A stretch of 64,000 bases of DNA from Taibaiella koreensis (lineage in GTDB: Bacteria > Bacteroidota > Bacteroidia > Chitinophagales > Chitinophagaceae): contig NZ_QVNU01000001.1 in assembly GCF_003545715.1 (NCBI RefSeq), positions 1,054,001 to 1,118,000 of the forward strand, written 5' to 3'. Below, piece by piece: positions 1 to 64,000 of the stretch. A model generated the notes under the pieces. The model was not told the origin of the DNA and searched no databases. It worked only from the letters and a program-made list of their open reading frames with translations. A program made the translations under genes and the position numbers. Within the stretch, counting starts at the first letter, position 1. Each line of letters begins with the position of its first letter.

Positions 1-291
1 CTCCAGCACGGTAAGGTCTTCGTATAGAGAAAACTTCTGGCTCATATAGCCGATGTTCTTTTTGATCTGCTCTGTTTGTCTGTACACATCGAAGCCGGCA
101 ATACTGGCATTGCCTGAGGATGGCGTGGAAAGGCCGCAGAGCATGCGCATAGCCGTTGTTTTCCCGGCGCCGTTAGCGCCCAGAAAGCCGAATATCTCGC
201 CTCGGCTTACTTCGAAGCTGATCTCGTTGGTAGCGACAAAATCACCAAAACGCTTCGTAAGCTTATCGGTTGTTATCACGGCTTCTTTCAT
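1..291 (-). CDS. ABC transporter ATP-binding protein (partial, runs off left edge)
   Basis: Only the first 97 codons are present; the gene continues leftwards out of the window. The start ATG at 289-291 overlaps the TGA stop of the preceding ATPase (ATGA), which indicates translational coupling. The reading contains a Walker A motif (GANGAGKT) and a Q-loop region (YMSQKFSLYEDL). It is closely similar in layout to the neighbouring ATPase, so the pair resembles the YbhF/CcmA type ATPases of drug or Na+ exporters. It is the last visible gene of the tetR-tolC-hlyD-ATPase-ATPase operon; the ABC-2 permeases should lie outside the window. The substrate is unknown. Confidence 0.9.
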   Translation of the reverse strand, partial: MKEAVITTDKLTKRFGDFVATNEISFEVSRGEIFGFLGANGAGKTTAMRMLCGLSTPSSGNASIAGFDVYRQTEQIKKNIGYMSQKFSLYEDLTVLE

Positions 292-1202
292 GCCTGGCTA
301 TTTAAGCGTTCAATAAAGCAATCTTCTATGGTTACCGGTGTGGGCCGTATCTCTATGTCGGTGAGTCCTTTCTTTGCCAGTATTGTCTCAAACGATGCTA
401 TGTCTATATCCGTATCCTTAAAGCTGACATGGGCGAACTCGCCAAAGCCGTAGCTTGACCTTACATCGGCAGACTGCTGCAGCGCTTTGAGCAACTGGTG
501 CATTTCGTTGGCACGCGCCGCATAAAGCGGTTGCGGATACGAAGCGACAATGGCCGCGGGCGTATCTACCGAAAGTATTTTGCCTTGCTGGATCAATGCA
601 ACCTTGTCGCAAAGACTGGCTTCGTCCATATAGGGTGTGGAGACCAGTATCGTGATGTGTTGCGCTTTGAGCTGTTGCAGCATTTCCCAGAATTCTTTGC
701 GCGAAACCGGGTCCACACCAGTAGTCGGCTCGTCAAGAAAGAGGACCGTAGGCTTGTGAATGAGCGCACAGCACAGGGCCAGCTTTTGCTTCATGCCACC
801 CGATAGTTTGCCTGCACGGCGTTTTTTAAAGGGCTCGAGCTGGACGTATATATCTTTGATCAGCGTATAGTTTGCTGCAACAGTAGTGTTGAATACGGTG
901 GCGAAGAAATTCAGGTTCTCTTCTACGCTCAGATCGGGGTATAGAGAGAATTTTCCCGGCATATAGCCTACCCTTTTTCTTATCTGTCGATAATCTTTCA
1001 CCACATCCAACCCGTCTACAGCAGCGGCGCCACCGTCTGGCAACAAAAGAGTGGTCAGCATTCTGAAAATGCTGGTCTTCCCCGCGCCGTCAGGACCGAT
1101 AAGTCCGAACAATTCGCCCTGTTCTATCGTGAGCGATACCTCGTCTACGGCTGTTTTGCCGTGATAGGTCTTTTTAAGATGAGTTGTTCTTACCGCCTCC
1201 AT
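288..1202 (-). CDS. ABC transporter ATP-binding protein (YbhF/CcmA type)
   Basis: A 304-residue cytoplasmic ATPase of an ABC-2 exporter. Walker A is GPDGAGKT near residue 36, the signature is LSGGMKQK near residue 134, and Walker B with the catalytic Glu is LFLDEPTTGVDP near residue 154, followed by an H-loop region (ILVSTPYMDEASLCD, where the usual His is replaced by Pro-Tyr). The missing switch histidine is odd and could lower ATPase turnover; in tandem ATPases one site is often degenerate. It lies 3 bp after the HlyD gene and overlaps the next ATPase by 4 bp. Expected partners are the adaptor and TolC-like channel of the same operon. Confidence 0.92.
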   Translation of the reverse strand: MEAVRTTHLKKTYHGKTAVDEVSLTIEQGELFGLIGPDGAGKTSIFRMLTTLLLPDGGAAAVDGLDVVKDYRQIRKRVGYMPGKFSLYPDLSVEENLNFFATVFNTTVAANYTLIKDIYVQLEPFKKRRAGKLSGGMKQKLALCCALIHKPTVLFLDEPTTGVDPVSRKEFWEMLQQLKAQHITILVSTPYMDEASLCDKVALIQQGKILSVDTPAAIVASYPQPLYAARANEMHQLLKALQQSADVRSSYGFGEFAHVSFKDTDIDIASFETILAKKGLTDIEIRPTPVTIEDCFIERLNSQA

Positions 1203-1205
1203 GGC

Positions 1206-2099
1206 TTAAAATTTAATGTCAGCGTACATGCCGATCTTCAGGTAGCCGTCGTTGTTTACGCTTACCTTAATGGCATAGACAAGATTGGCCCTTTCCTCTT
1301 TTGTCTGGATTGTTTTGGGTGTGAATTCGGCTTTGTCGCTGATCCAGGTGATCGTGCCCTCGTAAGTTTTATAAGTATCCCTGGTGTCGTCAGCGAGCAC
1401 CTTTACTTTCTGACCTGTTTTTACCTGGGATAGCTGGTCGCCGGTAATATAGGCCCTGAGCAATATGGTATTGAGCGCTGCAATCTTATAAATGGGCTTG
1501 CCGGGAGCCGTTACCTCATTCGTCTCGGCGTACTTGGTGAGCACAGTCCCGTTTGCCGGATTTACCAGGCGGCATTTACGCAATTGATCGTCGATCTGCC
1601 TGATCTGCACTTCAAGCGGTACCACCTGTTCTTCCAGGTTCCCGGAAGTGATCTTCAGGGAGGATTGCAGCGCTGCGATCTGTTTTTTGACAACCGCAAC
1701 CTGGGCTGTGGCATCGTCCAGCTGTTTCCGGGTTGCTGCGTCGGCTTTTACCAGGTTGGCTGTGCGCTGCTGTTCCCGTTCGGCCTGGCGCAGCTGTTCC
1801 TGTAAAGCGGCTGTCTGTGCGTTGATGTCAGGTTTGCCGCTACGTACGGTTCCAATCTGTGCCTGTAGCTGCTTCTTCTTTAAATCAAGCTGAATGCTGT
1901 CGATATAGCCAATGGCCTGTCCCGCCTTCAAAGTCTGGCCCTCTTCTATATTCAGCTCCCTGATAGTGCCTGCGGCTTCTGAGGACACGATCGTTTCGAC
2001 GGCTTCAAATGTGCCGGAAGCGTCATAGACGCTTTCCTTGTTATGGCAGGCTGTGCCAGCCATAGCCATTAGTGTGATGACATACAGTTTTGTTCTCAT
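1206..2099 (-). CDS. HlyD/YbhG-family efflux periplasmic adaptor lipoprotein
   Basis: 297 residues. The N-terminus has a lipoprotein signal with lipobox-like AGTAC near residue 18, so it is probably anchored as a lipoprotein facing the periplasm. A biotinyl-lipoyl-like half (GTIRELNIEEGQTLKAGQ) is followed by a long coiled-coil hairpin rich in Gln and Lys (about residues 75-165) and the second lipoyl half (NGTVLTKYAETNEVTAPGKP). This is the domain order of membrane fusion proteins that bridge an inner-membrane ABC exporter and a TolC channel. It lies 12 bp downstream of the tolC-like gene and directly before the ATPases, consistent with a tripartite pump. Confidence 0.9.
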   Translation of the reverse strand: MRTKLYVITLMAMAGTACHNKESVYDASGTFEAVETIVSSEAAGTIRELNIEEGQTLKAGQAIGYIDSIQLDLKKKQLQAQIGTVRSGKPDINAQTAALQEQLRQAEREQQRTANLVKADAATRKQLDDATAQVAVVKKQIAALQSSLKITSGNLEEQVVPLEVQIRQIDDQLRKCRLVNPANGTVLTKYAETNEVTAPGKPIYKIAALNTILLRAYITGDQLSQVKTGQKVKVLADDTRDTYKTYEGTITWISDKAEFTPKTIQTKEERANLVYAIKVSVNNDGYLKIGMYADIKF

Positions 2100-2111
2100 C
2101 GTATTGTCGTT

Positions 2112-3380
2112 TTAAGGCTGGTTGCCCGTTGTTGTTTGCCGGTTATATTGGGTCATGAGCAATTGTAGCGCATGCAGGAGCTTGTTTTGCCGTGCCCTGT
2201 CTTCGTCATGTACCTCTTTCAGGAAATCATTACCCGTGATCACACCCTGCTCCAGCTGGGCCATCGCTGCTGTCTTTATGCGGCTGCGCAGGTCTACGAT
2301 AGCATCGTCGCTGGCGAGCAGCTGCTGGTATTTATCCATTTCCTGGTCTTGCTGCTTAACGGTAAGGCTGGTATTAAAGAGGAAGGTCTCCTTTTGGACT
2401 GCGATCTCCTGCCGGCTGACATCGATCGCTGCACGCTTCTTTTTTAGTGTGTAAAAGGAGGAAGGGGACCAAGACAGGCGAAGGCCGCCGATGTAATAGC
2501 CTTCGAAGGAATTGTTCAGCATATTCAGTCCCGGACGTCCGAAGCCTCCCTGCAGGAACAACCCTATTTTGGGCAGTGTGCTGCTTGTCAGCAGCCTGTT
2601 CTGCACATCGAGGCCTTTCAGCCTGGTGTCCCATGTGGCCAGCTCCGGGCGTTTAATATTGTTATCAGTCGCAGGCACCGGAGGTATTGTCAGTATTGTG
2701 CTTTCGTTAACCGGTCTGTTGATGAATTGGCTGAGCATGTCGGTATAAGCCTTTCGTGTGGTCTGCAGTGTAGTGGCCTGTTGTCCGGCAGTCAATACCT
2801 CGGCGCTGATCAGGTCGGCGTTGCTACGGAAGGCTGTGCCATTGTCCACTGCGGCCTGTACTTTCTTTAATCCGAGCTGTAGATCGACGATCAGCAGCGC
2901 GTTCTGCTTTAATTGTTCATCAGTCAGCAATATTCCGAAGAAGAGCTGGTTGATACGGTCCCTCAGCTGGTAGAGATCAGCGGTCAGCTGTTGCCCCGTA
3001 GTAGCGGCATCCGTTTCGGAGCGCTCTTTTTGCAGCTTTATATTACCGCCATCGTACAGGAGCTGATCTATTTGAGCATAGGCTTTGTACTGGTCTTTGC
3101 TCATCGAGGGCAGCGCGACACCCGGCAATTGAACCGGTATCTCTGTTACAGCCGATTGATAGCTTGCCTGGGCATATGCGGAAACTTGCGGCAGGTAGCC
3201 CTTCTGCAGATTATCCAGGGTGTAATCCCGCGACCGTTTGATCAGCTCGTATCTCCTGATTAGCGGATAATGCTCCTCCGCCAGCTGGTAGCATTCCGGC
3301 AAGGTCAGGTTTCCCGGTTGCCCTTTACAGTACACGATACCGGAAAGAATGACCGAAACAAAACAGAATATCCTTTTCAT
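2112..3380 (-). CDS. TolC-family outer membrane efflux protein
   Basis: 422 residues with a signal peptide (MKRIFCFVSVILSGIVYCKG) and two long helical repeats typical of the OEP family, for example the N-terminal LTLPECYQLAEEHYPLI and the second half starting near residue 240 (ELATWDTRLKGLDVQNRLL). It should form the trimeric outer-membrane channel of the efflux pump. It is the first structural gene after the TetR repressor. The 67-bp gap between them holds a palindromic AT-rich site matching the one upstream of the repressor, so expression is probably derepressed by the pump substrate. Confidence 0.9.
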   Translation of the reverse strand: MKRIFCFVSVILSGIVYCKGQPGNLTLPECYQLAEEHYPLIRRYELIKRSRDYTLDNLQKGYLPQVSAYAQASYQSAVTEIPVQLPGVALPSMSKDQYKAYAQIDQLLYDGGNIKLQKERSETDAATTGQQLTADLYQLRDRINQLFFGILLTDEQLKQNALLIVDLQLGLKKVQAAVDNGTAFRSNADLISAEVLTAGQQATTLQTTRKAYTDMLSQFINRPVNESTILTIPPVPATDNNIKRPELATWDTRLKGLDVQNRLLTSSTLPKIGLFLQGGFGRPGLNMLNNSFEGYYIGGLRLSWSPSSFYTLKKKRAAIDVSRQEIAVQKETFLFNTSLTVKQQDQEMDKYQQLLASDDAIVDLRSRIKTAAMAQLEQGVITGNDFLKEVHDEDRARQNKLLHALQLLMTQYNRQTTTGNQP

Positions 3381-3400
3381 ATTAAGCAGGTGGATTAAAA

Positions 3401-3425
3401 AAATGATTTAATCATTTGATTAAAT
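3401..3425. promoter_or_regulatory. Probable TetR operator before the tolC-like gene
   Basis: Two nested perfect inverted repeats lie here: arms 3401-3407/3411-3417 and arms 3406-3413/3418-3425 (ATTTAATC / GATTAAAT). The same ATTTGATTTA-type words make up the palindrome upstream of the TetR gene at 4061-4092. The shared motif on both sides of the regulator indicates it binds both places. This is inferred from sequence symmetry only. Confidence 0.6.
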
Positions 3426-3447
3426 TCTGGTCAAAAAAAATGACATG

Positions 3448-4041
3448 CTATTCCAGCATGCTTTTAAGCCATTGGGGTATCAGCTTTTTTCTTTCCTTGA
3501 TCAGCTGTGTGAAAGAGGCTTCGTCAAAGGCACTGCTGGTCTGGAATACCGGCCTTGTAAGGAAGGGAAAGATAAGCATACCCATAAGGGAGATCAGGAA
3601 TTGTACGGGGTTGATCTTCTTTTTCTTTTCCCGTATTTGCTGCATGAAATGGGACTGCAGCACGTAAGTGTCTAGTTTTATGATCCCGGCAAAACGTTCG
3701 GGCCTTGTTCTGATCTCGCTCAGCACAAATAGAGGCAGGTCCGGGTTTTGAAAAAGCATATCAATATAGTTGGCAGAAATCGTGACGATTTTTTTATCCA
3801 GCGACAGGCTGGTATCGTTAAGCGTTGGCGCCAGAAAGGCAAAAAGCTTTTGAAGATTCTCTATCATCACGATCTCGAAAAGCTTCTCTTTACTACGAAA
3901 ATAATAATTCAGCAAGGCCAGGTTGAGGCCGGCTTCTTCTGCTATATCACGGGTTTTGGTAGCGGCGTAACCTTTCTTGGTAAACACAACCCGGGCCGCT
4001 TCCTTGATCTTTTCTTCTGTTGAAGCACTTTTTGCTTTCAT
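3448..4041 (-). CDS. TetR/AcrR family transcriptional regulator of the efflux operon
   Basis: 197 residues. The N-terminal HTH has the family pattern: IKEAARVVFTKKGYAATKTRDIAEEAG, then LALLNYYFRSKEKLF at residues about 10-60. The C-terminal ligand-binding half is helical without recognisable specificity. It opens the leftward operon with TolC, HlyD and two ABC ATPases, so it is most likely the local repressor responding to an exported compound. Its own promoter overlaps the palindrome at 4061-4092, suggesting autoregulation. Confidence 0.9.
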   Translation of the reverse strand: MKAKSASTEEKIKEAARVVFTKKGYAATKTRDIAEEAGLNLALLNYYFRSKEKLFEIVMIENLQKLFAFLAPTLNDTSLSLDKKIVTISANYIDMLFQNPDLPLFVLSEIRTRPERFAGIIKLDTYVLQSHFMQQIREKKKKINPVQFLISLMGMLIFPFLTRPVFQTSSAFDEASFTQLIKERKKLIPQWLKSMLE

Positions 4042-4045
4042 AGGG

Positions 4046-4077
4046 CAAAAGTATATTGTTCATTTGATTTAAACAAA
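4046..4077 (-). promoter_or_regulatory. Promoter of the tetR-tolC operon
   Basis: Read on the minus strand there is a -7 box TACTTTTG (4046-4053) and a TTTG -33 element (4074-4077) 20 bp upstream, matching the Bacteroidetes sigma factor consensus TTTG-N19/20-TAnnTTTG. The gene starts at 4041, so the leader would be very short. The -33 element lies inside the palindromic operator. Confidence 0.55.
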
Positions 4078-4092
4078 TGATTAAATCAAATG
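4061..4092. promoter_or_regulatory. Palindromic operator upstream of tetR
   Basis: A perfect 11-bp inverted repeat, CATTTGATTTA at 4061-4071 and TAAATCAAATG at 4082-4092, with a further CATTTG/CAAATG pair nested inside. It covers the -33 region of the tetR promoter and repeats the motif found before the tolC-like gene, as expected for an autoregulated TetR repressor. Confidence 0.65.
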
Positions 4093-4207
4093 GTTAAAAT
4101 TAATGCATGAAATGCTTTTTTTTAATTAACATTAATTCACACTATTTTACTGTACTTAACCACATAAGTTAATTGGTTGTTGGAGCTTTGGCGTAAAATA
4201 TTAAGAG

Positions 4208-6043
4208 ATGAGAAAATTAACGCTAAGCCTGTTCCTGCTCGCCGGGTTGTCTGTTCAATCTGTGGCGCAGCTCGGGAAAGGAGGAATTCCACTGAGTATC
4301 CGATCGGCTGAGGCCATCGCGCATAAGATCCCAGTAACACAGGCAGAGCTGCCCGACTGGGATGCGCAATTAAGCAAATGGAATGCGGACCCGTCCTCGT
4401 TTTCAAGACCCTTCCTGGTGTCCTTGTTCACACCTACCGACCTGGGCTTCCCCAATTCCGGTATCTTATATACAACGGAAGATGGTACGCGGGTATGGCG
4501 GACGACCTTGAGCATCGCGGGCGCCAAGGCTATTGGTCTCTATTATGATAATTTTTCCTTGCCAAAAGGAACGCAATTATTCCTGACCAATAGCAATAAC
4601 AAACAGATCCTGGGCGCCTTTACCGAATCCAATAATAGCGAAACGGGGATGTTTGCCAATGAGCCTGTACAAGGCGGCACGGTTAACATAGAACTGAATA
4701 TTGAACCCGGTGTCGATCTTTCAGAGATCAAACTACACATCAACCGTGCAGCCGTTTATTTCAGGGGTGTTGAGTACCTGATGCCCTTTGCAGCCAACCT
4801 GGAGACTATCGACCAGTTCGATAGTCAGTTGGCGGGAAATTCCTCTGTTTGTAACATCAATGCCGTCTGCCCCCTGGGCAATGGCTATGTGCCGCAAAGG
4901 GATGCTGCCCTGCACACCATATGCGTTATGAGTGTAGGCACGGGTACCTGCTCTTCTACAATGGTGAACACGGCCAATAACGCGCCTGGCAGCTGTAAGC
5001 AATACCTGCTGATCGCCAGCCACTGCGAATTTACTAACGGCAAGACCGACGCTACTTTTGCACAATATATTTTCAGGTTCAACTATCAGCATAGCACCTG
5101 CAATCCGCCGGCTGGAACCATCACTAATACACAGCAAAGCATTACCGGCGCCAAGTTTGTTTCCAGGTCTATCGTGCCTTTATCCGGCGGTCAGCCTAAT
5201 GCGCAGCAGATCAAAGGCGATTTTATTCTCCTCGAGTTTACCGGGCAGAATAAGATCCCTGCTTCCTGGAATGTGAACCTGGCTGGTTGGGATAAGTCGC
5301 CCAATACCGCGCTCACGGCCACCAGCCCCAAGAAATTTATCGGATTCCATCACCCGGCCGGTGATGTGAAAAAGGTGTCGGCAGGTAGCGCCATTCAAAG
5401 CTATTCAGTAGGATCTCCCGATTCCCATTGGGCCTTGCAGCTCGACTCCGGCTATGCCGCGCAGGGAAGCTCCGGCAGCGCTTTGTTTAATGGCGATGGC
5501 CGCGTGATTGGTGTGGCCAGCGTGGCCGCGCCCCTACAGGGTGTTCCCGTTACCTGTATCCGTACCGCGAAGAACACAAATGACTCCAGCACCGCCAAGA
5601 TCGTGCTCTACAGCAAGTTTTCTAATGTATGGGATTATACAGTAGACGGAACGGCAACTACCAGCAAGCTTAAGCCCTGGCTCGATCCTGCTAACAGCAA
5701 TGTTAATGTTGTCAATATTGTAAAGTCAGATTGCACACCACTGAGTTCCAATCCGCCTACTGGTATTGCCGGCGAAGAAAATAAGCTCGCGCAATCGGTT
5801 ACCGTTTTTCCGAATCCCAGTAGCAACGGACGTATCAATATTCAGGTCAACCTGGCCGAGCCCTCCGATATACAAATGGGCCTTTATGACATCAGCGGCA
5901 AAAGGATTAATAATTATTCCCTTAGCCGTGTACGCCAGGGGGCCTACCATATCGATCTTTCGGGCTATCCCAATGGTATCTACCTGCTGAAAATAAGTGA
6001 TGGCCAGCAGGAGTGCAGCAAGAAAATTATGCTCCGGAAATAA
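4208..6043 (+). CDS. Secreted trypsin-like serine protease with T9SS sorting domain
   Basis: 611 residues. A signal peptide (about residues 1-21, ending SVAQ) is followed by a propeptide-like region and a chymotrypsin-fold domain. Likely triad: H272 in IASHCEF, D338 in KGDFILLEF and S422 in QGSSGSALFN. The flanking Cys-rich segments and the GSSGS serine motif resemble lysyl-endopeptidase-type proteases, but the specificity pocket cannot be read safely. The last about 80 residues form a Por secretion (type A) C-terminal domain: VFPNPSSNGRINI, then GIYLLKISDG and a basic end. It is therefore expected to be exported by Sec and released by the type IX system. It stands alone and ends in a strong terminator. 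Confidence 0.85.
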   Translation: MRKLTLSLFLLAGLSVQSVAQLGKGGIPLSIRSAEAIAHKIPVTQAELPDWDAQLSKWNADPSSFSRPFLVSLFTPTDLGFPNSGILYTTEDGTRVWRTTLSIAGAKAIGLYYDNFSLPKGTQLFLTNSNNKQILGAFTESNNSETGMFANEPVQGGTVNIELNIEPGVDLSEIKLHINRAAVYFRGVEYLMPFAANLETIDQFDSQLAGNSSVCNINAVCPLGNGYVPQRDAALHTICVMSVGTGTCSSTMVNTANNAPGSCKQYLLIASHCEFTNGKTDATFAQYIFRFNYQHSTCNPPAGTITNTQQSITGAKFVSRSIVPLSGGQPNAQQIKGDFILLEFTGQNKIPASWNVNLAGWDKSPNTALTATSPKKFIGFHHPAGDVKKVSAGSAIQSYSVGSPDSHWALQLDSGYAAQGSSGSALFNGDGRVIGVASVAAPLQGVPVTCIRTAKNTNDSSTAKIVLYSKFSNVWDYTVDGTATTSKLKPWLDPANSNVNVVNIVKSDCTPLSSNPPTGIAGEENKLAQSVTVFPNPSSNGRINIQVNLAEPSDIQMGLYDISGKRINNYSLSRVRQGAYHIDLSGYPNGIYLLKISDGQQECSKKIMLRK

Positions 6044-6108
6044 GCCGGTCGCCAGCTGTATCCTTCCCCCTTGCCGGTTCACCTTTTCTTCATATTCAAT
6101 AGTACCCT

Positions 6109-6132
6109 AGCACAGGTTCTCCTGTGCTTTTT
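6109..6132 (+). terminator. Rho-independent terminator after the protease gene
   Basis: Perfect 8-bp stem AGCACAGG (6109-6116) and CCTGTGCT (6121-6128) with a TTCT loop, followed by a T run. It lies 65 bp past the protease stop and between convergent genes. Confidence 0.8.
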
Positions 6133-6204
6133 CTTTGGTGCCTTTGGCGTAACCGCGCTTCTTTTTATCTCCTTCCTTTCTGGTTGCCCCGGAGGTAACC
6201 GCGG

Positions 6205-7791
6205 TTATTTTAGGGCCATGCGGATGCGTTCTTCTTCCAGGTCGATCAGGAATAGCTGCTCGCGGACCAGATCCTCATCCACGTTCGGGTCATTGTTAAG
6301 CTCGGCAATATATTGGCGCTGGCATTCCAGCATCTCCAAAAAGATGATTTTCGTTTTATGGTTCATCCAATCTTCATCAGCCGCTTTCATCTTATCCTCC
6401 CAATGCTGCAGCAATTGCCGCATACCGGCATGATCGTGCAGCTCATTATCGTATCGTTCTTTAAGGAAGGCATAAGTATGCAGGCGTAGGTCGCGGACCA
6501 ATTTTTGCTTTGCCGCTTCGGGCGGTTCCCCCTGTAGTCCCCGGAGCACCTGTGCCCGGTTTAAAAGATAGGGGAGGGTAAGCCCCTGAACCACCAGGGT
6601 GAGCAAGATAACAACAAAGGTGATGAACAGGATAAGATTACGGTAGGGGAAAGCTGTGCCATCGGAAAGGCTCACCGGTATCGATAGGGCGGCCGCAAGC
6701 GATACCACGCCGCGCATACCCGTCCAACCCAGCAGTAGCGGCATGGTGAAGCGTCCCAACCTGGAAATAGGTCTGGGCGCTACGTTTGGCCTGAAGATGA
6801 GCGTTGCGATCAAGGCAACATAGGAGCTGATGATCCTTGCGACGATGAGAACGGCTGTCACAAGGAGACTATAACCGATAGCGGTGCGCAGGGGAATGCC
6901 TTTGGACCGCAAACCATCCACGATCTCGGGAAGATCGAGGCCTATGATCAGGAATACGACGCCGTTCAGCAGGAACGTAAAGCTTTCCCACACGCTATAG
7001 CCCCTTATTCTGCTGGTGCTGCTGAGGAAGAACAGTCGCCTGTGGGCCATAAACAGCCCACCGCTCACCACCGCCAGCACGCCCGAGCTATGCAGCTGCT
7101 CTGCGACCCAATACAGGATATACGGTTCTATAAGCGTAAGGGCGATATCGGAGGGCGCATCGGTAGGCAGCCGCCGGTGTCCCTGTACAAAGAGCCATGC
7201 GAGCGCCAGGCCGGTGCCCACGCCGCCGATCACCATCCATACAAAGCTGAGCGCAGCCTGGTGCCATATGAATTGGCCTGTGCCTACGGTGATGAGGGCA
7301 AAGCGAAATATGATAAGTGAAGAGGCGTCGTTGAGCAAGCTTTCTCCTTCTAGGACAGCAGAGGTGGAGCGGGGTATTTTGACAAATTTTGTGATCGCGC
7401 CGATACTCACAGCATCGGGAGGCGACACAATGCCGCCCAGCAGGAACCCTAGCGCCAGCGTAAAGCCGGGAATAAAGTAATTGGTAACGATGGCTACGGA
7501 AAATGCTGTGAACAGTACCACAAGAAAAGCGAAGCTACTGATCATACGCCACCACTTCTTCATCTCTTTAAAGGAGACTGACCAGGAAGCTTCAAAAAGT
7601 AGCGGTGGCAACAGGATGAAAAAGATAAGATCGGGATTCACCTTGATCGGAGGCAACCCTGGAACCAGGCTAATGATAAGGCCCGCCAGTACCAGCAATA
7701 TGGGATAGGCGACCTTAAGCCTGTTGGCCAGCATTCCCAGCAATACAACGATCAGGACCATCGCTATCAGAAAGGGCAATATGCTATGCAT
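6205..7791 (-). CDS. CPA1-family Na+/H+ antiporter
   Basis: 528 residues with about 12 hydrophobic segments in the first 400 and a charged cytoplasmic tail of about 130. Family motifs are visible: GGIVSPPDAVSIGAI, with the Asp expected to carry ions, and LEGESLLNDASSLIIF, the conserved ND motif of NhaP/NHE proteins. GWTGMRGVVSLAAALSIP matches the late transmembrane motif of the family. It would exchange cytoplasmic Na+ or K+ for protons in pH or salt homeostasis. It is a single gene convergent with the protease. Substrate ion preference cannot be told from sequence. Confidence 0.92.
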   Translation of the reverse strand: MHSILPFLIAMVLIVVLLGMLANRLKVAYPILLVLAGLIISLVPGLPPIKVNPDLIFFILLPPLLFEASWSVSFKEMKKWWRMISSFAFLVVLFTAFSVAIVTNYFIPGFTLALGFLLGGIVSPPDAVSIGAITKFVKIPRSTSAVLEGESLLNDASSLIIFRFALITVGTGQFIWHQAALSFVWMVIGGVGTGLALAWLFVQGHRRLPTDAPSDIALTLIEPYILYWVAEQLHSSGVLAVVSGGLFMAHRRLFFLSSTSRIRGYSVWESFTFLLNGVVFLIIGLDLPEIVDGLRSKGIPLRTAIGYSLLVTAVLIVARIISSYVALIATLIFRPNVAPRPISRLGRFTMPLLLGWTGMRGVVSLAAALSIPVSLSDGTAFPYRNLILFITFVVILLTLVVQGLTLPYLLNRAQVLRGLQGEPPEAAKQKLVRDLRLHTYAFLKERYDNELHDHAGMRQLLQHWEDKMKAADEDWMNHKTKIIFLEMLECQRQYIAELNNDPNVDEDLVREQLFLIDLEEERIRMALK

Positions 7792-8039
7792 GCAAAATGA
7801 ATTTAGGATTTATTATAACTAAAGTAATGTATTTTATCTTTCACTACGTAGTTATCTTTTGGAGGCAAGAAGGATATTCCAGGTCCATGGTCTTTGTTTT
7901 GCGTCAGCGCGGCGCCTGGTTGAGTGTAGCGATGACCTGGCGACTCCTATGCAGGAGTGGAAAATCCTAGGGCCAAATGTAGCGGGCCTTGTCCTGCAAT
8001 TACAAGTTTGCTGTTTTTCGTAGTACTTCCAATGGTTAT

Positions 8040-8591
8040 TTTAACCAGGCAAATGCCTTTTGGCAGTTGGTCGAGCGATACGGCAATGGTCTTTGATAAT
8101 GTACGGCGAAACATTGAATACCGCTATAAAACCCATTTGCGAAATGGCGCTGGGTTTAACCGGTTCCATATAGCAATAGAAGTAGCGTACAAGCTGGGGT
8201 CTATATAGGGGCATTCTTTTTGCCACTGGTGCTTCAGGTTCTGTTGAGCTGATTCGTATTCTGGATCGGCAATGCCGGGGTACAAATATCCCCCGCTTTT
8301 GTATTGATGCTCACATTGGTTGCCTGTAGCTTTTACAACTCCGCTTATTTACCCCGGCTGCCTTACAATACCTTTAGTCAATCGACGATAATCGCGAACT
8401 ATATCATCATTTTTGTGCTAATCGCGGCGATCCTGATCAGACGCGTTTTGATGGCCCACAACAAGCAAAAGGGGGGCAGCGCAGCTGAATATATTATGAA
8501 ATGGGACATGCCTGCATTTAACCTTATTGCATGGGGCTGGCCCGGTTTCTATTTCTTTGGAAGCTCCGGGCTGTTGTTTGATTGCAGCTAG
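8040..8591 (+). pseudogene. Decayed pentameric ligand-gated ion channel (Cys-loop/GLIC family)
   Basis: Joining two frames gives a recognisable channel core. In frame from about 8052, PFGSWSSDTAMVFD and then FNRFHIAIEVAYKLG resemble the end of the extracellular domain leading into TM1. The frame then shifts near 8196-8205, and TM1 reads YIGAFFLPLVLQVLLS, a TGA stop at 8250-8252, then FVFWIG. Family members usually have Trp in that position, so TGG to TGA is the likely change. TM2-TM3 follow with the hallmark LPRLPYNTF linker, a long hydrophobic TM3, a short loop and TM4 (KWDMPAFNLIAWGWP). The extracellular domain upstream of about 8040 is too eroded to follow. One frameshift plus one nonsense codon indicate a pseudogene unless there is a sequencing error. 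The family assignment rests on remembered motifs. Confidence 0.6.
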
Positions 8592-8772
8592 TAGGCTATT
8601 GTTCCTTAAACAAAGGAGAGACTACACTTATGTGTAGTTTGTTGTCCTGAAATGGGAGATTTATCGTTAATTAGTGTTAATCGTTGTTAATTTTAATACG
8701 TTCTTGTAAAGTAAGAATTAAATTTAATTTCATTTTCTGAACCATTTCGTTAACACCCCAAATGCAATTTGT

Positions 8773-9849
8773 ATGAAAAAACCATTACTTAGTGCCATTG
8801 CTTGCGGCCTTGCCTTCGGCCTTTATGCCCAAACACCCCAGCAAAAGACCCGTGCCGTTATCCTGGATTTCAGTGAGACCTGGTGCCCTCCCTGTGGCGC
8901 TTATGGTGTGGCTGTAGGCGACCAGCTGAACACACAGCTGGCCTCCAGCGACAAAGGCTACCTGATTGGTGTGAAAACGTCGAGCGATCCCAGTTCCATC
9001 AATGCCGTGGGTGGTAATGCCCTGGCTTCCAACTTTAGCATTACCGGCGTGCCTACCTTTATCATCAATAAGGCTTCCTTAAATGATGGCGTTACCGGCA
9101 ACAACAGTGGAGATGTAACCCGGATCATGGGTACAGTGACCACAGCTAACGGCACCGCAGCGGTGGCCAGTGCAGCAGCCAATATTACTGTTACCGGCAA
9201 TACCATCACCGTAGCTGCGAAAGCCAAATTCTGGGCGGCAGCCACCGGGGATTATTATATGACAGTGCTGCTTACAGAAAACGATGTTGAGGCCGACCAG
9301 ACCAGCGCACCCAGCAATCCCACCAAACATCCGCATGTACTGAGGGGTGCCATGGCTACCACCGGTACCGCACTGGCCAGCACACCCTGGGGTGAAAAGA
9401 TCGGAACAGGCGCTATTGCAGCCAATGCCGAATTTTCAAAAACATTCAAAGTGGACATCACCACAGGATGGAACAAAACAAAGCTTGAAGCTTATGTCGT
9501 ACTGTTTAAGATGAACAGCGGAAAATATGAGATCATCAATGCCGAAAAGGCGAAAACACCTACCAGCACCGGTATCAACGAGCTGGAAGGTGTAGCGCAA
9601 GCCTCGATCTATCCCAATCCGGCATCACAAACTGCTGTATTGTCAATCACAGCTACTGTTCCACAGCAGTTTGCCATCCGCATTACCGATATGCTGGGTC
9701 GTACTGTCTATACACATGAGAACAATATGCTGGTGAAAGGTGAGAACAGCTTTAAGCTGCCACTCAACGGCATGGTTTCCGGTCTTTACAATGTAGAGAT
9801 CAGCGGTAAAGATGGTCGTATGGTACAACGCCTTTCTATAGAGAAATAA
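8773..9849 (+). CDS. Omp28/thioredoxin-like secreted protein with T9SS sorting domain
   Basis: 358 residues. A signal peptide (about 1-20, ending LYAQ) is followed by a thioredoxin-like segment with the redox motif WCPPCG (C38, C41) and later a cis-Pro region (ITGVPTFIINK). The middle part is beta-rich and resembles Omp28-related proteins of Bacteroidota. The C-terminus is a type A sorting domain (SIYPNPASQTAVLSI, GLYNVEISGKDG). It is probably secreted through the type IX system or displayed on the surface and may act in disulfide chemistry outside the cell. It is monocistronic, with a strong terminator behind it. Confidence 0.82.
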   Translation: MKKPLLSAIACGLAFGLYAQTPQQKTRAVILDFSETWCPPCGAYGVAVGDQLNTQLASSDKGYLIGVKTSSDPSSINAVGGNALASNFSITGVPTFIINKASLNDGVTGNNSGDVTRIMGTVTTANGTAAVASAAANITVTGNTITVAAKAKFWAAATGDYYMTVLLTENDVEADQTSAPSNPTKHPHVLRGAMATTGTALASTPWGEKIGTGAIAANAEFSKTFKVDITTGWNKTKLEAYVVLFKMNSGKYEIINAEKAKTPTSTGINELEGVAQASIYPNPASQTAVLSITATVPQQFAIRITDMLGRTVYTHENNMLVKGENSFKLPLNGMVSGLYNVEISGKDGRMVQRLSIEK

Positions 9850-9882
9850 TTGGACCGACCGGCCGTAAAGGTCGATGTCAAA

Positions 9883-9914
9883 AAAGATCCCCGCCTGAAA
9901 AGACGGGGATCTTT
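9883..9914 (+). terminator. Rho-independent terminator after the Omp28-like gene
   Basis: Perfect 11-bp stem, AAAGATCCCCG at 9883-9893 and CGGGGATCTTT at 9904-9914, with a 10-nt loop. It begins 34 bp past the stop codon. Confidence 0.85.
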
Positions 9915-10082
9915 GCATATTAGCGGCGCCAAAATTTACTTATCTGGCGACCGCAACCTTTTTGTAGCTCGGCCTTAGGCCGGCATGCGCTCATCCAACG
10001 CTTTCCTGTAGACGGGTACTGCATTTACCTGTAGCACTATGGCTACATATTCGCCTGCATGCGATATGTTGGCGGGGCGGCT

Positions 10083-10090
10083 TATCTTTG
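10083..10090 (+). promoter_or_regulatory. Candidate -7 promoter box of the response regulator
   Basis: TATCTTTG matches the Bacteroidetes -7 consensus TAnnTTTG and lies 55 bp upstream of the response regulator start. No convincing -33 element is seen at the usual spacing, so this is tentative. Confidence 0.4.
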
Positions 10091-10144
10091 CTTACCCTGT
10101 AAGCCTTCTATCCTATATCGTAACCTGGTCGTTTTACTGCCTCT

Positions 10145-10795
10145 ATGCCTGATATACTTATTGCCGACGATCATTCTGCCGTCCGCCTGGGATTGGAATT
10201 GCTGACACGTGAAGCCATACCGCTACCTTGTTGCATCGATTTTGCACAATCGGGGCAGGAGGTGCTGGACCGCCTGCAGGAGAAAGAATATATGCTGTTG
10301 CTGTCTGATCTGATGATGCCTGATCAGAAAGGCATTAGCCTGGTGGGGCAGGCACTTGACCTGCAGCCGGAGCTCAGGATCATAGTGATCAGTATGGGCG
10401 CCGAGCAGGATTTTGCCGGCCGTTGTCTCCAGGCTGGGGCCAGCGCTTATCTGAACAAGAGCCTACCCGACACAGTCTTCCTCGACGTGATCTCCTCGGT
10501 GTACGAAGACAGGAGATACCAGTACCCGGTCCCTCAGGCAAAGCCACGGATCCTCGACGCCAACCAGGAAGAGCTCCAATCCTTTGAAGCGCTTTCCAAC
10601 CGGGAGCGCGAGATCGCCTTGTTGCTGCTGGAAGGAAAAGGCGTGCTGGAGATCGCCAATGCCCTGGCAATAAGTCCTTCTACGGCCAGCACATTAAAGG
10701 GCCGCATCTTCCGTAAGCTGGACATACAATCGGTAATGGGGCTCAACCGGCTGGCCTATCAGCAGGGACTCCGTCCCGATGGCGCCGCATTATAA
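10145..10795 (+). CDS. NarL/FixJ-type response regulator
   Basis: 216 residues. The receiver domain has the acidic pocket (IADDH) and phospho-acceptor D55 in LLLSDLMMPD, plus the conserved Lys in LNKSLPD. A LuxR-type HTH occupies the last about 65 residues (LSNREREIALLLLEGKGVLEIANAL, then STASTLKGRIFRKL). No histidine kinase is adjacent, so the partner is elsewhere; orphan regulators of this kind are common in Bacteroidota. It is followed 87 bp later by the interrupted serine hydrolase in the same direction. Confidence 0.92.
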   Translation: MPDILIADDHSAVRLGLELLTREAIPLPCCIDFAQSGQEVLDRLQEKEYMLLLSDLMMPDQKGISLVGQALDLQPELRIIVISMGAEQDFAGRCLQAGASAYLNKSLPDTVFLDVISSVYEDRRYQYPVPQAKPRILDANQEELQSFEALSNREREIALLLLEGKGVLEIANALAISPSTASTLKGRIFRKLDIQSVMGLNRLAYQQGLRPDGAAL

Positions 10796-10882
10796 AATCG
10801 AAGCAGCCGGCGTCATTGGCTACACCATTTAAAGGATTAGTTGGATTACCCTATATTGTGTCGAAAAGCAAAACCATCCGTC

Positions 10883-12346
10883 ATGCGCCCTCTTTTCCGG
10901 CTCTTATGCTGCTGCCTGCCGGCGGCTACTTTTGCGCAAGCAGCTCCCGACCCGCTACAATTGAAAACAGAGCAATCTTTACATAGCGAAGCCCTGCCTG
11001 CTGAGGGCACGATCCTCCCGGCATTCACTATTCATCAACGTATGTTGGCACAGAAGGTCAATGGGCTCAGCATCGCTGTTATTGACCAGGGCAGGTTGGC
11101 CTGGGCAAAGGGGTATGGCGTTGCCGATGCATCTGCGCCCGGCATCGCTGTCGATACCGCTACACTATTTCAATGTGCATCTATCGGTAAGGTCGTGACG
11201 GCGCTGGCTGCGCTTCATCTGGTGAAAACAGGAGCACTCAGCCTGGATCAGCCTGTCAACAGAAGCCTGACCGGCTGGAAGATACCGACCAGCGGCGGAA
11301 AAGAAGAAAAGGTCACCTTGAGGCATTTATTATCCCACACCGCCGGGCTGGACGATGAATATGGCTTCGAAGGCTACACGCCCCATAGCATGCTGCCCGA
11401 TATGGGACAAATGCTGGACAGCAAGACACCTGCCAACACGAAAAAGAAGCTGATAGTAAAACACGAACCGGGAACGGAAGAGAAGTATTCCGGCGGCGGT
11501 TTCCTTATTGTTCAGAAGCTGATCGAAGATGCCAGCGGGCAGTCCTTTCCCCGGTATGTCGATAGTCTCATCTTCAAACCCCTGAAGATGCAGCATAGTA
11601 CTTACAGCTACTATCCCGATGAAGACCTGCACCAAGCCATCGCCAGGGGGCATGATGAGGAGGGTAAGGTCGATTAGAAACGCAAATACCAGGTGTACCC
11701 CGAGATGGCAGCCGCCGGGTTCTGGACTACAGCCACCGATCTGGCCCTGCTGGTCCTCGAGTTGCAGCAGGAATACAAAGGTCTTTCTTCAACCATAGCC
11801 GACAGCAGCCTTATCCATGAAATGCTGCGTCCCCGGATCAATGCTACTGGCTTGGGTGTCCATCTGAAGGGCTATAAAGACGTAGCCGCTTTCTGGGATT
11901 CGGGTAATAATGCGGGCTATACCGGCTTGCTTTTCGGTACCCTCGACGGGCAGGGCGCTATCGTGCTCAGTAATTCGGATAACGGCATATGGCTGGCGCA
12001 GGATGTCGTTCATAGTATTGCAGATGCCTACGGCTGGTCTGCTATGAGAACGGAATACCTGAAACCGACCAGTGGCGCAGCCTACGACCAGTTTGTGGGT
12101 AACTATACTAAAGATGCCAGCACGCAGGCTGCTATTGGTAAAGATGCCAAAGGACTTTTTCTGCAGCCTCCCGGGAGCAGGAGCCATCTGACCCTGTATG
12201 CGCTGCGCGACGGCTCTTTCCTCATTAAAGAAAAGCCCGAACACTTCCGTCTTTTTTTTGACAAGGATGCCGAAGGCAAGGTTAAGGGACTGCAGTATTT
12301 CCAGTACTGTGGCACGGCGCAAGGTAGCATGCGCAAGCTGGATTAG
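10883..12346 (+). pseudogene. Serine hydrolase (beta-lactamase/class C family) interrupted by an amber codon
   Basis: One continuous reading frame is cut by a TAG at 11675-11677. Before it lie a signal peptide (MRPLFRLLCCCLPAATFAQA) and the catalytic domain with SxxK (S100-I-G-K103) and a Tyr motif (KYSGGGF). After it, KRKYQVYPEMAAAGFWTTATDLA continues the same domain, and a C-terminal domain of about 100 residues follows. Both halves are well conserved in frame, so the stop is recent or is an assembly error. The N-terminal 264 residues alone would lack the back of the active site. Internal re-initiation at 11693 is possible but would give a fragment without the catalytic serine. I chose the start at 10883 because it creates the signal peptide. 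Confidence 0.8.
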
Positions 12347-12392
12347 AAAGTAACCCGCAATGTGTTGCTTCCGGTAAGCCGCAGCATGTTCG

Positions 12393-12734
12393 CTACTTCC
12401 CTATCACCTCCTTTCTGTGGGCCAATCCCCAACGCCACAGCTCGTGCAGCAAATTCCTCAGCGATTTTCCATGTGCCGTAATGGTGTATTCGACTGCAGG
12501 GGGCGAAGTGTCGTAAACGGTTCTGCGGATCAGCTTACCGGCCTGCAACGCTTTCAGCTCCTTGGTTAGTGTCTTATCGGTAATGCCGGGTACCGCCCTG
12601 GCGATCTCGCTGAAACGCATCGGGCCGCTACAAAGCGCATACAGGATCAGCAGCTTCCACCGCCCTTCCAGGGCTTCCAAGGCATCCTTGATGGATAGCA
12701 TTGCTTTGGAACAATCTTTTTCTCCCGGCAACAT
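12393..12734 (-). CDS. HxlR-family transcriptional regulator
   Basis: 113 residues from the ATG at 12732-12734. The frame is open further upstream, but that part reads like non-coding sequence and covers the divergent promoter. The winged-helix domain shows the family pattern: LEALEGRWKLLILYAL, then MRFSEIARAVPGITDKTLTKELKALQ and LIRRTVYDTSPPAVEYTIT. HxlR proteins bind palindromes and often respond to reactive electrophiles or redox stress. It is divergent from a methyltransferase gene with a clear inverted repeat between them, so it probably controls that gene and itself. Confidence 0.9.
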   Translation of the reverse strand: MLPGEKDCSKAMLSIKDALEALEGRWKLLILYALCSGPMRFSEIARAVPGITDKTLTKELKALQAGKLIRRTVYDTSPPAVEYTITAHGKSLRNLLHELWRWGLAHRKEVIGK

Positions 12735-12770
12735 GATTTTGTTTTTGTCTTTACTTTCAATCTGATGGTT

Positions 12771-12805
12771 ACTTTCCAAAAGGGAAGTGCTATCATTTGG
12801 AAAGT
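12771..12805. promoter_or_regulatory. Putative HxlR operator in the divergent region
   Basis: A perfect 10-bp inverted repeat, ACTTTCCAAA at 12771-12780 and TTTGGAAAGT at 12796-12805, separated by 15 bp, plus a further TTACTTTC half-site at about 12751. It lies 36 bp upstream of the hxlR start and 44 bp upstream of the methyltransferase start, and next to a TATTTTTG -7 box (12815-12822). Confidence 0.6.
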
Positions 12806-12849
12806 TAAGATAAGTATTTTTGTGCTGGATATAATCCACAGCTGTATAT

Positions 12850-13731
12850 ATGAGCGTTGTTTTCAGAATAACCATCCCGGAGCAAGACCACACAGAGATG
12901 GTCATTAATATCCTGCAGCAGCAGCTGCCGGGCGCCACAGTCGTTATAGATCACAACGGAGGAGAGTTGCTGCTACGGATCGAACACGTTTCCGCAGACC
13001 CCGGTGCGATTACTATTCTGCTGGAAACGCTCGGTGTCTCCTCAGAAATGTTGCCGGCAGAACCGGATAAGAGCAGGAGCAATTCTGCAGAGGACATGCG
13101 CAGTTTCTGGAGCAAAGCCTTTAAGGGGCATCAGACCATGTGGGGCTTCGAGCCCAGCCGGTCGGCTATCCTGGCCAAAGACCTGCTCCTGGCGGAGGGT
13201 GTAAAGGAGGTGCTGATACCGGGCATCGGCTATGGGCGGAATGCCAGGGTTTTCCTGGATGACGGGATCAGCGTAACCGGTATCGAGATTGCGCAGGAGG
13301 CCATCGATATCGCCCGGAAACACTATGGGACGGAACTAAATATTTTTCAGGGCTCCGTTACCGATATGCCTTTCGACCAGCATTTGTACCAGGCTATATT
13401 TTGCTATGGCCTGGTTTACCTGTTGAATATGGAACAGAGGAGGAAGTTGATCGCCGATTGCTACCGTCAGCTGCTACTCGGTGGTTGGATGATCTTTTCG
13501 GTGGTCTCCAAAAAATCGCCGAACTATGGTAAAGGTAAGCCGTTGGCAAAGGATACCTTCGAAATCAACAAGGACGGCGGACAGATATTCTTCTATGATA
13601 AGGATTCAGCGCAGCTGGAATTCGGCGCTTACGGAATTAAGGATTGCTTTGAGATCGAAGAGCAGGTCCATCCCGGAACCGGGACCGCCTCTTTTATTTT
13701 CCTGCAGGTCGTCTGCCGTAAAGAAGTATGA
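12850..13731 (+). CDS. Class I SAM-dependent methyltransferase with N-terminal extension
   Basis: 293 residues. Residues about 85-290 form a Rossmann methyltransferase: motif I EVLIPGIGYGRNARVF, an acidic residue after beta 2 (VTGIEIAQEAID), motif II-like GSVTDMPFD and motif III LLLGGWMIFSVV. The sequence FWSKAFKGHQTMWGFEPSRSAI just before motif I resembles thiopurine or tellurite methyltransferase-like enzymes that take small molecules. The first about 75 residues are a separate small alpha/beta domain I cannot name. It is divergent from an HxlR regulator, so a detoxification role is plausible but the substrate is unknown. Confidence 0.82.
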   Translation: MSVVFRITIPEQDHTEMVINILQQQLPGATVVIDHNGGELLLRIEHVSADPGAITILLETLGVSSEMLPAEPDKSRSNSAEDMRSFWSKAFKGHQTMWGFEPSRSAILAKDLLLAEGVKEVLIPGIGYGRNARVFLDDGISVTGIEIAQEAIDIARKHYGTELNIFQGSVTDMPFDQHLYQAIFCYGLVYLLNMEQRRKLIADCYRQLLLGGWMIFSVVSKKSPNYGKGKPLAKDTFEINKDGGQIFFYDKDSAQLEFGAYGIKDCFEIEEQVHPGTGTASFIFLQVVCRKEV

Positions 13732-13840
13732 TAACCCATTGAATGGCGTGCAGGAAAATCGCGTTGCTTTTCCCGACCTTTGCTGTTCAGATCTGTAATG
13801 GCTTACCCTGAATCAGGCTTAAGGGTAATATCAGCATGGC

Positions 13841-14713
13841 ATGATCATTATAATGGACAAGATAAAGAGAAAACCTGCGATCGAAGTGCACCAGGATGAA
13901 TTGAGGTCTGTGGGCGCCGACGTGCAGCCCATCGATAGCCTGAATAGTATGGCATTGACGCCGCACAGGGACGATCATTATATGTTTGTGCTGCAGCGAT
14001 CCGGCTCCTTCCTGTGGGAAATAGACTTCAGGGAGGTTAGGCTGGAGGGGCCCTCCATAAGCTTTATCGCTCCGGGGCAGGTGCATCGCTATCTCGATTT
14101 CAACAAGGCCGAAGGATGGTTCGTGTTTGCCGGTACGGCATTTATTTCCCCATCGCTCAGAAATGTTCTGGATACTTATTTGCATATCAGCCAGGTTATT
14201 CCGGTCGAAAAAGATGATCCGGTATTTACGTTAATTCCTTTGCTGCAGCATGTTTTGAGCATGGTGTCGTCACCGGTTCAGGCAAGCCTGATCGGCTCGC
14301 TCCTGGATACCCTGTCCGGGCTTGTGGTGTCTGGCCTGGCGCAACTGCAGCGTTCGGGCGATCTGATAGAAAGCCCGAAGTATGATACTGTTGCCCGCTT
14401 CAAGCAATTGGTTGGCGCACAGTATAAGGAGTTGAAACAAGTGAAGGCCTACGCCGCTTTGCTCAATATTACACCGCTTTATCTCAACGAGGTGACGAAA
14501 GCAGTCACCGGATTCCCGGCAAGCTACTGGATCAGCCAGGCACTGTTGCTGGAAGCCAAACGCCTATTGTACTATACTGCTCTCGATGTACGGCAGATCG
14601 CTTATGAATTGGGTTATGAAGACCATGCTTACTTCTCCCGCTTCTTCAGGAAGCAAACCGGTATGACGGCTTTGGCCTTCCGGAAAACAAAACCATTATT
14701 TGTCCCATCATAG
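13841..14713 (+). CDS. AraC-family transcriptional regulator
   Basis: 290 residues; the ATG at 13853 is an alternative start. The N-terminal half is a cupin-like sensing domain (HRDDHYMFVLQRSGSFLWEI). The C-terminal about 100 residues hold the two HTH motifs, with the second matching the family signature (DVRQIAYELGYEDHAYFSRFFRKQTGMT). It precedes an MFS exporter and a siderophore-interacting protein in the same direction, so it may control iron or siderophore functions. That link is by context only. Confidence 0.9.
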   Translation: MIIIMDKIKRKPAIEVHQDELRSVGADVQPIDSLNSMALTPHRDDHYMFVLQRSGSFLWEIDFREVRLEGPSISFIAPGQVHRYLDFNKAEGWFVFAGTAFISPSLRNVLDTYLHISQVIPVEKDDPVFTLIPLLQHVLSMVSSPVQASLIGSLLDTLSGLVVSGLAQLQRSGDLIESPKYDTVARFKQLVGAQYKELKQVKAYAALLNITPLYLNEVTKAVTGFPASYWISQALLLEAKRLLYYTALDVRQIAYELGYEDHAYFSRFFRKQTGMTALAFRKTKPLFVPS

Positions 14714-14902
14714 CCATGATATAGCTATTCTTCATCGCGGGATGCCATCCTAATTTTGCGCTCATAAAAAGGAGGATTTACAGTAAGTAAGGGAAATGAT
14801 CTCCGGAGTCATGCTCCTTCTTCTTAACCTAAAAGTCCTTCCTGATCGCGGCTCATCGTTGTATCGCGTGCACGTATATCAATCAAGAAAACAAGTCAGA
14901 TC

Positions 14903-16084
14903 ATGGATACTGCTATTCAGGCTCCCGTTGAAAGGAGCTTTGCCGGAATCGTTGCGCCTATTATTACCGCTGTTTTTGCCGTGTACCTGACTATGGGTAT
15001 GACGCTCGGCCTGCTTCCCGGCTTTATTAAGAACGATCTGAAACAGGACAGCCTGTTCGTAGGCATCGTTATTGGCCTGCAATCGCTGGCGACGCTGCTG
15101 ACAAGGGCTTATGCCGGTAAGCTTACCGATACCAGGGGCGCTAAAGCCAGCAACCGGACGGGTATCGGGCTGATCCTGTTGGCAGGGGGTATTTATGTCG
15201 CCGCTACAGGAGCGACCGGTAATCCTGCGCTTGCCTTTGCCTTGCTCCTGCTGGCGCGTATAGTTCACGGCGTATCGGAGAGCTTAGCTGTGACAGGCGC
15301 ACTGGCCTGGGGTATCGGCCTGGTGGGGCTGCAGAGATCCGGTAAAGTAATGACCTGGAACGGCATTGCTATGTATGCCGGTATTGCCATAGGCGCGCCG
15401 GTAGCGATAGGGCTGGAAAATGTTTTTGGCGCCGGATACGTCTTTGCAGGGATCATTTTGTTGTCGGTTGTGAGCTGGCTGGCTACGCTCAGGCTGCCGG
15501 CATTGGCCGTGACCGAGGGGCATGTCAGAACGCCATTCTATAAAGTGATCCATTTGATCGCCGGTCAGGGGCTGGGTCTGGCTTTTGCCTCCGTTGGCTT
15601 TGCCTGCATCTCTTCTTTTATCGCTTTATTGTTTGCCCAAAGGCTTTGGGGAGAACCGTCTATGGCATTCATGGCATTCGGGGCCTGTTATGTGTTAACG
15701 AGAGTATTTTGTGCATCCTTTCCTGACCGCTTCGGCGGCTACCGCGTAGCCCTCGTGTCGCTGTCGGTAGAGATCTTAGGACAACTGTTGATTGCATGCT
15801 CATCATCGCCGGCTATGGTCGTTGTTGGCTGCGGCGTTACCGGCATCGGGTTCTCGCTTATTTTCCCGGCATTGGGTGTGCTGGCCATTAAAAAGGTGAG
15901 CCCGCAGATGCGGGGAACTGCACTGGGCGCCTACGCCGCCTTTTTCGATCTTTCCCTGGGCCTTGCCGGTCCTGCAGCCGGTATCATTGCCGGTTGGTAC
16001 CGGGAACAAGCGGTATACCTCTTTGGTGCGGTTAGCTGCATGCTCGCAATCGTAGCGTTATTGTGGAACAGAAATAAGAAATAA
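14903..16084 (+). CDS. MFS transporter
   Basis: 393 residues with about 12 transmembrane helices. The loop between TM2 and TM3 carries the family A-motif (AYAGKLTDTRGAKAS), and the second half repeats a similar motif (FPDRFGGYR). The overall pattern resembles YfcJ/YhhS-type sugar or drug efflux permeases. The stop codon overlaps the start of the siderophore-interacting protein (TAATG), so the two are translationally coupled. That makes siderophore or siderophore-precursor transport an attractive guess, without direct proof. Confidence 0.88.
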   Translation: MDTAIQAPVERSFAGIVAPIITAVFAVYLTMGMTLGLLPGFIKNDLKQDSLFVGIVIGLQSLATLLTRAYAGKLTDTRGAKASNRTGIGLILLAGGIYVAATGATGNPALAFALLLLARIVHGVSESLAVTGALAWGIGLVGLQRSGKVMTWNGIAMYAGIAIGAPVAIGLENVFGAGYVFAGIILLSVVSWLATLRLPALAVTEGHVRTPFYKVIHLIAGQGLGLAFASVGFACISSFIALLFAQRLWGEPSMAFMAFGACYVLTRVFCASFPDRFGGYRVALVSLSVEILGQLLIACSSSPAMVVVGCGVTGIGFSLIFPALGVLAIKKVSPQMRGTALGAYAAFFDLSLGLAGPAAGIIAGWYREQAVYLFGAVSCMLAIVALLWNRNKK

Positions 16085-16884
16085 TGGAAAAAATCATTAA
16101 AAGCACTGTGCGTGCCGTATTCACCGTTAAAGAAAAAATATTCCTGACGCCACATTACATCCGCATTGTATTGGCCATGACGGAAGAGCAGGTAGCGCTG
16201 TTCCGGGATGCCAGGACCGGCGCACACAACAAGATATTCATCCCTGCGCCGGGTACAGATCAGATCCTTTTCCCTGATGAAGCGAGTCTTGGTGTGGAGA
16301 CGCTTTCTGTAAGAAGAACCTATACCACGAGACGGATTGATTACGACGGGAAAGAGCTCTGGATCGATTTTGTCGCTCATGGCGATAACGGCCCCGCTTC
16401 CTCCTGGGCGCAGCGGGCGGTTGCCGGGAGCGTCTTAGGCGTTGGTATGAAGACGCATAGTAAGCCTTTATTTCCCGAAGCAGCGGGATACCTGTTTGTG
16501 GGTGACAGCACAGCAATACCGGTGATCGGTGTTATGTTGGAGCAGCTGCCGGCCGGTATTCCAGCCAGGGCCATTATCGAGGTGTCTGGAAAGGATGATG
16601 AAATGGACCTGCGCACGGAAGCGCATTTGCATGTCGATTGGGTACATAATGCTTATCCTGAGCGAGGAAGCAGGCTCGCTACTATTGTTAAAGCGGCAGC
16701 ATTGCCAGATGGGAAATGTTTCGCCTTCGTAGCCGCTGAGTATGATACGGCTAAGGAGCTGAGGCGATATTTTAAAGAGGAGCTGGCCTGGCCACCCGAA
16801 GCCTGTTCAGTTACTTCGTACTGGCGGCGCGGGGAATCGGAAGATCAGTCGGCGCTACAGCGCAGGGAAGAGCGGGGCGGTTGA
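16084..16884 (+). CDS. Siderophore-interacting protein (SIP family FAD/NADPH ferric reductase)
   Basis: 266 residues. The N-terminal beta-barrel carries the FAD-binding motif (SVRRTYTTRRID), followed by the typical FVAHGDNGPASSWA segment. The C-terminal NAD(P)H domain shows LFVGDSTAIPVIGVML, the counterpart of the family GDETALPAI motif, and a late FAAEYDTAKELRRYF. Proteins of this family reduce ferric siderophores in the cytoplasm to release iron. It overlaps the MFS stop by one base. An AraC regulator leads the cluster, an arrangement often seen in iron-uptake loci. Confidence 0.88.
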   Translation: MEKIIKSTVRAVFTVKEKIFLTPHYIRIVLAMTEEQVALFRDARTGAHNKIFIPAPGTDQILFPDEASLGVETLSVRRTYTTRRIDYDGKELWIDFVAHGDNGPASSWAQRAVAGSVLGVGMKTHSKPLFPEAAGYLFVGDSTAIPVIGVMLEQLPAGIPARAIIEVSGKDDEMDLRTEAHLHVDWVHNAYPERGSRLATIVKAAALPDGKCFAFVAAEYDTAKELRRYFKEELAWPPEACSVTSYWRRGESEDQSALQRREERGG

Positions 16885-17030
16885 TCGACGGACTGCCGGC
16901 CGGTGCCGGTCAGGATGCATTATAAGTACGGTTTGCTTGCCACCGGCAACCCTTCCGCGTTCAGTAACTGCCGGTGATGCTCGTAAAACGGTGCGTTGCC
17001 TTCAGGAAAAATAACCAAAAGCTAACATGT

Positions 17031-17052
17031 TGACAGAATTCATTTTTTTGTC
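17031..17052. promoter_or_regulatory. Probable TetR operator upstream of tetR
   Basis: TGACA (17031-17035) and TGTCA (17048-17052) form an inverted pair flanking GAATTCATTTTTT. A near copy (AGACAGAATGCATT..TGTCT) lies at 17718-17741 behind the same gene. The right arm overlaps the -33 promoter element. Confidence 0.55.
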
Positions 17053-17077
17053 AGTTTTGAAAAGATATTTATCTTTG
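17047..17077 (+). promoter_or_regulatory. Promoter of tetR with full Bacteroidetes consensus
   Basis: TTTG at 17047-17050, exactly 19 bp, then TATCTTTG at 17070-17077. This is an exact match to the TTTG-N19-TAnnTTTG consensus of the Bacteroidetes primary sigma factor. The leader to the ATG at 17101 would be about 17-20 nt. Confidence 0.75.
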
Positions 17078-17100
17078 CACAATTATTCCAGTTATCTGAT

Positions 17101-17718
17101 ATGCCATTGGTCCTTCAAGAAGATATTCTCCCCGAACAAATACTCCAGGCGGCGCTGCATCTCTACCGCAAGCACGGCCTGAAGAAGGTTACCATGGACG
17201 ACGTATCCAAGGCGATCGGCAAGAGCCGGAGCTCGCTTTACTACTACTATAAGAACAGGGACGAAATATTTGAGGCGGTAATGGATACCCTTATCCGCGA
17301 TGTCATTAACGAGATCGAAGTGGCTGTGAGCAAGGCAGCTACGGTAGCGGATAAGCTCCGGGCTTTTTGCCTGACCAAGGTCAAGACATCGGAGGACAGG
17401 AAGGCTTTTTTCTCGGCTATAGAAGCCGGAATGGACTTTGATGAAATGTCGCGGCATGCGCAGTACATGAGCCAGGTGCACAAGCGTCTGATGGCAGCTG
17501 AGGCAACAATGCTGAAAGCCGTGCTGGCTGGTGGCGCCAAAAGCAAAGAGATTCGTACGTTGAAACCCAAAGAGCTGGAAACATTGATCTTTGTCCTTCT
17601 TGGCGGTATTCGCGGTATCCGTCGCGAGCTGCAGCAGGAGAGCAGCTTTGCCCGGTTGGAGCCGGCTGTGGATACACTTACCGGTATGACCATGCAATGG
17701 CTGAAAAAAGAGGACTAA
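17101..17718 (+). CDS. TetR/AcrR family transcriptional regulator
   Basis: 205 residues. HTH region: ILQAALHLYRKHGLKKVTMDDVSKAIGKSRSSLYYYYKNRDEI, here cited only to mark residues about 14-56. The C-terminal ligand domain resembles other TetR proteins without a known ligand. Downstream lie an EntS-like MFS exporter (82 bp away) and an isochorismatase-like hydrolase, which it probably represses. The gap to the MFS gene contains two palindromes, one of which repeats the motif upstream of this gene. Confidence 0.92.
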   Translation: MPLVLQEDILPEQILQAALHLYRKHGLKKVTMDDVSKAIGKSRSSLYYYYKNRDEIFEAVMDTLIRDVINEIEVAVSKAATVADKLRAFCLTKVKTSEDRKAFFSAIEAGMDFDEMSRHAQYMSQVHKRLMAAEATMLKAVLAGGAKSKEIRTLKPKELETLIFVLLGGIRGIRRELQQESSFARLEPAVDTLTGMTMQWLKKED

Positions 17719-17775
17719 GACAGAATGCATTTTTTTTGTCTTCGTTTTGACATTTTCTCAAAAAATGTCAAAACG
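17717..17775. promoter_or_regulatory. Double palindrome between tetR and the MFS gene
   Basis: First, AAGACA/TGTCTT at 17717-17722 and 17737-17742, a near copy of the tetR operator. Then a perfect 14-bp inverted repeat, CGTTTTGACATTTT at 17743-17756 and AAAATGTCAAAACG at 17762-17775, with a 5-bp centre. It ends 25 bp before the MFS start. It could be an operator, an attenuator hairpin or both; the TTGACA/TGTCAA core shared with the upstream site favours an operator. Confidence 0.6.
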
Positions 17776-17800
17776 TAATATAAAAGTAACATAGGCTAAA

Positions 17801-19087
17801 ATGAATCTTACCAACGTCAGTACCTTCAGAGCATTCAGAAGTACCAATTATACCCTTTACTTTGTGGGCCGGTCGGTCTCCCAGTTTGGTACCTGGATGC
17901 AGCGAACGGCAGTCGTCTGGGTCATCTATAGCCTTACCCACTCCGCTTTTATGCTGGGGCTCACCATATTTGCTGAGCAGTTCCCTTCTTTCCTGTTTTC
18001 CGTTTTCGGCGGCATTGCCGCAGACCGCTACAATCGTTACCGGATTGTGCAGATCACGCAGATCACCTCCATGATCCAGGCCGGTCTCCTGGCGTTATTG
18101 GTGATGCTGAATCATTATGTAGTATGGGAGATACTCCTGCTCAGTGTCATACTAGGCATCATCAACGCTTACGACGTTCCCGCCCGGCAGTCCATGATCA
18201 ATGAAGTGGTCACTGAACCTGCCGATCTGCCCAGCGCCTTATCGCTCAGCGCTGCAATGGCCAGCCTGGCCAAACTGCTCGGCCCCGCATTATCAGGTAT
18301 CATCCTGGAGCGATTCGGCGCCGGTATTTGTTTTCTCATCAATGCTGCCAGCTTTGGCGCGGTCATGGTCTCCATAGCCTTTATGAAGGCTTCCAAAGCA
18401 GCGCTGCAACGCCCAAAGAAAAAAGTTTTAACTGAGCTTGCCGAGGGTTTTGTTTACCTCAGGCGTGAGGCTTCCCTTGGACTCGTCATCGTGATGCTGT
18501 CGCTTACCGGCCTGCTGGTATTACCTTACGATACGCTGGTGCCGGTATTTGCTAAGATGATCTTCCATGGCGATGCTACCACCTTTGGCTATATATCGGC
18601 CTTTATTGGTGCGGGTGCCGTAGTAGGGACCATTTTGCTGGCGTCTTTAAAGAAGAGCACTTCGCTGAGGCCGGCGCTGCTGCTCAGCACGATCATTCTC
18701 AGTGCCGGATTGATCTTCTTTTCCCAGACGAGCTATTTCCCGCTGGCTATGCTGTTTGCTGCGGTCACCGGGCTGGGTAGTGTAGCGCAGTTTACCATTT
18801 GTAATATCATCATTCAATCGGAGTCGGCGCCAGAGATGAGGGGCCGGGCCATCGCTATCCTGCTGACGGCGATATTCGGGATGTTGCCCCTGGGAAGTCT
18901 GATCGTAGGAGCTGTATCCCAAAGGATAGGGGCACAGACAACCTTGCTCTGCCAGGGCATTACGGGCGTCATCATAGCCCTTGTTTTTTCCGCGATATTA
19001 AAAAAGCAAAAGCAAAAGCAACAATATACGGTGTCGCAAGGTCTGCCGGTAGAAAAAGATGTCGCAAAGGCGCAGGAAGCCGTTTAG
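17801..19087 (+). CDS. MFS transporter (EntS/MFS_3 type)
   Basis: 428 residues with about 12 transmembrane helices. The start region (FRAFRSTNYTLYFVGRSVSQFGTWMQRTAVVWVIY) is typical of the MFS_3/EntS branch, as are GGIAADRYNRYRIV and the TM5 region NAYDVPARQSMINE. The C-terminal tail is rich in Lys and Gln (KKQKQKQQ). EntS relatives export enterobactin or other small compounds. It follows a TetR regulator and precedes an isochorismatase-like gene, so a three-gene export/detoxification module is likely. Confidence 0.9.
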   Translation: MNLTNVSTFRAFRSTNYTLYFVGRSVSQFGTWMQRTAVVWVIYSLTHSAFMLGLTIFAEQFPSFLFSVFGGIAADRYNRYRIVQITQITSMIQAGLLALLVMLNHYVVWEILLLSVILGIINAYDVPARQSMINEVVTEPADLPSALSLSAAMASLAKLLGPALSGIILERFGAGICFLINAASFGAVMVSIAFMKASKAALQRPKKKVLTELAEGFVYLRREASLGLVIVMLSLTGLLVLPYDTLVPVFAKMIFHGDATTFGYISAFIGAGAVVGTILLASLKKSTSLRPALLLSTIILSAGLIFFSQTSYFPLAMLFAAVTGLGSVAQFTICNIIIQSESAPEMRGRAIAILLTAIFGMLPLGSLIVGAVSQRIGAQTTLLCQGITGVIIALVFSAILKKQKQKQQYTVSQGLPVEKDVAKAQEAV

Positions 19088-19123
19088 ATAGTCGCATTTA
19101 TTCATTCTCAAAAATAAAATCGA

Positions 19124-19684
19124 GTGGAACAAACAACAAAAGCGGCCCTTCTGGTCATGGACATGCAATCGTCCATACTGGGCATGCTCCCCGACGCCAC
19201 GGGTTTGGTAGACAAGGTGGCCAGGGCCATTACCCAGGCCCGTAGCAACAATATGCCCGTTATTTATGTGGTGGTTGGTTTCCGCGCCGGAACGCCGGAA
19301 ATCAGTGCCAGTAACAAAAGCTTTTCTGCCATCAGCAGCAGGGGACCATGGACGGAGGAGCAAGCTGCACAATGGCTGCAGATCCATGCTGAGGTAGCGC
19401 CGCAGCAAAGCGATATCGTAGTGACCAAGCGCCGTGTAAGTGCCTTTACGGGTAGCGACCTTGAAGTAGTGCTGCGCGCACAAGGGGTAGGGCATCTGGT
19501 CCTTACTGGGATCGCTACAAGCGGCGTCGTATTGTCTACCCTGCGTGAGGCTTCAGATAAGGATTTCAGGCTTACTGTCATAGAGGACTGCTGCGCCGAT
19601 ATGGATGAAGAAGTGCACCGGGTACTCATGGAAAAGGTGTTTCCCCGCCAGGCAGAAGTGATGCGGCTGGAGGAATGGGTATGA
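19124..19684 (+). CDS. Isochorismatase-family hydrolase, catalytic Cys replaced
   Basis: 186 residues, starting at GTG. The fold signatures are present: D13 in LLVMDMQ, K102 in VVTKRR and the GIATSGVVLST loop at residues 129-139. In active cysteine hydrolases of this family the loop reads G-x-A-T-x-x-C; here the Cys position is V135. That replacement occurs in a subgroup of the family and means it is not a standard nicotinamidase or amidohydrolase. It is 37 bp downstream of the MFS gene and probably belongs to the same TetR-controlled operon. Confidence 0.82.
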   Translation: MEQTTKAALLVMDMQSSILGMLPDATGLVDKVARAITQARSNNMPVIYVVVGFRAGTPEISASNKSFSAISSRGPWTEEQAAQWLQIHAEVAPQQSDIVVTKRRVSAFTGSDLEVVLRAQGVGHLVLTGIATSGVVLSTLREASDKDFRLTVIEDCCADMDEEVHRVLMEKVFPRQAEVMRLEEWV

Positions 19685-19917
19685 TCACGCCGGCTTTACC
19701 TTCCTGAAATGGAATGCGCCTGGTGGCCTTTTATCTGACAGGACCTGCCGGGCGCATTGTTTTTGGCCAAATGGTATCTTGCTATCCTATCAACCGGGCG
19801 GGACTACATTCGCAGTCCCGCAGATGGCGGTAGAAGTGGCAATGCCACCGGCGGAACCTATGCTGTGATAAGCCGTACCTTTGCCTCCTGTCCCTCCTGT
19901 TTACCTGCAATAAAGAA

Positions 19918-21045
19918 ATGATGATGAAAAAATACTGTGGCGCACTCCTGTTTCTCGCTTTTGCTTACGGCGTGCAAGCGCAAACGATAGCGCATCGCAT
20001 GCAACACATCGTAGACTCTGTTTATGCTCAAAACCCGGAAGCCGTCGGGTTTATCGTACATGTGGAGTCGCCGGGACAGAAGCTGTCCTGGAGCTATGCG
20101 ACAGGTTATAGTAATAGAAAGACAAAACAAAAGGTGTCGCCGGATGAGCCGGTATTGATCGCCAGCAATACCAAACCTTATGTTGCTGCGACCATACTCC
20201 GTCTCGAAGAGCAGGGAAAGCTTCAAATCGATCAGCCTGTAGGGCCGCTACTTAAGCCCGGAACGAATAAGACGCTTATGGCTGCAGGTTATCGTACCGA
20301 CAGTATCACGTTGAAACATTTGCTGTCGCATACTTCCGGCATCAGGGATTATGTGGATGAGGGTTATTTTAAGTTTATAGGAACCCATAAGAAGCATGAA
20401 TGGAGCCGCGATGAGCAGATCGCCAGAGCAGCCGGCCTGGGAAGGCCGCTTTCGGGCCCGGGGCAGGCTTTTAAATATGCCGACATCAATTATGTTTTGC
20501 TAACCGAGGTCATAGAGCATTTCACCGGGAAGCCGTTTTACACCTCTATCCGTACCTTGCTGGACTATAGGCAACTGCAGCTCGACCATACCTGGTTTGC
20601 CAAGCTGGAAAAGGCGCCCAAAGGCATTGTACCGGCAGCGCATCAGTATTGGGACGAATTCGGCTGGGATACTTACGATCTTGACCCATCCTGGGACCTG
20701 TATGGCGGCGGTGGCATGAAGGCAACGCTGAAAGATATGGCTTTGTTCTTCCAATACTTGTTTAACGGTAAGGTCATTCACAGTGATAAGGTGCTGGCGA
20801 CAATGTATACGGATGTACCGCCGGATCTGCAGATCAATTATTGTCTGGGTATCCGGAAGATCAAATATTCAGGATTAATGGGGTATAATCATGGCGGCGG
20901 ACTGGGGACGGACGTGATCTTTATACCTGAGTTGAACGCCACCATTGCCGTTGCTGCGCTTGAGGCCATGCACCGGCCCGTAGCGCTTAAGATCAGCCAG
21001 GAGATCATCAGGGCACTTGATGAAGAGAAGAGTAGCCGGCCTTAA
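19918..21045 (+). CDS. Serine hydrolase (beta-lactamase/D-Ala-D-Ala carboxypeptidase family)
   Basis: 375 residues with a signal peptide (about 1-22, ending VQAQ). The SxxK motif is S83-N-T-K86 in IASNTKPYVAA, the Tyr motif is YADIN, and a late HGGG motif (YNHGGGLGTD) takes the KTG position. KHLLSHTSGIRDY is a typical segment of class C-type serine hydrolases and esterases. It should act in the periplasm on peptidoglycan peptides or esters. It is intact, unlike the paralogue at 10883-12346. It stands alone, convergent with the SnoaL-like gene across a palindromic element. Confidence 0.9.
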   Translation: MMMKKYCGALLFLAFAYGVQAQTIAHRMQHIVDSVYAQNPEAVGFIVHVESPGQKLSWSYATGYSNRKTKQKVSPDEPVLIASNTKPYVAATILRLEEQGKLQIDQPVGPLLKPGTNKTLMAAGYRTDSITLKHLLSHTSGIRDYVDEGYFKFIGTHKKHEWSRDEQIARAAGLGRPLSGPGQAFKYADINYVLLTEVIEHFTGKPFYTSIRTLLDYRQLQLDHTWFAKLEKAPKGIVPAAHQYWDEFGWDTYDLDPSWDLYGGGGMKATLKDMALFFQYLFNGKVIHSDKVLATMYTDVPPDLQINYCLGIRKIKYSGLMGYNHGGGLGTDVIFIPELNATIAVAALEAMHRPVALKISQEIIRALDEEKSSRP

Positions 21046-21086
21046 TGTAGCTTATCGCCGGCTACTCCTGGTGAAAATATTTATCT

Positions 21087-21213
21087 GACTATCCGGATAT
21101 AGGAAACAGGATCCAATTCGCCTCCAATTAACGGCTGCTGAGCTTGTCGAAGCATCATCTTTGTCCTTTCGACGAGCTCAAGGACCGGCTTTGTTTCCTA
21201 TATCCGGATAGTC
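21087..21213. repeat. 127-bp MITE-like inverted-repeat element, copy 1
   Basis: Begins GACTATCCGGATATAGGAA and ends with the exact 21-bp reverse complement (21087-21107 and 21193-21213). Inside is a second imperfect palindrome, GAGCTTGTCGAA and TTCGACGAGCTC. A copy of identical length in the opposite orientation is at 38826-38952. It is non-coding and lies between two convergent genes, where it may also end transcription. Confidence 0.85.
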
Positions 21214-21221
21214 ACTAATAT

Positions 21222-21644
21222 TTAATCGATGATGCCGGCGACAAAGAATTGTTCAATACCCGCCACATCGGAAAGATAAGTAGCTATATCGCTGATCTTT
21301 CCTTTACTTACCTGGCATACTATAGCCACCTGCTCATCCAGGATAAGGTCGTCCCTGCTTGCTGTATTGTGAAGCGATAGCGTAAAGCCATGCAGGCCGT
21401 ACAGGATATGCTTCAGTTGAAACCGGACGCCAAATTTCTTCAAGGCCTGCGCCCGGTCAATAATTGCATCTGCTCCCCGGGCAGGGCCCGACAGCAGACT
21501 TGAACCAGGCAAAGTCCAGGTCGCTTCCGGTACGAGCAGGGAGCGCATACTTTCCCAATCATTATTTTTTAAAGCGCTGAGAAAAGCGTTGGCGATATAC
21601 TCCTTCTGCTCATCGGTAACGAGCCTATCTTGTTGTTCTTGCAT
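21222..21644 (-). CDS. SnoaL/NTF2-like small protein
   Basis: 140 residues forming one predicted NTF2-like alpha+beta cone: helical start (LVTDEQKEYIANAFLSALKNNDWESMRSLLVPEATWTLPG is the marking region, residues about 6-46), then strands ending in ISDIATYLSD. The family includes polyketide cyclases, isomerases and stress proteins, and the fold alone does not give a function. It lies downstream of the CMD gene in the same direction, but 322 bp away with a repeat element between, so co-transcription is uncertain. Confidence 0.8.
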   Translation of the reverse strand: MQEQQDRLVTDEQKEYIANAFLSALKNNDWESMRSLLVPEATWTLPGSSLLSGPARGADAIIDRAQALKKFGVRFQLKHILYGLHGFTLSLHNTASRDDLILDEQVAIVCQVSKGKISDIATYLSDVAGIEQFFVAGIID

Positions 21645-21721
21645 CTTTTTATTGTGTTTGAACTATCGTAAAGCAGGCAGGCTTTGGTCAGCTTTGTCTG
21701 CCAGGTTTGTATTTAAATATC

Positions 21722-21951
21722 CAATGTCGTTTAGTTGAGCACTTGTCGAAATGACGAAGCCATGTGGTGAACCGCGAAGGTCGCCAAGATGCACGCAAAG
21801 ATCGCTAAGACAGTAGCAGGAAATGTTTCCTGAGGTGGTGCTTTCCTTTTAAAAGGTAATAAGCCGATAGCTGATAACGGATATAACCTGCTATACCCCC
21901 GGGCGAAATTGGACTTCCAGGGGTACCTCATTTCTTAGCTAAACGACATTG
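21722..21951. repeat. 230-bp element bounded by 13-bp perfect inverted repeats
   Basis: CAATGTCGTTTAG at 21722-21734 and CTAAACGACATTG at 21939-21951 are exact reverse complements. The interior has no credible gene and includes a stretch (GCGAAGGTCGCCAAGATGC) that looks like a dispersed intergenic repeat. A related end, CCAATGTCATTTAGTTAAGC, occurs at 44667-44686. It fills most of the 322-bp gap between the SnoaL-like and CMD genes. Confidence 0.6.
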
Positions 21952-21966
21952 ATTTAATTATCCCCT

Positions 21967-22506
21967 TTATGGTAAAGGTTCGGCAGCGGGAAAGTCAACC
22001 GGAATACCGGTTAGGGCATATACATAATTGGTGAATATCCTGGCTGTCACCAGACCTGTGAGGTCCATGAGCGCTGCTTCCTGGTAGCCGGCAGCAAAGA
22101 AGGCTTCCAGCGTTTCTTCGTTGGCTTTGCCTTTTTGCTCAGCTATTGAGCGGGCCAGCTGTAGTATCGCCTGTAATTTAGGATCATTTACCCGGGCTGC
22201 TCTTATAGCCAGGGTATCTTCCCTGGTAAAGCCATGTTTGATGGCCAACAGCGTATGTGCCGCCAGGCAATAGTTACAACCGTTGACTTCGGAAACCACC
22301 AGGGCGATGGCTTCCCGTTCCTTTGCAGAGAATACACCCTTATTCAGGTTGGCTTCAAGATCAAGGAAGCCCTTCAATGCATTTGCCGAGTAGCCCATGG
22401 TGGCATACAGGTTCGGGACTTTTCCCAACCGCTTTTGGATCTGGTCGAGCAGAAGCTGCGCATCTGCGCTCACCTGCCCGGGAGCAGGTACTGTTATTGT
22501 TTTCAT
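21967..22506 (-). CDS. Carboxymuconolactone decarboxylase/AhpD-family peroxidase-like protein
   Basis: 179 residues. It contains the AhpD redox motif E-x3-C-x2-C-x3-H exactly (EVNGCNYCLAAH, residues about 74-85), so a thiol-based peroxidase or reductase activity is likely. The family name comes from a decarboxylase that lacks these cysteines, so decarboxylation is not implied. It is downstream of an AraC-type regulator (202 bp) in the same direction, which may control it in response to oxidants. Confidence 0.9.
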   Translation of the reverse strand: MKTITVPAPGQVSADAQLLLDQIQKRLGKVPNLYATMGYSANALKGFLDLEANLNKGVFSAKEREAIALVVSEVNGCNYCLAAHTLLAIKHGFTREDTLAIRAARVNDPKLQAILQLARSIAEQKGKANEETLEAFFAAGYQEAALMDLTGLVTARIFTNYVYALTGIPVDFPAAEPLP

Positions 22507-22708
22507 TTTTAGTTTATGTTTTGAGATGAATTTATTGTTTGCCGGTTCTGCCAGGGTGCGATCAGTCCAGGCCGGAAGGTAAGCCTATAGAGAAAGGCCT
22601 TGCCCGGATCGGAGACATCATTTGAGGATGGGATGTATGCATGACGTAATTTGTTTTGACAGGTCAAAATTACGTCGGCCGGTCACTGTGGAACATGGAC
22701 GGGACAGG

Positions 22709-23596
22709 CTATTGCCTGGACAAATCTGCCACGATAGAGATACCGGTCTTGTCACGGAAGGTTTGGGGAGCAACACCGGTTACCTTCTTGAAAAAGCGGC
22801 TGAAATAGAACTCATCCTCGAATTGCAAAGCGAACGCAATTTCTTTGATGCTCTTCCGTGTTAAATGAAGCTGCTTTTTGGCTTCCAATACCAATCGCTC
22901 CTGTATCAGCTGGGAGGGTGTCTTGCTGAAATAACGGCTGCAACGTTTGGAAAAATTATTGGGCGACATAGCCAGCAGTTGCGCATAATCGCTGGGCTTA
23001 TGCAGGGTAAGGTAATGCTGGTCCAGCAATTGCCGGAAACGTTCCATTGAATCGTCTTTTTCCTTTGCCCCACTGTTGCCCTCCATCAATTTAACTTTTA
23101 TATTGCTGGCTTTTGCGAGGAAGAGCTGCAGGTATGCCCGTAGTACAATATCGGAGGGCGGGTCCTGCCTTGTCTCTTCATTAATGTCCTTTAGCAAATG
23201 GGTGAATACCTCCACCTCTCTGTCGCTTAGTGTGATACAGGGCTGTATGTAAATATTATTAAAGAGCAATCCATTACAAGCTACTTCGGTACGATGATAT
23301 TCGATGCAGTAAAAATCGCCATGGAATTGCAGCATGGTTACCGGCGCCGGTTTGCACTGCTCTATATAAATGACCTGCAAAGGCGTCGAGAACAAGACAA
23401 CCGGTCCCTTGAAAGAAAAGGTTCCGAAATCGGCATGATAGATGCCTTCTCCTTCGGGTAGGAACAACATGGTGTATTCGGAGAACCGGGCCGGTGTGCT
23501 CAAAGCGGCCGTATCTGTTTGTTTGAGTCCGAATAAAGATATCGCTGATCCGGTAACGGTTTCATTCATAGGTCGGATGTTGTGTGCTAAAGGCAA
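22709..23596 (-). CDS. AraC-family transcriptional regulator
   Basis: 295 residues. The N-terminal cupin-like domain (EYTMLFLPEGEGIYHADFGTF is the marking region near 42) is followed by a linker and two HTH motifs; the second reads SIKEIAFALQFEDEFYFSRFFKKVTGVAPQ in part, matching the AraC signature. It precedes the AhpD-like gene in the same direction. Its inducer is unknown. Confidence 0.9.
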   Translation of the reverse strand: MPLAHNIRPMNETVTGSAISLFGLKQTDTAALSTPARFSEYTMLFLPEGEGIYHADFGTFSFKGPVVLFSTPLQVIYIEQCKPAPVTMLQFHGDFYCIEYHRTEVACNGLLFNNIYIQPCITLSDREVEVFTHLLKDINEETRQDPPSDIVLRAYLQLFLAKASNIKVKLMEGNSGAKEKDDSMERFRQLLDQHYLTLHKPSDYAQLLAMSPNNFSKRCSRYFSKTPSQLIQERLVLEAKKQLHLTRKSIKEIAFALQFEDEFYFSRFFKKVTGVAPQTFRDKTGISIVADLSRQ

Positions 23597-23799
23597 ATGA
23601 ACTGTTGCAGCAAAATAGGAACTTTATAGATACCTACCGCGCATGCTCCGATAGATTGTTGGGATTTTCCGTCTCCTGAAAATTACCATTCCGCTAAGCA
23701 ACTTTTAGCGGACGCCGGGGTTGTTCTGTTGGAAATGCTCCTGTTCTGCTGCATCAGCCGGACAAAAGCATCTTTTTATCAGGCACTAAACCGATTGAT

Positions 23800-24219
23800 A
23801 TGAAAAATATAACGGAGCTCAAGGAATTTTTTGAGCAATACGGCGTAGTCAGCTGCTCCGATGATGTGCAGCCGCTGGCCGGTTTTTATGCAGATAGCTT
23901 TATCGTAGCGGGACCCGAAGGCAGCGCTGCTTTTCATAATGATGAACATTTTGCCCGGTGGCTGGATCAGTTACGGGAGGGAAATGAACGGTCCGGGTTG
24001 AAAGGTATGCAAATTGTGGCCTTTAATGAATTTCCTATCAGCGATCAATATAAAGGCGCTACGATAACCTGGGGCGCACAATTTGAAAAGACGGGTGAAG
24101 AGCTGATCCAATTCAATATAACGTACTTCGTTCACTTATTGGACGAAGTACCTAAGATCATTATGTATATCAGTGAGCGTGGCCAGGAAGCACTCATGCA
24201 GGAAAAAGGGCTGCTGTAA
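23800..24219 (+). CDS. Hypothetical NTF2/SnoaL-like protein
   Basis: 139 residues, no signal peptide and no transmembrane segment. A helical start (ITELKEFFEQYGVVSCSDD) is followed by an alternating beta pattern (FYADSFIVAGPEG, ATITWGAQFEKTG, FNITYFVHLLD), which suggests a cone-shaped NTF2-like fold. I do not recognise a catalytic residue set. It stands alone, divergent from the AraC gene, and ends in an AT-rich hairpin. It may be controlled with its neighbours, but there is no direct evidence. Confidence 0.7.
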   Translation: MKNITELKEFFEQYGVVSCSDDVQPLAGFYADSFIVAGPEGSAAFHNDEHFARWLDQLREGNERSGLKGMQIVAFNEFPISDQYKGATITWGAQFEKTGEELIQFNITYFVHLLDEVPKIIMYISERGQEALMQEKGLL

Positions 24220-24268
24220 ATGGTTCAGCCGGCGTGGAAAATTATTTAAGAGGCAGTAATTTTTATAG

Positions 24269-24311
24269 AAATTTTTGCCAGGCTTCGACTCCGCTCGGCC
24301 TGACAAAAATT
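24269..24311 (+). terminator. Hairpin after the NTF2-like gene
   Basis: A 15-bp stem with one mismatch (AAATTTTTGCCAGGC at 24269-24283 and GCCTGACAAAAATTT at 24297-24311) around a TTCGACTCCGCTCG loop, a loop sequence that looks like a dispersed repeat. It is 50 bp past the stop codon and followed by a short T run, so terminator function is plausible. Confidence 0.55.
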
Positions 24312-24436
24312 TTGATCGCAATTCTGGAGAGCGATGCCACAGTACAAATGCTTTATGCCGATGGTTGCCATTAGTCCGCAGCAAGACAATCATTTTGATC
24401 GCGCGCCTGAACCAACGAGGCCTGCTCAGCAAATAT

Positions 24437-25321
24437 TTACCCCGGATAATGGAGGCCCGTCGCTGATGCGGCATAGGCCCAGAGCCTATCGGCTACAGCC
24501 TCATCCAAACCGTTGGGCGTAATGGCTACCCGGGCCGGGAACCCCCTGTAGCCGCCATCCTGGTCGGGGCCATATAAATTCCCGCCGGTCGCTTCATCCG
24601 AAACCGCGGCATATAGCGAGGGCAGGGCTCCCTGCCAGGGCTCCATCAAGGCGCCAATCCGGTCCACAGCCGCTTCGTATTCAGTTGTGCTCATATGGCG
24701 TGATAATTCTGTTTTGTTGGCGCCCGGCTGTGCGGCTACGGAAATTATCCCGTCGCCTGCGGCAGTGATCCTTCGCTGAAGCGCTACAGAAAACAGGATA
24801 TCGGCCAGCTTGCTCTGGCAATATTCCCGCATAGGATCGTAAGATAGCTCCGACTTCAGGTTGCTGAAATCAATGGTTCCGCGCAGGTAGGCCATGCTGC
24901 TCACCGTTACGATGCGGGCGCCCGGCGTGGCTTTGAGTAAGGGATACAGATGGCCGGTGAGCGCAAAATGGCCGATAAAGTTGACGCCGAACTGCAGCTC
25001 AAATCCATCTTCCGTTTTTGAAGCGGGAGGGATCATGACACCGGCATTGTTAATGAGCAGGTCGACCCGGCTGTGCCGCTGTAGAAAGGCTTCCGCAAAT
25101 TGTTGTACGGCCTTCAGGCTGGCGAGGTCCAGCAACGCCGTTTCCAGGGAGCCTGCGCCGCGCTGGCCTTGCATGCTTTCAAGGGCCTTTTCCGCCTTAT
25201 CCATACTTCTGCAGGCCAATACTACATGCGCTCCTGCTTTATACAGGGCCAGGGCTGTTTCGTAGCCGATGCCGGCATTCGCACCGGTTACGATCGCCGT
25301 TTTGCCGGTTTGATCTGTCAT
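24437..25321 (-). CDS. Short-chain dehydrogenase/reductase (retinol dehydrogenase-like)
   Basis: 294 residues from the ATG at 25319-25321; an ATG at 25342 would add seven residues. The nucleotide motif is TGANAGIGYE, the structural motif is INNAGVM, and the catalytic Tyr and Lys are in EYCQSK. The long C-terminal tail after the active site, with GGNLYGPDQDGGYRG, is typical of the WW-oxidoreductase/retinol-dehydrogenase-like group. It lies directly downstream of an AraC regulator in the same direction (about 100 bp), suggesting a regulator-enzyme pair. Confidence 0.9.
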   Translation of the reverse strand: MTDQTGKTAIVTGANAGIGYETALALYKAGAHVVLACRSMDKAEKALESMQGQRGAGSLETALLDLASLKAVQQFAEAFLQRHSRVDLLINNAGVMIPPASKTEDGFELQFGVNFIGHFALTGHLYPLLKATPGARIVTVSSMAYLRGTIDFSNLKSELSYDPMREYCQSKLADILFSVALQRRITAAGDGIISVAAQPGANKTELSRHMSTTEYEAAVDRIGALMEPWQGALPSLYAAVSDEATGGNLYGPDQDGGYRGFPARVAITPNGLDEAVADRLWAYAASATGLHYPG

Positions 25322-25423
25322 ATTTTCTTTTGCTGTCCACATAATGTTTAATCGTTTGATACTGCAAAGTTCATCAAACATCAAGTACTCCGGATACCAA
25401 AATGAAAGCAAAAAGGATAAAAA

Positions 25424-26326
25424 TCAATCCGTACCCAACTGCCTGAATTTATTAGGTGTGATGCCGGCCAGGCTTTTGAAGAAGGCGGAAAAATGATTAG
25501 GCTCCTCAAAGCCCAGGCACCAGGCAATTTCGCTGATGGTCCAGCTTGTGCTTTTCAATAGGACCTTCGCTTCCTGCCATACCCGCTCTTTAATCAACAG
25601 GGTGGTGGTTTTCCCGGTGATCTCTTTAAGGGCTTTATTGAGGTGGTTGACATGGACATTCAATTGCTGTGCAAATGCCGAGGGCGTGTGCAGCCGGATC
25701 ACCTGGCTGCTTAATTCTACCGGGAACTGGCGTTCCAGTAATTCTGCAAACAGGCCTGTGATCCTTTCCGATGCATTGGATCCTGCTACTGCGTTCCCTG
25801 TTGCCGGCTGCATCTTCTGGGCCTCGTGTACAACCTCCATGACCATATGGCGCAGTAGCTCGTATTTGTAGGTATAATTGCCCTGCAGCTCCCGGAACAT
25901 TTTCGAAAACAGATCTTCGAACCGGGGCAGGTCTGTCGCAGACAACGGAATTACAGCCGTATCGGCCGATTGAAATACAGGATAATCCCGGATAGCCCCG
26001 AACCGGTTGAAAAAGGCCTCGGTGAAGATGCATACATAGCCGCGTTGCTTCTTGCTGATCCGTTCCCAGTGGTAGGGGACCATCGGGTTGGTAAATACCA
26101 GGGCGCTATCTCTGACTTCTATGCTCTGGTCTGCATAATGAATTTTGCTGTGTCCCCTAACGAGGCTTATTTTAAAGAAGTCGCGACGGCTGTAAGTGAC
26201 CTTTTTGTGCTCAGGCAGGTCCATGTCTTCGATCCTGAAAAGATTAAAATGGCCGGCTTCATAAGAGGCGGGCGCCGGATCCTGGTTCAGGGTCTTGTAA
26301 AAAGCGTTCAGCGCGATAACTTTCAT
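25424..26326 (-). CDS. AraC-family transcriptional regulator
   Basis: 300 residues from the ATG at 26324-26326; eight further upstream codons are open but overlap the promoter box. A sensor domain (about 1-170) precedes two HTH motifs; the second reads WTISEIAWCLGFEEPNHFSAFFKS in part. This is the type often paired with SDR enzymes in Bacteroidota, and here the SDR follows at 25321. The ATG lies only 6 nt after a TATCTTTG -7 box, so the mRNA may be nearly leaderless. Confidence 0.9.
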   Translation of the reverse strand: MKVIALNAFYKTLNQDPAPASYEAGHFNLFRIEDMDLPEHKKVTYSRRDFFKISLVRGHSKIHYADQSIEVRDSALVFTNPMVPYHWERISKKQRGYVCIFTEAFFNRFGAIRDYPVFQSADTAVIPLSATDLPRFEDLFSKMFRELQGNYTYKYELLRHMVMEVVHEAQKMQPATGNAVAGSNASERITGLFAELLERQFPVELSSQVIRLHTPSAFAQQLNVHVNHLNKALKEITGKTTTLLIKERVWQEAKVLLKSTSWTISEIAWCLGFEEPNHFSAFFKSLAGITPNKFRQLGTD

Positions 26327-26332
26327 CTTTTT

Positions 26333-26340
26333 CAAAGATA
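26333..26340 (-). promoter_or_regulatory. -7 promoter box of the AraC gene
   Basis: On the minus strand this reads TATCTTTG, a perfect Bacteroidetes -7 box, 6 nt before the chosen ATG. No -33 element at standard spacing is visible. The position supports the downstream ATG as start. Confidence 0.55.
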
Positions 26341-26425
26341 CAAAAATCAAATAATGATAAGTGCCGCCCGGTATAGAGAAAGGGTAGTACGTCCGGCTCG
26401 CTCGGAAGCACTACCGGTAGAATGT

Positions 26426-28447
26426 TTAAGAGGGTAGGCTGAACCAAAAAGTTGCGCCTTTGCCCCATTCGCTCTCGACACCAATGTGGCCGCCGTGCTT
26501 ATGAATGATCTCTTCGCAGATATACAATCCCAGCCCCAACCCTGGGATGAGACCATTGTTTTGGCCGGCGCGGTAATAGCGTTCGAAAATATACGGCAAC
26601 TTTTCAGCGGGGATGCCGGGGCCAAAATCGGTTACCGAAACGCGGACACTATCATTTTCCGGGCAAACGCTGACGGATATCTGCCCGGCCTCGGGCGCAT
26701 ATTTAACAGCATTGTTGATGAGGTTTACAATTACCTGCTCGATCAATTGCTCATCGGCATACACTTCGGCCGGAGCTGTCTCCTTTAGGTCAATCACGCG
26801 ACCTGTCGTTATGCGTACGTGCTGGCAACATTCGTTGATCAGGTCTGTAATGTTGAAATGCGTCTTGTTTAGCGGGAACCGGCCCTGGCTGAGGCGGTTG
26901 CTGTTCAGCAGCCCGCTTACCAGGGCGCTTAATTTTTCCGCACTGCGATTGGCCTGGCCAATCAGTTTCGTCGTAGCGTTATCAGGGTCTCCCGACGTCA
27001 TACGGGCCAGCAACTGTAGCGACACTTTCAGGGTCGTCACCGGGGTTTTGAGCTCATGGCTTGCTATGCTGATAAAGTCGTCTTTCTGCTGTAGCAACTT
27101 GATCCGGTTGGTGACATCTGTAAAGGTAACGATGCAGCCGGTTACCTGTTGGTGGTTGTCTTCGAGTGGCGCTGCATTGACCGAGATATACAGCTTCTCC
27201 CACCCTTGCCGGACAATGGCGATCTCCTGGTCGTATAATGACAGTCGTGTACGGAGTGCGATGTATACCGGGTGGTCCTCCATGGCTAGTGGCGTGCCGT
27301 CTGTACGTTCATTTTGCCACCTGTTATCATCGTACTTCCGCTGTAGCAGCTCTGTTTCGTCGACGCCCATGATCTTTTGGGCCATGGGGTTGACGTAGGT
27401 GAGCCCGCCCTGTGCATCGGTAATAATGACGCCCTCTGCCATGGTATCCAGTATTCGCTGCAAGCGCTGCTCATTGGCGCGTAAGTTCTGCTCTAGCGTG
27501 GTTTTTTCGGAAATGATCGCCTCCAGGTGTTTGCGTGCGCGTACCTGGCCGGTTACTTCTATAGCCAGATCCATAACGCCGATAATACGGCCGCTATCGC
27601 GCAATGGCCGGTAGCTGAAATTGAAGTAGCGTGTCTCAAGGAGACCGTTGCGCTTCATACGGACAGGCACTTCGTTGCCATCGAAAGCTTTCCCGGTCCG
27701 GAATGTTTCAAAAATAAGTTCTACTGCCGGTTCCCCTTTTAGTTCCGGCATACTTTCCAGGATAGGCCGGCCAATGGCTGTTTCATCCCGGTTTAAAATA
27801 TCCAGCATCGGTTGGTTGGCCAGCTCGATTGCCAGGTCTTCGCCCAGGAGCACCATAGCAGCTACAGGCGCCTGCGCGATGAGCCGCTTAAAATTCGTGT
27901 CGGATTCCTGCAATCGCTCATTCAATAGCGAAATACGGGCATTGGAGGCAATGAGCTCCCGGTTGACTGCAGACAGGTAGTCGTTGGTCTCCCGGATATC
28001 TTCACTGCTCCTTTTCAATTCGCTTATGAGCCCCTCTTCGCGTCGCTTCTTTTCAGCAACCTGCTGCAATGCTGCTAACCGGGTGCTAACGTCAGTTGCT
28101 GTATGGAGGATAGCGATCACTTGTCCGCTATCATCTTGTATTGCCCGGTATTCAAAATCAAAATACGATACCTTCGGAAAACCATCTATTACCAACATTG
28201 CCGGTGTGTCTGTAGCCCGGTATGTTTCGCCGGTTGTCCAAACACGCTCCAATAAGCCTATAAACGGCTGGCCGTCCAACTCCGGTACGGCTATCACCAG
28301 GGGTTTGCCGGTAATATCACCCGTCTTACCCCAGAATGCCTGCATCGCCTGATTCACAAAACAGATATGCAGATCAGGACTATCGTAGACGGCTGTGGCA
28401 TCCTGCGACAGGGTAAGTATGTGTAAGAGGGTCTGATCCGAAAGCAT
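26426..28447 (-). CDS. Multi-PAS sensor histidine kinase
   Basis: 673 residues, no transmembrane helices, hence probably cytoplasmic. Three PAS domains lie at about 1-125, 195-320 and 335-450; the first two have the pattern of PAS_4 domains (LHICFVNQAMQAFWG; IELANQPMLDIL). A coiled-coil linker joins the first two. HisKA has H464 in IASHELKTPVT; the HATPase domain has the N box (VIVNLINNAVKYAP), G1 (VTDFGPGIP), F box and G2 (GLGLGLYICEEII). No response regulator is adjacent. It probably senses a small ligand or redox state in the cytosol and signals to a distant regulator. Confidence 0.93.
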   Translation of the reverse strand: MLSDQTLLHILTLSQDATAVYDSPDLHICFVNQAMQAFWGKTGDITGKPLVIAVPELDGQPFIGLLERVWTTGETYRATDTPAMLVIDGFPKVSYFDFEYRAIQDDSGQVIAILHTATDVSTRLAALQQVAEKKRREEGLISELKRSSEDIRETNDYLSAVNRELIASNARISLLNERLQESDTNFKRLIAQAPVAAMVLLGEDLAIELANQPMLDILNRDETAIGRPILESMPELKGEPAVELIFETFRTGKAFDGNEVPVRMKRNGLLETRYFNFSYRPLRDSGRIIGVMDLAIEVTGQVRARKHLEAIISEKTTLEQNLRANEQRLQRILDTMAEGVIITDAQGGLTYVNPMAQKIMGVDETELLQRKYDDNRWQNERTDGTPLAMEDHPVYIALRTRLSLYDQEIAIVRQGWEKLYISVNAAPLEDNHQQVTGCIVTFTDVTNRIKLLQQKDDFISIASHELKTPVTTLKVSLQLLARMTSGDPDNATTKLIGQANRSAEKLSALVSGLLNSNRLSQGRFPLNKTHFNITDLINECCQHVRITTGRVIDLKETAPAEVYADEQLIEQVIVNLINNAVKYAPEAGQISVSVCPENDSVRVSVTDFGPGIPAEKLPYIFERYYRAGQNNGLIPGLGLGLYICEEIIHKHGGHIGVESEWGKGATFWFSLPS

Positions 28448-28637
28448 GAAACTGGTTAAAGTGTAAAGCTATCGAATAGTAGGCATAAGCTGAGTGTTTG
28501 TGTCAACAAGATGATGTGGTAGAGAGGGCCTGCGCGACTGTTCGCCGCATCAGCCGGGATGGCACATCATGAGCTTTTTTGGGGAACTTGCTGATTGTAA
28601 ACAGGCTATTGCTTCCCGGTGCAGCTACTGGTCCGGC

Positions 28638-28988
28638 TTACTCCCGTAGCGTTATAATGTAGCTTGTAATGGCAGCAACCTCCTCTTGTGTCAATTGGGA
28701 ACCGAACGCCGGCATGGCATTTTTTCCCTTGCTGATGATCGACACGATGCTTACGCTATCGATCCTGCTTACTTTCAGGTTGGCTGCATTGCCGATCCCG
28801 GCAGTGCCATCACTGCCGTGGCAGGTGGCACAATTATGTTTAAATCCAGTTTTCCCTTTGTTTCCTGTTGTATTGGTCTGCGCCGGATAGGAAGCGGAAG
28901 CCTCCTTGTCCGCATCAGGATCGTTATTGCCGCATGAGGAGGAAAGCACGATAGCTGACAGGGCATAAATAAGGATATTCGTTTTCAT
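28638..28988 (-). CDS. Small c-type cytochrome lipoprotein
   Basis: 116 residues. A lipoprotein signal ends at SSSCG, followed by an acidic linker and a class I cytochrome c domain with one heme motif (CATCHG) and a distal Met ligand in KNAMPAFG. It should sit on a periplasmic-facing membrane and carry electrons. It is the last gene of a DoxX / membrane protein / cytochrome operon (9 bp after the previous gene), divergent from a MarR regulator. Confidence 0.9.
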   Translation of the reverse strand: MKTNILIYALSAIVLSSSCGNNDPDADKEASASYPAQTNTTGNKGKTGFKHNCATCHGSDGTAGIGNAANLKVSRIDSVSIVSIISKGKNAMPAFGSQLTQEEVAAITSYIITLRE

Positions 28989-28997
28989 ACCGGTAAA

Positions 28998-29477
28998 TTA
29001 ATTGAATTTAAAAACACTCAGTGTAAAAATGAGTATAAATAGTAAGAGCTGAATGAGCTGGACTATTGTGAAGCGTTTCCTGATGTCCTGCCATTTGGTA
29101 GCAGGTATATTTACCGTAGCATTATCTCCCAGCATTTTTCTCAGCCTTGTTCCCAGCATGCGCCGTAAGCCCAGGCCATTGAGAATAATAATCAGCAGCA
29201 GCCCCATTTTGATACGAAACCATAGTTGTGCTCCCCATACTTCGTGAAGCTTTATCATCATGAGAATGCCGGACACAAGGATCAGCAACATTCCGATCCC
29301 CAGGAACCGCTGAAGCTTATAAAGATAGTCGCCCAGTACAAGGCCTTTATTCTTGTCGGTGGCATATGCTTTGTAAAACATGTTGAACGTAATATAGTCG
29401 ACAAATGATGCGCCGGCCATTAAGGTAATTCCGATAATATGCAGTACCAATGCCGCATGATAAAATGCTGTGCTCAT
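28998..29477 (-). CDS. Four-helix integral membrane protein (CopD/DUF2269-like)
   Basis: 159 residues with four hydrophobic helices (about 8-30, 50-75, 82-100, 132-155). His12 in LVLHIIG and other polar residues within the membrane recall heme-binding CopD- or DUF2269-like proteins, but I cannot confirm this. Its ATG overlaps the stop of the DoxX gene by 4 bp and it is followed 9 bp later by a cytochrome c lipoprotein, which supports a redox role for the operon. Confidence 0.75.
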   Translation of the reverse strand: MSTAFYHAALVLHIIGITLMAGASFVDYITFNMFYKAYATDKNKGLVLGDYLYKLQRFLGIGMLLILVSGILMMIKLHEVWGAQLWFRIKMGLLLIIILNGLGLRRMLGTRLRKMLGDNATVNIPATKWQDIRKRFTIVQLIQLLLFILIFTLSVFKFN

Positions 29478-29866
29478 AACTTCTGGTTTGATAATTTATT
29501 TTGGGAAAGATCTGTTTTGGAAACATACCACATGGATAGTAGTATTAATGCGAGGTCAACCGAAACGAAGAGGATTTTGGACAGGGGATCACCGCTGCAG
29601 ATATGTGCGGTTAATGCGGAGATCATAGCAATCAGAAAGCCGGCATATATCCATTCTTTTACCCGTAGCGGGGTCATGGGGAGGAGTAAGGCTATGGCGC
29701 CTATGACTTTGGCAATGACGAGCTCTATCCTGAAATAATCAGGAAACCCGAGCTTTCTCAGGTCAGCGGCATGCGTGTAGGAAAACCAGGCGCTGAATAA
29801 CATGAAGAAGATGATGAAGCCCTTCGCGACCAGGTAGGCGGGCCTTTTCTTTATTGCTTGTTCCAT
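29474..29866 (-). CDS. DoxX-family membrane protein
   Basis: 130 residues with four transmembrane helices. The pattern FIIFFMLFSAWFSYTHAADLRKLGFPDYFRIE (marking residues about 17-48) and KVIGAIALLLP are typical of the DoxX-like group. DoxX proteins are linked to quinone or thiol redox chemistry. First gene of a three-gene operon with a CopD-like protein and cytochrome c, divergent from a MarR regulator 121 bp away, which probably controls it. Confidence 0.88.
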   Translation of the reverse strand: MEQAIKKRPAYLVAKGFIIFFMLFSAWFSYTHAADLRKLGFPDYFRIELVIAKVIGAIALLLPMTPLRVKEWIYAGFLIAMISALTAHICSGDPLSKILFVSVDLALILLSMWYVSKTDLSQNKLSNQKL

Positions 29867-29903
29867 TGTGGTTAAATTTATTTCGAAAGCGTAATTTATT
29901 TAT

Positions 29904-29933
29904 CAAATGTACTACGTTTTGGTAATAAAACAA
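29904..29933 (-). promoter_or_regulatory. Promoter of the DoxX operon
   Basis: On the minus strand, TTG (29931-29933), 19 bp, then TACATTTG (29904-29911), a good Bacteroidetes promoter. The leader to the ATG at 29866 would be about 30 nt. A plus-strand TAGATTTG at 29954-29961 could serve the divergent MarR gene. Confidence 0.6.
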
Positions 29934-29986
29934 TATTTCCGGAATTTATTTTCTAGATTTGCTACGAAACCGAAGTATTTTAATGT

Positions 29987-30625
29987 ATGAATAAAACTGT
30001 CTTGCTGGTGAATCATTGGGCCGATTTCGAGAAGAAATACCCAAAGGGAAACGTGGCCGATTTCTGCCGGTATTTTTTAGCGCACCAGGATAAGGAGCAG
30101 CATCATGAAGGAACATTAGTCGGGGGTGTGGTTCCTTTTATCAAAGAAGGACTTTTGCTAAAGATCATAGGCAGAATAAGCAAGCTGAATATGCTGTATG
30201 CAAATATTGCGCTGAAGGGGACAGGCCTGAACCAGATCGAAGAGTTCGGTATGCTGCAAACGATTAAACAGGAAAAGGCGCCCCGGAAAACAGAAGTGAT
30301 CTATGCTAACCTGTTTGAATTGTCCAGCGGGACAGACATGCTGAATCGCATGCAAAAGCGGGGACTGATAAGGGAATACGCCGATAGCGAAGACAAACGC
30401 TCCAAAAGGATCGAACTCACCGCCAAAGGCGAAAAGGTTGCCAAACAAAGCAAGGAGCGCATTGAAAAAAATGCTGCCATGCTGATGAATTCACTCGCAG
30501 ATGAAGATAAAGCGCTTTGTATCCAGCTGCTAAAGGGTGTGGAAATAAAGCTGTCGGAACAATGGCAACGACACAAAGGACAGGACTTCGATGCTATCTA
30601 TAAGGAGCTAATGGCGTGCACATGA
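29987..30625 (+). CDS. MarR-family transcriptional regulator
   Basis: 212 residues, longer than the usual 140-160 because of an N-terminal region of about 70 residues. The winged helix (GLNQIEEFGMLQTIKQ, then SSGTDMLNRMQKRGLIREYADSEDKRSKRIELT, cited by its position at about 85-150) is clear. It is divergent from the DoxX/cytochrome operon and is its most likely regulator; MarR proteins usually respond to phenolics or oxidants. Confidence 0.9.
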   Translation: MNKTVLLVNHWADFEKKYPKGNVADFCRYFLAHQDKEQHHEGTLVGGVVPFIKEGLLLKIIGRISKLNMLYANIALKGTGLNQIEEFGMLQTIKQEKAPRKTEVIYANLFELSSGTDMLNRMQKRGLIREYADSEDKRSKRIELTAKGEKVAKQSKERIEKNAAMLMNSLADEDKALCIQLLKGVEIKLSEQWQRHKGQDFDAIYKELMACT

Positions 30626-30626
30626 C

Positions 30627-30662
30627 AGATGATGAGGCATGAAGCTTCATACCTCGTCATCT
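30627..30662 (+). terminator. Imperfect hairpin after marR
   Basis: A dyad centred at 30644/30645 with 18-bp arms and two non-Watson-Crick positions (AGATGATGAGGCATGAA against its mirror). It starts just after the marR stop. No strong T run follows, so terminator function is only suggested. Confidence 0.4.
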
Positions 30663-30862
30663 ATCCGAAAAAGGGTAACCCGTTTGAACCATCATTTTGT
30701 TGTATTCCGGATCACTTAATAAATCAAAGATGACTGTCTCCGGAAGATCTCCCCGCAACTGGCTTTGTCTGAAATGATACTACCGGCTCATCTATAGCGG
30801 ATAAACCGGTAGCGCGAATCAGAGGGTGCTTCATTCCTACAGTAAGTAAGGCCTGGCGCACA

Positions 30863-33295
30863 TCAGAATTTCATTTTCTGGATCCGCATGGCATTAAAAA
30901 TAGCTAACAAGGCCACACCGACATCGGCAAAAACCGCCTCCCACATGGTGGCCAGACCACCGGCCCCAAGTACCAGGACTATGCCTTTTACCACAAAGGC
31001 AAAAACGATATTCTGCCACACAACCCGGTTGGTAGCTACCCCAATCAGAATAGCCTTGGTAATTTTGGAAGGCTGGTCAGTTTGAATAATAACGTCGGCT
31101 GTTTCTATAGCAGCATCACTACCCAAACCGCCCATTGCCATGCCCACATCACTCAATGCAAGCACCGGCGCATCATTGACGCCGTCTCCCACGAAGGCAA
31201 TAACCCTTGATGTATCCGCTTTTATCTCTTCGACCTTTTTTACCTTTCCCTCCGGAAGCAGGTCCCCAAAGGCATTGTCGATACCCAGCGCACTGGCTAC
31301 CTTGTCGACGACTGCTTGTTTGTCGCCGGATAGCATCACTGTTTTTATATTACGGCCATGCAGTGCATCGATGGCCTCTTTGCTGTCCTCTTTTATCTGG
31401 TCGGCGATCGTTACATAGCCGGCCAGCTTATGGTCTACGGCAACAACTACAATGGTATCCCCGATAGAGCGGATCGAATCATCAACAGGGATCTTCATTT
31501 TATCCATCAGCTTCAGGTTGCCGGCCAGGACCGTTTTGCCGTCGATCGTTCCCCTGATCCCGTGACCGCTGATCTCCTCCAGGTCCGCTACTTTGATGCC
31601 TCCTGCTGTCTCTCCGGCATAGCTTACCACCGCCCGGGCTACCGGATGGGTGGATGCCGCTTCCAGCGCCGCAGCCATTGGCAGCCACACTGCTTCGCCC
31701 AGCGTATAGCTTTTTACTTCCCGGACTTTAAATACGCCCTCGGTCAACGTACCGGTCTTATCCATGATCACGGTGTTTACTTTGGTCATCAGGTCGAGGA
31801 AATTTGATCCTTTAAATAGAATGCCGTTCCTGGAGGCTGCTCCGATACCACCGAAATAACCAAGCGGGATAGAAATAACCAGAGCACAGGGGCAGGATAT
31901 GACGAGGAATATCAGGGCACGATAAAGCCACTGCTTAAAAATATAGTCATCGACGAAGAAATAGGGCAGTAGTGCTATGCAGACGGCCAACACCACGACG
32001 ATCGGGGTGTAAACACGCGAGAACTTGCGGATAAACTGTTCTGTTGTCGCCTTACGTGTTGTGGCTTCCTGTACCATCGTGAGGATACGGGCAAGGGAGC
32101 TGTCGTTATACAATTTGGTAACTTTCAATTCCACAGCCTTATCCTGGTTGATCATGCCGGCAAGCACTACTTCGCCTTTCTTTATCTCCGATGGCCTGCT
32201 TTCGCCGGTAAGGGCCGCCGTATTGAACGCGCTTCCTTCGCTGAGCATCTCGCCATCCAGGGGTACCTTTTCCCCTGCTTTTATCCGGATAACATCGCCG
32301 ATCGCTACTTCTTTCGGATCCGCTTCTGCAAACCGGTCGCCTTTCCGGACAAAGGCTATAGCCGGCCGGATATCAAGCAGCGCCTTAATGCTGCGTTTCG
32401 CTTTGTTGACCGCAGCGTCCTGGAAGAGCTCTCCTACGGTATAAAATACCATTACCGCTACACCTTCGGGATACTCGCCGATAAAAAATGCACCCAGGGT
32501 CGCAATAGTCATGAGCACAAATTCGGTGAATACATCGCCCCTGACAAATAGCTTTATACCTTGCAAGGCAACGGGAAGGCCCACCGGCAGATAAGCGACA
32601 GCATACCAAAGCAGCCTTACCCAGCCGGTGAAAAATGCGGGTTTGAGAAGATTGTCTGTGGCAATTCCTGCCAACAGCATCACCAGGCTGATGGCGACCG
32701 GTGCGTACTTCCGGAACCCGCGTGCTCCGTCGGCTCCGTGGGTATGGCCCTCATGTTCAGCGTCCGTTTCTGCTTCGTCATGCTTATGGTTATGTCCATC
32801 GCTTTTGGGTGCCGCGATGTTTTTATCTCCGGAGCTAAGAGTCTTTAATCCATATCCGGAAATAATCTTTTCGATTGCCGTTTGGCTGGTTTGCTCCGTG
32901 TTCAACTCTACTCTTATATTGCCCGCTGCGGATACGGATACATCCATGACACCCTTTAGCGCCCGTAGCTCGTTTTCCAGCACAGCTGCCTGGTTCATCT
33001 CCCTGATCCCGTTTACTTCCATCAGCAGGTGGCTATAACGGTGGGTGATAACAGCTCCTTCTTTAACTGCGATCTCTCCAACCTGCTTCAGAGAAATGAC
33101 GTCTGGGTCGAAGTGGAAGCACAATTGTGCTTCCTGCTTGTCTGTTGCGGGGGACAGGTGTACTTCGTCGATGCCTTTGTATCCTTTCAGTGTAGCGATG
33201 ATCCGGGCAACGCAGGCGTCCCGCTCATCCGGTATCTCCGGCAACAATATGTTGAGATTGATTTTTAGTTTTTGCATCTGATCTTTCTTAAGCAT
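30863..33295 (-). CDS. Heavy-metal P1B-type ATPase (Zn/Cd/Co type)
   Basis: 810 residues. Two ferredoxin-like HMA-type domains fill about 1-150, but neither contains the usual CxxC. A His-rich linker follows (HNHKHDE and HEGHTHG, about 165-190). The core has the CPC motif (SCPCALV), the phosphorylation site D512 in DKTGTLTEG, the HP motif in STHPVARAV and the hinge VGDGVNDAPVLA. This is the Zn/Cd efflux branch. The loss of both CxxC sites suggests the His linker is the regulatory metal site. A small Cys-rich lipoprotein is upstream in the same direction. Confidence 0.92.
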   Translation of the reverse strand: MLKKDQMQKLKINLNILLPEIPDERDACVARIIATLKGYKGIDEVHLSPATDKQEAQLCFHFDPDVISLKQVGEIAVKEGAVITHRYSHLLMEVNGIREMNQAAVLENELRALKGVMDVSVSAAGNIRVELNTEQTSQTAIEKIISGYGLKTLSSGDKNIAAPKSDGHNHKHDEAETDAEHEGHTHGADGARGFRKYAPVAISLVMLLAGIATDNLLKPAFFTGWVRLLWYAVAYLPVGLPVALQGIKLFVRGDVFTEFVLMTIATLGAFFIGEYPEGVAVMVFYTVGELFQDAAVNKAKRSIKALLDIRPAIAFVRKGDRFAEADPKEVAIGDVIRIKAGEKVPLDGEMLSEGSAFNTAALTGESRPSEIKKGEVVLAGMINQDKAVELKVTKLYNDSSLARILTMVQEATTRKATTEQFIRKFSRVYTPIVVVLAVCIALLPYFFVDDYIFKQWLYRALIFLVISCPCALVISIPLGYFGGIGAASRNGILFKGSNFLDLMTKVNTVIMDKTGTLTEGVFKVREVKSYTLGEAVWLPMAAALEAASTHPVARAVVSYAGETAGGIKVADLEEISGHGIRGTIDGKTVLAGNLKLMDKMKIPVDDSIRSIGDTIVVVAVDHKLAGYVTIADQIKEDSKEAIDALHGRNIKTVMLSGDKQAVVDKVASALGIDNAFGDLLPEGKVKKVEEIKADTSRVIAFVGDGVNDAPVLALSDVGMAMGGLGSDAAIETADVIIQTDQPSKITKAILIGVATNRVVWQNIVFAFVVKGIVLVLGAGGLATMWEAVFADVGVALLAIFNAMRIQKMKF

Positions 33296-33315
33296 GATTA
33301 AATGATTGTCATGTG

Positions 33316-33338
33316 CTCCTGTATCTTACATACAGGAG
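33316..33338. promoter_or_regulatory. Inverted repeat upstream of the metal ATPase
   Basis: Perfect 9-bp arms CTCCTGTAT (33316-33324) and ATACAGGAG (33330-33338) around a 5-bp centre, 21 bp upstream of the ATPase start. It could be an operator for a metalloregulator encoded elsewhere, or a leader hairpin. No T run follows on either strand. Confidence 0.5.
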
Positions 33339-33492
33339 AAAATGTATAATTACGACCCTGGCTTACCGGGTAAGCTGGCAACGCGTCGAGAAATTGGGTA
33401 TTCAGCAAAATTGTAAAGCCCCGGTAACAGGTTTGTTCTTATATCGCCAGCCCGTCTTTGCCGCTACGTAATGGGTCCAGGAAGAAAAATAA

Positions 33493-33828
33493 TTATGCCA
33501 GCTGTGGCGGTTGCCAAATGGGTAGGGCGATACCTACAGGTTTTTGCTGCAAATAAGGAGCAAATAATCTATCGGCTATTTCTGTAACGGTGACCATCTG
33601 CGGCAAGGCAAGGCCGGGTAGTGCACAGGCTGTAGCGCAGCAGGAGCACTGGCAAAAAGGGGCGCACATATCTTCATGCCCCTGTTCCCGTGAAGCCGGT
33701 CGTGTATTTTCAACAGTGGTCAGAATAGTAGTCTCGCTGGTAGGAAACGAGCTCCTTCGGGCATCGCTGCAGGGAATGCAGCCAGATGCCAATAGCAATA
33801 TCGCGAGTATGGAACAGAGGAGTTTCAC
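33493..33828 (-). CDS. Cys-rich small protein next to the metal ATPase (DUF6660-like)
   Basis: 111 residues. The N-terminus has a lipoprotein-like or secretory signal (LAILLLASGCIPCSDA), then a variable linker and a Cys cluster (MCAPFCQCSCCATAC, about residues 63-77), then a conserved-looking end. The pattern resembles the DUF6660 family of Bacteroidota, which is found beside cation efflux genes. It lies about 200 bp upstream of the P1B ATPase. A role in periplasmic metal binding is reasonable but unproven. Assignment is by recall. Confidence 0.65.
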   Translation of the reverse strand: MKLLCSILAILLLASGCIPCSDARRSSFPTSETTILTTVENTRPASREQGHEDMCAPFCQCSCCATACALPGLALPQMVTVTEIADRLFAPYLQQKPVGIALPIWQPPQLA

Positions 33829-33928
33829 GCTGACAAATGTATAGGTTAAAAATGATACAATACTGGCATGCTGTCTGAAAATGTTCTTAACAGGATTTCA
33901 TGAATAGGGAAAGCGCGGGCTGCAAAAA

Positions 33929-33976
33929 AAAGATAGACAATAAATAGACAAATCTGTCTATTTATTGTCTATCTTT
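33929..33976. promoter_or_regulatory. 22-bp perfect palindromic operator at the tetR start
   Basis: Arms 33929-33950 and 33955-33976 are exact reverse complements (core AGATAGACAATAAATAGACA) with a 4-bp centre. The right arm contains the -7 box TATCTTTG (33970-33977), which lies 1-4 nt before the ATG. Such a long palindrome directly on the promoter is what a TetR autorepressor would use. The mRNA is probably leaderless. Confidence 0.75.
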
Positions 33977-33978
33977 GC

Positions 33979-34545
33979 ATGATGAAACAAAGAGGGCAGG
34001 TGGTTGTCGATAAAATACTCGATACGGCAGAACGGCTTTTTTACCTGCAGGGTTATAGTAATACGGGCATTAACCAGGTAATAGAGGAAGCAGATATAGC
34101 GAAGGCGTCTCTCTACAAACATTTTGAGACCAAGGCTGACCTACTGGTCGCCTATGTGCAACGTACCCATGAGCGCTGGTTCAGCAGGCTGGAAGCTACC
34201 TTGAACAAGGTAGCTGATCCGAAGGATAAATTATTGGCGCTTTTCGACCATCATATTGAGCGCCAGGAGATCCGGCAATATGGCGGCTGTCCCTTTATTA
34301 AGGCAAACGATGAAGCGGGTATGAGCGATTCCCGCGTACTGGCAGCGATACAGCAGGCTAAGCGGCATAGCAAAGATCTTATAAAGAAACTGGTGGCTGC
34401 ATCGGGCCATAAAAGGATATTAACGGACCGGGAATTGGCGGAAATGATATTCATCGCATTGGAAGGTGCGATAGCTGCCGCTTCCGTATTTAAAGGTCCG
34501 GCTGAAATACAAACCGCAAAAAAAATCATTCAAAAGCTGATATAA
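33979..34545 (+). CDS. TetR/AcrR family transcriptional regulator
   Basis: 188 residues; the second ATG (33982) is equally likely. HTH region: ILDTAERLFYLQGYSNTGINQVIEEADIAKASLYKHFETKADLL spans residues about 13-56. Its C-terminal domain resembles the TetR_C group with a conserved GCPFIK segment. It is followed, after a single base, by a DHA2-type drug exporter, so it is very likely its repressor. The operator palindrome immediately upstream supports autoregulation of the pair. Confidence 0.92.
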   Translation: MMKQRGQVVVDKILDTAERLFYLQGYSNTGINQVIEEADIAKASLYKHFETKADLLVAYVQRTHERWFSRLEATLNKVADPKDKLLALFDHHIERQEIRQYGGCPFIKANDEAGMSDSRVLAAIQQAKRHSKDLIKKLVAASGHKRILTDRELAEMIFIALEGAIAAASVFKGPAEIQTAKKIIQKLI

Positions 34546-34546
34546 A

Positions 34547-36016
34547 ATGAAAGAAGTCAGGAACAAATGGCTGGAGCTGGTGATCGTGCTATCCGCACCG
34601 TTACTTTCCGTAATTGATGTGTTCATTATTAACGTGGCGATACCGGCTATTAAAAAAGGTGTGCAGGCAAGCGATGCTGAGATCCAGCTGGTGATTGCAG
34701 GCTATCTTCTGGGATATGCCGCTTTCCTCATAACCGGTGGCAGGGCCGGTGACCATTTTGGCCGGAAAAAGGTATTTTTCCTGGGAATGCTGGCCTTTAC
34801 GATCGCTTCATGCCTGTGTGGCTTGTCCCAGTCCGCGTTCCAGCTAAACATAACCCGGTTTTTCCAGGGCCTGAGCGCATCCTTTATGATGCCACAGACT
34901 ATAGCCTTTATACAGGTGCTTTTTACCGACACGAAGGAGCGGGCGAAGGCATTTGGCCTTTATGGCATCACGCTTGGGTCGGCCGCGGTGATCGGTCAGG
35001 TATTAGGCGGTTACCTGGCCGATACGCATTGGGCTATCGAGGGCTGGCGGCTGATATTCTTTATCAACCTGCCTATCGGTATCCTCACGCTTTGGGCGAC
35101 ACATAGGTATGTTACAGAAACGCCGAGGCATCAAAACACGAAGTTTGATTATACCGGAGTAATGATCCTGACCCTGGGCTTGTTCTGCCTTATTTATCCT
35201 TTGATCGAAGGCCGTGAGGCCGGCTGGCCCTTATGGAGTATTGGTCTGATCGCGCTGTCATTCGGTATTTTCTCCCTTTTCATCTTTAATCAGAAAAAGA
35301 AGCTTGCGAGCGGTGGCAATCCATTAATAGATGTAAGGCTATTTAAGATCAAAGACTTCAATATCGGCCTGGTGGCGGTATTGTTCCATTTCATGCTGCA
35401 CACAGCTTACCTGTTGCTGAGCGCGGTTTATCTTCAAAACGGTCTCGGCGTTTCCGCTTTGGATTGCGGCTTGTATTTCATGGTGCCTGGTATTTTATTT
35501 GTGGTATCCTCCCTGGTGGCTTCCAGAACGATCGTGCGGTTTGGGAAGCGGGTGCTGCAGGTGGGTATCGTAGTCCTGGCGGCAGCATTTTACCTGCAAG
35601 TGGTACTTTGGAGACCCGGTGTCGGTGCAGGCTTAATTATCGGGCTGATGGGCCTATGGGGCCTTGGGAACGGGCTGGTGCTGCCTTCCCTGCTGAATAT
35701 TGCGCTTAAAAATGTACCGGCTCAATATGCCGGTGCAGCTGCCGGGGTGTATACAACTTTTCAGCAAACGGCCTCCGCTTTAGGTATCAGCATCATCGGC
35801 GGTATATTCTTCTATCGCTCTGCGCAGGGCTGGCAGGCTGCCTATCATGCCGGTGTGATGGGCCTCCTGGTTTGTGCCGCGCTGGTGGCGATCATGTTGT
35901 ACCTGCTTCCCGGCAGGAAGGCACAACATACATTGCCAGCGCAGGATGCAAAGGTTTCTGGCGATCAGCCGGCGCCGGCTGTCAAAGCTGCGGACGAGCT
36001 GATGCCTGCCGATTGA
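34547..36016 (+). CDS. DHA2-family MFS drug transporter (EmrB/QacA type)
   Basis: 489 residues with about 14 hydrophobic segments. The antiporter motif near TM1 (SVIDVFIINVAIPAI) is the DHA2 motif D1, and motif A appears as GGRAGDHFGRKKV. The TM5 motif C is GSAAVIGQVLGGYLAD. The hydrophilic tail is rich in Ala and Pro. It starts 1 bp after the TetR stop, so the two form a tightly coupled regulator-pump pair. It probably exports lipophilic cations or antibiotics; the compound is unknown. Confidence 0.93.
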   Translation: MKEVRNKWLELVIVLSAPLLSVIDVFIINVAIPAIKKGVQASDAEIQLVIAGYLLGYAAFLITGGRAGDHFGRKKVFFLGMLAFTIASCLCGLSQSAFQLNITRFFQGLSASFMMPQTIAFIQVLFTDTKERAKAFGLYGITLGSAAVIGQVLGGYLADTHWAIEGWRLIFFINLPIGILTLWATHRYVTETPRHQNTKFDYTGVMILTLGLFCLIYPLIEGREAGWPLWSIGLIALSFGIFSLFIFNQKKKLASGGNPLIDVRLFKIKDFNIGLVAVLFHFMLHTAYLLLSAVYLQNGLGVSALDCGLYFMVPGILFVVSSLVASRTIVRFGKRVLQVGIVVLAAAFYLQVVLWRPGVGAGLIIGLMGLWGLGNGLVLPSLLNIALKNVPAQYAGAAAGVYTTFQQTASALGISIIGGIFFYRSAQGWQAAYHAGVMGLLVCAALVAIMLYLLPGRKAQHTLPAQDAKVSGDQPAPAVKAADELMPAD

Positions 36017-36023
36017 TCTAAGG

Positions 36024-36031
36024 TATCTTTG
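36024..36031 (+). promoter_or_regulatory. -7 promoter box before ogt
   Basis: TATCTTTG, an exact Bacteroidetes -7 box, 36 bp upstream of the alkyltransferase start. No -33 element at standard spacing is evident. Confidence 0.45.
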
Positions 36032-36066
36032 TTTTTTTATTTCTGTATGCAGTAAAATGCGGATAA

Positions 36067-36579
36067 ATGAAAGCGCAACAATCGCTCGTATATAAAGATA
36101 TGTCATCACCGGTAGGCCTTATCCGGCTTATCGCTTCTCCCGATGGCCTCGTAGCGGTGCTATGGGAAGGGGAAGACTATAGCAGAACAAAGCTGGCGGC
36201 CCCGGAACGAAATGACGAGGATCCTGTGCTGCTGCAAACAGAGCAGCAGCTGAAAGAATATTTTGGCAAACAGAGAACGGTCTTCGATATTCCCCTGGAT
36301 TGGGAAGGGACGGCATTCCAGGTCAGGGTTTGGGAGGCCTTGCTCGGTATACCTTATGGCGCCACAAAAACCTATGGTGCATTGGCACGTCTGCTCGGCG
36401 ACATAAAAGCTGTGCGGGCGGTTGGGGGAGCACTCAACAAAAATCCGATATCTATTATTGTTCCCTGTCATAGGGTAGTAGGCGCTTCGGGAAAGCTGAC
36501 CGGCTTCGCCGGAGGACTGGAAAACAAATCCATTTTGCTTGAGCTGGAGACGGGACATCGGGCGCCAACGCTTTTTTAA
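36067..36579 (+). CDS. ogt: Methylated-DNA--protein-cysteine methyltransferase (Ogt type)
   Basis: 170 residues. The active-site motif is IIVPCHRVVG with acceptor C134, preceded by a helix-turn-helix segment with the Arg finger (VRAVGGALNKNPI) and followed by the family segment LTGFAGGLENKS. It transfers O6-methyl or alkyl groups from guanine to itself once. It overlaps or abuts an AlkA-like glycosylase gene, an arrangement that points to shared alkylation repair. No Ada regulatory domain is fused. Confidence 0.93.
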   Translation: MKAQQSLVYKDMSSPVGLIRLIASPDGLVAVLWEGEDYSRTKLAAPERNDEDPVLLQTEQQLKEYFGKQRTVFDIPLDWEGTAFQVRVWEALLGIPYGATKTYGALARLLGDIKAVRAVGGALNKNPISIIVPCHRVVGASGKLTGFAGGLENKSILLELETGHRAPTLF

Positions 36580-36592
36580 TAAACATTCCATC

Positions 36593-37267
36593 TTGAAAAT
36601 AGTGTCTGCAATTGCTGTCATAGCACCGGAAACCTTTGATCGTGAAAGCTATCATGAGCTATGCGATCGCCTGGCCAAATACGATCATCATCTGAAAGTG
36701 ATCCTGGATACTTATGGTTATCCCCCGATGTGGACCAGGGAAAATACCTTTGAAACCCTGGTACACATCATCCTGGAGCAGCAGGTGTCACTGGCTTCGG
36801 CCCTGGCTGCCCTGAATAAGCTGAGGGAAAAAACCAAACGGCTTAGTCCGGAAGCGGTGCTGCTCCTCAGCGATGGGGAGATGCGGGATTGTTTTGTGAG
36901 CCGGCAAAAAATGGGCTATATCAGAGGACTGGCGCAGGCGATACAAAGTGAGGAAATCAATCTTGAGGCTTTTGCAAAAACGCCCGATGAGGCGATCCGT
37001 AAAATACTGATCGGTTTGAAGGGTATTGGTAACTGGACTATTGATGTATACTTGATGTTTGTACTGCAACGGGCCGATATTTTCCCGGTAGGCGACCTGG
37101 CGGCTGTAAATGCGCTAAAGCGGTTGAAAGGATTGCCGGTTGCCACAACCAGGGAGGAGATCCTGGGCATCAGCGAAGCCTGGAAGCCCTACCGGTCGGT
37201 AGCCTGTATGATGCTCTGGCATTATTATCTATCTTGTGCGGGAAAGAAAACAGCACCTGTAGCGTAG
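36593..37267 (+). CDS. DNA-3-methyladenine glycosylase II-like (HhH-GPD, AlkA-like)
   Basis: 224 residues if started at the TTG 36593; the frame is open from 36539, inside the preceding gene, and a GTG at 36602 is also possible. The HhH motif reads LIGLKGIGNWTIDVYLM, and the catalytic Asp is in FPVGDLAAV (D168 in this numbering). The N-terminal part contains the family helix EQQVSLASALAALNK. It removes alkylated purines to start base excision repair. It forms a probable operon with the upstream Ogt gene. Confidence 0.88.
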   Translation: MKIVSAIAVIAPETFDRESYHELCDRLAKYDHHLKVILDTYGYPPMWTRENTFETLVHIILEQQVSLASALAALNKLREKTKRLSPEAVLLLSDGEMRDCFVSRQKMGYIRGLAQAIQSEEINLEAFAKTPDEAIRKILIGLKGIGNWTIDVYLMFVLQRADIFPVGDLAAVNALKRLKGLPVATTREEILGISEAWKPYRSVACMMLWHYYLSCAGKKTAPVA

Positions 37268-37291
37268 CCAATTGTACCCAAAACACCAATT

Positions 37292-37873
37292 ATGCAAGCG
37301 GAAGAAATATTGAAGCAGCACCTGAGCAAAACGATAGCGCTTACCGATGAACAATTTGCTTATGTTTTCTCGCATTTTAAGCCCCTTTCTTTTAAGAAAG
37401 GGGACGCGATCATTTCCCCGGGAGATAAGGTTGATGCGGAGTATTTTGTCATTAAGGGATGCTTAAAGTCATTCTATACAAATGACGACCTGAAGATGTT
37501 TATTCTTCAGTTTGCTATGCCCACCTGGTGGGCATCCGATTATCATGCATTAATTTACCAGGTGAAGGCTACGGTTACTGTCGATTGTATTACGGATGCG
37601 GAGGTGCTCAGCCTGAGCAGCGACGACCGGGAAAAACTTTGCGATGAGCTGCATTCCATCGAACGTTTTTTCCGGTTGCGAACGAATAAAGGCTATGTGG
37701 CCGCGCACAAGCGGCTGCTCTCCATGATGAATAATGATGCGAAGGGCAGGTATGAGGACTTGCTGAAGCTTTATCCGGAACTGTATAATATAGTACCCAA
37801 ACAGCTGATCGCTGCTTACCTGGGTGTGTCGCGGGAAACGCTAAGCCGGCTGAGCTACCGTAAAAATGCCTGA
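37292..37873 (+). CDS. Crp/Fnr-family transcriptional regulator
   Basis: 193 residues. The cyclic-nucleotide-binding-like beta roll occupies about 25-115 (KPLSFKKGDAIISPGDKVDAEYFVIKGCLK marks it) and a C-terminal HTH reads IVPKQLIAAYLGVSRETLSRLS. The family phosphate-binding residues for cAMP are not clearly conserved, so the ligand may differ. This group is common and often uncharacterised in Bacteroidota. CRP-like boxes occur 2 kb away (39968-40020), but a link to this protein is not shown. Confidence 0.88.
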   Translation: MQAEEILKQHLSKTIALTDEQFAYVFSHFKPLSFKKGDAIISPGDKVDAEYFVIKGCLKSFYTNDDLKMFILQFAMPTWWASDYHALIYQVKATVTVDCITDAEVLSLSSDDREKLCDELHSIERFFRLRTNKGYVAAHKRLLSMMNNDAKGRYEDLLKLYPELYNIVPKQLIAAYLGVSRETLSRLSYRKNA

Positions 37874-37925
37874 CACTTACTGTACTGAAAATAGTTGTGA
37901 TGAATGAGGCGACGACAAAAACTAT

Positions 37926-37974
37926 GTTTCAAGCCTATTGCATTTTGAACCGCTCGATGCAACAGACTTGAAAC
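37926..37974 (-). terminator. Terminator of the PEP-mutase-family gene
   Basis: 17-bp arms 37926-37942 and 37958-37974 with two mismatches on the plus strand. On minus-strand RNA both become G-U pairs, so the hairpin is fully paired there. A T run (GTTTTTG) follows on that strand, pointing to termination of the leftward gene ending at 38006. Confidence 0.6.
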
Positions 37975-38005
37975 CTTTTAGAATGGCCTGACTCGGGTGT
38001 AAGAA

Positions 38006-38812
38006 TCAGACGCTAGTCGAAAATAAACCCTGGAGCTTATCGATAGGCATAGCATCGCTCTCAAAAACAGCGGAGTCGCCTCCTGCCAGAAATGCCCCGG
38101 CTACCCTTGCCGCAGTGTGCCATACCATCTGAGATACGCCGGTGCCGGCGCTCAGTCTTTTTACCCCCAGGTCCGCCAGCCTGTCTGCTTTCGGCAGGCC
38201 AGGCATAGCCATCACGTTTAAAGGCAAGATGGTATTTTCTGCGATACGGGCGATCTCCTCACCATTTACGATAACCGGAACGAATAAACCACTGGCCCCG
38301 GCTGCGGCATATTGTCTGGCACGTTTAATGGTTTCTCCCACACGGTCGGCGGACGCTACGAGTGCTGCTAAATACACATCGGTTCTTGCGTTGATAAACA
38401 ATTTGGAACCATGCCGCTCCGCTTCCTGTCGTATCGCCGCTATCTTTTTAGCCAGCAGATCAGGGCTGCCGGTACCATCTTCGATATTAATACCGGCAAT
38501 GCCGGCATCGAGCAGCGGCTTGATATTTTCGGCTACCACCGCCGGCTCGTCACTGTAGCCATGCTCAAAGTCAACAGAGAGCGGGATCTTGATCACGCGC
38601 AGGATATGCAGTGCCACCTGCGTGTTTAAAGCTGCCGTCATCTTGTGCCCGTCGGGATAGCCCAGGGACCAGGCCACACCTGCGCTTGTTGTGGCGATAG
38701 CCTGCGCGCCCAGGTCTTCGATAATTTTTGCGCTTGCGGCATCCCATGCGTTGGGTAATATCAGGGGTTTGGCCTGCTTGTGCAGGCTGATGAATTGTTC
38801 TTCCGTGTTCAT
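38006..38812 (-). CDS. Isocitrate lyase/PEP mutase-family protein
   Basis: 268 residues, a complete TIM-barrel of this family. Markers: PNAWDAASAKIIEDLG and the substrate-loop region TTSAGVAWSLGYPDG at about 22-55, the metal-site segment SVDFEHGYSD near 80, then NIEDG and NARTDVYL. The set fits the oxaloacetate-hydrolase/PEP-mutase-like branch that acts on 2- or 3-carbon phospho- or carboxylates; the exact reaction is unclear. Its start is 14 bp from a 127-bp inverted-repeat element, which probably occupies its leader. Confidence 0.88.
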   Translation of the reverse strand: MNTEEQFISLHKQAKPLILPNAWDAASAKIIEDLGAQAIATTSAGVAWSLGYPDGHKMTAALNTQVALHILRVIKIPLSVDFEHGYSDEPAVVAENIKPLLDAGIAGINIEDGTGSPDLLAKKIAAIRQEAERHGSKLFINARTDVYLAALVASADRVGETIKRARQYAAAGASGLFVPVIVNGEEIARIAENTILPLNVMAMPGLPKADRLADLGVKRLSAGTGVSQMVWHTAARVAGAFLAGGDSAVFESDAMPIDKLQGLFSTSV

Positions 38813-38825
38813 GATATTTTTTTAT

Positions 38826-38952
38826 GACTATCCGGATATAGGAAATAAGGCCAGTCCTTGAGCTTGTCGAAAGGACAAAGAGGGTGCTTCGACGAGCTCA
38901 GCAACCGCTAGCCGGCAGCAAATTGCATCCTGTTTCCTATATCCTCGTAGTC
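38826..38952. repeat. 127-bp MITE-like inverted-repeat element, copy 2
   Basis: Same length and matching ends as copy 1 (left 20 bp identical; right end GTTTCCTATATCCTCGTAGTC-like with two changes), in opposite orientation relative to the copy at 21087-21213. The inner palindrome (GAGCTTGTCGAA and TTCGACGAGCTC) is retained. It lies 13 bp upstream of the start of the PEP-mutase-family gene. Confidence 0.85.
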
Positions 38953-39033
38953 TTTTTTTTTAGAATTCAATAATAAGGGGCGGACGGTCTGGTCCATTAA
39001 CCTGGGCCGCCCGCCCTCATTGTCCGGGTGGGA

Positions 39034-39852
39034 TTAAAGACCGTGTGCCGCTGCTGAAACCTGCTTCCAGGCATCCCATTCCGTCCACCTGGAATCATAA
39101 ACCTGTTTTACAAAGGGATAGCTCATCTTACCCAGGAACAGCCTTAAAGGCGGCTGTGCGCTATCGACCAGCTGCAGCACGGCATCGGTTGTCGCTTTTG
39201 GATCACCAAAGAAATCAGGTGCGAAGCTGGCGAACAGATCCGCTTTTACTTTTTCGTACAGCGGGCTGGGTTCTGTATGCACGGCAGAAGCGCCGCCCCA
39301 GTCGGTTGAGAAAGCATTGGGTTCCAGCAGGGATACTTTGATGCCAAAAGGCGCCACTTCCTCTACCAGGGATTCGGTAAGACCCTCTACTGCAAATTTT
39401 GAAGCATTATAGATGCCAAGCGTGGGAAAAGTTACGACGCCCAGCACACTAGACAATTGAATGATGTGCCCGCTTTGCTGCTCGCGCATAACGGGTATAA
39501 TCGCCTGTGTTACCCATAGCAAACCAAAGAAGTTTGTTTCAAACTGATCGCGGGCCTGTTGTTCCGTCGTTTCTTCAACCGCGCCAAACAAGCCGAAGCC
39601 GGCATTGTTGAGCAGTACATCGATCCTTCCGAAATGATCCCTGCCTTCCTTTACGGCCGCGAACACCGCATCGCGATCGGTCACATCAAGCTTAAGCGGG
39701 AGCACATTGGCGCCATAGGTACTGACCAGATCGTTCAGGCTTTCGGGATTGCGTGCGGTAGCGATCACGTTATCGCCACGTTGTAAAAAAGCCTCGGCCC
39801 AGATCTTACCAAATCCTTTTGAAGCGCCGGTAATGAAGATTGTCTTTGACAT
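39034..39852 (-). CDS. SDR-family oxidoreductase
   Basis: 272 residues. Cofactor motif TGASKGFGK at residues 8-16, NNAGFG near 86, catalytic Ser in LSSVLG and YNASK for Tyr and Lys. The sequence is strongly similar to the SDR at 52136-52954 (same length, same opening MSKTIFITGAS), so the two are paralogues. Classical SDR with NADP(H) preference likely; substrate unknown. Two CRP-like palindromes lie upstream, within the intergenic region. Confidence 0.92.
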   Translation of the reverse strand: MSKTIFITGASKGFGKIWAEAFLQRGDNVIATARNPESLNDLVSTYGANVLPLKLDVTDRDAVFAAVKEGRDHFGRIDVLLNNAGFGLFGAVEETTEQQARDQFETNFFGLLWVTQAIIPVMREQQSGHIIQLSSVLGVVTFPTLGIYNASKFAVEGLTESLVEEVAPFGIKVSLLEPNAFSTDWGGASAVHTEPSPLYEKVKADLFASFAPDFFGDPKATTDAVLQLVDSAQPPLRLFLGKMSYPFVKQVYDSRWTEWDAWKQVSAAAHGL

Positions 39853-39967
39853 CGTTTTTAGATTTTATCGTTGAAGAATAAGCGGGAAAATGAAATGTCT
39901 TGGGGTTCTTTCACTTGCCCTTGTTGCTATTGCGACACAAAGATGATGCGGGAACACGAGGTGATTG

Positions 39968-40020
39968 TGTGACCTATGTCACATTCGGAGCGGAGCCTCA
40001 ATTATGTGACCTGCGTCACA
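39968..40020. promoter_or_regulatory. Tandem CRP/FNR-like palindromes
   Basis: TGTGACCTATGTCACA at 39968-39983 and TGTGACCTGCGTCACA at 40005-40020, both exact TGTGA-N6-TCACA sites with centres 37 bp apart. They lie 116-168 bp upstream of the SDR start. They would suit a Crp/Fnr-type dimer; the cognate regulator is unknown. Confidence 0.6.
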
Positions 40021-40102
40021 TTTCCGGCAGTAGTTACCTGCATCTTGATCACTGTTTATAGCTCCGGATTGGGGTGTGCTACAGGTCAGTTTAAAACAAT
40101 AG

Positions 40103-40136
40103 ACAAGGCGCCTCCTTTAATCTGGAGGCGCCTTGT
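40103..40136 (-). terminator. Terminator of the old yellow enzyme gene
   Basis: Perfect 13-bp stem, ACAAGGCGCCTCC at 40103-40115 and GGAGGCGCCTTGT at 40124-40136, with an 8-nt loop. On the minus strand a T-rich stretch follows, so it ends the leftward gene. Confidence 0.8.
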
Positions 40137-40160
40137 GTAACGGCAGCAGTGTTGTTATAC

Positions 40161-41222
40161 TTAATGAAGCACCCCTGCGCTGGCCGATTCAAAAGACCGG
40201 ATCTCGCTAAGACGATCGTCCTTTATCTTCAGCACAAACTCGGGATCCTGCAGCAGCTGTCGGCCTACAGCCACTAGGTCAAAATCGCCCCGCTCAAAAC
40301 GGCGCAGCAGTTCGTCCATATCGGCCTTGTCGGCTCCGGCGCCTTCTCTGAACAGCGCTGTGAAATCGGTGTTCAGGCCAACGGAACCTACGGTAATAGT
40401 AGGTTGCCCGCTTATCTTTTTGATCCAGCCGGCAAAGTTGAGATCGGAGCCTTCAAATTCATTTTCCCAGTAGCGGCGTTGAGAGGCATGAAAGATATCG
40501 GCGCCTGCATCTACCAACGGTAAGATCCATTCTTCCAGCTCTGCCGGCGTATGAACGGTTTTGGCATTGAAGTCGGCGCCTTTCCATTGCGACAGACGCA
40601 GGATCACGACCATGTCGGGTCCTACAGCGGCACGGACGGCCTTTAATACTTCCACCGCAAACTTTGTTCGCTCCCCGATGGTTTTGCCACCAAAGCCGTC
40701 GTGCCTTCCATTGGTGACCTGCCAGAAGAACTGATCGATAAGATAACCATGCGCGCCATGCAGCTCAATAGCATCAAAGCCCAGCGCCTTTGCCGAGCCG
40801 GCGGCGCTGGCAAAAGCGGCAATGGTCCGCTCAATGTCTTCCGTCGACATGCTATCCGGACTTTCGAAAGGAACAGGCGGTTCCCAGCCCGAGGGCGAAT
40901 TGCCCACATGCCATAGCTGCGGCGCGATGAGGCCGCCATGGGCATGCACGCGGTCGGCTACCTGCTGCCATCCGGCCAGGGCCGCGTCGCCGTAAAAGTT
41001 GGGGATATCCTTAAGGTTTTTCGAAGCCGGCCGGTCGATCACAGTGCCTTCTGTTAAGATAAGGCCTACTTCGGCTGCCGCTCTGCGGGCATAGTAGGCA
41101 GCATTGGCTTCGCCAGGTACGCCGTCAGGCGCCTTCGCCCGGGTCATGGGCGCCATAACAAACCGATTTTTCAGCTTCAGATTTTTGTACTGAAAAGGTG
41201 CAAAAAGAGGTGCGAAATTCAT
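40161..41222 (-). CDS. Alkene reductase (old yellow enzyme family, NemA-like)
   Basis: 353 residues from the ATG at 41220-41222; the frame is open further upstream over the divergent promoter. FMN TIM-barrel markers: NRFVMAPMTRAKAPDGVP near residue 19, LWHVGN, the active-site HGAHGYLIDQFF, and late VGSVG and VAVGRQLLQDPEF. It should reduce enoates, nitro compounds or other electrophilic alkenes with NADPH. It is divergent from an HxlR regulator, a common pairing for electrophile-responsive reductases. Confidence 0.92.
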   Translation of the reverse strand: MNFAPLFAPFQYKNLKLKNRFVMAPMTRAKAPDGVPGEANAAYYARRAAAEVGLILTEGTVIDRPASKNLKDIPNFYGDAALAGWQQVADRVHAHGGLIAPQLWHVGNSPSGWEPPVPFESPDSMSTEDIERTIAAFASAAGSAKALGFDAIELHGAHGYLIDQFFWQVTNGRHDGFGGKTIGERTKFAVEVLKAVRAAVGPDMVVILRLSQWKGADFNAKTVHTPAELEEWILPLVDAGADIFHASQRRYWENEFEGSDLNFAGWIKKISGQPTITVGSVGLNTDFTALFREGAGADKADMDELLRRFERGDFDLVAVGRQLLQDPEFVLKIKDDRLSEIRSFESASAGVLH

Positions 41223-41242
41223 TATTCCAAATTTAGTTTCGC

Positions 41243-41267
41243 AAAGTAACCAATTATAGTTTACTTT
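41243..41267. promoter_or_regulatory. Putative HxlR operator between OYE and hxlR
   Basis: AAAGTAA at 41243-41249 and TTACTTT at 41261-41267 form a perfect 7-bp inverted repeat within the 55-bp divergent region. A TACTTTTG -7 box for hxlR overlaps it at 41262-41269. The ACTTT half-site also appears in the other HxlR operator of this window. Confidence 0.5.
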
Positions 41268-41277
41268 TGTAACTATT

Positions 41278-41634
41278 ATGGTAAATACAAGTAACCCGGA
41301 GGTAACCACAAAAAGCGATCAGTTCAGGTTGAACGAATGCGCCATGCACCGCTGTATGGCGGTGCTGGGAACCAAATGGAAGCCCATTATCATATGGATG
41401 CTGCGGGACAGGACCGCCCGTTTCGGGCAGCTTGCCGCCGTTATTGGTCTCATCTCCCGGAAAGTGCTGACGACCTCTCTTAAAGAGCTGGAAGAAGACG
41501 GTATCATTATACGGGAAGAGTATAAAGAGCTGCCGCCCCGGGTAGAGTACCGCCTCTCCGAAAGGGGTAAGGCGCTATTGCCCATTATGCAGCAGCTGTA
41601 TGAATGGACGCTGGAAGGCTGCAATACCCGTTGA
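41278..41634 (+). CDS. HxlR-family transcriptional regulator
   Basis: 118 residues. The family start RLNECAMHRCMAVLGTKWKPIIIWML (marking residues about 19-44) contains the N-terminal Cys that serves as a redox switch in some HxlR proteins, and the winged helix follows (LISRKVLTTSLKELEEDGIIIREEYKELPPRVEYRL, about 62-97). It is divergent from an old yellow enzyme, so it probably represses that reductase until an electrophile appears. Confidence 0.92.
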   Translation: MVNTSNPEVTTKSDQFRLNECAMHRCMAVLGTKWKPIIIWMLRDRTARFGQLAAVIGLISRKVLTTSLKELEEDGIIIREEYKELPPRVEYRLSERGKALLPIMQQLYEWTLEGCNTR

Positions 41635-41710
41635 ACAAGCTGTTTGTTTATAGGAGGTACAACTAGCGGCCAGCGCCGGTCCTTGATTTCGTAACCCGGA
41701 TCTTATGAAG

Positions 41711-41738
41711 AGGCCGGGAGGTATATTCATCCCGGCCT
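41711..41738 (+). terminator. Terminator-like hairpin after hxlR
   Basis: Perfect 8-bp stem AGGCCGGG (41711-41718) and CCCGGCCT (41731-41738), 12-nt loop, in the gap between convergent hxlR and metE. Confidence 0.6.
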
Positions 41739-41750
41739 TGTGCCAATATA

Positions 41751-41779
41751 TAAAGCGCTCCTTTATGTGGAGCGCTTTA
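41751..41779 (-). terminator. Terminator of metE
   Basis: Perfect 11-bp stem TAAAGCGCTCC (41751-41761) and GGAGCGCTTTA (41769-41779). It lies just past the metE stop on the leftward strand. Confidence 0.7.
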
Positions 41780-41809
41780 CGATATATTAAGAAGCCGGAC
41801 GGATCAGCT

Positions 41810-44140
41810 TCAGGAAGGCTGTGCCGCGTTTACCAGCAGGCGCATGGCTTTGGCGGCATTTACCATTTCAACCAGGGCCATTTTCGTTTCCTCCCAGTGC
41901 CTGGTCTTTAAACCACAATCGGGATTGACCCATAATTGACCGGCAGGAATAACGGCCTGCGCTTTTTCCAGCAGGTCCACCATTTCCGCTTGGGTAGGCA
42001 CTCTTGGCGAATGGATATCGTACACGCCCGGGCCTATGTCGTTGGGATACCGGAAGGCTGCGAAAGCGTCCAGCAATTCCATTTGGGAACGGGAGCATTC
42101 GATCGTGATCACATCGGCGTCCATATCGGCAATATGTTCGATAATATCGTTAAACTCCGAATAGCACATATGTGTATGTATCTGCGTTTCGTCTTTCACG
42201 CCGCCGGCCGAAATGCGGAACGCATTGACCGCCCATTTAAGATAGTCGTCCCAGTTTTCTCTTCTTAAGGGCAAGCCTTCGCGAATGGCGGGCTCGTCGA
42301 TCTGTATCACTTTTAATCCGGCTGCTTCCAGGTCGGCGACCTCATCACGTATCGCCAGGGCTATCTGGTTACAGGTTGCAGAACGGGGCTGGTCGTTTCT
42401 TACGAAGGACCATTGGAGTATGGTTACCGGTCCGGTAAGCATCCCTTTGACCGGCTTACCGGTAAGGGATTGTGCAAATGCGCTCCATTTTACCGTCATC
42501 GGCACCGTCCTGGATACATCGCCATAAATAACGGGCGGTTTGACGCAGCGGCTGCCATAGCTCTGTACCCAGCCATTCTGCGTAAAGGCAAAGCCGGATA
42601 ATTGCTCGCCGAAATACTCCACCATGTCGTTGCGTTCAAACTCCCCATGAACCAGGACATCGATGCCGGTTTCTTCCTGCCAGCGGATAGATCTTTCTGT
42701 TTCTTCCTGCAGTAAGGCTTCGTATTGCGCGGCAGACAGATCCCCTTTCTTAAACTGCGCTCTCCAGGCGCGTACTTCTTTGGTCTGTGGGAAAGAGCCT
42801 ATGGTCGTTGTGGGGAACAAAGGCAAATGAAGCGCCTGCTGTTGCTTTTCCTTTCTTATCGCAAACGTATTGGCTCTCCGGGCATCACGGTCTGTAATGG
42901 CCTGTACGCGCTGCTTTACTAATGGATTGTGGATGAGCGCCGAGCTAAGCTTGCCGGCTACCGCAGCACGGTTGCTTTCCCATGCTGCACGGGTTGCATC
43001 GTCTGTCTCTGCCGAGGCCAGCTTCTTCAGCGTAACTACTTCGGCCAGCTTTTGCCTGGCGAATGCCATCCATTGCCTCACTTCCGGTTGGAGTACCGCT
43101 TCATTTGTTTCCAGGTCGAGGTCGCAGGGGCTGTGCAATAAAGAGCAGGATGGCGCTATCCATAGCTTTTCTTCGCCTACTTTGGCTATCGCCGTATCGA
43201 TCAGCGCCAGGGATTGATCAAAATTATTCTTCCAGATATTGCGGCCGTCTACAAGTCCGAGTGAAAGATGCAGCTTGGAATCCTTGTGATACGCTTCCAG
43301 TATATCGCCCAGCTGTGCAGGACAACGTACGAGGTCCAGGTGCAATGTCTGTACTGGTAATTGCAATGCCGTTGCCAGGTTTTCGCCATAGCATTCGAAG
43401 TAATTGGCCAGTATAATGTGCAGGTGGGGGAATCTGGCCCTGATCTGCTTATAGGTATCCAGGTAAATGCTGCGTGTGGCCTCGTCAAGATTCAGAGCCA
43501 GGCAGGGTTCGTCCAGCTGGATATAGTGCGCGCCCGCATTATCCAGCGTTTGTATCAATTCGAGATATACCGGTAGCAGATTTTCGATCAGTTCCAGGCG
43601 GTGAAAGCCCGCTTCTTTTTCTTTTCCCAGTAACAAATAGGAGATGGGGCCCAAAAGCACCGGTTTTGCATTGATCTTTTTATGCTTTGCTTCCAGGAAT
43701 TCATTGAGTGCCTTATGGGAGAGCAGGCTGAAACGCTGATGGGCCGTAAATTCGGGAACGATGTAATGATAATTGGTGTCGAACCATTTGGTCATTTCCA
43801 TTGCTGTAATATCGTATCCCTCTTTTTGGTAGCCCCTTGCCATGGCAAAAAGCAAATCGATATCCGGTAGCCTTTCTTTTTCCATCAGGGGATGATAGCG
43901 GCGCGGTATGGCGCCCAGCATAAAGCTCATGTCGAGCACCTGATCGTAGAACGAGAAGTCGTTTACGGGAATGAGATCGATGCCGGCGTCCTGCTGGATC
44001 TTCCAATTGTCATAGCGGATTGTTTTTCCAGTGAGCAGTAATTCTTCTGCTGTTGCCTTTCCGGCCCAATAGGCTTCCGAGGCCTTTTTCAGCGCTCTGT
44101 TGCTACCAATTCGCGGATAGCCGAGGTTGTGTGTACGCAT
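41810..44140 (-). CDS. metE: Cobalamin-independent methionine synthase MetE
   Basis: 776 residues, the full length of the family. The N-terminal barrel begins RTHNLGYPRIGSNRALKKA and the C-terminal catalytic barrel starts near LPLFPTTTIGSFPQTKEVR. Zinc ligands are visible in HMCYSEF (His and Cys), in the Glu of VITIECSRSQME and in NPDCGLKTR (Cys). It transfers methyl from methyltetrahydrofolate triglutamate to homocysteine without B12. A cobalamin riboswitch sits upstream, so it should be shut off when B12 allows a MetH-type enzyme to work. Confidence 0.97.
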   Translation of the reverse strand: MRTHNLGYPRIGSNRALKKASEAYWAGKATAEELLLTGKTIRYDNWKIQQDAGIDLIPVNDFSFYDQVLDMSFMLGAIPRRYHPLMEKERLPDIDLLFAMARGYQKEGYDITAMEMTKWFDTNYHYIVPEFTAHQRFSLLSHKALNEFLEAKHKKINAKPVLLGPISYLLLGKEKEAGFHRLELIENLLPVYLELIQTLDNAGAHYIQLDEPCLALNLDEATRSIYLDTYKQIRARFPHLHIILANYFECYGENLATALQLPVQTLHLDLVRCPAQLGDILEAYHKDSKLHLSLGLVDGRNIWKNNFDQSLALIDTAIAKVGEEKLWIAPSCSLLHSPCDLDLETNEAVLQPEVRQWMAFARQKLAEVVTLKKLASAETDDATRAAWESNRAAVAGKLSSALIHNPLVKQRVQAITDRDARRANTFAIRKEKQQQALHLPLFPTTTIGSFPQTKEVRAWRAQFKKGDLSAAQYEALLQEETERSIRWQEETGIDVLVHGEFERNDMVEYFGEQLSGFAFTQNGWVQSYGSRCVKPPVIYGDVSRTVPMTVKWSAFAQSLTGKPVKGMLTGPVTILQWSFVRNDQPRSATCNQIALAIRDEVADLEAAGLKVIQIDEPAIREGLPLRRENWDDYLKWAVNAFRISAGGVKDETQIHTHMCYSEFNDIIEHIADMDADVITIECSRSQMELLDAFAAFRYPNDIGPGVYDIHSPRVPTQAEMVDLLEKAQAVIPAGQLWVNPDCGLKTRHWEETKMALVEMVNAAKAMRLLVNAAQPS

Positions 44141-44399
44141 GCGTGCTTCAACTTTTTAAATGGTTAAAAATCATTGTCAAAAGCGCTTCGCTAAACTTCA
44201 CAATGCTGCGGTGGGAAAGAAATGGGTACAGGAAAGCATACGCGGACCGGCAGATACGACAGAACGCAGGAGAAGAATAGTTCTGTGATAGCGGGATCCT
44301 TAAAATGATAGGGCAACGGGGAGGAGCTGTTGTACCAATACCAAACGTATCATACCTGACTATAAGCTTCATATCGCGAAAGCATCGTCAATTCGGAAA

Positions 44400-44548
44400 A
44401 GGCAGGTCTCCTGACTTGTAACGGTTTTTTATCATCCTTCCCATCCCGGCATTGGGGGACAGTGGATCTAATATTTGATAAAAACCTTTGTATGTTACTT
44501 ACAGTTGCGCGACAGTTCGTGATTTGCACACGATTCCCTTTTAATACA
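44400..44548 (-). promoter_or_regulatory. Cobalamin riboswitch controlling metE
   Basis: On the minus strand the element ends with the B12 box AGTCAGGAGACCTGCC (44401-44416), an exact fit to the consensus. It begins with AAAAGGGAATCGTGTGCAAATCACGAACTGTCGCGCAACTGTAAG (cited by position 44548-44504), the typical upstream half. About 260 nt of leader separate it from the metE ATG, room for an expression platform. The boundaries are approximate. Confidence 0.9.
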
Positions 44549-45040
44549 CAGCTAAGCGTAACCCATTCCGGTTGATAAAGAAATAAAGAAAGAACTTATC
44601 GCTGCGAATGTAAGGGTTTTGAAATAAAAAATAAGGTGATAGGCTGATAAAGTGTAAATGAACTATCCAATGTCATTTAGTTAAGCATTTAAGGAAAAAG
44701 GCATGTCGTTAGCCGCTGAAGTCGGCATGACAATGGTATGTTTATGGTTTGGGCTAACGTAACCCTAAACTCGTCATTGTCATCCTGAATCGCTTGTGCA
44801 GCTTGCGAATGAAGGATCTCTTAAAGTGTAATACAGCCGGGGAGCGAAAGGTCTTGGCCGCACATCGCTTTGGCATCCGGGAAGTTGCCGGATGGTATTG
44901 GAATCCCTATCAACCTATGCAGGCAATGGCGGCCCGAAGAGCCGTCACCAAAAAGCGTCAAGCCTGTCACATTGTGCAGCGTACACAAATGTAAACAGGC
45001 TTGAAGCGTCATTTTTGTCGTAAGGTTTACTCCCCTTGCC
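44549..45040. other. Intergenic region with dispersed repeat sequence
   Basis: About 490 bp without a convincing gene. A partial copy of the inverted-repeat end CCAATGTCATTTAGTTAAGC lies at 44667-44686, and 44775-44820 contains a CATTGTCATCCTGAA..GAAGGATCT stretch of the kind found repeatedly between genes in bacterial genomes. The metE promoter should be near 44550-44600. Confidence 0.55.
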
Positions 45041-45241
45041 TTAAACGCAGCAGAGCGAACGGTCATTGGCAGAAAAACAGGCGACCGTATTGGGGCATGA
45101 TTCTGTCCAGATGGGCTCGGGTGGCGGGCAGATGCAGGATGTGGAGATCGGGCCGCCGCCCATGATCATATTCGTTTGTAAGGCTACGATCGTTTTCTTT
45201 TTCAGATCGAGATGCTTGGCAGCAATGTTTGTCTTTTTCAT
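45041..45241 (-). CDS. Putative RiPP precursor (class I lanthipeptide-type leader)
   Basis: 66 residues. The leader contains LDLKKKTIVALQTN (residues 11-24), matching the Bacteroidota class I lanthipeptide leader pattern LxLKKxTIxxL, followed by a glycine cleavage site (MGGG, 27-30). The core (PISTSCICPPPEP, then Cys residues to a terminal CCV) has six Cys and eight Ser/Thr in 36 residues, ideal for thioether rings. No LanB, LanC, protease or exporter gene is in the window, so it is an orphan precursor whose enzymes would be elsewhere, or a relic. The family is assigned from remembered leader motifs. The start ATG at 45239-45241 is the only sensible one. Confidence 0.7.
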   Translation of the reverse strand: MKKTNIAAKHLDLKKKTIVALQTNMIMGGGPISTSCICPPPEPIWTESCPNTVACFSANDRSLCCV

Positions 45242-45477
45242 GAGATGAATGAAATTGTTATTGGTTAACGGTTAACGAAATTTTCTTTACCAAATTTCCG
45301 GAACGGCACTGCATTTTTTCTGCAGTGGCTCCTTTCTGCGCCTGATGGAAACGTTAAGGATTTGAGTAAGCCCATGCCTATTGCCGGTATTCTATAACTT
45401 TACACCCGATTGTGTCTGCCGGCCGGATACATGATTCATAGCATAACCCTGTTTATTCTCACCCAGTACCGATAAAG

Positions 45478-46521
45478 ATGCGCCAAATAGCCAATACCTG
45501 TATTTTATTGCTGACACTGCTGCTGCTTATCAATAGCTGCAGCAAAAAGAAAGAAAGCGATCCGGAGCCGCAACCCGATGTAACGGTTTACGCGGTGGGG
45601 CATGAAGGTTTCCGGGCAAGATTCTGGAAAGACGGAATGAGTACGCCGCTTGAATCCGGCGATGTGGCCAGCGATATTACGATCTCGGGCAATGACGTTT
45701 ATATTTCGGGCTACGGAGATAATGCCAACGGTATTGCTGTGGCAAAATACTGGAAGAACGGCGTTCCGGTGGACCTGACGGATGGTACTGCCAACGCTTT
45801 TGCAAATGGGATTTTTATAAAGGACGGTGATGTTTATGTGGCCGGACGGGAACAAGGACCGGGAGGTATTGCCTATATCGCGAAGTATTGGAAAAATGGG
45901 AAAGCAGTGGCTTTCACAGATGAAAGCACAAGCGCTTCTGCCAATAATATAGCCGTAATAGGTCATGATGTTTATGTTATAGGAACCCGCAGCCGGTTAT
46001 ATTCTTACAGTAATCCAACGGTTGTGTGGAAGAACGGGACCCTCATCGAGTTGAACGATTCAACCCGATATACCGATAAAACAGCGCTGGCAGTATCAGG
46101 CCAGGATCTCTATCTTATGTGGTCGCTATCGGTGCCGGGCGGGGATGTAAAGACATACTATTCCAAAAACCTTGGTACGCCGGTATCGATCAATGCCAGA
46201 ACCGAACGCGTTTTTTCCATCGCAGTATCCGGGAGCGATGTGTATGTTGCAGGGCTGGGCGTAAGCACCGATGGCAGCAATAGCCTGGTGGCCCAATACT
46301 GGAAGAACGGCGATCCCGTTGTGGTGGCTTCCGGCGCCAAGAGCACCTATGCCTATAGCATTGCCATAGCCGGCAGCGACGTATATGTTGGCGGCTCCAC
46401 AGAGAATGTTGCGCCGGGCAAATCGCCCTCGGCTACTTACTGGAAAAATGGGAAAACCATTTGGCTTGCCGATGGATCGACACAGTCCAATCTGCTGAAG
46501 ATAATCGTGGTCAGGAAATAG
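45478..46521 (+). CDS. Lipoprotein with repeated WKNG units, probable beta-propeller
   Basis: 347 residues with a lipobox (LLLINSC, Cys at about 21), then KKKESDPEPQPD linker. The rest consists of about six repeats of 45-55 residues with the signature (Y/V)WKNG followed by xxVxLxDG and a DVYVAG strand; the pattern DVYV(A/G)G recurs at least five times. This is most easily read as a beta-propeller on the outer surface. No catalytic residues are recognisable. It may bind carbohydrate or protein; I do not know the function. It stands alone. Confidence 0.75.
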   Translation: MRQIANTCILLLTLLLLINSCSKKKESDPEPQPDVTVYAVGHEGFRARFWKDGMSTPLESGDVASDITISGNDVYISGYGDNANGIAVAKYWKNGVPVDLTDGTANAFANGIFIKDGDVYVAGREQGPGGIAYIAKYWKNGKAVAFTDESTSASANNIAVIGHDVYVIGTRSRLYSYSNPTVVWKNGTLIELNDSTRYTDKTALAVSGQDLYLMWSLSVPGGDVKTYYSKNLGTPVSINARTERVFSIAVSGSDVYVAGLGVSTDGSNSLVAQYWKNGDPVVVASGAKSTYAYSIAIAGSDVYVGGSTENVAPGKSPSATYWKNGKTIWLADGSTQSNLLKIIVVRK

Positions 46522-46584
46522 CGAAATATAAGTGGCTACACCCATCCCGGAAGGATCTGAATGTCAGCGCCATCAACAGGTATA

Positions 46585-47178
46585 TTAAACGGTAACGTCG
46601 CCCGTAGTCACTGCTCCGGCCCGTTTGTAATGGGCTATGATCACGCCGCTTGGTGTGGCTAAGCTCTCTACTAAAATGAACGCTGCGGGGACTATTCCGT
46701 TTTCAAACAGCTTTTTTCCTTCGCCAAGGATCAAAGGATAGATTTTGAGTCGCAACTCGTCTACGAGGTCATGCTGAAGCAGCAGATGGATCAGTGCACT
46801 GCTGCCCCAGACCTGGATATCGGCGCCATCGGAATGCTTAAGCTTTTCAATATCTGCCAGGCTTTTGAGAAAAACGGTATTGCCCCAATCCGATTGTTCC
46901 CTGGTCTGAGACAATACATATTTGTCGCCATCATTAATACCCGGCCAGAAACCGGCATGGTGAGGCCAGTAGGATTCAAAGATATCAAACGTTTTTCTAC
47001 CCAGGAGATAGGCAGCCGGCTTTAGCTCTTCCTGCACGATCCTGCCAAAGACCTCATCGCCGTAAGGCGCCGTCCAGCCGCCATATTGAAAGCCGCCTGA
47101 TGTATCTTCCCCAGGGCCGCCGGGCGCCTGCATCACACCGTCCATCGTAATCATGGACAAAACAATTATTTTTCTCAT
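46585..47178 (-). CDS. Dihydrofolate reductase-like RibD C-terminal domain protein
   Basis: 197 residues. The opening RKIIVLSMITMDGVMQAPGGPGED and the later LLGRKTFDIFESYWP, VWGSSALIHLLLQHDLVDELRL and YPLILGEGKKLF are standard for the RibD_C/DHFR-like family. Fold predicts NADPH-dependent reduction of a small heterocycle; these stand-alone proteins rarely act in riboflavin synthesis. It precedes no obvious operon partner; the alpha/beta hydrolase upstream in the same direction starts 54 bp before it. Confidence 0.9.
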   Translation of the reverse strand: MRKIIVLSMITMDGVMQAPGGPGEDTSGGFQYGGWTAPYGDEVFGRIVQEELKPAAYLLGRKTFDIFESYWPHHAGFWPGINDGDKYVLSQTREQSDWGNTVFLKSLADIEKLKHSDGADIQVWGSSALIHLLLQHDLVDELRLKIYPLILGEGKKLFENGIVPAAFILVESLATPSGVIIAHYKRAGAVTTGDVTV

Positions 47179-47231
47179 CTTATTTGCTTTTTGTGGTCGG
47201 GATAAAAGCTGTACGTAAGATAATATAACGG

Positions 47232-48107
47232 TTATTTCAGAAAGTTGTTGAGATAGCCCAGGATCATTGCCGTCTGCATCATCAGGCTTACATGCCCCTG
47301 TGCCGGGACGATGGCCAGTTGCGATTGGGGCATTGCGCCCATATCGGCGCTCACCGCGCCCCCCAGCAATTGGTAGGTTTTTATCAGCTCGATCTTATCC
47401 AGTCCGTCATTGTCACCGGATATGATGAGCACAGGCGCTGTAATCTTCGAAATATTGGCGTCGCCCATGTCAAATGGCGTTGCTGCCGAAGCGATCATTT
47501 GCTCTAGGAACTTTGTCCATTTTGTTTTATCCGGCGCCACGGCATCGTAAGCGGCTTTCATGGGTGTGTGTGCAAACAATTCGGGCTTCATTGTTTTAAA
47601 AGCCTTGTTTATTTCAGGTAGCCAACCACTGCTTTTGTAAGTAGCAGAAATGATCACTAATTTTCTTAAGCGCCTGGGACTTCGTATCGCAAACTGGTAG
47701 GCCACGGCGCCGCCAAAGCTATACCCGGCAACATCGGCGCTGTCTATTTTCAGATAATCCATTACACCTTCAACATCACTGGCTAAAGTAGTATAGGATA
47801 GTTTCCTGTCGGAAAAGGGTGTATGGCCATGCCCCTGCAATTCAACGGCAATCACTTTCCTGGTTTTGGATAGCTCAGGGATCAATTGACCCCAGTTGGT
47901 ACCAATGGTCATGAAGGCGCCATGCAGCAATACGATGGGCTTGCCTTCCCCATATACCTCATAATAAACTTTGGCTCCGTTGACAGGTGCGTAACCGCTG
48001 CCGGAAGGTTTGCTTTGTTGCGCGTTCGACCGGGGTACTGTCATCATAGTGATCAGGATCAGGACTGTTGCCTGAAGGAGGCTGTTTGTTCTGTGCAGAT
48101 TTTTCAT
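47232..48107 (-). CDS. Secreted alpha/beta hydrolase
   Basis: 291 residues from the ATG at 48105-48107, which gives a signal peptide (NSLLQATVLILITMMTV, ending SNAQ); the frame is open further upstream without sense. Oxyanion region LLHGAFMTIGTNW near 57; nucleophile elbow AGYSFGGA; late acid and His in GDNDGLDK and AQGHVSL. It is of the epoxide-hydrolase/haloperoxidase-like type. It may be co-transcribed with the RibD-like gene that follows. Substrate unknown. Confidence 0.9.
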   Translation of the reverse strand: MKNLHRTNSLLQATVLILITMMTVPRSNAQQSKPSGSGYAPVNGAKVYYEVYGEGKPIVLLHGAFMTIGTNWGQLIPELSKTRKVIAVELQGHGHTPFSDRKLSYTTLASDVEGVMDYLKIDSADVAGYSFGGAVAYQFAIRSPRRLRKLVIISATYKSSGWLPEINKAFKTMKPELFAHTPMKAAYDAVAPDKTKWTKFLEQMIASAATPFDMGDANISKITAPVLIISGDNDGLDKIELIKTYQLLGGAVSADMGAMPQSQLAIVPAQGHVSLMMQTAMILGYLNNFLK

Positions 48108-48357
48108 AGCACTATTTGTATTTTGGTTTTGAATGGCATTGATAGTGCAAAGATGACATTCATTCAGGTATCCGGCCCGGGGTAGAAATGACAAATTAGG
48201 GGGCAAATTCCGGCAAAAGCCAGGGCCATCATATCGTTGCCGCCGGTAAGGGTGCCTGATCATGCTGCAAAGCAAGCTTTGCTGCATGTCCTTTCGTGCG
48301 AAATATAAATAGCGTAGTCACGGCTGCACGCAGCGCTCAGAAGCTCTCTGTCTGGTG

Positions 48358-49791
48358 TTACTTTCCTGCAGACCTGAACAGGTTGCTGCGGAAACTTTTG
48401 CTGATCACGAGCAGTAAGAGCACCAGCATCGGGAATTTCATGAAGAAATGATATAGAGCTACAGACGCCGATTTTGCCCCCTCCAATCCTCCGGGATGCG
48501 TCATCCCTGCATGGTTTACCACCAGGCCACCGAAAGCAGCGCCAAGGGTCATGGTAATTAATTGTACAATCGTAATGGATGCAGAGGTAAGCTCTTCTTC
48601 GCCTTTGGGCGCCGATGAAAGTATACGTACCGAAAGGTGAGGCCAAACCAGTCCGAGGCCTGTGCCGATAAGGAGCAGTGCGGCGCAGAGTATTGCTGTT
48701 TCCAGATGAGAGGCATTTTCGTGCGCGATTAAAGTAAGTCCATAGAGTGCGGCTATCAGGAAGAACGCAGCGATTACCGTTAGCTTCCCGAGATGCCGTG
48801 CTGCAATACCGGCAAAGATCATCGAAGACAGACTCCAGCCTATCGCGATCAGTACCGCAAGATAGCCGGATTGCAGCGGTGAATAACCATATATGATCTG
48901 CAGGAAATAGGGAATAAATATTTCTACGGCTGCGATAAGAGAGAACAAGACCATTACGATGTATGCCGTTCCCAGCGCGGTACGCAGGCTGTAAGCTCCG
49001 GTGGGTAATAGTCTTATGCCTTTGCGTTTTTCGGCAATGACCAACGCGGTCAGGAACAATACCGCTATGCCGGTAAATACGAGGTTGGCTGCCGGTTCTT
49101 CATAAATGCTGCCGATGGAAACCATCAGCACCACCAGCACCAGCAATACCAGCTTCGATATGGAAACCGGCAGGCTCTTTCCGTTATCATACTTTCGGGG
49201 CAGGGTATAGTGTGTGAGCAAAAGCAAGCCTGCTGTAAGCACAATAACGCTTACGAAGGCCAACCGCCAGCTGCCGTATTCCGCAAAAAGCCCGCCAACG
49301 AAAGGCCCTACAAAAGCACCGATACCCCACATGGCGGAGATAAGCGCCATGACCCTGGCCCAGAGGCGCTCTTCGAAGATAATGCGGATCATGGCATAAG
49401 ACAGTGCGAAAAGCAGGCCACCACCCAAGCCCTGGATAAGCCTTCCCATAAGCAATACCGCCATGCCTGGTGAAGCAGCGCATACCGCCGATCCCGCCAT
49501 GAACAGCAATAACGCCAGGCGGTAGGCTTTGCCGGGACCGGCAGCTGCGAACAGCTTTGCAGAATATACAGCGCCCACAATGGAGGCGATCTCAAAAATG
49601 GAGGTATTCCATGAATAGAATTTAAGCCCGCCGATTTCTTTGACGATAGTGGGCAGTATCGTGGCTGTAATATAAATGTTGCACACATTCAGCAGCACCG
49701 CTACCGCCAGCACGATGGCTTTGTATTTATTGTTCCCTGAAAATAGCTCATGCCAGCCGGCCCCGGCGTCTTTATTTTTTGCGATGCTCAT
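48358..49791 (-). CDS. MFS transporter (DHA-type)
   Basis: 477 residues from the ATG at 49789-49791 (SIAKNKDAG..); 24 further upstream codons are open but overlap the promoter. About 14 hydrophobic segments. Early motif NIYITATILPTIVKEIGG, motif-C-like GIGAFVGPFVGGLFAEYGSWRLAF and GLGLVWPHLSV in the second half. It resembles Bmr3/EmrB-like multidrug exporters. On the minus strand a TAGCTTTG box (49877-49884) lies upstream. It is divergent from the Fe-S-type HTH regulator at 50074. Confidence 0.88.
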   Translation of the reverse strand: MSIAKNKDAGAGWHELFSGNNKYKAIVLAVAVLLNVCNIYITATILPTIVKEIGGLKFYSWNTSIFEIASIVGAVYSAKLFAAAGPGKAYRLALLLFMAGSAVCAASPGMAVLLMGRLIQGLGGGLLFALSYAMIRIIFEERLWARVMALISAMWGIGAFVGPFVGGLFAEYGSWRLAFVSVIVLTAGLLLLTHYTLPRKYDNGKSLPVSISKLVLLVLVVLMVSIGSIYEEPAANLVFTGIAVLFLTALVIAEKRKGIRLLPTGAYSLRTALGTAYIVMVLFSLIAAVEIFIPYFLQIIYGYSPLQSGYLAVLIAIGWSLSSMIFAGIAARHLGKLTVIAAFFLIAALYGLTLIAHENASHLETAILCAALLLIGTGLGLVWPHLSVRILSSAPKGEEELTSASITIVQLITMTLGAAFGGLVVNHAGMTHPGGLEGAKSASVALYHFFMKFPMLVLLLLVISKSFRSNLFRSAGK

Positions 49792-50073
49792 ATACCTCGG
49801 TTTAAATAATGCTGCAGGTGTCTGTCCGAAAGGCTCTATTGAAGAAGGGCAATGGACGAACAATTGTTTCTGCCGGCAAAGCTACAGGCAAAATCTATTT
49901 TACAAAATAAACACTTTGTATATTTGCATTAAAAAGAAAAATCAGCGAGCCATTATAGAGGAGCTATGGGATAAAGTCTCGCTTGTAATACGAAACAATA
50001 TTTGCCCAAAGAGCATAGATAGATGTATAGCCAATAATCAAAAGCACATCGTGTTGCTTAATTTTGTCATCAG

Positions 50074-50700
50074 ATGAATTCAATTGTAGAGCATGAAAAG
50101 GCCCTCGGCATTTTAAAGCGAAAAGGTGCACTGCTATTGACGCAGCTGGCCAAAGAAATGTCAGTAACCAACGAAGGGGCGCGGTTTAACCTGATCAGGC
50201 TGGCCAGAGAGGGGTATGTAGTCTCCTCGGAGGTAATTGCAGGACGTGGCCGCCCCAAACAGGTATGGACGCTTACCGAAGCGGGGCATGCCCTTTTTCC
50301 CGATGCACATGCAGAGACTGCCGTCAAGCTGATTGAGAAGATCAAGGCGCTGTTTGGCGAAGAAGGTATCCATGCGGTAATAGCATCCACCGCCCAGGAT
50401 GCCAGGTTGCGCTATAAGGCTGCATTGGATAGTTTGCCCGATCTTGAAAGCAGGGTAAAAGCATTAACCGAGATGCGGGATAAAGAAGGCTATATGGCGC
50501 GTTATGAAAAAGAGGGCGACGGTTACCTGCTAATAGAAGATCATTGCCCCATATGTGCAGCGGCGGCGGCTTGCCAGCATTTTTGCAGCAACGAGATCCA
50601 GATATTCCGCGACGTGTTGCAAGCCGATGTGCGGCGTACCGAGCATGTGCTGGATGGCGGAAGGCGTTGTGCGTATAAGATCGCCGGTGGCTGTAGATAG
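50074..50700 (+). CDS. HTH transcriptional regulator with C-terminal Cys cluster (SufR/COG2345-like)
   Basis: 208 residues. A winged HTH at about 5-75 (GALLLTQLAKEMSVTNEGARFNLIRLAREGYV is the marking region) is followed by a helical part and a Cys-rich end: HCPICAAAAACQHFC and a fourth or fifth Cys in GGRRCAYKI. The Cys spacing suits binding of a 4Fe-4S cluster, as in SufR-like proteins, so it may sense iron-sulfur status or oxidants. It is divergent from an MFS exporter, with a TATATTTG promoter box at 49919-49926 between them. Confidence 0.82.
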   Translation: MNSIVEHEKALGILKRKGALLLTQLAKEMSVTNEGARFNLIRLAREGYVVSSEVIAGRGRPKQVWTLTEAGHALFPDAHAETAVKLIEKIKALFGEEGIHAVIASTAQDARLRYKAALDSLPDLESRVKALTEMRDKEGYMARYEKEGDGYLLIEDHCPICAAAAACQHFCSNEIQIFRDVLQADVRRTEHVLDGGRRCAYKIAGGCR

Positions 50701-50823
50701 GGGACGGGGTCGTATGCTGTGGCGCGGTGAGTAAGATAACAACGAAAGTCCTTTGCGTTGCCATAATATTTCGTTGTCGCCCGATCGGTACACCTATAGG
50801 TCCTTTTTATACACGATACGCTT

Positions 50824-51174
50824 TTAGGGCCTGTAGAAAAATTGTTCCAGAACGATTTTGCCATCGTTCACCTCGTATACCGCAATCTCGTCCATAACGG
50901 CTCTGTAACCATTTTTATAGCTAATGTCCATTTTGATATTTAAGGAGAAGTGATCTGCCGCTACTTGTGGATCGGAAACCGAAACGGAATGCACTTCCAG
51001 GACCTGGGTGGCCCAATCAATGCTTTTTTGGTACAGGGCTTCTATGCCTTCCCGTTTATCACCATTCGCTTCTATGCTGACGATGTTATTTGAATAGAAG
51101 GTATCTTTTGCCTGCCTGTTTTGTCTCTCACGAATGAGTTGGGTTACTTCCCTGGCTATTTGTGATGTTTTCAT
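50824..51174 (-). CDS. SnoaL/NTF2-like protein
   Basis: 116 residues with an NTF2-like pattern: helical start (QIAREVTQLIRERQNRQA), DTFYSNNIVSIEANGD, then strands ending YEVNDGKIVLEQFFYRP. No catalytic residue set is evident. It starts 11 bp after the stop of an AraC regulator and follows it in an operon with an SDR, so it may be an accessory of that redox module. Confidence 0.82.
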   Translation of the reverse strand: MKTSQIAREVTQLIRERQNRQAKDTFYSNNIVSIEANGDKREGIEALYQKSIDWATQVLEVHSVSVSDPQVAADHFSLNIKMDISYKNGYRAVMDEIAVYEVNDGKIVLEQFFYRP

Positions 51175-51185
51175 GTCTTTTAATA

Positions 51186-52070
51186 TTAATTAAGCAAACG
51201 CTTCTTAAACTGGTTAGGCGTTACCCCCGTTTCTTTTTTAAAAAGCCTTGAAAAGTAGGATGGATCGTCAAAACCAAGTTCATAAGCGATTTCTGATACG
51301 CGCTGAACGTCGCTTCTGAGGCGATTCTTGGCTTCTTTAATTAAAAAAATATGGATTAACTCGATAGCGGTTTTGCCGGTTTCCTGTTTCAGCAGGTCGC
51401 TAAGGTAACGGGGGGACAAATGGAGCTGCGCAGCCAATATCGTTACATTGGGTAAGCCTTCGGCAAACCCGGTCTTGAAGTAAGCAGCCAGCGCCTCATT
51501 AAACTTTGATACGGTGATGCCGGACAGCTGGGTACGGCCTATAAACTGTCGCTTATAAAAGCGCTGTGAATACCGCAACATGGCATCAACATGCGACAGC
51601 ATAATGTTACGGCTGTACTCGTCGTTGTTAGTCCGGTACTCCGCATCTATCTTAAAAAAAAGGTCCCACATGATTTGCTCCTCGCGGGGCGAAAGATGCA
51701 GGGCCTCGTTTGTCTCGTAATCGAAAAAGGCATATTTGTTGATCTCTTGATGCAGGAAGTGGCCGTTTAAAAAATCCTCATGGATGAAGATAATAAATGA
51801 ATCTTCATGGTATTCCAGGTTTTTGAACGCCATGATCTGCCTTGGCCGGGCAAATAGCATACAGCCGTTTTCGTGGTCGTATTGGGTACGTCCATACATA
51901 ATGACCCCGGATTCCAGCTTTTTAAACCCGATGATGTAAACATCAGCGGTAAAGGGATTTTCACCCAGTGTGGTTGTCTTAGGGCATCTGTAAACGCTGA
52001 ACAGCGGATGCTCCGGCATGGGCAGGCCATTAATGCGGTGGAGGTCGGCCAGACTTTTAAAATGCTGCAT
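51186..52070 (-). CDS. AraC-family transcriptional regulator
   Basis: 294 residues. N-terminal sensing domain about 1-175; C-terminal HTH pair (ILAAQLHLSPRYLSDLLKQETG, then VSEIAYELGFDDPSYFSRLFKKETG, cited in part). It lies between an SDR paralogue (66 bp upstream) and a SnoaL-like gene (11 bp downstream), all leftward, so the three form a likely operon. Confidence 0.92.
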   Translation of the reverse strand: MQHFKSLADLHRINGLPMPEHPLFSVYRCPKTTTLGENPFTADVYIIGFKKLESGVIMYGRTQYDHENGCMLFARPRQIMAFKNLEYHEDSFIIFIHEDFLNGHFLHQEINKYAFFDYETNEALHLSPREEQIMWDLFFKIDAEYRTNNDEYSRNIMLSHVDAMLRYSQRFYKRQFIGRTQLSGITVSKFNEALAAYFKTGFAEGLPNVTILAAQLHLSPRYLSDLLKQETGKTAIELIHIFLIKEAKNRLRSDVQRVSEIAYELGFDDPSYFSRLFKKETGVTPNQFKKRLLN

Positions 52071-52135
52071 AACTTAAGAATTAAACATGAACAGCAGCCT
52101 GATCGGGACGCCGGTCATAGGTACAATATAAGGGA

Positions 52136-52954
52136 TTATTTGCCTTGCGCTGCCAATGTTGTTTCCAGCCAGCCGTCCCACACGGCATTCCGGTTTTCAT
52201 ACTCCCTTTTAACCAGCAGATGGGCATACTTACCCAGCAATAAGCGCAACGGAGGGTTTTCGCTGTCAATCAGCTTCAGCAGCGCTGCGATGGTGCCGCC
52301 GGCTACTCCCCTGAAATCGGGCGGTATTCCTGCCTCGTAACTGGCTTTCACTTCATCGTAGGCGGCAATAGCAGCGGTACGCGTTGCAGAAGAGCCGCCC
52401 CATTCCGTATCGAAACCGGCCGGCTCGATAAGGGAAACCTTGATACCAAAGCCTTTTACTTCGGCAGCAAGCGACTCGCTCAGGCCTTCCACGGCAAATT
52501 TAGAAGCAGCATACAAGCCCAGCACCGGTCTGCTGATCAACCCCAATACGCTTGAAAGCTGGATAATATGACCGTGTCCCTGTGCACGCATAATGGGCAA
52601 TACTGCCTGTGACAGCCATAGCAGACCAAAGAAATTTGTTTCCATTTGATCGCGCGCATCTTTTTCTGTGGCTTCTTCTATAGTACCAAACAGGCCATAG
52701 CCTGCATTATTGATGAGCACATCAATGCTTCCAAAATGTTCTTTTGCTTTGGCTATTGCCGCAAAGCCGGCCGACCTGTCGTTAACGTCGAGCTGTAGCG
52801 GCAAGATGTTGTCGCCATATTGGGCTACCAGGTCGTCCAGTGCGCTCAAATTGCGTGCAGTCGCTACTACTTTGTCGCCTCTTTGCAATAATGCCCCGGC
52901 CCATAATTTACCAAAGCCACGTGAAGCCCCGGTAATAAAAATTGTTTTTGACAT
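52136..52954 (-). CDS. SDR-family oxidoreductase
   Basis: 272 residues with TGASRGFGK at the cofactor site, NNAGYG, LSSVLG and YAASK for the catalytic Ser, Tyr and Lys. Paralogue of the SDR at 39034-39852: same length, same opening and the same end region LRLLLGKYA/LRLFLGKMS. First gene of an SDR-AraC-SnoaL operon. Probably reduces a carbonyl with NADPH; substrate unknown. Confidence 0.92.
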   Translation of the reverse strand: MSKTIFITGASRGFGKLWAGALLQRGDKVVATARNLSALDDLVAQYGDNILPLQLDVNDRSAGFAAIAKAKEHFGSIDVLINNAGYGLFGTIEEATEKDARDQMETNFFGLLWLSQAVLPIMRAQGHGHIIQLSSVLGLISRPVLGLYAASKFAVEGLSESLAAEVKGFGIKVSLIEPAGFDTEWGGSSATRTAAIAAYDEVKASYEAGIPPDFRGVAGGTIAALLKLIDSENPPLRLLLGKYAHLLVKREYENRNAVWDGWLETTLAAQGK

Positions 52955-53307
52955 TGCTATCGTTTTTATTATTACACAAAATTAGGATGGTTCACGGCCC
53001 GCGACTGGCACGGAAGTGGGGAACATTGGGACATTTTTACGTAAGTGCAGGCTGGTAATGAAAAGAAAAGATAGCATTAAAGACCTGGCAGAGCAGGAGC
53101 GGGCGCCGCGTGCGTGAGCTAATCATGATCGAGATAAAAGTAGCCGGAGCGAGCTGTTCAAAAGCGCTGCTCAGGTCTGCTCCGGCGGTAGTCGTTGTGC
53201 GCATCGGGGCGCCATTTTATAGCGATCCCCAGACGGGTTCAAGGACCGGCGGGCTTCGTTTGCTATGCCGGGATAGTCACTTTGTATTATTTTCAAAAAT
53301 GTACTGT
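52955..53307. other. Intergenic region without a supported gene
   Basis: 353 bp between the SDR start and the TPM gene end. A 19-codon frame begins at 53058 (MKRKDSIKDLAEQERAPRA) and might be the relic of a divergent regulator start, but nothing supports it further. Otherwise I see no motif. Confidence 0.6.
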
Positions 53308-53850
53308 CTACTGTTTATTTTGCTTTTCTTCCAATCGTTTTATCAGGGCAAGAAGCCCTTTTTTTGTTCCTTCAAAATAATTCCCTTCTTTGAATTCAGG
53401 AATAAAATAATCATCAACGATTTGCCTGGTTTCTTCACCACTTAATATGGTTTCTATCCCTTTCCCATTATGGATCCGTATTTGCCGGAACGCTTTGGAA
53501 ATCGCAATTAAGATGCCGTTATTTTTTTCTTTCTGTCCCACACCCCAGGTGTTTGCCAGTCGTAGTGAGTAATCTTCAAAATCCTCTTTACTACATTGAG
53601 ATGGCCCCAAAGTTGCTATAGCTATTTGGTTGGTGGTACGTTGCTGGAAGTCTACAATAAGGCTGTCTAGTTCTACGGCTTCTACTTCTGAAAACAGCGA
53701 TTCAAAATCGTTAATGTAGCCTTCCGGTTCCACTATGGTGCTTGTGCGAACGCTATCCTGCGCAGGTGGGCTGGAGGACGTAACTTGTCCGCAAGCGGAA
53801 TATTGGAGACAGGTTGCCAGCAATATAATGATGTGATATTTACGTTTCAT
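53308..53850 (-). CDS. TPM-domain lipoprotein (YgcG-like)
   Basis: 180 residues. Lipoprotein signal (ATCLQYSACG, Cys at about 20), then a TPM fold: YINDFESLFSEVEAVELDSLIVDFQQ start region, IATLGPSQCS, ANTWGVGQKEKNNGILIAIS and the late IVDDYFIPEFKEGNYFEGTKKGL. TPM proteins occur in photosystem II repair (TLP18.3) and in bacterial envelope proteins with acidic metal-binding loops; the role here is unknown. The usual C-terminal transmembrane helix and Gly-rich tail are missing, so this is the short form. It stands alone. Confidence 0.88.
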   Translation of the reverse strand: MKRKYHIIILLATCLQYSACGQVTSSSPPAQDSVRTSTIVEPEGYINDFESLFSEVEAVELDSLIVDFQQRTTNQIAIATLGPSQCSKEDFEDYSLRLANTWGVGQKEKNNGILIAISKAFRQIRIHNGKGIETILSGEETRQIVDDYFIPEFKEGNYFEGTKKGLLALIKRLEEKQNKQ

Positions 53851-54096
53851 TTTTAGAGGAGTATTGGTGCGGTATATGGTATAATACCTAAAATTATGAT
53901 CTTAAAAGATATAATCTTTGGAAAATGCGATATGATTTTGCGTGAATGGTCATTATGGATTTAGTATGACTTCCCGAATAATACAGGTAAACATTGCGGC
54001 ATTAGTGGTCAAGAGGCTTCCCAATAGATTATGACGCGGTTGTTCATAGTGTTCAAATTCATAATAAATAATTGGCTATCTTCATCTTCATATCGA

Positions 54097-55104
54097 ATGG
54101 AACCATTGAAAAGTAAAGCCACACTACGATGCATTGCATTGGTGTCACTGATTGGCATCCCTGTGCTTTCCTGCAAGCAGAAGGAGCCGCATACACAAAC
54201 GCGGGAAAATGAAAGCCGCCAACCTAAAACAGCCATTCCTTTCGTCGCAGGCAAAGAAATACCTATCTGGTCAAAATCCGTTCCTGATTCCGGATTGATA
54301 AAAGGCACGGAAACCTACAATGATGGAATGGTTAGCAATGTTTCCCATCCGACGATCACCGTATTTTCTCCTAAAGGAAAAAATACGGCAGTGGCAGTCA
54401 TTGTATTTCCCGGTGGCGGATACAATAAGCTTGCCATTGATCTCGAAGGATCGGAAATATGCAAATGGCTGGCGTCGATAGGCGTAACCGGTATACTGTT
54501 GAAATACAGAGTGCCGGCTTCGGGACCGCATTACGATAAAGATTGCCATTGTGAGAAAGACCCTGTAAAGCCCCTGGCTTTGCAGGATGCACAAAGGGCA
54601 ATGGGGTTGGTACGGGCACGGGCCAAAGAATGGCATATTGACCCCAATAAAATAGGCGTGATGGGATTTTCTGCGGGCGGGCATTTAGTTGCCGACGTCG
54701 GTACCAATTACAGGAAGCGGGCTTATGCGGTAACCGATGAGATAGACGCGATGGATTGCAGACCAGATTTCGGAATTGTGATGTACCCGGGTCATATGAC
54801 TTTTCATACCAGTAAGCCCTATGAATTGAACAGGACACTGCCGGTTGACAGCCATACGCCGCCTATGTTTATATTGCAGGCAGGTAATGATCCGGTTGAT
54901 AGCATTCAAAATTCATTGGTTTATTATATTGCGTTAAAGAAGGCGGGTGTTCTTGCCGAATACCATATATATGCGGAAGGCGGACACGCATTCGGACTGA
55001 ATGAATCGGCACAAAAAATTCCGGATTGGACCGAACTCCCTATAGCTGACTGGGAGCAATTGGTTGAAAGGTGGTTAAGAACGATACGGATGATCCCGAA
55101 GTAA
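54097..55104 (+). CDS. Alpha/beta hydrolase lipoprotein (acetyl-xylan-esterase-like)
   Basis: 335 residues from the ATG at 54097, which gives a lipoprotein signal with IPVLSC (Cys at about 24); the frame is open back to 54031. HGG-like oxyanion region VIVFPGGGYNKLA; nucleophile IGVMGFSAGGHL; acid in LQAGNDPVD; His in EGGHAFGL. This is the pattern of secreted esterases related to acetyl xylan esterases and carbohydrate deacetylases. It likely acts at the cell surface on acylated glycans. It is not part of a visible polysaccharide locus. Confidence 0.88.
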   Translation: MEPLKSKATLRCIALVSLIGIPVLSCKQKEPHTQTRENESRQPKTAIPFVAGKEIPIWSKSVPDSGLIKGTETYNDGMVSNVSHPTITVFSPKGKNTAVAVIVFPGGGYNKLAIDLEGSEICKWLASIGVTGILLKYRVPASGPHYDKDCHCEKDPVKPLALQDAQRAMGLVRARAKEWHIDPNKIGVMGFSAGGHLVADVGTNYRKRAYAVTDEIDAMDCRPDFGIVMYPGHMTFHTSKPYELNRTLPVDSHTPPMFILQAGNDPVDSIQNSLVYYIALKKAGVLAEYHIYAEGGHAFGLNESAQKIPDWTELPIADWEQLVERWLRTIRMIPK

Positions 55105-55267
55105 CAAGCAAAGACAACTTTCCCCATCTCTTCTCTTCAGAAAATCTTGGTTGTAGCGGACCTTCAATGGCAAACATCCACCTGTGCAGTCATAGGAATA
55201 TGGTCACGCGTTGGTGCGCTGCCTAACTATATTTTGCGAAAAAACCATTGTACCCGTTTTTGATCAA

Positions 55268-55275
55268 TATCTTTG
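55268..55275 (+). promoter_or_regulatory. -7 promoter box of the LuxR-type response regulator
   Basis: TATCTTTG, 22 bp before the ATG at 55298. TTG lies 17 bp upstream, slightly short of normal -33 spacing. Confidence 0.5.
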
Positions 55276-55297
55276 CTTAGCCAAACGCCCCCTTTCA

Positions 55298-55927
55298 ATG
55301 AAAAGAATCTTGCTTGCAGATGATCACGAGATCGTCCGTTTCGGATTGCGTATAATGCTTGGAGATGCCTTTCCCGGGTATATTATTGATGAAGCTTTTG
55401 ATGGGGAGAGTGTGTTAAGCCGGATGAAGCATAACAACTATGACCTGCTCCTGTTGGATATGGTAATGCCGGATACCGATAGTAACGCGCTGTTACAACA
55501 GCTTAGGAATGTTCATTCTCAAACAAAAGTGTTGATCTTATCGGTGAATGACGAAGCCTTTTTTGGTACGCGTGCGATTGAACTGGGAGCAAAAGGGTAT
55601 TTAAAAAAAGATGCATCCAAGGAAGAAATCAGGCAAGCGATTGACACCGTTATGGCTGGCAAAAAGTATGTGAGCAGCAAGCTTGCCGATGCACTGGTTC
55701 AGAATGTGCTGGGTGAAAAAACAGCGAACCCTATAGAGAGGCTTAGCTCCAGGGAGTTTCAGGTAGCTATGTATATTATACAGGATTTTTCCCAAAGGGA
55801 AATAAGTGAAATGCTGAACATACAATATGGTACTGTCAATACCATGAAACAGCGCATTTATGAAAAGTTGAATATCAAGCAGCGCAGAGAATTGATAGAG
55901 CTGGCTGCTGCACACGGCTTAAAGTAA
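55298..55927 (+). CDS. NarL/FixJ-type response regulator
   Basis: 209 residues from the ATG at 55298; the open frame extends upstream over the promoter box. Receiver with acidic pocket LADDH, phospho-acceptor D54 in LLLLDMVMPD and Lys in YLKKDASKEE. LuxR-type HTH at the end: LSSREFQVAMYIIQDFSQREISEML in part, then TMKQRIYEKLNIK. It ends 1 bp before the stop of a large propeller-type kinase on the opposite strand; the pair is very likely a cognate two-component system. Confidence 0.93.
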   Translation: MKRILLADDHEIVRFGLRIMLGDAFPGYIIDEAFDGESVLSRMKHNNYDLLLLDMVMPDTDSNALLQQLRNVHSQTKVLILSVNDEAFFGTRAIELGAKGYLKKDASKEEIRQAIDTVMAGKKYVSSKLADALVQNVLGEKTANPIERLSSREFQVAMYIIQDFSQREISEMLNIQYGTVNTMKQRIYEKLNIKQRRELIELAAAHGLK

Positions 55928-55928
55928 G

Positions 55929-58883
55929 CTATTGCTCCTGATGATGCGGAACGGCGCCAATAGTTATCCCGCTTATGCAAACGGTAGTGCCCTTACCCCT
56001 TTCACTGGAAATGTTTATGTCGGCCTGCAACCGGTTGGCAAAGTCGGCAATAAACTGGTAGCCGAGCCTTCCATTGGCCGGCTCAATCAGGGTAGTATGC
56101 TTGGCTTTATAGATCAGGTCATTGATGCTCTGCAACCCGTTTGCTGAAATTCCCTCGCCGTTATCCGCTATTGTGATGACACAGGTATTATTCCTATTGG
56201 TGCAGTTTACGCTGATAAGGCCATTTTTGGTATGCTTGTTAGCATTGTCTATAAGATTGCGCAGCACTGCTTTCAATAATTCCATATTGGTATGCAGGGC
56301 GTAATCATGGTCTATGTTACATTCAAGCGTATTGCCGTGGAACTGTAAGATGTCTTTTGAAAATTGTTGCAGATCAGCTATAAGGGTAGATATCCGGAAT
56401 TCAGTTTTTCTGAGGTTGAAGGTTTCATCCTGGACACGCGCCCAAAGGCTGAACTCTTCAATAAAGGTGGTTATTTTCTTTGTGGTACTGTCGATATGCC
56501 GGCTCACCTCTTCTATTCGCTCCTGGTGCTTCAACGTGACGGCCTCAGCATTTATTTTTGACAAATGACCCAGAAAGTGCAAGGGCGATTGCAGGTCGTG
56601 TCCTACCATCATCAGCATCTTTTCTTTAAGCCTGTTGGCGTTATCCAGATGAGCAGTGCGTTGGGCAACTACCTCTTCGAGTGCTCTGTTGCGTTTCATC
56701 AGGTAAGCGTAGCGGATTTTTACAAAAAGAAAAACAAGCAAGCCTGCCAAAAGGATCAGGCCAAGTTTAAAATACCAGGTCTGGTAGAAAAAAGGTGTGA
56801 CATTAAAGTGTAGCGATGTGGCGATAAAGCTATTGAGTCCGAAGCCTGCCTGCTTTCTGATCTGCAATTTGTAGTCACCATACGGGAATTGGTTCAGTAC
56901 AATTTTATTTTCATTGTTCACCGGGTACCAGTTATGATCCAGCCCTTTTACATTATACTCCAGTTGTTGATTGTCTGCTAAACCGAAAAAAGGGGAAACC
57001 ACTTCAATTTCAATGTGCTGGAAAGAAGGGGGCAGGGACAGGTCGCGGCTTATGTCCTGTTCTTTGCCATCGACCAGGAACTTGTCGATAAATATTTTGT
57101 TGTCCGGTAAACCCTCCTTAATACTGTCGGGATAATACTGCACCAGGCCGTCAAGAGATGGTAAAGAGAACTTCCCATTCCCTAAACTGATGCCTGAAGG
57201 CGTGCAGCTACCATTAAATTCATTGGTATTAAATCCCGAGTCTTTTTTGAAACATTGGTAGTATACCTCTTGCGTCTTACCTGCAATAAATTGGTCAAGA
57301 TCATTCTTTTTACATCGGAATAAACCATTGTTCGTACTCATCCATATAAAACCACTTTTATCTTCCATAAAAGTATGAACATCTTTTAGCCCCGCATTTT
57401 TATCCAAAGGCAGCTTGTATATGCTATCCTGTTTTAGCGCAAAGAAGCCGTTACCCGTCGTACCTATCCACAGTACCTTGTACTTGTCGAGGTAAAGCGT
57501 TTCTATAGTAAAATTTTCGAGGCTCTTGTAATGCAATAGCTGCCTGGTTTTCAGACTCAGCTTTGCCAGGATGTTTACCCCGCCGAGCCAGAATGTTTCA
57601 TTGTCTTGCGGCAAGAAGGTCTGTACTAATTTTTCTCCCCATAAGCGAGGCAACCACATTAGAGAATCCTTGTCTATATAGCCCAGATGCTTACCTTGAA
57701 AGGAGGTCATCCATATGCGGCCATCGGGCATCTCCCTGAAGCAACCAGCCGTATAAGCCGAAGACAGGCTTTTTACTACATGAAGCTTGCTGTCGAGCTT
57801 TACAATCTGGAAACTATCAAGAAGCGTCCTGTTTATCCAGTAGTTCCCGGCGCGATCCAGAAGCATCCCGCGGTAGGTAATAGGATTTTTAAAAGGATAA
57901 TCAAAACGTGATGATGTGGGATACACAATGCCCCTGTCTGTTAATACCCCCGAATCCCCAAAGGGCACTTGGGGATAATAATTACCAAAGCCATTAAGAT
58001 GTTTGCAGGTTGTAAATTGTTTATTGCGGATCAGGTAAAGACCGTGGGTAAATGTCCCGATCAGCTGCAGGTTTAATTGCGGATAATAGCGATAAATGTG
58101 TATATCAGGGATGTCTGTCTTCAATACCAATAGCGCTTCCAGCTCCCCCTTGCTACGTTCACAAATCTGGTAAATACCTTTATCCACTCTAATATATAAG
58201 GTGTCGTTCTGTTTGTACAGATCATAAGTCGATCCGGCGTGGATTACATCGGATTTCCGGCAGAGGGGTAGCCCTTTTATATGGACCTGCACTTTATTTC
58301 TGACCGAATCTATGCTCCATATCTCATCCTGGTCATTCCGGTAGTAACATTTCCCATTCATCTGTCCCCAGTAGTGGAGTCCCTGATGCCTGAGCCCGGT
58401 TACGCCGGTCTTCCAAAGGATTCTTCCCCTGGCTTCGTAGAATACCGTGTCCTGCCATATCCTGAAACGGTTATTCTTAAATTGCGCGGTTTTCCCGCTA
58501 TAGGGCTGATAGGGATATCGTTGTATCTGGCCACGTTCGTCAAAAGTATAGTCGCCGGAAGTACGACCAAACTCAACCCGGAAACAAATCCTTCCGGTAA
58601 GATTGAGCCATATGGTAAAAATGCGGTTGGAGCGCATTGCCGGGTAATGGTTCCGGTCATATACTTTAAAACGCTGCCCGTCGAAACGGACAAGACCGGC
58701 TTCTGTTGCTATCCAGAGAAAACCATTTTTATCCAGCTCAATTCCCCTTACACTATTTTGCGGCAGGCCATTTTCATTGGTATAGTGGGTTACACTATAG
58801 TCTGCTATAGCCGCATCTGCCTTAAATGCCACAAAAAGCGCTATAAGCAAGAATATGGTTTTTCTGTAAACGAGCTGATGCAT
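55929..58883 (-). CDS. Propeller-domain sensor histidine kinase (Reg_prop, Y_Y_Y)
   Basis: 984 residues. Signal peptide about 1-24, then a large periplasmic region with two-component-regulator propeller repeats (NSVRGIELDKNGFLWIATEAGL; LYLDKYKVLWIGTTGNGFFAL; MEDKSGFIWMSTNNGLFR), a Y_Y_Y domain (LEYNVKGLDHNWYPV), one transmembrane helix near 705-725, a coiled coil and the kinase core with H762 in MVGHDLQSP, N box (VLRNLIDNANKHT) and a G1-like ITIADNGEGIS. It lacks the receiver and AraC domains of the hybrid type found with polysaccharide loci, and instead pairs with the response regulator converging on it. Ligand unknown. Confidence 0.93.
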   Translation of the reverse strand: MHQLVYRKTIFLLIALFVAFKADAAIADYSVTHYTNENGLPQNSVRGIELDKNGFLWIATEAGLVRFDGQRFKVYDRNHYPAMRSNRIFTIWLNLTGRICFRVEFGRTSGDYTFDERGQIQRYPYQPYSGKTAQFKNNRFRIWQDTVFYEARGRILWKTGVTGLRHQGLHYWGQMNGKCYYRNDQDEIWSIDSVRNKVQVHIKGLPLCRKSDVIHAGSTYDLYKQNDTLYIRVDKGIYQICERSKGELEALLVLKTDIPDIHIYRYYPQLNLQLIGTFTHGLYLIRNKQFTTCKHLNGFGNYYPQVPFGDSGVLTDRGIVYPTSSRFDYPFKNPITYRGMLLDRAGNYWINRTLLDSFQIVKLDSKLHVVKSLSSAYTAGCFREMPDGRIWMTSFQGKHLGYIDKDSLMWLPRLWGEKLVQTFLPQDNETFWLGGVNILAKLSLKTRQLLHYKSLENFTIETLYLDKYKVLWIGTTGNGFFALKQDSIYKLPLDKNAGLKDVHTFMEDKSGFIWMSTNNGLFRCKKNDLDQFIAGKTQEVYYQCFKKDSGFNTNEFNGSCTPSGISLGNGKFSLPSLDGLVQYYPDSIKEGLPDNKIFIDKFLVDGKEQDISRDLSLPPSFQHIEIEVVSPFFGLADNQQLEYNVKGLDHNWYPVNNENKIVLNQFPYGDYKLQIRKQAGFGLNSFIATSLHFNVTPFFYQTWYFKLGLILLAGLLVFLFVKIRYAYLMKRNRALEEVVAQRTAHLDNANRLKEKMLMMVGHDLQSPLHFLGHLSKINAEAVTLKHQERIEEVSRHIDSTTKKITTFIEEFSLWARVQDETFNLRKTEFRISTLIADLQQFSKDILQFHGNTLECNIDHDYALHTNMELLKAVLRNLIDNANKHTKNGLISVNCTNRNNTCVITIADNGEGISANGLQSINDLIYKAKHTTLIEPANGRLGYQFIADFANRLQADINISSERGKGTTVCISGITIGAVPHHQEQ

Positions 58884-58892
58884 TGGTTAGGG

Positions 58893-58900
58893 CAAAGATA
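58893..58900 (-). promoter_or_regulatory. -7 promoter box of the propeller kinase
   Basis: TATCTTTG on the minus strand, 9 nt before the kinase ATG, so the leader is only a few nucleotides. The same box precedes its partner response regulator. Confidence 0.5.
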
Positions 58901-59097
58901 TAGAGCCGGATCGTAGACTATTGTCAAAGTTAATACATCCTTGTCTTTATTAATAATACAAAAAAAGTGCGTAACAATAAGAGATCAAAATGCCGGTGCC
59001 CTAATACAGAAAATGCTATCGTATTGATACAAATGGCTTTTCGCTAAAGATCCACCTTTGTGTTGCCAATTTCGGCTGAACCAAATAACTCTTTTTT

Positions 59098-61440
59098 ATG
59101 AAGAAGTATTACATCTTGCTGTCAGGCGCCATGCTGGCTGCAACACTTCAAACAAAGGCCCAAACCAAAATAGGAGGTACGGGCGCCCCGGATGGCAGCG
59201 CTATGCTGGAAGTGACCGGCGGTACCGGTAACAATAAGGGTATATTGCCTCCGCGGCTTACTACTGCGCAACGTGATGCTATAAGCCTTCCGGCCAAGGC
59301 TTTGATGATCTACAATACCACTGCCAACCAATTGCAGGTCAATACCGGTACGCCAGCCGCGCCGGTCTGGACCGCAACCAACCCCACCAATGTGTGGAGT
59401 ACTGTTGGTAATGCCGGTACCAATCCTGCAACCAATTTCATCGGTACTACAGACAATCAATCCCTAATCGTGCGTACGAATGCTCTAGAGCGTGTACGTG
59501 TCGATACCATCGGAAGAGTGGGCATCGGTGATGGTACTCCCCGTGCCCCACTTTCTTTTGCATCCACTACCGGTTCCAAGATCCGCCTTTGGGACAACGG
59601 TACCGATACGGCTACATACGGTTTTGGCATCGGTGCTGCAGCTTTAAATTATCATATTGACAATAACCCTAGTGCAGCCCACCGCTTTCTTGCAGGTGGC
59701 AGTAACGGCGATGGCACAGAGCTGATGCGTATTCAAAGCAATGGCAATGTAGGCATAGGCACCAGTACGCCCAGCGCCCAATTAGATATCCGCAGCGCAG
59801 ATTTTGGAGCCTACGGTGGGTTGCGTTTAATGGATAATGGAGACTCCAATATGGTGGACGCTAACATGACGCCGGGATACGACATGATTACTCCTAATGA
59901 CAGCTCTTTCACTTTCGATATAGCCGGACTGGGGAACTGGGTCTTTGGAGATCATGTAATTCCCGGCGTGAATGGCTTGAATCTTGGCCGGGCAGACAGA
60001 AGGTGGAGTAATTACTATGGTGTGAATGCGAACCTCTCCGGTACCATGCGTATTACCGGCAGCATCGGCACACCCACTACCATCACGGGTCGCAATGCTA
60101 CCGGTGATATCGGCAATGTAGGTATCGGCACGGGCCTGAGCCTCACCGGTGGTGTATTGTCTGCAACACCGGCCACACCAGGTTGGGACCTTGCCGGTAA
60201 TACAGGCAGTAACCCTACTATTAATTATATAGGTACTGCCGATGGACAACCCCTGATAATTCGTACCAATGCAACAGAACGCATGCGTGTGCAGAGTACC
60301 GGAAATATTGGTATTGCTACCAATTTTCCGCAACAAACACTTCATGTAGAAGGCACGGCAAGGGTAACCGGCAGCAGCGGAACGCCCACTGCCATCACGG
60401 GTCGCAATGCTACCGGCGATATCGGCAATGTGAGCGTAGGTACAGGTTTGAACCTTGCCGGTGGTGTATTGTCTGCAACACCGGCCACACCCAGTTGGGC
60501 ACTTAGCGGTAATACCGGCACGAGCCCTGCAACCAATTATATCGGCACTACCGATGCGCAGCCTCTGGCGATCCGTACCAATGGTACCGAAAAAGTAAGA
60601 ATCTTACCTAATGGTAAGATGGGTATAGGAACTAATAATCCTAGCGCCCAATTAGATATCCGCAGCGCAGATTTCGGAGCCTACGGTGGGTTGCGTTTAA
60701 TGGATAATGGAGACTCCAATATGGTGGACGCTAACATGACGCCGGGATACGACATGATTACTCCTAATGACAGCTCTTTCACTTTCGATATAACCGGACT
60801 GGGGAACTGGGTCTTTGGAGATCATGTAGTTCCCGGCGTGAATGGCTTGAATCTTGGCCGGGCAGACAGAAGGTGGAATAATTACTATGGTGTGAATGCG
60901 AATCTGGCCGGTACACTCGGCCTTGGTATTGCGACACCCAATTACAAATTAGATGTAGCCGGCGATATTAATGCTTCTGCCAACGTACGTGCAGGTGGCG
61001 TGGTGCTCACTTCCGATGCCCGTCTGAAACGCAATATCAGCAATACACAGCACGGCCTTTCTACGGTAATGGCATTGCGTCCTGTAGAGTATGAGAAGAA
61101 GAACAGCATCAGTGAAAGTGTATACAACCGTCATGAGATCGGGTTCATTGCCCAGGAAATCCGGAAAGTGCTTCCTTCTGTTGTAACTGAAGGTAAAGAT
61201 GCAGATAAAACCCTGGCTGTTTCTTATACAGAACTAATTCCTGTACTCACTAAGGCCATCCAGGAGCAACAGGCACAGATAGATGATCAAAATACACAAA
61301 TTAAAACGCTGAAAGCGGAGAACCAAAAGTTAAAGAGTAACGAAGCTGTGACCGCTCAACTCATGGAGCGTGTAAAACAAATGGAACAGATGATGGGCAT
61401 CAAAGAGATCGAAGGCAGTTCGAAAGTGGCCGGTAAGTAA
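59098..61440 (+). CDS. Tail-fiber-domain (Peptidase S74 chaperone) surface protein
   Basis: 780 residues. Signal peptide (about 1-21, ending KAQ), then beta-helical, Gly- and Asn-rich repeats (GNVGIGTSTPSAQLDIRS type) typical of trimeric fibers. The C-terminal part is an S74 intramolecular chaperone: SDARLKRNIS with Ser639 and Lys644 matching the known autocleavage dyad, then EIGFIAQEIRKVLP and a coiled coil (about 720-770). It should trimerise and may cut itself. A segment of about 90 codons is duplicated within the gene with a 290-codon spacing. It leads an operon with the T9SS protein 37 bp downstream. Confidence 0.88.
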   Translation: MKKYYILLSGAMLAATLQTKAQTKIGGTGAPDGSAMLEVTGGTGNNKGILPPRLTTAQRDAISLPAKALMIYNTTANQLQVNTGTPAAPVWTATNPTNVWSTVGNAGTNPATNFIGTTDNQSLIVRTNALERVRVDTIGRVGIGDGTPRAPLSFASTTGSKIRLWDNGTDTATYGFGIGAAALNYHIDNNPSAAHRFLAGGSNGDGTELMRIQSNGNVGIGTSTPSAQLDIRSADFGAYGGLRLMDNGDSNMVDANMTPGYDMITPNDSSFTFDIAGLGNWVFGDHVIPGVNGLNLGRADRRWSNYYGVNANLSGTMRITGSIGTPTTITGRNATGDIGNVGIGTGLSLTGGVLSATPATPGWDLAGNTGSNPTINYIGTADGQPLIIRTNATERMRVQSTGNIGIATNFPQQTLHVEGTARVTGSSGTPTAITGRNATGDIGNVSVGTGLNLAGGVLSATPATPSWALSGNTGTSPATNYIGTTDAQPLAIRTNGTEKVRILPNGKMGIGTNNPSAQLDIRSADFGAYGGLRLMDNGDSNMVDANMTPGYDMITPNDSSFTFDITGLGNWVFGDHVVPGVNGLNLGRADRRWNNYYGVNANLAGTLGLGIATPNYKLDVAGDINASANVRAGGVVLTSDARLKRNISNTQHGLSTVMALRPVEYEKKNSISESVYNRHEIGFIAQEIRKVLPSVVTEGKDADKTLAVSYTELIPVLTKAIQEQQAQIDDQNTQIKTLKAENQKLKSNEAVTAQLMERVKQMEQMMGIKEIEGSSKVAGK
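59773..60044 (+). repeat. Internal near-identical 272-bp duplication, copy 1
   Basis: Nearly identical to 60643-60914 (offset exactly 870 bp, 290 codons) with only a handful of base changes inside the fiber gene. The frame is kept. Confidence 0.9.
60643..60914 (+). repeat. Internal near-identical 272-bp duplication, copy 2
   Basis: Partner of 59773-60044. The region between them also contains a shorter repeated block (ITGRNATGDIGNV twice), so the gene has grown by segmental duplication. Confidence 0.9.
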
Positions 61441-61477
61441 GGCTTAACCCACATCTATTCATTTAAAAACAGCTAAC

Positions 61478-62974
61478 ATGAAACGACTTTTAATTTTCAC
61501 CGTCTTCACTGCTATAGCAGCATCGGCACAGGCGCAGAACACTACTTATGGTGGTGGTAATGCACCTTATGTGCTCGATGGCGGCTACAACAGCGACTAT
61601 TCGCCAGGGGGCACCGTGGTGCTGGCCGACGGCAGCGTGAGTCTGTCCAATAATGCCACTTATGAGCATGGCAATACCCTGCTGCAAAACAGCGGCGGCT
61701 GGACTTCCAGCAACAGCTTAGATCTCTTCCTGGCAGCAGGCAGCAATACCATTAGTGGTACCGTAGCACCTTTGTTCTTCAATACACAATTCAACATCGG
61801 TGCGGGTAATACTATGGCCATTACCAACACCCAGGGCATCAATATAGCCGGCAACCTGCAGTTCAGCAATGGTATCACTACTACGGTGAGGAGTAGTGCC
61901 CAGACCGGAGCCCTGCATTTTGCTGCCGGTGCAACCTATACCAACGGCACTACCGATGCCCAACATGTGGACGGTTATGTAAGCAAAAGCGGCACTACTG
62001 CCTTTATCTTCCCGGTAGGCAGCGCTACCGATATCCGGACGCTTGCTATTACGGCACCTGCCGCCATAGCAGAGATCAGTACAGCATGGTTTACGGGTAA
62101 TCCGGGTACGGTTACCGACCCATCCGATGGCAGCACGCACAGTATTACCACTGTGGCCGCGCCGCTGGTCTCCGTCAGTGAAGCCGGCTTCTGGGACTGG
62201 GTACCTGTCAGCGGCAGCGATGACGGTATTGCCGTAACCGTATCTATACCCGATATCGGCGGCTTCGCCAGTGCTTCCGACCTGAGACTGGCCGGCTGGA
62301 ATGGCAGTCAGTGGATCGACCTGAGCGGCAATGCCACAGCCACAGGTAATACGGAAGGCAGCATCCTGAGCGGTACGATACCGGTAGGGGGTAATATCAC
62401 CGCTATTGCTATCGGCAGCCTCAGTACGCCGCTGCCGGTGCAGTTCAGCGCCTTTGCGGTAAAAGCAGAAGGTTGTGCTGTGCGTATCGCCTGGAGCACT
62501 GCAATGGAGCAGAACAACGATTACTTCCAGGTAGAACGTAGTGCGGACGGCCGCTTATTCAAAGAGATCGCACGGGTGGCGGGTGCTGTGAACAGCCATG
62601 AGACCCGGGAGTACACAGCAAATGACGCCCATCCGCTTAAAGGACTAGGCTATTACCGCGTGCAGCAGGTAGACCGGGATGGCAAGCGTAGCAGCACGGC
62701 CGTACAATCGGCTTATACCAGTTGCAACGGTGACGGAGAGATCAAGGTATTCCCCACCGCTACGAAAGATGTGGTGCAGGTACTTCTTCCTGCCGGCTAT
62801 GAATCGGCGGTTGTGGACCTGGTGAACACACTGGGACAGAAGATGGCCGTTCCTATAGAAGGCGGCAATCTGTCGTACCGTATTCATGTGGATCAACTGG
62901 CATCGGCTATGTATCTCATCCGCGTCAGGAAAGGCACAGCGCTGCATTGCTATAAAGTGATCAGGGAAAATTAG
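61478..62974 (+). CDS. Secreted beta-rich protein with T9SS sorting domain
   Basis: 498 residues. Signal peptide (about 1-20, ending AQAQ). A long low-complexity region rich in Gly, Ser, Thr and Asn (about 25-320) is followed by a beta domain (LPVQFSAFAVKAEGCAVRIAWSTAMEQNNDYFQVERSADG, about 325-365) common in Bacteroidota secreted proteins, and a C-terminal Por sorting domain (IKVFPTATKDVVQVLL, AMYLIRVRKG). It is probably exported with, or anchored next to, the S74 fiber protein upstream. No enzymatic motif. Confidence 0.85.
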   Translation: MKRLLIFTVFTAIAASAQAQNTTYGGGNAPYVLDGGYNSDYSPGGTVVLADGSVSLSNNATYEHGNTLLQNSGGWTSSNSLDLFLAAGSNTISGTVAPLFFNTQFNIGAGNTMAITNTQGINIAGNLQFSNGITTTVRSSAQTGALHFAAGATYTNGTTDAQHVDGYVSKSGTTAFIFPVGSATDIRTLAITAPAAIAEISTAWFTGNPGTVTDPSDGSTHSITTVAAPLVSVSEAGFWDWVPVSGSDDGIAVTVSIPDIGGFASASDLRLAGWNGSQWIDLSGNATATGNTEGSILSGTIPVGGNITAIAIGSLSTPLPVQFSAFAVKAEGCAVRIAWSTAMEQNNDYFQVERSADGRLFKEIARVAGAVNSHETREYTANDAHPLKGLGYYRVQQVDRDGKRSSTAVQSAYTSCNGDGEIKVFPTATKDVVQVLLPAGYESAVVDLVNTLGQKMAVPIEGGNLSYRIHVDQLASAMYLIRVRKGTALHCYKVIREN

Positions 62975-63026
62975 TATGGACATATCTATGCCGGACCAGT
63001 AACCAGCATAGATTGGTTCAATGGCA

Positions 63027-63057
63027 GGGCGCACCGTAACAGGTGCGCCTTTTGCAT
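63027..63057 (+). terminator. Terminator after the fiber/T9SS operon
   Basis: 8-bp stem GGCGCACC (63028-63035) and GGTGCGCC (63042-63049), 6-nt loop, then TTTTGCATTTT. It ends the rightward operon. Confidence 0.8.
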
Positions 63058-63121
63058 TTTATGCAAGACCATTTGGTGACCGTTTTTTTGTTGTGGAAGG
63101 GTAATTCCTTGGTCTTTTGAA

Positions 63122-63778
63122 TTACGATAAAGAAGCATTATCTACGCTTTCTGATTCATTTACCGGTTTCCGGTTATTCAGGAAAGCAAACGCATAATTA
63201 AGCTGTATGCCTATGATGACGGCAATACCCAGATAAGGATGAACGAGACAAAGTAATGTTCCGGACAGGTAGAGCATTTGCGCAACGGCGATTCTCTTTT
63301 TTATGGCCCTGGAAATAGCAACCTTATCCTCCGCTTCTATAAAATTGTGCCTTTCTGCATAGCGCCAGTTCACATAGAGCATCAATCCCAACAAGAAAAT
63401 ATTGAGCCAGTATATACCAATCGAAAGTTTATAATGGATATAGTCTCCCAGGAAAGCAGTAGTAAAAGGCAAAATGGATACGAACAAGAGAAACAAAAGA
63501 TTAATCCAGTTTAGGTTCCTGTCGCTCTTTTCTATGAATTTATATTGCGCAGAGTGCCCCATCCAAAAGATGCCGGCAGTAAGGAAGCTGAGAAAATAAA
63601 CCAGGAACTTTGGCATTAAGGCTAAGAATGTCAGCGCCAGATCTTTTTCGCTTCCTTTCACCTCAGGCACTTTGATCTCCAGCACCAGCAAAGTCATAGC
63701 TACGCCGAATACGGCATCACTGATCGCCACCAAACGGGCAGTATCCCGTCCCGCGAGCTTGTTGTAATTCGTTTTCAT
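63122..63778 (-). CDS. TMEM175-family potassium channel-like protein
   Basis: 218 residues with six hydrophobic segments. The family motif of TM1 is present (RLVAISDAVFGVAMTLLVLEIKVP), and FWMGHSAQYKFIEKSDRNLNWINLLFLLF matches TM3-TM4. Bacterial TMEM175 proteins are tetrameric K+-selective channels built from one six-helix repeat; this has the usual length. It is the only gene at the right end, leftward and with no operon partner visible. Confidence 0.88.
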   Translation of the reverse strand: MKTNYNKLAGRDTARLVAISDAVFGVAMTLLVLEIKVPEVKGSEKDLALTFLALMPKFLVYFLSFLTAGIFWMGHSAQYKFIEKSDRNLNWINLLFLLFVSILPFTTAFLGDYIHYKLSIGIYWLNIFLLGLMLYVNWRYAERHNFIEAEDKVAISRAIKKRIAVAQMLYLSGTLLCLVHPYLGIAVIIGIQLNYAFAFLNNRKPVNESESVDNASLS

Positions 63779-64000
63779 TTTTATTTGGTATTGAGCCGGT
63801 CGCTATAAAACGGCAGCAAGCAAAATGCTCACTACCGTTATGCGGGGATTATTCCCCGGTTTTCATGGAAACAGGCCAGGCGCCGGGGCGTAGCTGCCAG
63901 GCTCATTATCGTTTGTCATGATTGCGGTGGAGCAGCCCCCCAATTACAGGGGGACTGCTTTCTCTAACCAATGAACCAACGAAACTATCTTTATTTGTCT

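Follow-up and report, generated by a model that had tools for sequence, protein, structure and literature searches.

A conserved class I lanthipeptide-type precursor gene in Taibaiella koreensis belongs to a dispersed genome-wide set and is probably modified in trans

The window analysed here, a 64-kb stretch of Taibaiella koreensis DNA, carries on its minus strand a 66-codon frame (45041-45241) that is a real, conserved gene, and one in no way unusual within a dispersed class I set that is itself remarkable. Scattered over this one genome are at least 129 precursors whose leaders resemble one another and whose Cys/Ser/Thr-rich cores mostly differ. Judging from the sequences, we consider it probable, with good confidence, that the gene encodes a class I lanthipeptide precursor modified in trans by enzymes encoded elsewhere. 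An earlier note, made from the letters alone, had called the frame an orphan and left two alternatives, that its enzymes lie elsewhere in the genome or that it is a stranded gene. Gene content supports the first, since LanB, LanC and a C39 exporter are all encoded elsewhere, and strong purifying selection on the core speaks against the second.

Results

The precursor gene in the window

The gene and its upstream elements are laid out as follows.

45041..45241, minus strand: precursor gene, ATG start, 66 codons plus stop
45152..45241, minus strand: leader, residues 1-30, MKKTNIAAKHLDLKKKTIVALQTNMIMGGG, with LxLxKx5L motif LDLKKKTIVAL and Gly cleavage site
45044..45151, minus strand: core, residues 31-66, PISTSCICPPPEPIWTESCPNTVACFSANDRSLCCV, with 6 Cys and 8 Ser/Thr
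45307..45327, minus strand: inverted repeat CACTGCA-GAAAAAA-TGCAGTG (14/14), a putative operator that precedes the ATG by 65 nt
45291..45298, minus strand: GAAATTTG, a putative -7 promoter element that follows the inverted repeat after 8 nt

The full translation of the minus-strand frame is MKKTNIAAKHLDLKKKTIVALQTNMIMGGGPISTSCICPPPEPIWTESCPNTVACFSANDRSLCCV. Stops interrupt the plus strand in the same register, and shorter plus-strand frames overlap the gene. What the earlier note had read in the peptide is there: the leader pattern LDLKKKTIVALQ, in which LDLKKKTIVAL occupies residues 11-21; a Gly cleavage site, present as the double-Gly leader end MIMGGG at residues 25-30; and a core whose potential ring-forming residues are eight Ser/Thr and six Cys. 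All six Cys are kept in the T. helva orthologue described below.

The note had proposed a search with leader-family models, and the outcome depends on the model. The sole NCBIfam match, NF038153 (lant_leader_L1a), covers residues 1-23 and stays below the cut-off (12.6 against 22 bits, the latter being a detection threshold and not a biological feature). A Pfam scan of the 66-residue peptide gave no match, and an NCBIfam scan of the T. helva orthologue gave no match at all. By contrast, a profile of the sibling leaders, from which the window gene had been left out, scores the precursor at 33.4 bits (E 1.4e-9), the next best among the 653 window frames of at least 30 aa reaching 3.8 bits. As the public scans fall below their cut-off, it is the genome's own siblings that settle the family membership of the window gene.

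A dispersed set of at least 129 precursors

The 5.94-Mb genome contains 129 matches to NF038153 (E <=10), of which 90 reach 22 bits alone and three more do so with neighbours in the frame. Two were excluded, a hit within a frame that looks by eye like an M48-type protease and a frame truncated at 26 residues, and 127 precursors are left; two more outside this list, at C10:614077 and C16:490050, bring the number of intact precursors to at least 129. The note had suggested a search for further copies, and its word orphan holds only locally: genome-wide, the gene is one of these dispersed siblings.

The set is uniform in its leaders and diverse in its cores. All but one of the 127 fit a relaxed LxLxKx5L pattern, and a G-G/A cleavage site is where one would expect it in 126. 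Cys accounts for 13.5% of the residues in cores and 0.16% of those in leaders, and the median core has 47 residues, 6 Cys and 9 Ser/Thr. By eye the cores are mostly unlike one another, with few close pairs (e.g. C20:328337 and C24:74205). The 127 precursors occupy 86 places on 12 contigs, 58 of them singly. Only ten have a LanB or LanC within 10 kb (one near LanB, nine near LanCs); the other 117, including the window gene, lie farther than 10 kb from either enzyme.

Modification and export machinery

A search of the genome for LanB and LanC, which the note had also suggested, found two LanB-like genes and four LanCs, so that the producer has class I enzymes, not co-localised with the window gene. 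LanB1 (1066 aa, C16:310393-313593) carries PF04738 and PF14028, and among solved structures 9g04 (E 2.5e-48) and 5ehk (E 1.3e-31) are closest to it in sequence. A precursor lies about 1 kb upstream of it, and genes for a C39-ABC exporter (731 aa), an HlyD-type protein (444 aa) and a 193-aa cNMP-binding-domain protein follow on the same strand. The fetched 17 kb around LanB1 contain no LanC. LanB2, a LanB-like protein of 922 aa encoded on contig C20, has both LanB Pfam domains and no listed precursor within 10 kb; in its region (C20:115702-120297) the adjoining frame looks like a response regulator by its first residues, and there is also a 384-aa frame.

The four LanCs are separate genes on C18, C10, C19 and C2, all with the zinc-ligand motifs WCYG and CHG; within 10 kb of each there are one to three precursors. 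The four LanC frames have no other Pfam domain, and 448 aa is the maximum length of any frame with a LANC_like match; judged by the LANC_like domain alone, no LanM of usual size is therefore seen. The earlier claim that no LanB or LanC is near the gene is correct: none of the genome's matches falls inside the 64-kb window, and the nearest such enzyme on the contig is a LanC about 0.43 Mb from the window edge and 0.47 Mb from the gene.

Distribution in relatives

Within the genus, NF038153 (E <=1) matches 79 times in T. chishuiensis (G001) and 71 times in T. helva (G003), and a third genome (G002) has neither a match nor a LanB. For the comparisons below, the T. helva set comprises 74 frames (the 71 plus three from a separate search), with at least one false match, a membrane-protein-like frame; in T. 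chishuiensis 78 matches remained once a hit in a 3614-residue frame had been excluded, and 60 of them were retrieved. This species has a LanB locus of ordinary appearance, in which 15 kb take in a precursor, two LanC-like frames (by eye), LanB and a C39 exporter.

Matches become sparse farther away. In a sample of the family, 10 of 147 genomes have an NF038153 match (E <=0.002), with a maximum of seven outside the genus, and in a sample of the phylum at least 9 of 395 do (E <=0.001, candidates scored in part). One genome of another family (G384) carries a tandem, roughly 3.3 kb long (C1:2257066-2260358), that comprises at least 19 class I leader genes, the highest count outside the window genome among the matches listed; several members score equally, like recent duplications. 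LanB was found in nine of ten precursor-bearing relatives tested (the exception being G180) versus 2 of 22 others; 17 of these 22 are named as lacking an NF038153 match, and the five not so named include G041, one of the two with LanB.

Conservation of the gene and turnover of the set

The orthologue of the window precursor in T. helva F-4 is 85% identical overall, and in the core 35 of 36 residues (31-66) agree, with one nonsynonymous and 16 synonymous differences. For residues 30-66, dN is 0.012 and dS 1.35; for residues 1-29 the values are 0.14 and 0.56. The upstream neighbourhood is also similar in T. helva (window 46616-47930, 77% identical), and the inverted repeat recurs upstream of the orthologue at 13/14. 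As a separate observation, T. helva DNA similar to window 23821-24219 sits about 1 kb from the precursor, with about 21 kb lying between them here (window 24220-45000); the 21-kb difference between these landmarks could be an insertion, a deletion or a rearrangement.

Comparison of the 127 precursors with the 74 T. helva frames yields 46 reciprocal-best pairs that pass the core threshold, and the window pair has the highest core score among them. Similar flanking DNA of at least 300 bp accompanies 39 of the 46. Pooled over the pairs, cores have a dN/dS of 0.08 and leaders one of 0.13, the core value being biased low by the selection of pairs on core similarity. Because the upstream neighbourhood of the window gene matches too, the evidence for selection on this gene is independent of that bias.

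Across the 46 orthologous core pairs, Cys is kept at 273 of 278 positions and Ser/Thr at 350 of 399 (372 if either counts), compared with 279 of 340 for Gly/Pro and 691 of 1016 for all other residues. Conservation of Cys together with Ser/Thr is the pattern that ring formation would demand. With T. chishuiensis, only six such core pairs were found (60 fetched of 78 frames). The shared precursors are thus individually constrained, and the whole set is apparently replaced over longer times. The LanB of the window genome and that of T. helva are 89% identical, which suggests that the two species are near relatives.

An inverted repeat, probably in place of a -33 element

The perfect inverted repeat upstream of the window gene (CACTGCA-N7-TGCAGTG, 45307-45327) recurs in a minority of the set. 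At 12/14 or better it precedes 23 of 127 precursors here and 16 of 74 in T. helva, whereas among controls it precedes 4 of 358 other genes from the retrieved loci and turns up in 0 of 1270 shuffles; at 11/14 or better the counts are 33 of 127, with 7 of 358 and 7 of 1270 in the same controls. None of the 60 T. chishuiensis precursors has it at 12/14 or better, and we accordingly rejected the idea that the repeat is general in the genus. Among spacings of 3 to 12, only a spacer of 7 is enriched.

A search of the whole genome with up to two mismatches returns 40 sites, compared with one for the reversed pattern. Of these, 23 precede a listed precursor by no more than 90 bp, as do 14 of the 17 sites with at most one mismatch. 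The remaining three of the 17 lie inside a 678-aa frame, before the LanC frame on C19 and before a microviridin-type precursor. The site at the LanC (C19:468956-468976, or L122:6957-6977) is 13/14 with CATCTTTG 8 nt downstream, and this LanC is the sole gene with a repeat of 12/14 or better among ten machinery-locus genes checked; LanB, the other three LanCs, the exporter, HlyD and the cNMP-binding-domain gene have no such site in the 260 nt upstream. The third case is a perfect repeat 41 nt before a 70-aa microviridin/marinostatin-type precursor (C10:268230-268504, or L238:1501-1775). As this precursor matches NF033738 (48 bits, cut-off 26), the repeat spans two RiPP classes.

The position of the repeat relative to a promoter-like box is nearly constant. 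Among 53 sites of 11/14 or better in the two species, the pattern [TG]ANNTT[TC], which was set after seeing the sites, occurs within 22 nt at 48 and exactly 8 nt downstream at 47. At the window gene the box GAAATTTG matches TAnnTTTG, which we take to be the Bacteroidota -7 promoter type, at 7 of 8 positions. Across the 127 precursors the general TTG/TAnnTTTG promoter pattern is weak (3, with 0.8 expected) and the -7 box alone is enriched (25 versus 8.9). The fixed spacing to the -7 box argues for a DNA operator standing in place of the -33 element. The repeat, a putative operator, probably controls transcription of the window gene. We also considered an intrinsic terminator and rejected it, because the -7-type box 8 nt downstream puts the repeat upstream of transcription and no T-run is visible by eye. 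The cNMP-binding-domain protein encoded after LanB1 is, by position, a candidate regulator of the repeat. Its T. helva counterpart is 86% identical and encoded at the corresponding place; the T. chishuiensis LanB stretch stops directly behind the exporter gene, short of where this protein would follow.

A pseudoknot-like element before other precursors

A subset of precursors that are free of the repeat carries instead GCYGAACAANCNYCCCANGGC, a linker and GACAGGGGAGG, the GACAGG part preceding the start codon by 30-40 nt. The element is absent from the window gene. In an alignment of 25 pattern-selected sequences, 93% of the cells of a 3-bp stem and a 7-bp pseudoknot helix are paired, compared with 35-54% after sliding. 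Cells changed on both sides number 32 versus 10.8 in shuffles (0/500), and the number of pairs with a both-side change is not above that in shuffles (5 versus 4.1, 161/500); the 3-bp stem shows one-sided changes only.

A model of the element (E <1e-5, 150 candidates scored per genome) finds 14 places in the window genome, 11 in T. chishuiensis, 10 in T. helva and none in G002, and 25 of these 35 matches are the sequences from which the model was built. The other ten include seven before listed precursors, one before a precursor-like frame (L293) and one before a different double-Gly peptide (L279, C23:11715-11770 and downstream). The latter is an 85-aa peptide that scores 20.7 bits with the lichenicidin A2 (class II) family, whose cut-off is 32.95. 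In a phylum sample of 296 genomes, nine genomes other than that of the window had matches; eight were judged by eye to be chance, and one locus (L299), in a genome (G453) from another family of the same class, alone keeps the consensus. There the element (E 6e-7) stands 31 nt ahead of the frame for a 75-aa double-Gly peptide that matches no family.

The element may therefore not be confined to Taibaiella or to lanthipeptides. Rfam has no family for it in scans of ten loci (nine with the element) and of one element alone. It is a pseudoknot RNA with covariation that, as far as Rfam shows, is undescribed, and it may be the genome's most novel feature. The window itself holds a known RNA, a cobalamin riboswitch (RF00174, 102.6 bits, 44384-44581, minus strand), directly upstream of a frame (41810-44140) that by eye looks like the B12-independent methionine synthase MetE.

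Discussion

Modification in trans and its alternatives

How might a gene so far from any modifying enzyme be matured? We suggest that LanB1, encoded on C16, would recognise the leader (LDLKKKTIVAL...MGGG) and dehydrate core Ser/Thr, that one or more of the four LanCs would close thioether rings with the six Cys, and that the C39 peptidase/ABC exporter with HlyD would cut after the Gly run and export a polycyclic peptide. A dimeric regulator may act through the inverted repeat, directly upstream of the promoter, in about one quarter of the set, and the secreted product could have a role such as antagonism or signalling. We infer further that a single LanB serves all such unlike cores. Several findings count against this scheme: the NF038153 score is under the cut-off and the T. 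helva orthologue lacks any NCBIfam match, the nearest LanB or LanC on the contig is 0.47 Mb away, G180 bears precursors without a LanB match, and the repeat is absent from roughly three in four members of the set and from all 60 T. chishuiensis precursors.

Double-Gly leaders also serve unmodified bacteriocins, and the same gene could be read as encoding a secreted, C39-exported Cys-rich peptide that is stabilised by disulfides and not by lanthionines. The Cys-rich cores (median 6 Cys) would suit such a product, as would the lack of LanB and LanC beside the gene. We nevertheless think it unlikely, since Ser/Thr are better conserved than other residues (350/399 versus 691/1016), same-leader precursors lie near LanB in one case and near LanCs in nine, and LanB co-occurs with precursors in relatives; the leader, moreover, is of the type described for LanB substrates in the portions of PMC7268733 consulted. 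A different enzyme class sharing this leader type (radical SAM, ATP-grasp, LanM or a specialised LanB2) could be invoked on the ground that a microviridin-type precursor has the same repeat, so that other RiPP machinery may be co-expressed. That the only NCBIfam match, even if below cut-off, is a class I lanthipeptide leader, that Cys is nearly invariant between orthologues, as thioether rings would need, and that no LanM of usual size is seen by its LANC_like domain together make this reading quite improbable. Highly improbable is a chance frame or a dead gene stranded from a lost cluster, as might be supposed from the absence of enzymes nearby and the NF038153 score under the cut-off. The substitution pattern refutes it, the two species agreeing in 35 of 36 core residues at a dS of 1.35 (residues 30-66), and the 16 silent differences disfavour a recent transfer of the orthologue; the upstream element is also kept in T. 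helva, and distance from LanB and LanC is shared by 117 of 127 precursors. Modification in trans by class I enzymes is thus the reading we retain.

Beyond the single gene, we raise tentatively, and with more doubt than confidence, the idea of a genome-wide RiPP regulon. One hub (LanB, the C39 exporter, HlyD and perhaps the cNMP-binding-domain protein as regulator) would serve about 130 precursors, and an operator subset, containing the window gene, a LanC and the microviridin-type precursor, and a subset under the cis-acting RNA pseudoknot would give different peptide blends under different signals. The shared operator and the pseudoknot would be handles on when the peptides are made.

Comparison with known lanthipeptide systems

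Leaders of the LxLxKx5L/double-Gly type are described for class I LanAs of Bacteroidetes in the parts of Walker et al. (2020; PMC7268733) that we draw on, where the search is described as limited to a distance of seven genes around a LanC-domain protein. With the precursors presented there, those of T. koreensis share the leader motif, the Gly cleavage site, a C39 protease/exporter and the presence of LanB and LanC in the genome. Unlike them, most lie far from LanB and LanC, and the 17 kb around LanB1 are without LanC. Searches limited to LanB/LanC neighbourhoods would miss most of the set. The clustered class I arrays of G038 and G384 share the NF038153 leader family and several precursors per genome; they are clustered (in G384 at least 19 in about 3.3 kb, in G038 with a LanB nearby on the same contig), whereas the set described here is dispersed. 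In titles and abstract openings, with few subscription journals covered, we found no comparable scattered class I precursor set, nor any literature on Taibaiella lanthipeptides or on lanthipeptide precursors of Chitinophagaceae.

Dispersed precursor libraries are known for cyanobacterial class II lanthipeptides, according to the sections of PMC10783134 used here, in which prochlorosins are scattered and the two highest counts per genome are 83 and 79 precursors; the excerpted text of PMC12328550 credits SyncM with 79. If the reading proposed here is true, T. koreensis has a class I counterpart that exceeds the counts given in those sections of PMC10783134, which would suggest that a split LanB/LanC system can serve many unlike substrates. 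Some 130 leader-matched natural substrates would then be at hand for studying LanB/LanC tolerance. Constrained precursors shared with the nearest species, and few with a distant one, bear on the purpose of such libraries.

The likeness to prochlorosins and synechococsins (ProcM, SyncM; PMC10783134, as far as the sections used describe them) lies in tens of scattered precursors with similar leaders and unlike cores, and the dispersal is matched here (127 precursors in 86 places, 58 single, plus two). There, precursors scattered or in tandems are served by one promiscuous enzyme, as a single LanB would serve those of T. koreensis. The machinery differs: prochlorosins are class II products of LanM with Nif11-family leaders, whereas T. 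koreensis has class I enzymes, LanB and separate LanCs, with at least 129 precursors and a repeat shared within the set. The NCBIfam scan of the window peptide gave no Nif11 leader match, and the LANC_like domain, in frames of at most 448 aa, gave no class II synthetase. The set to which the window gene belongs is organised like the prochlorosins and is not a member of the prochlorosin family.
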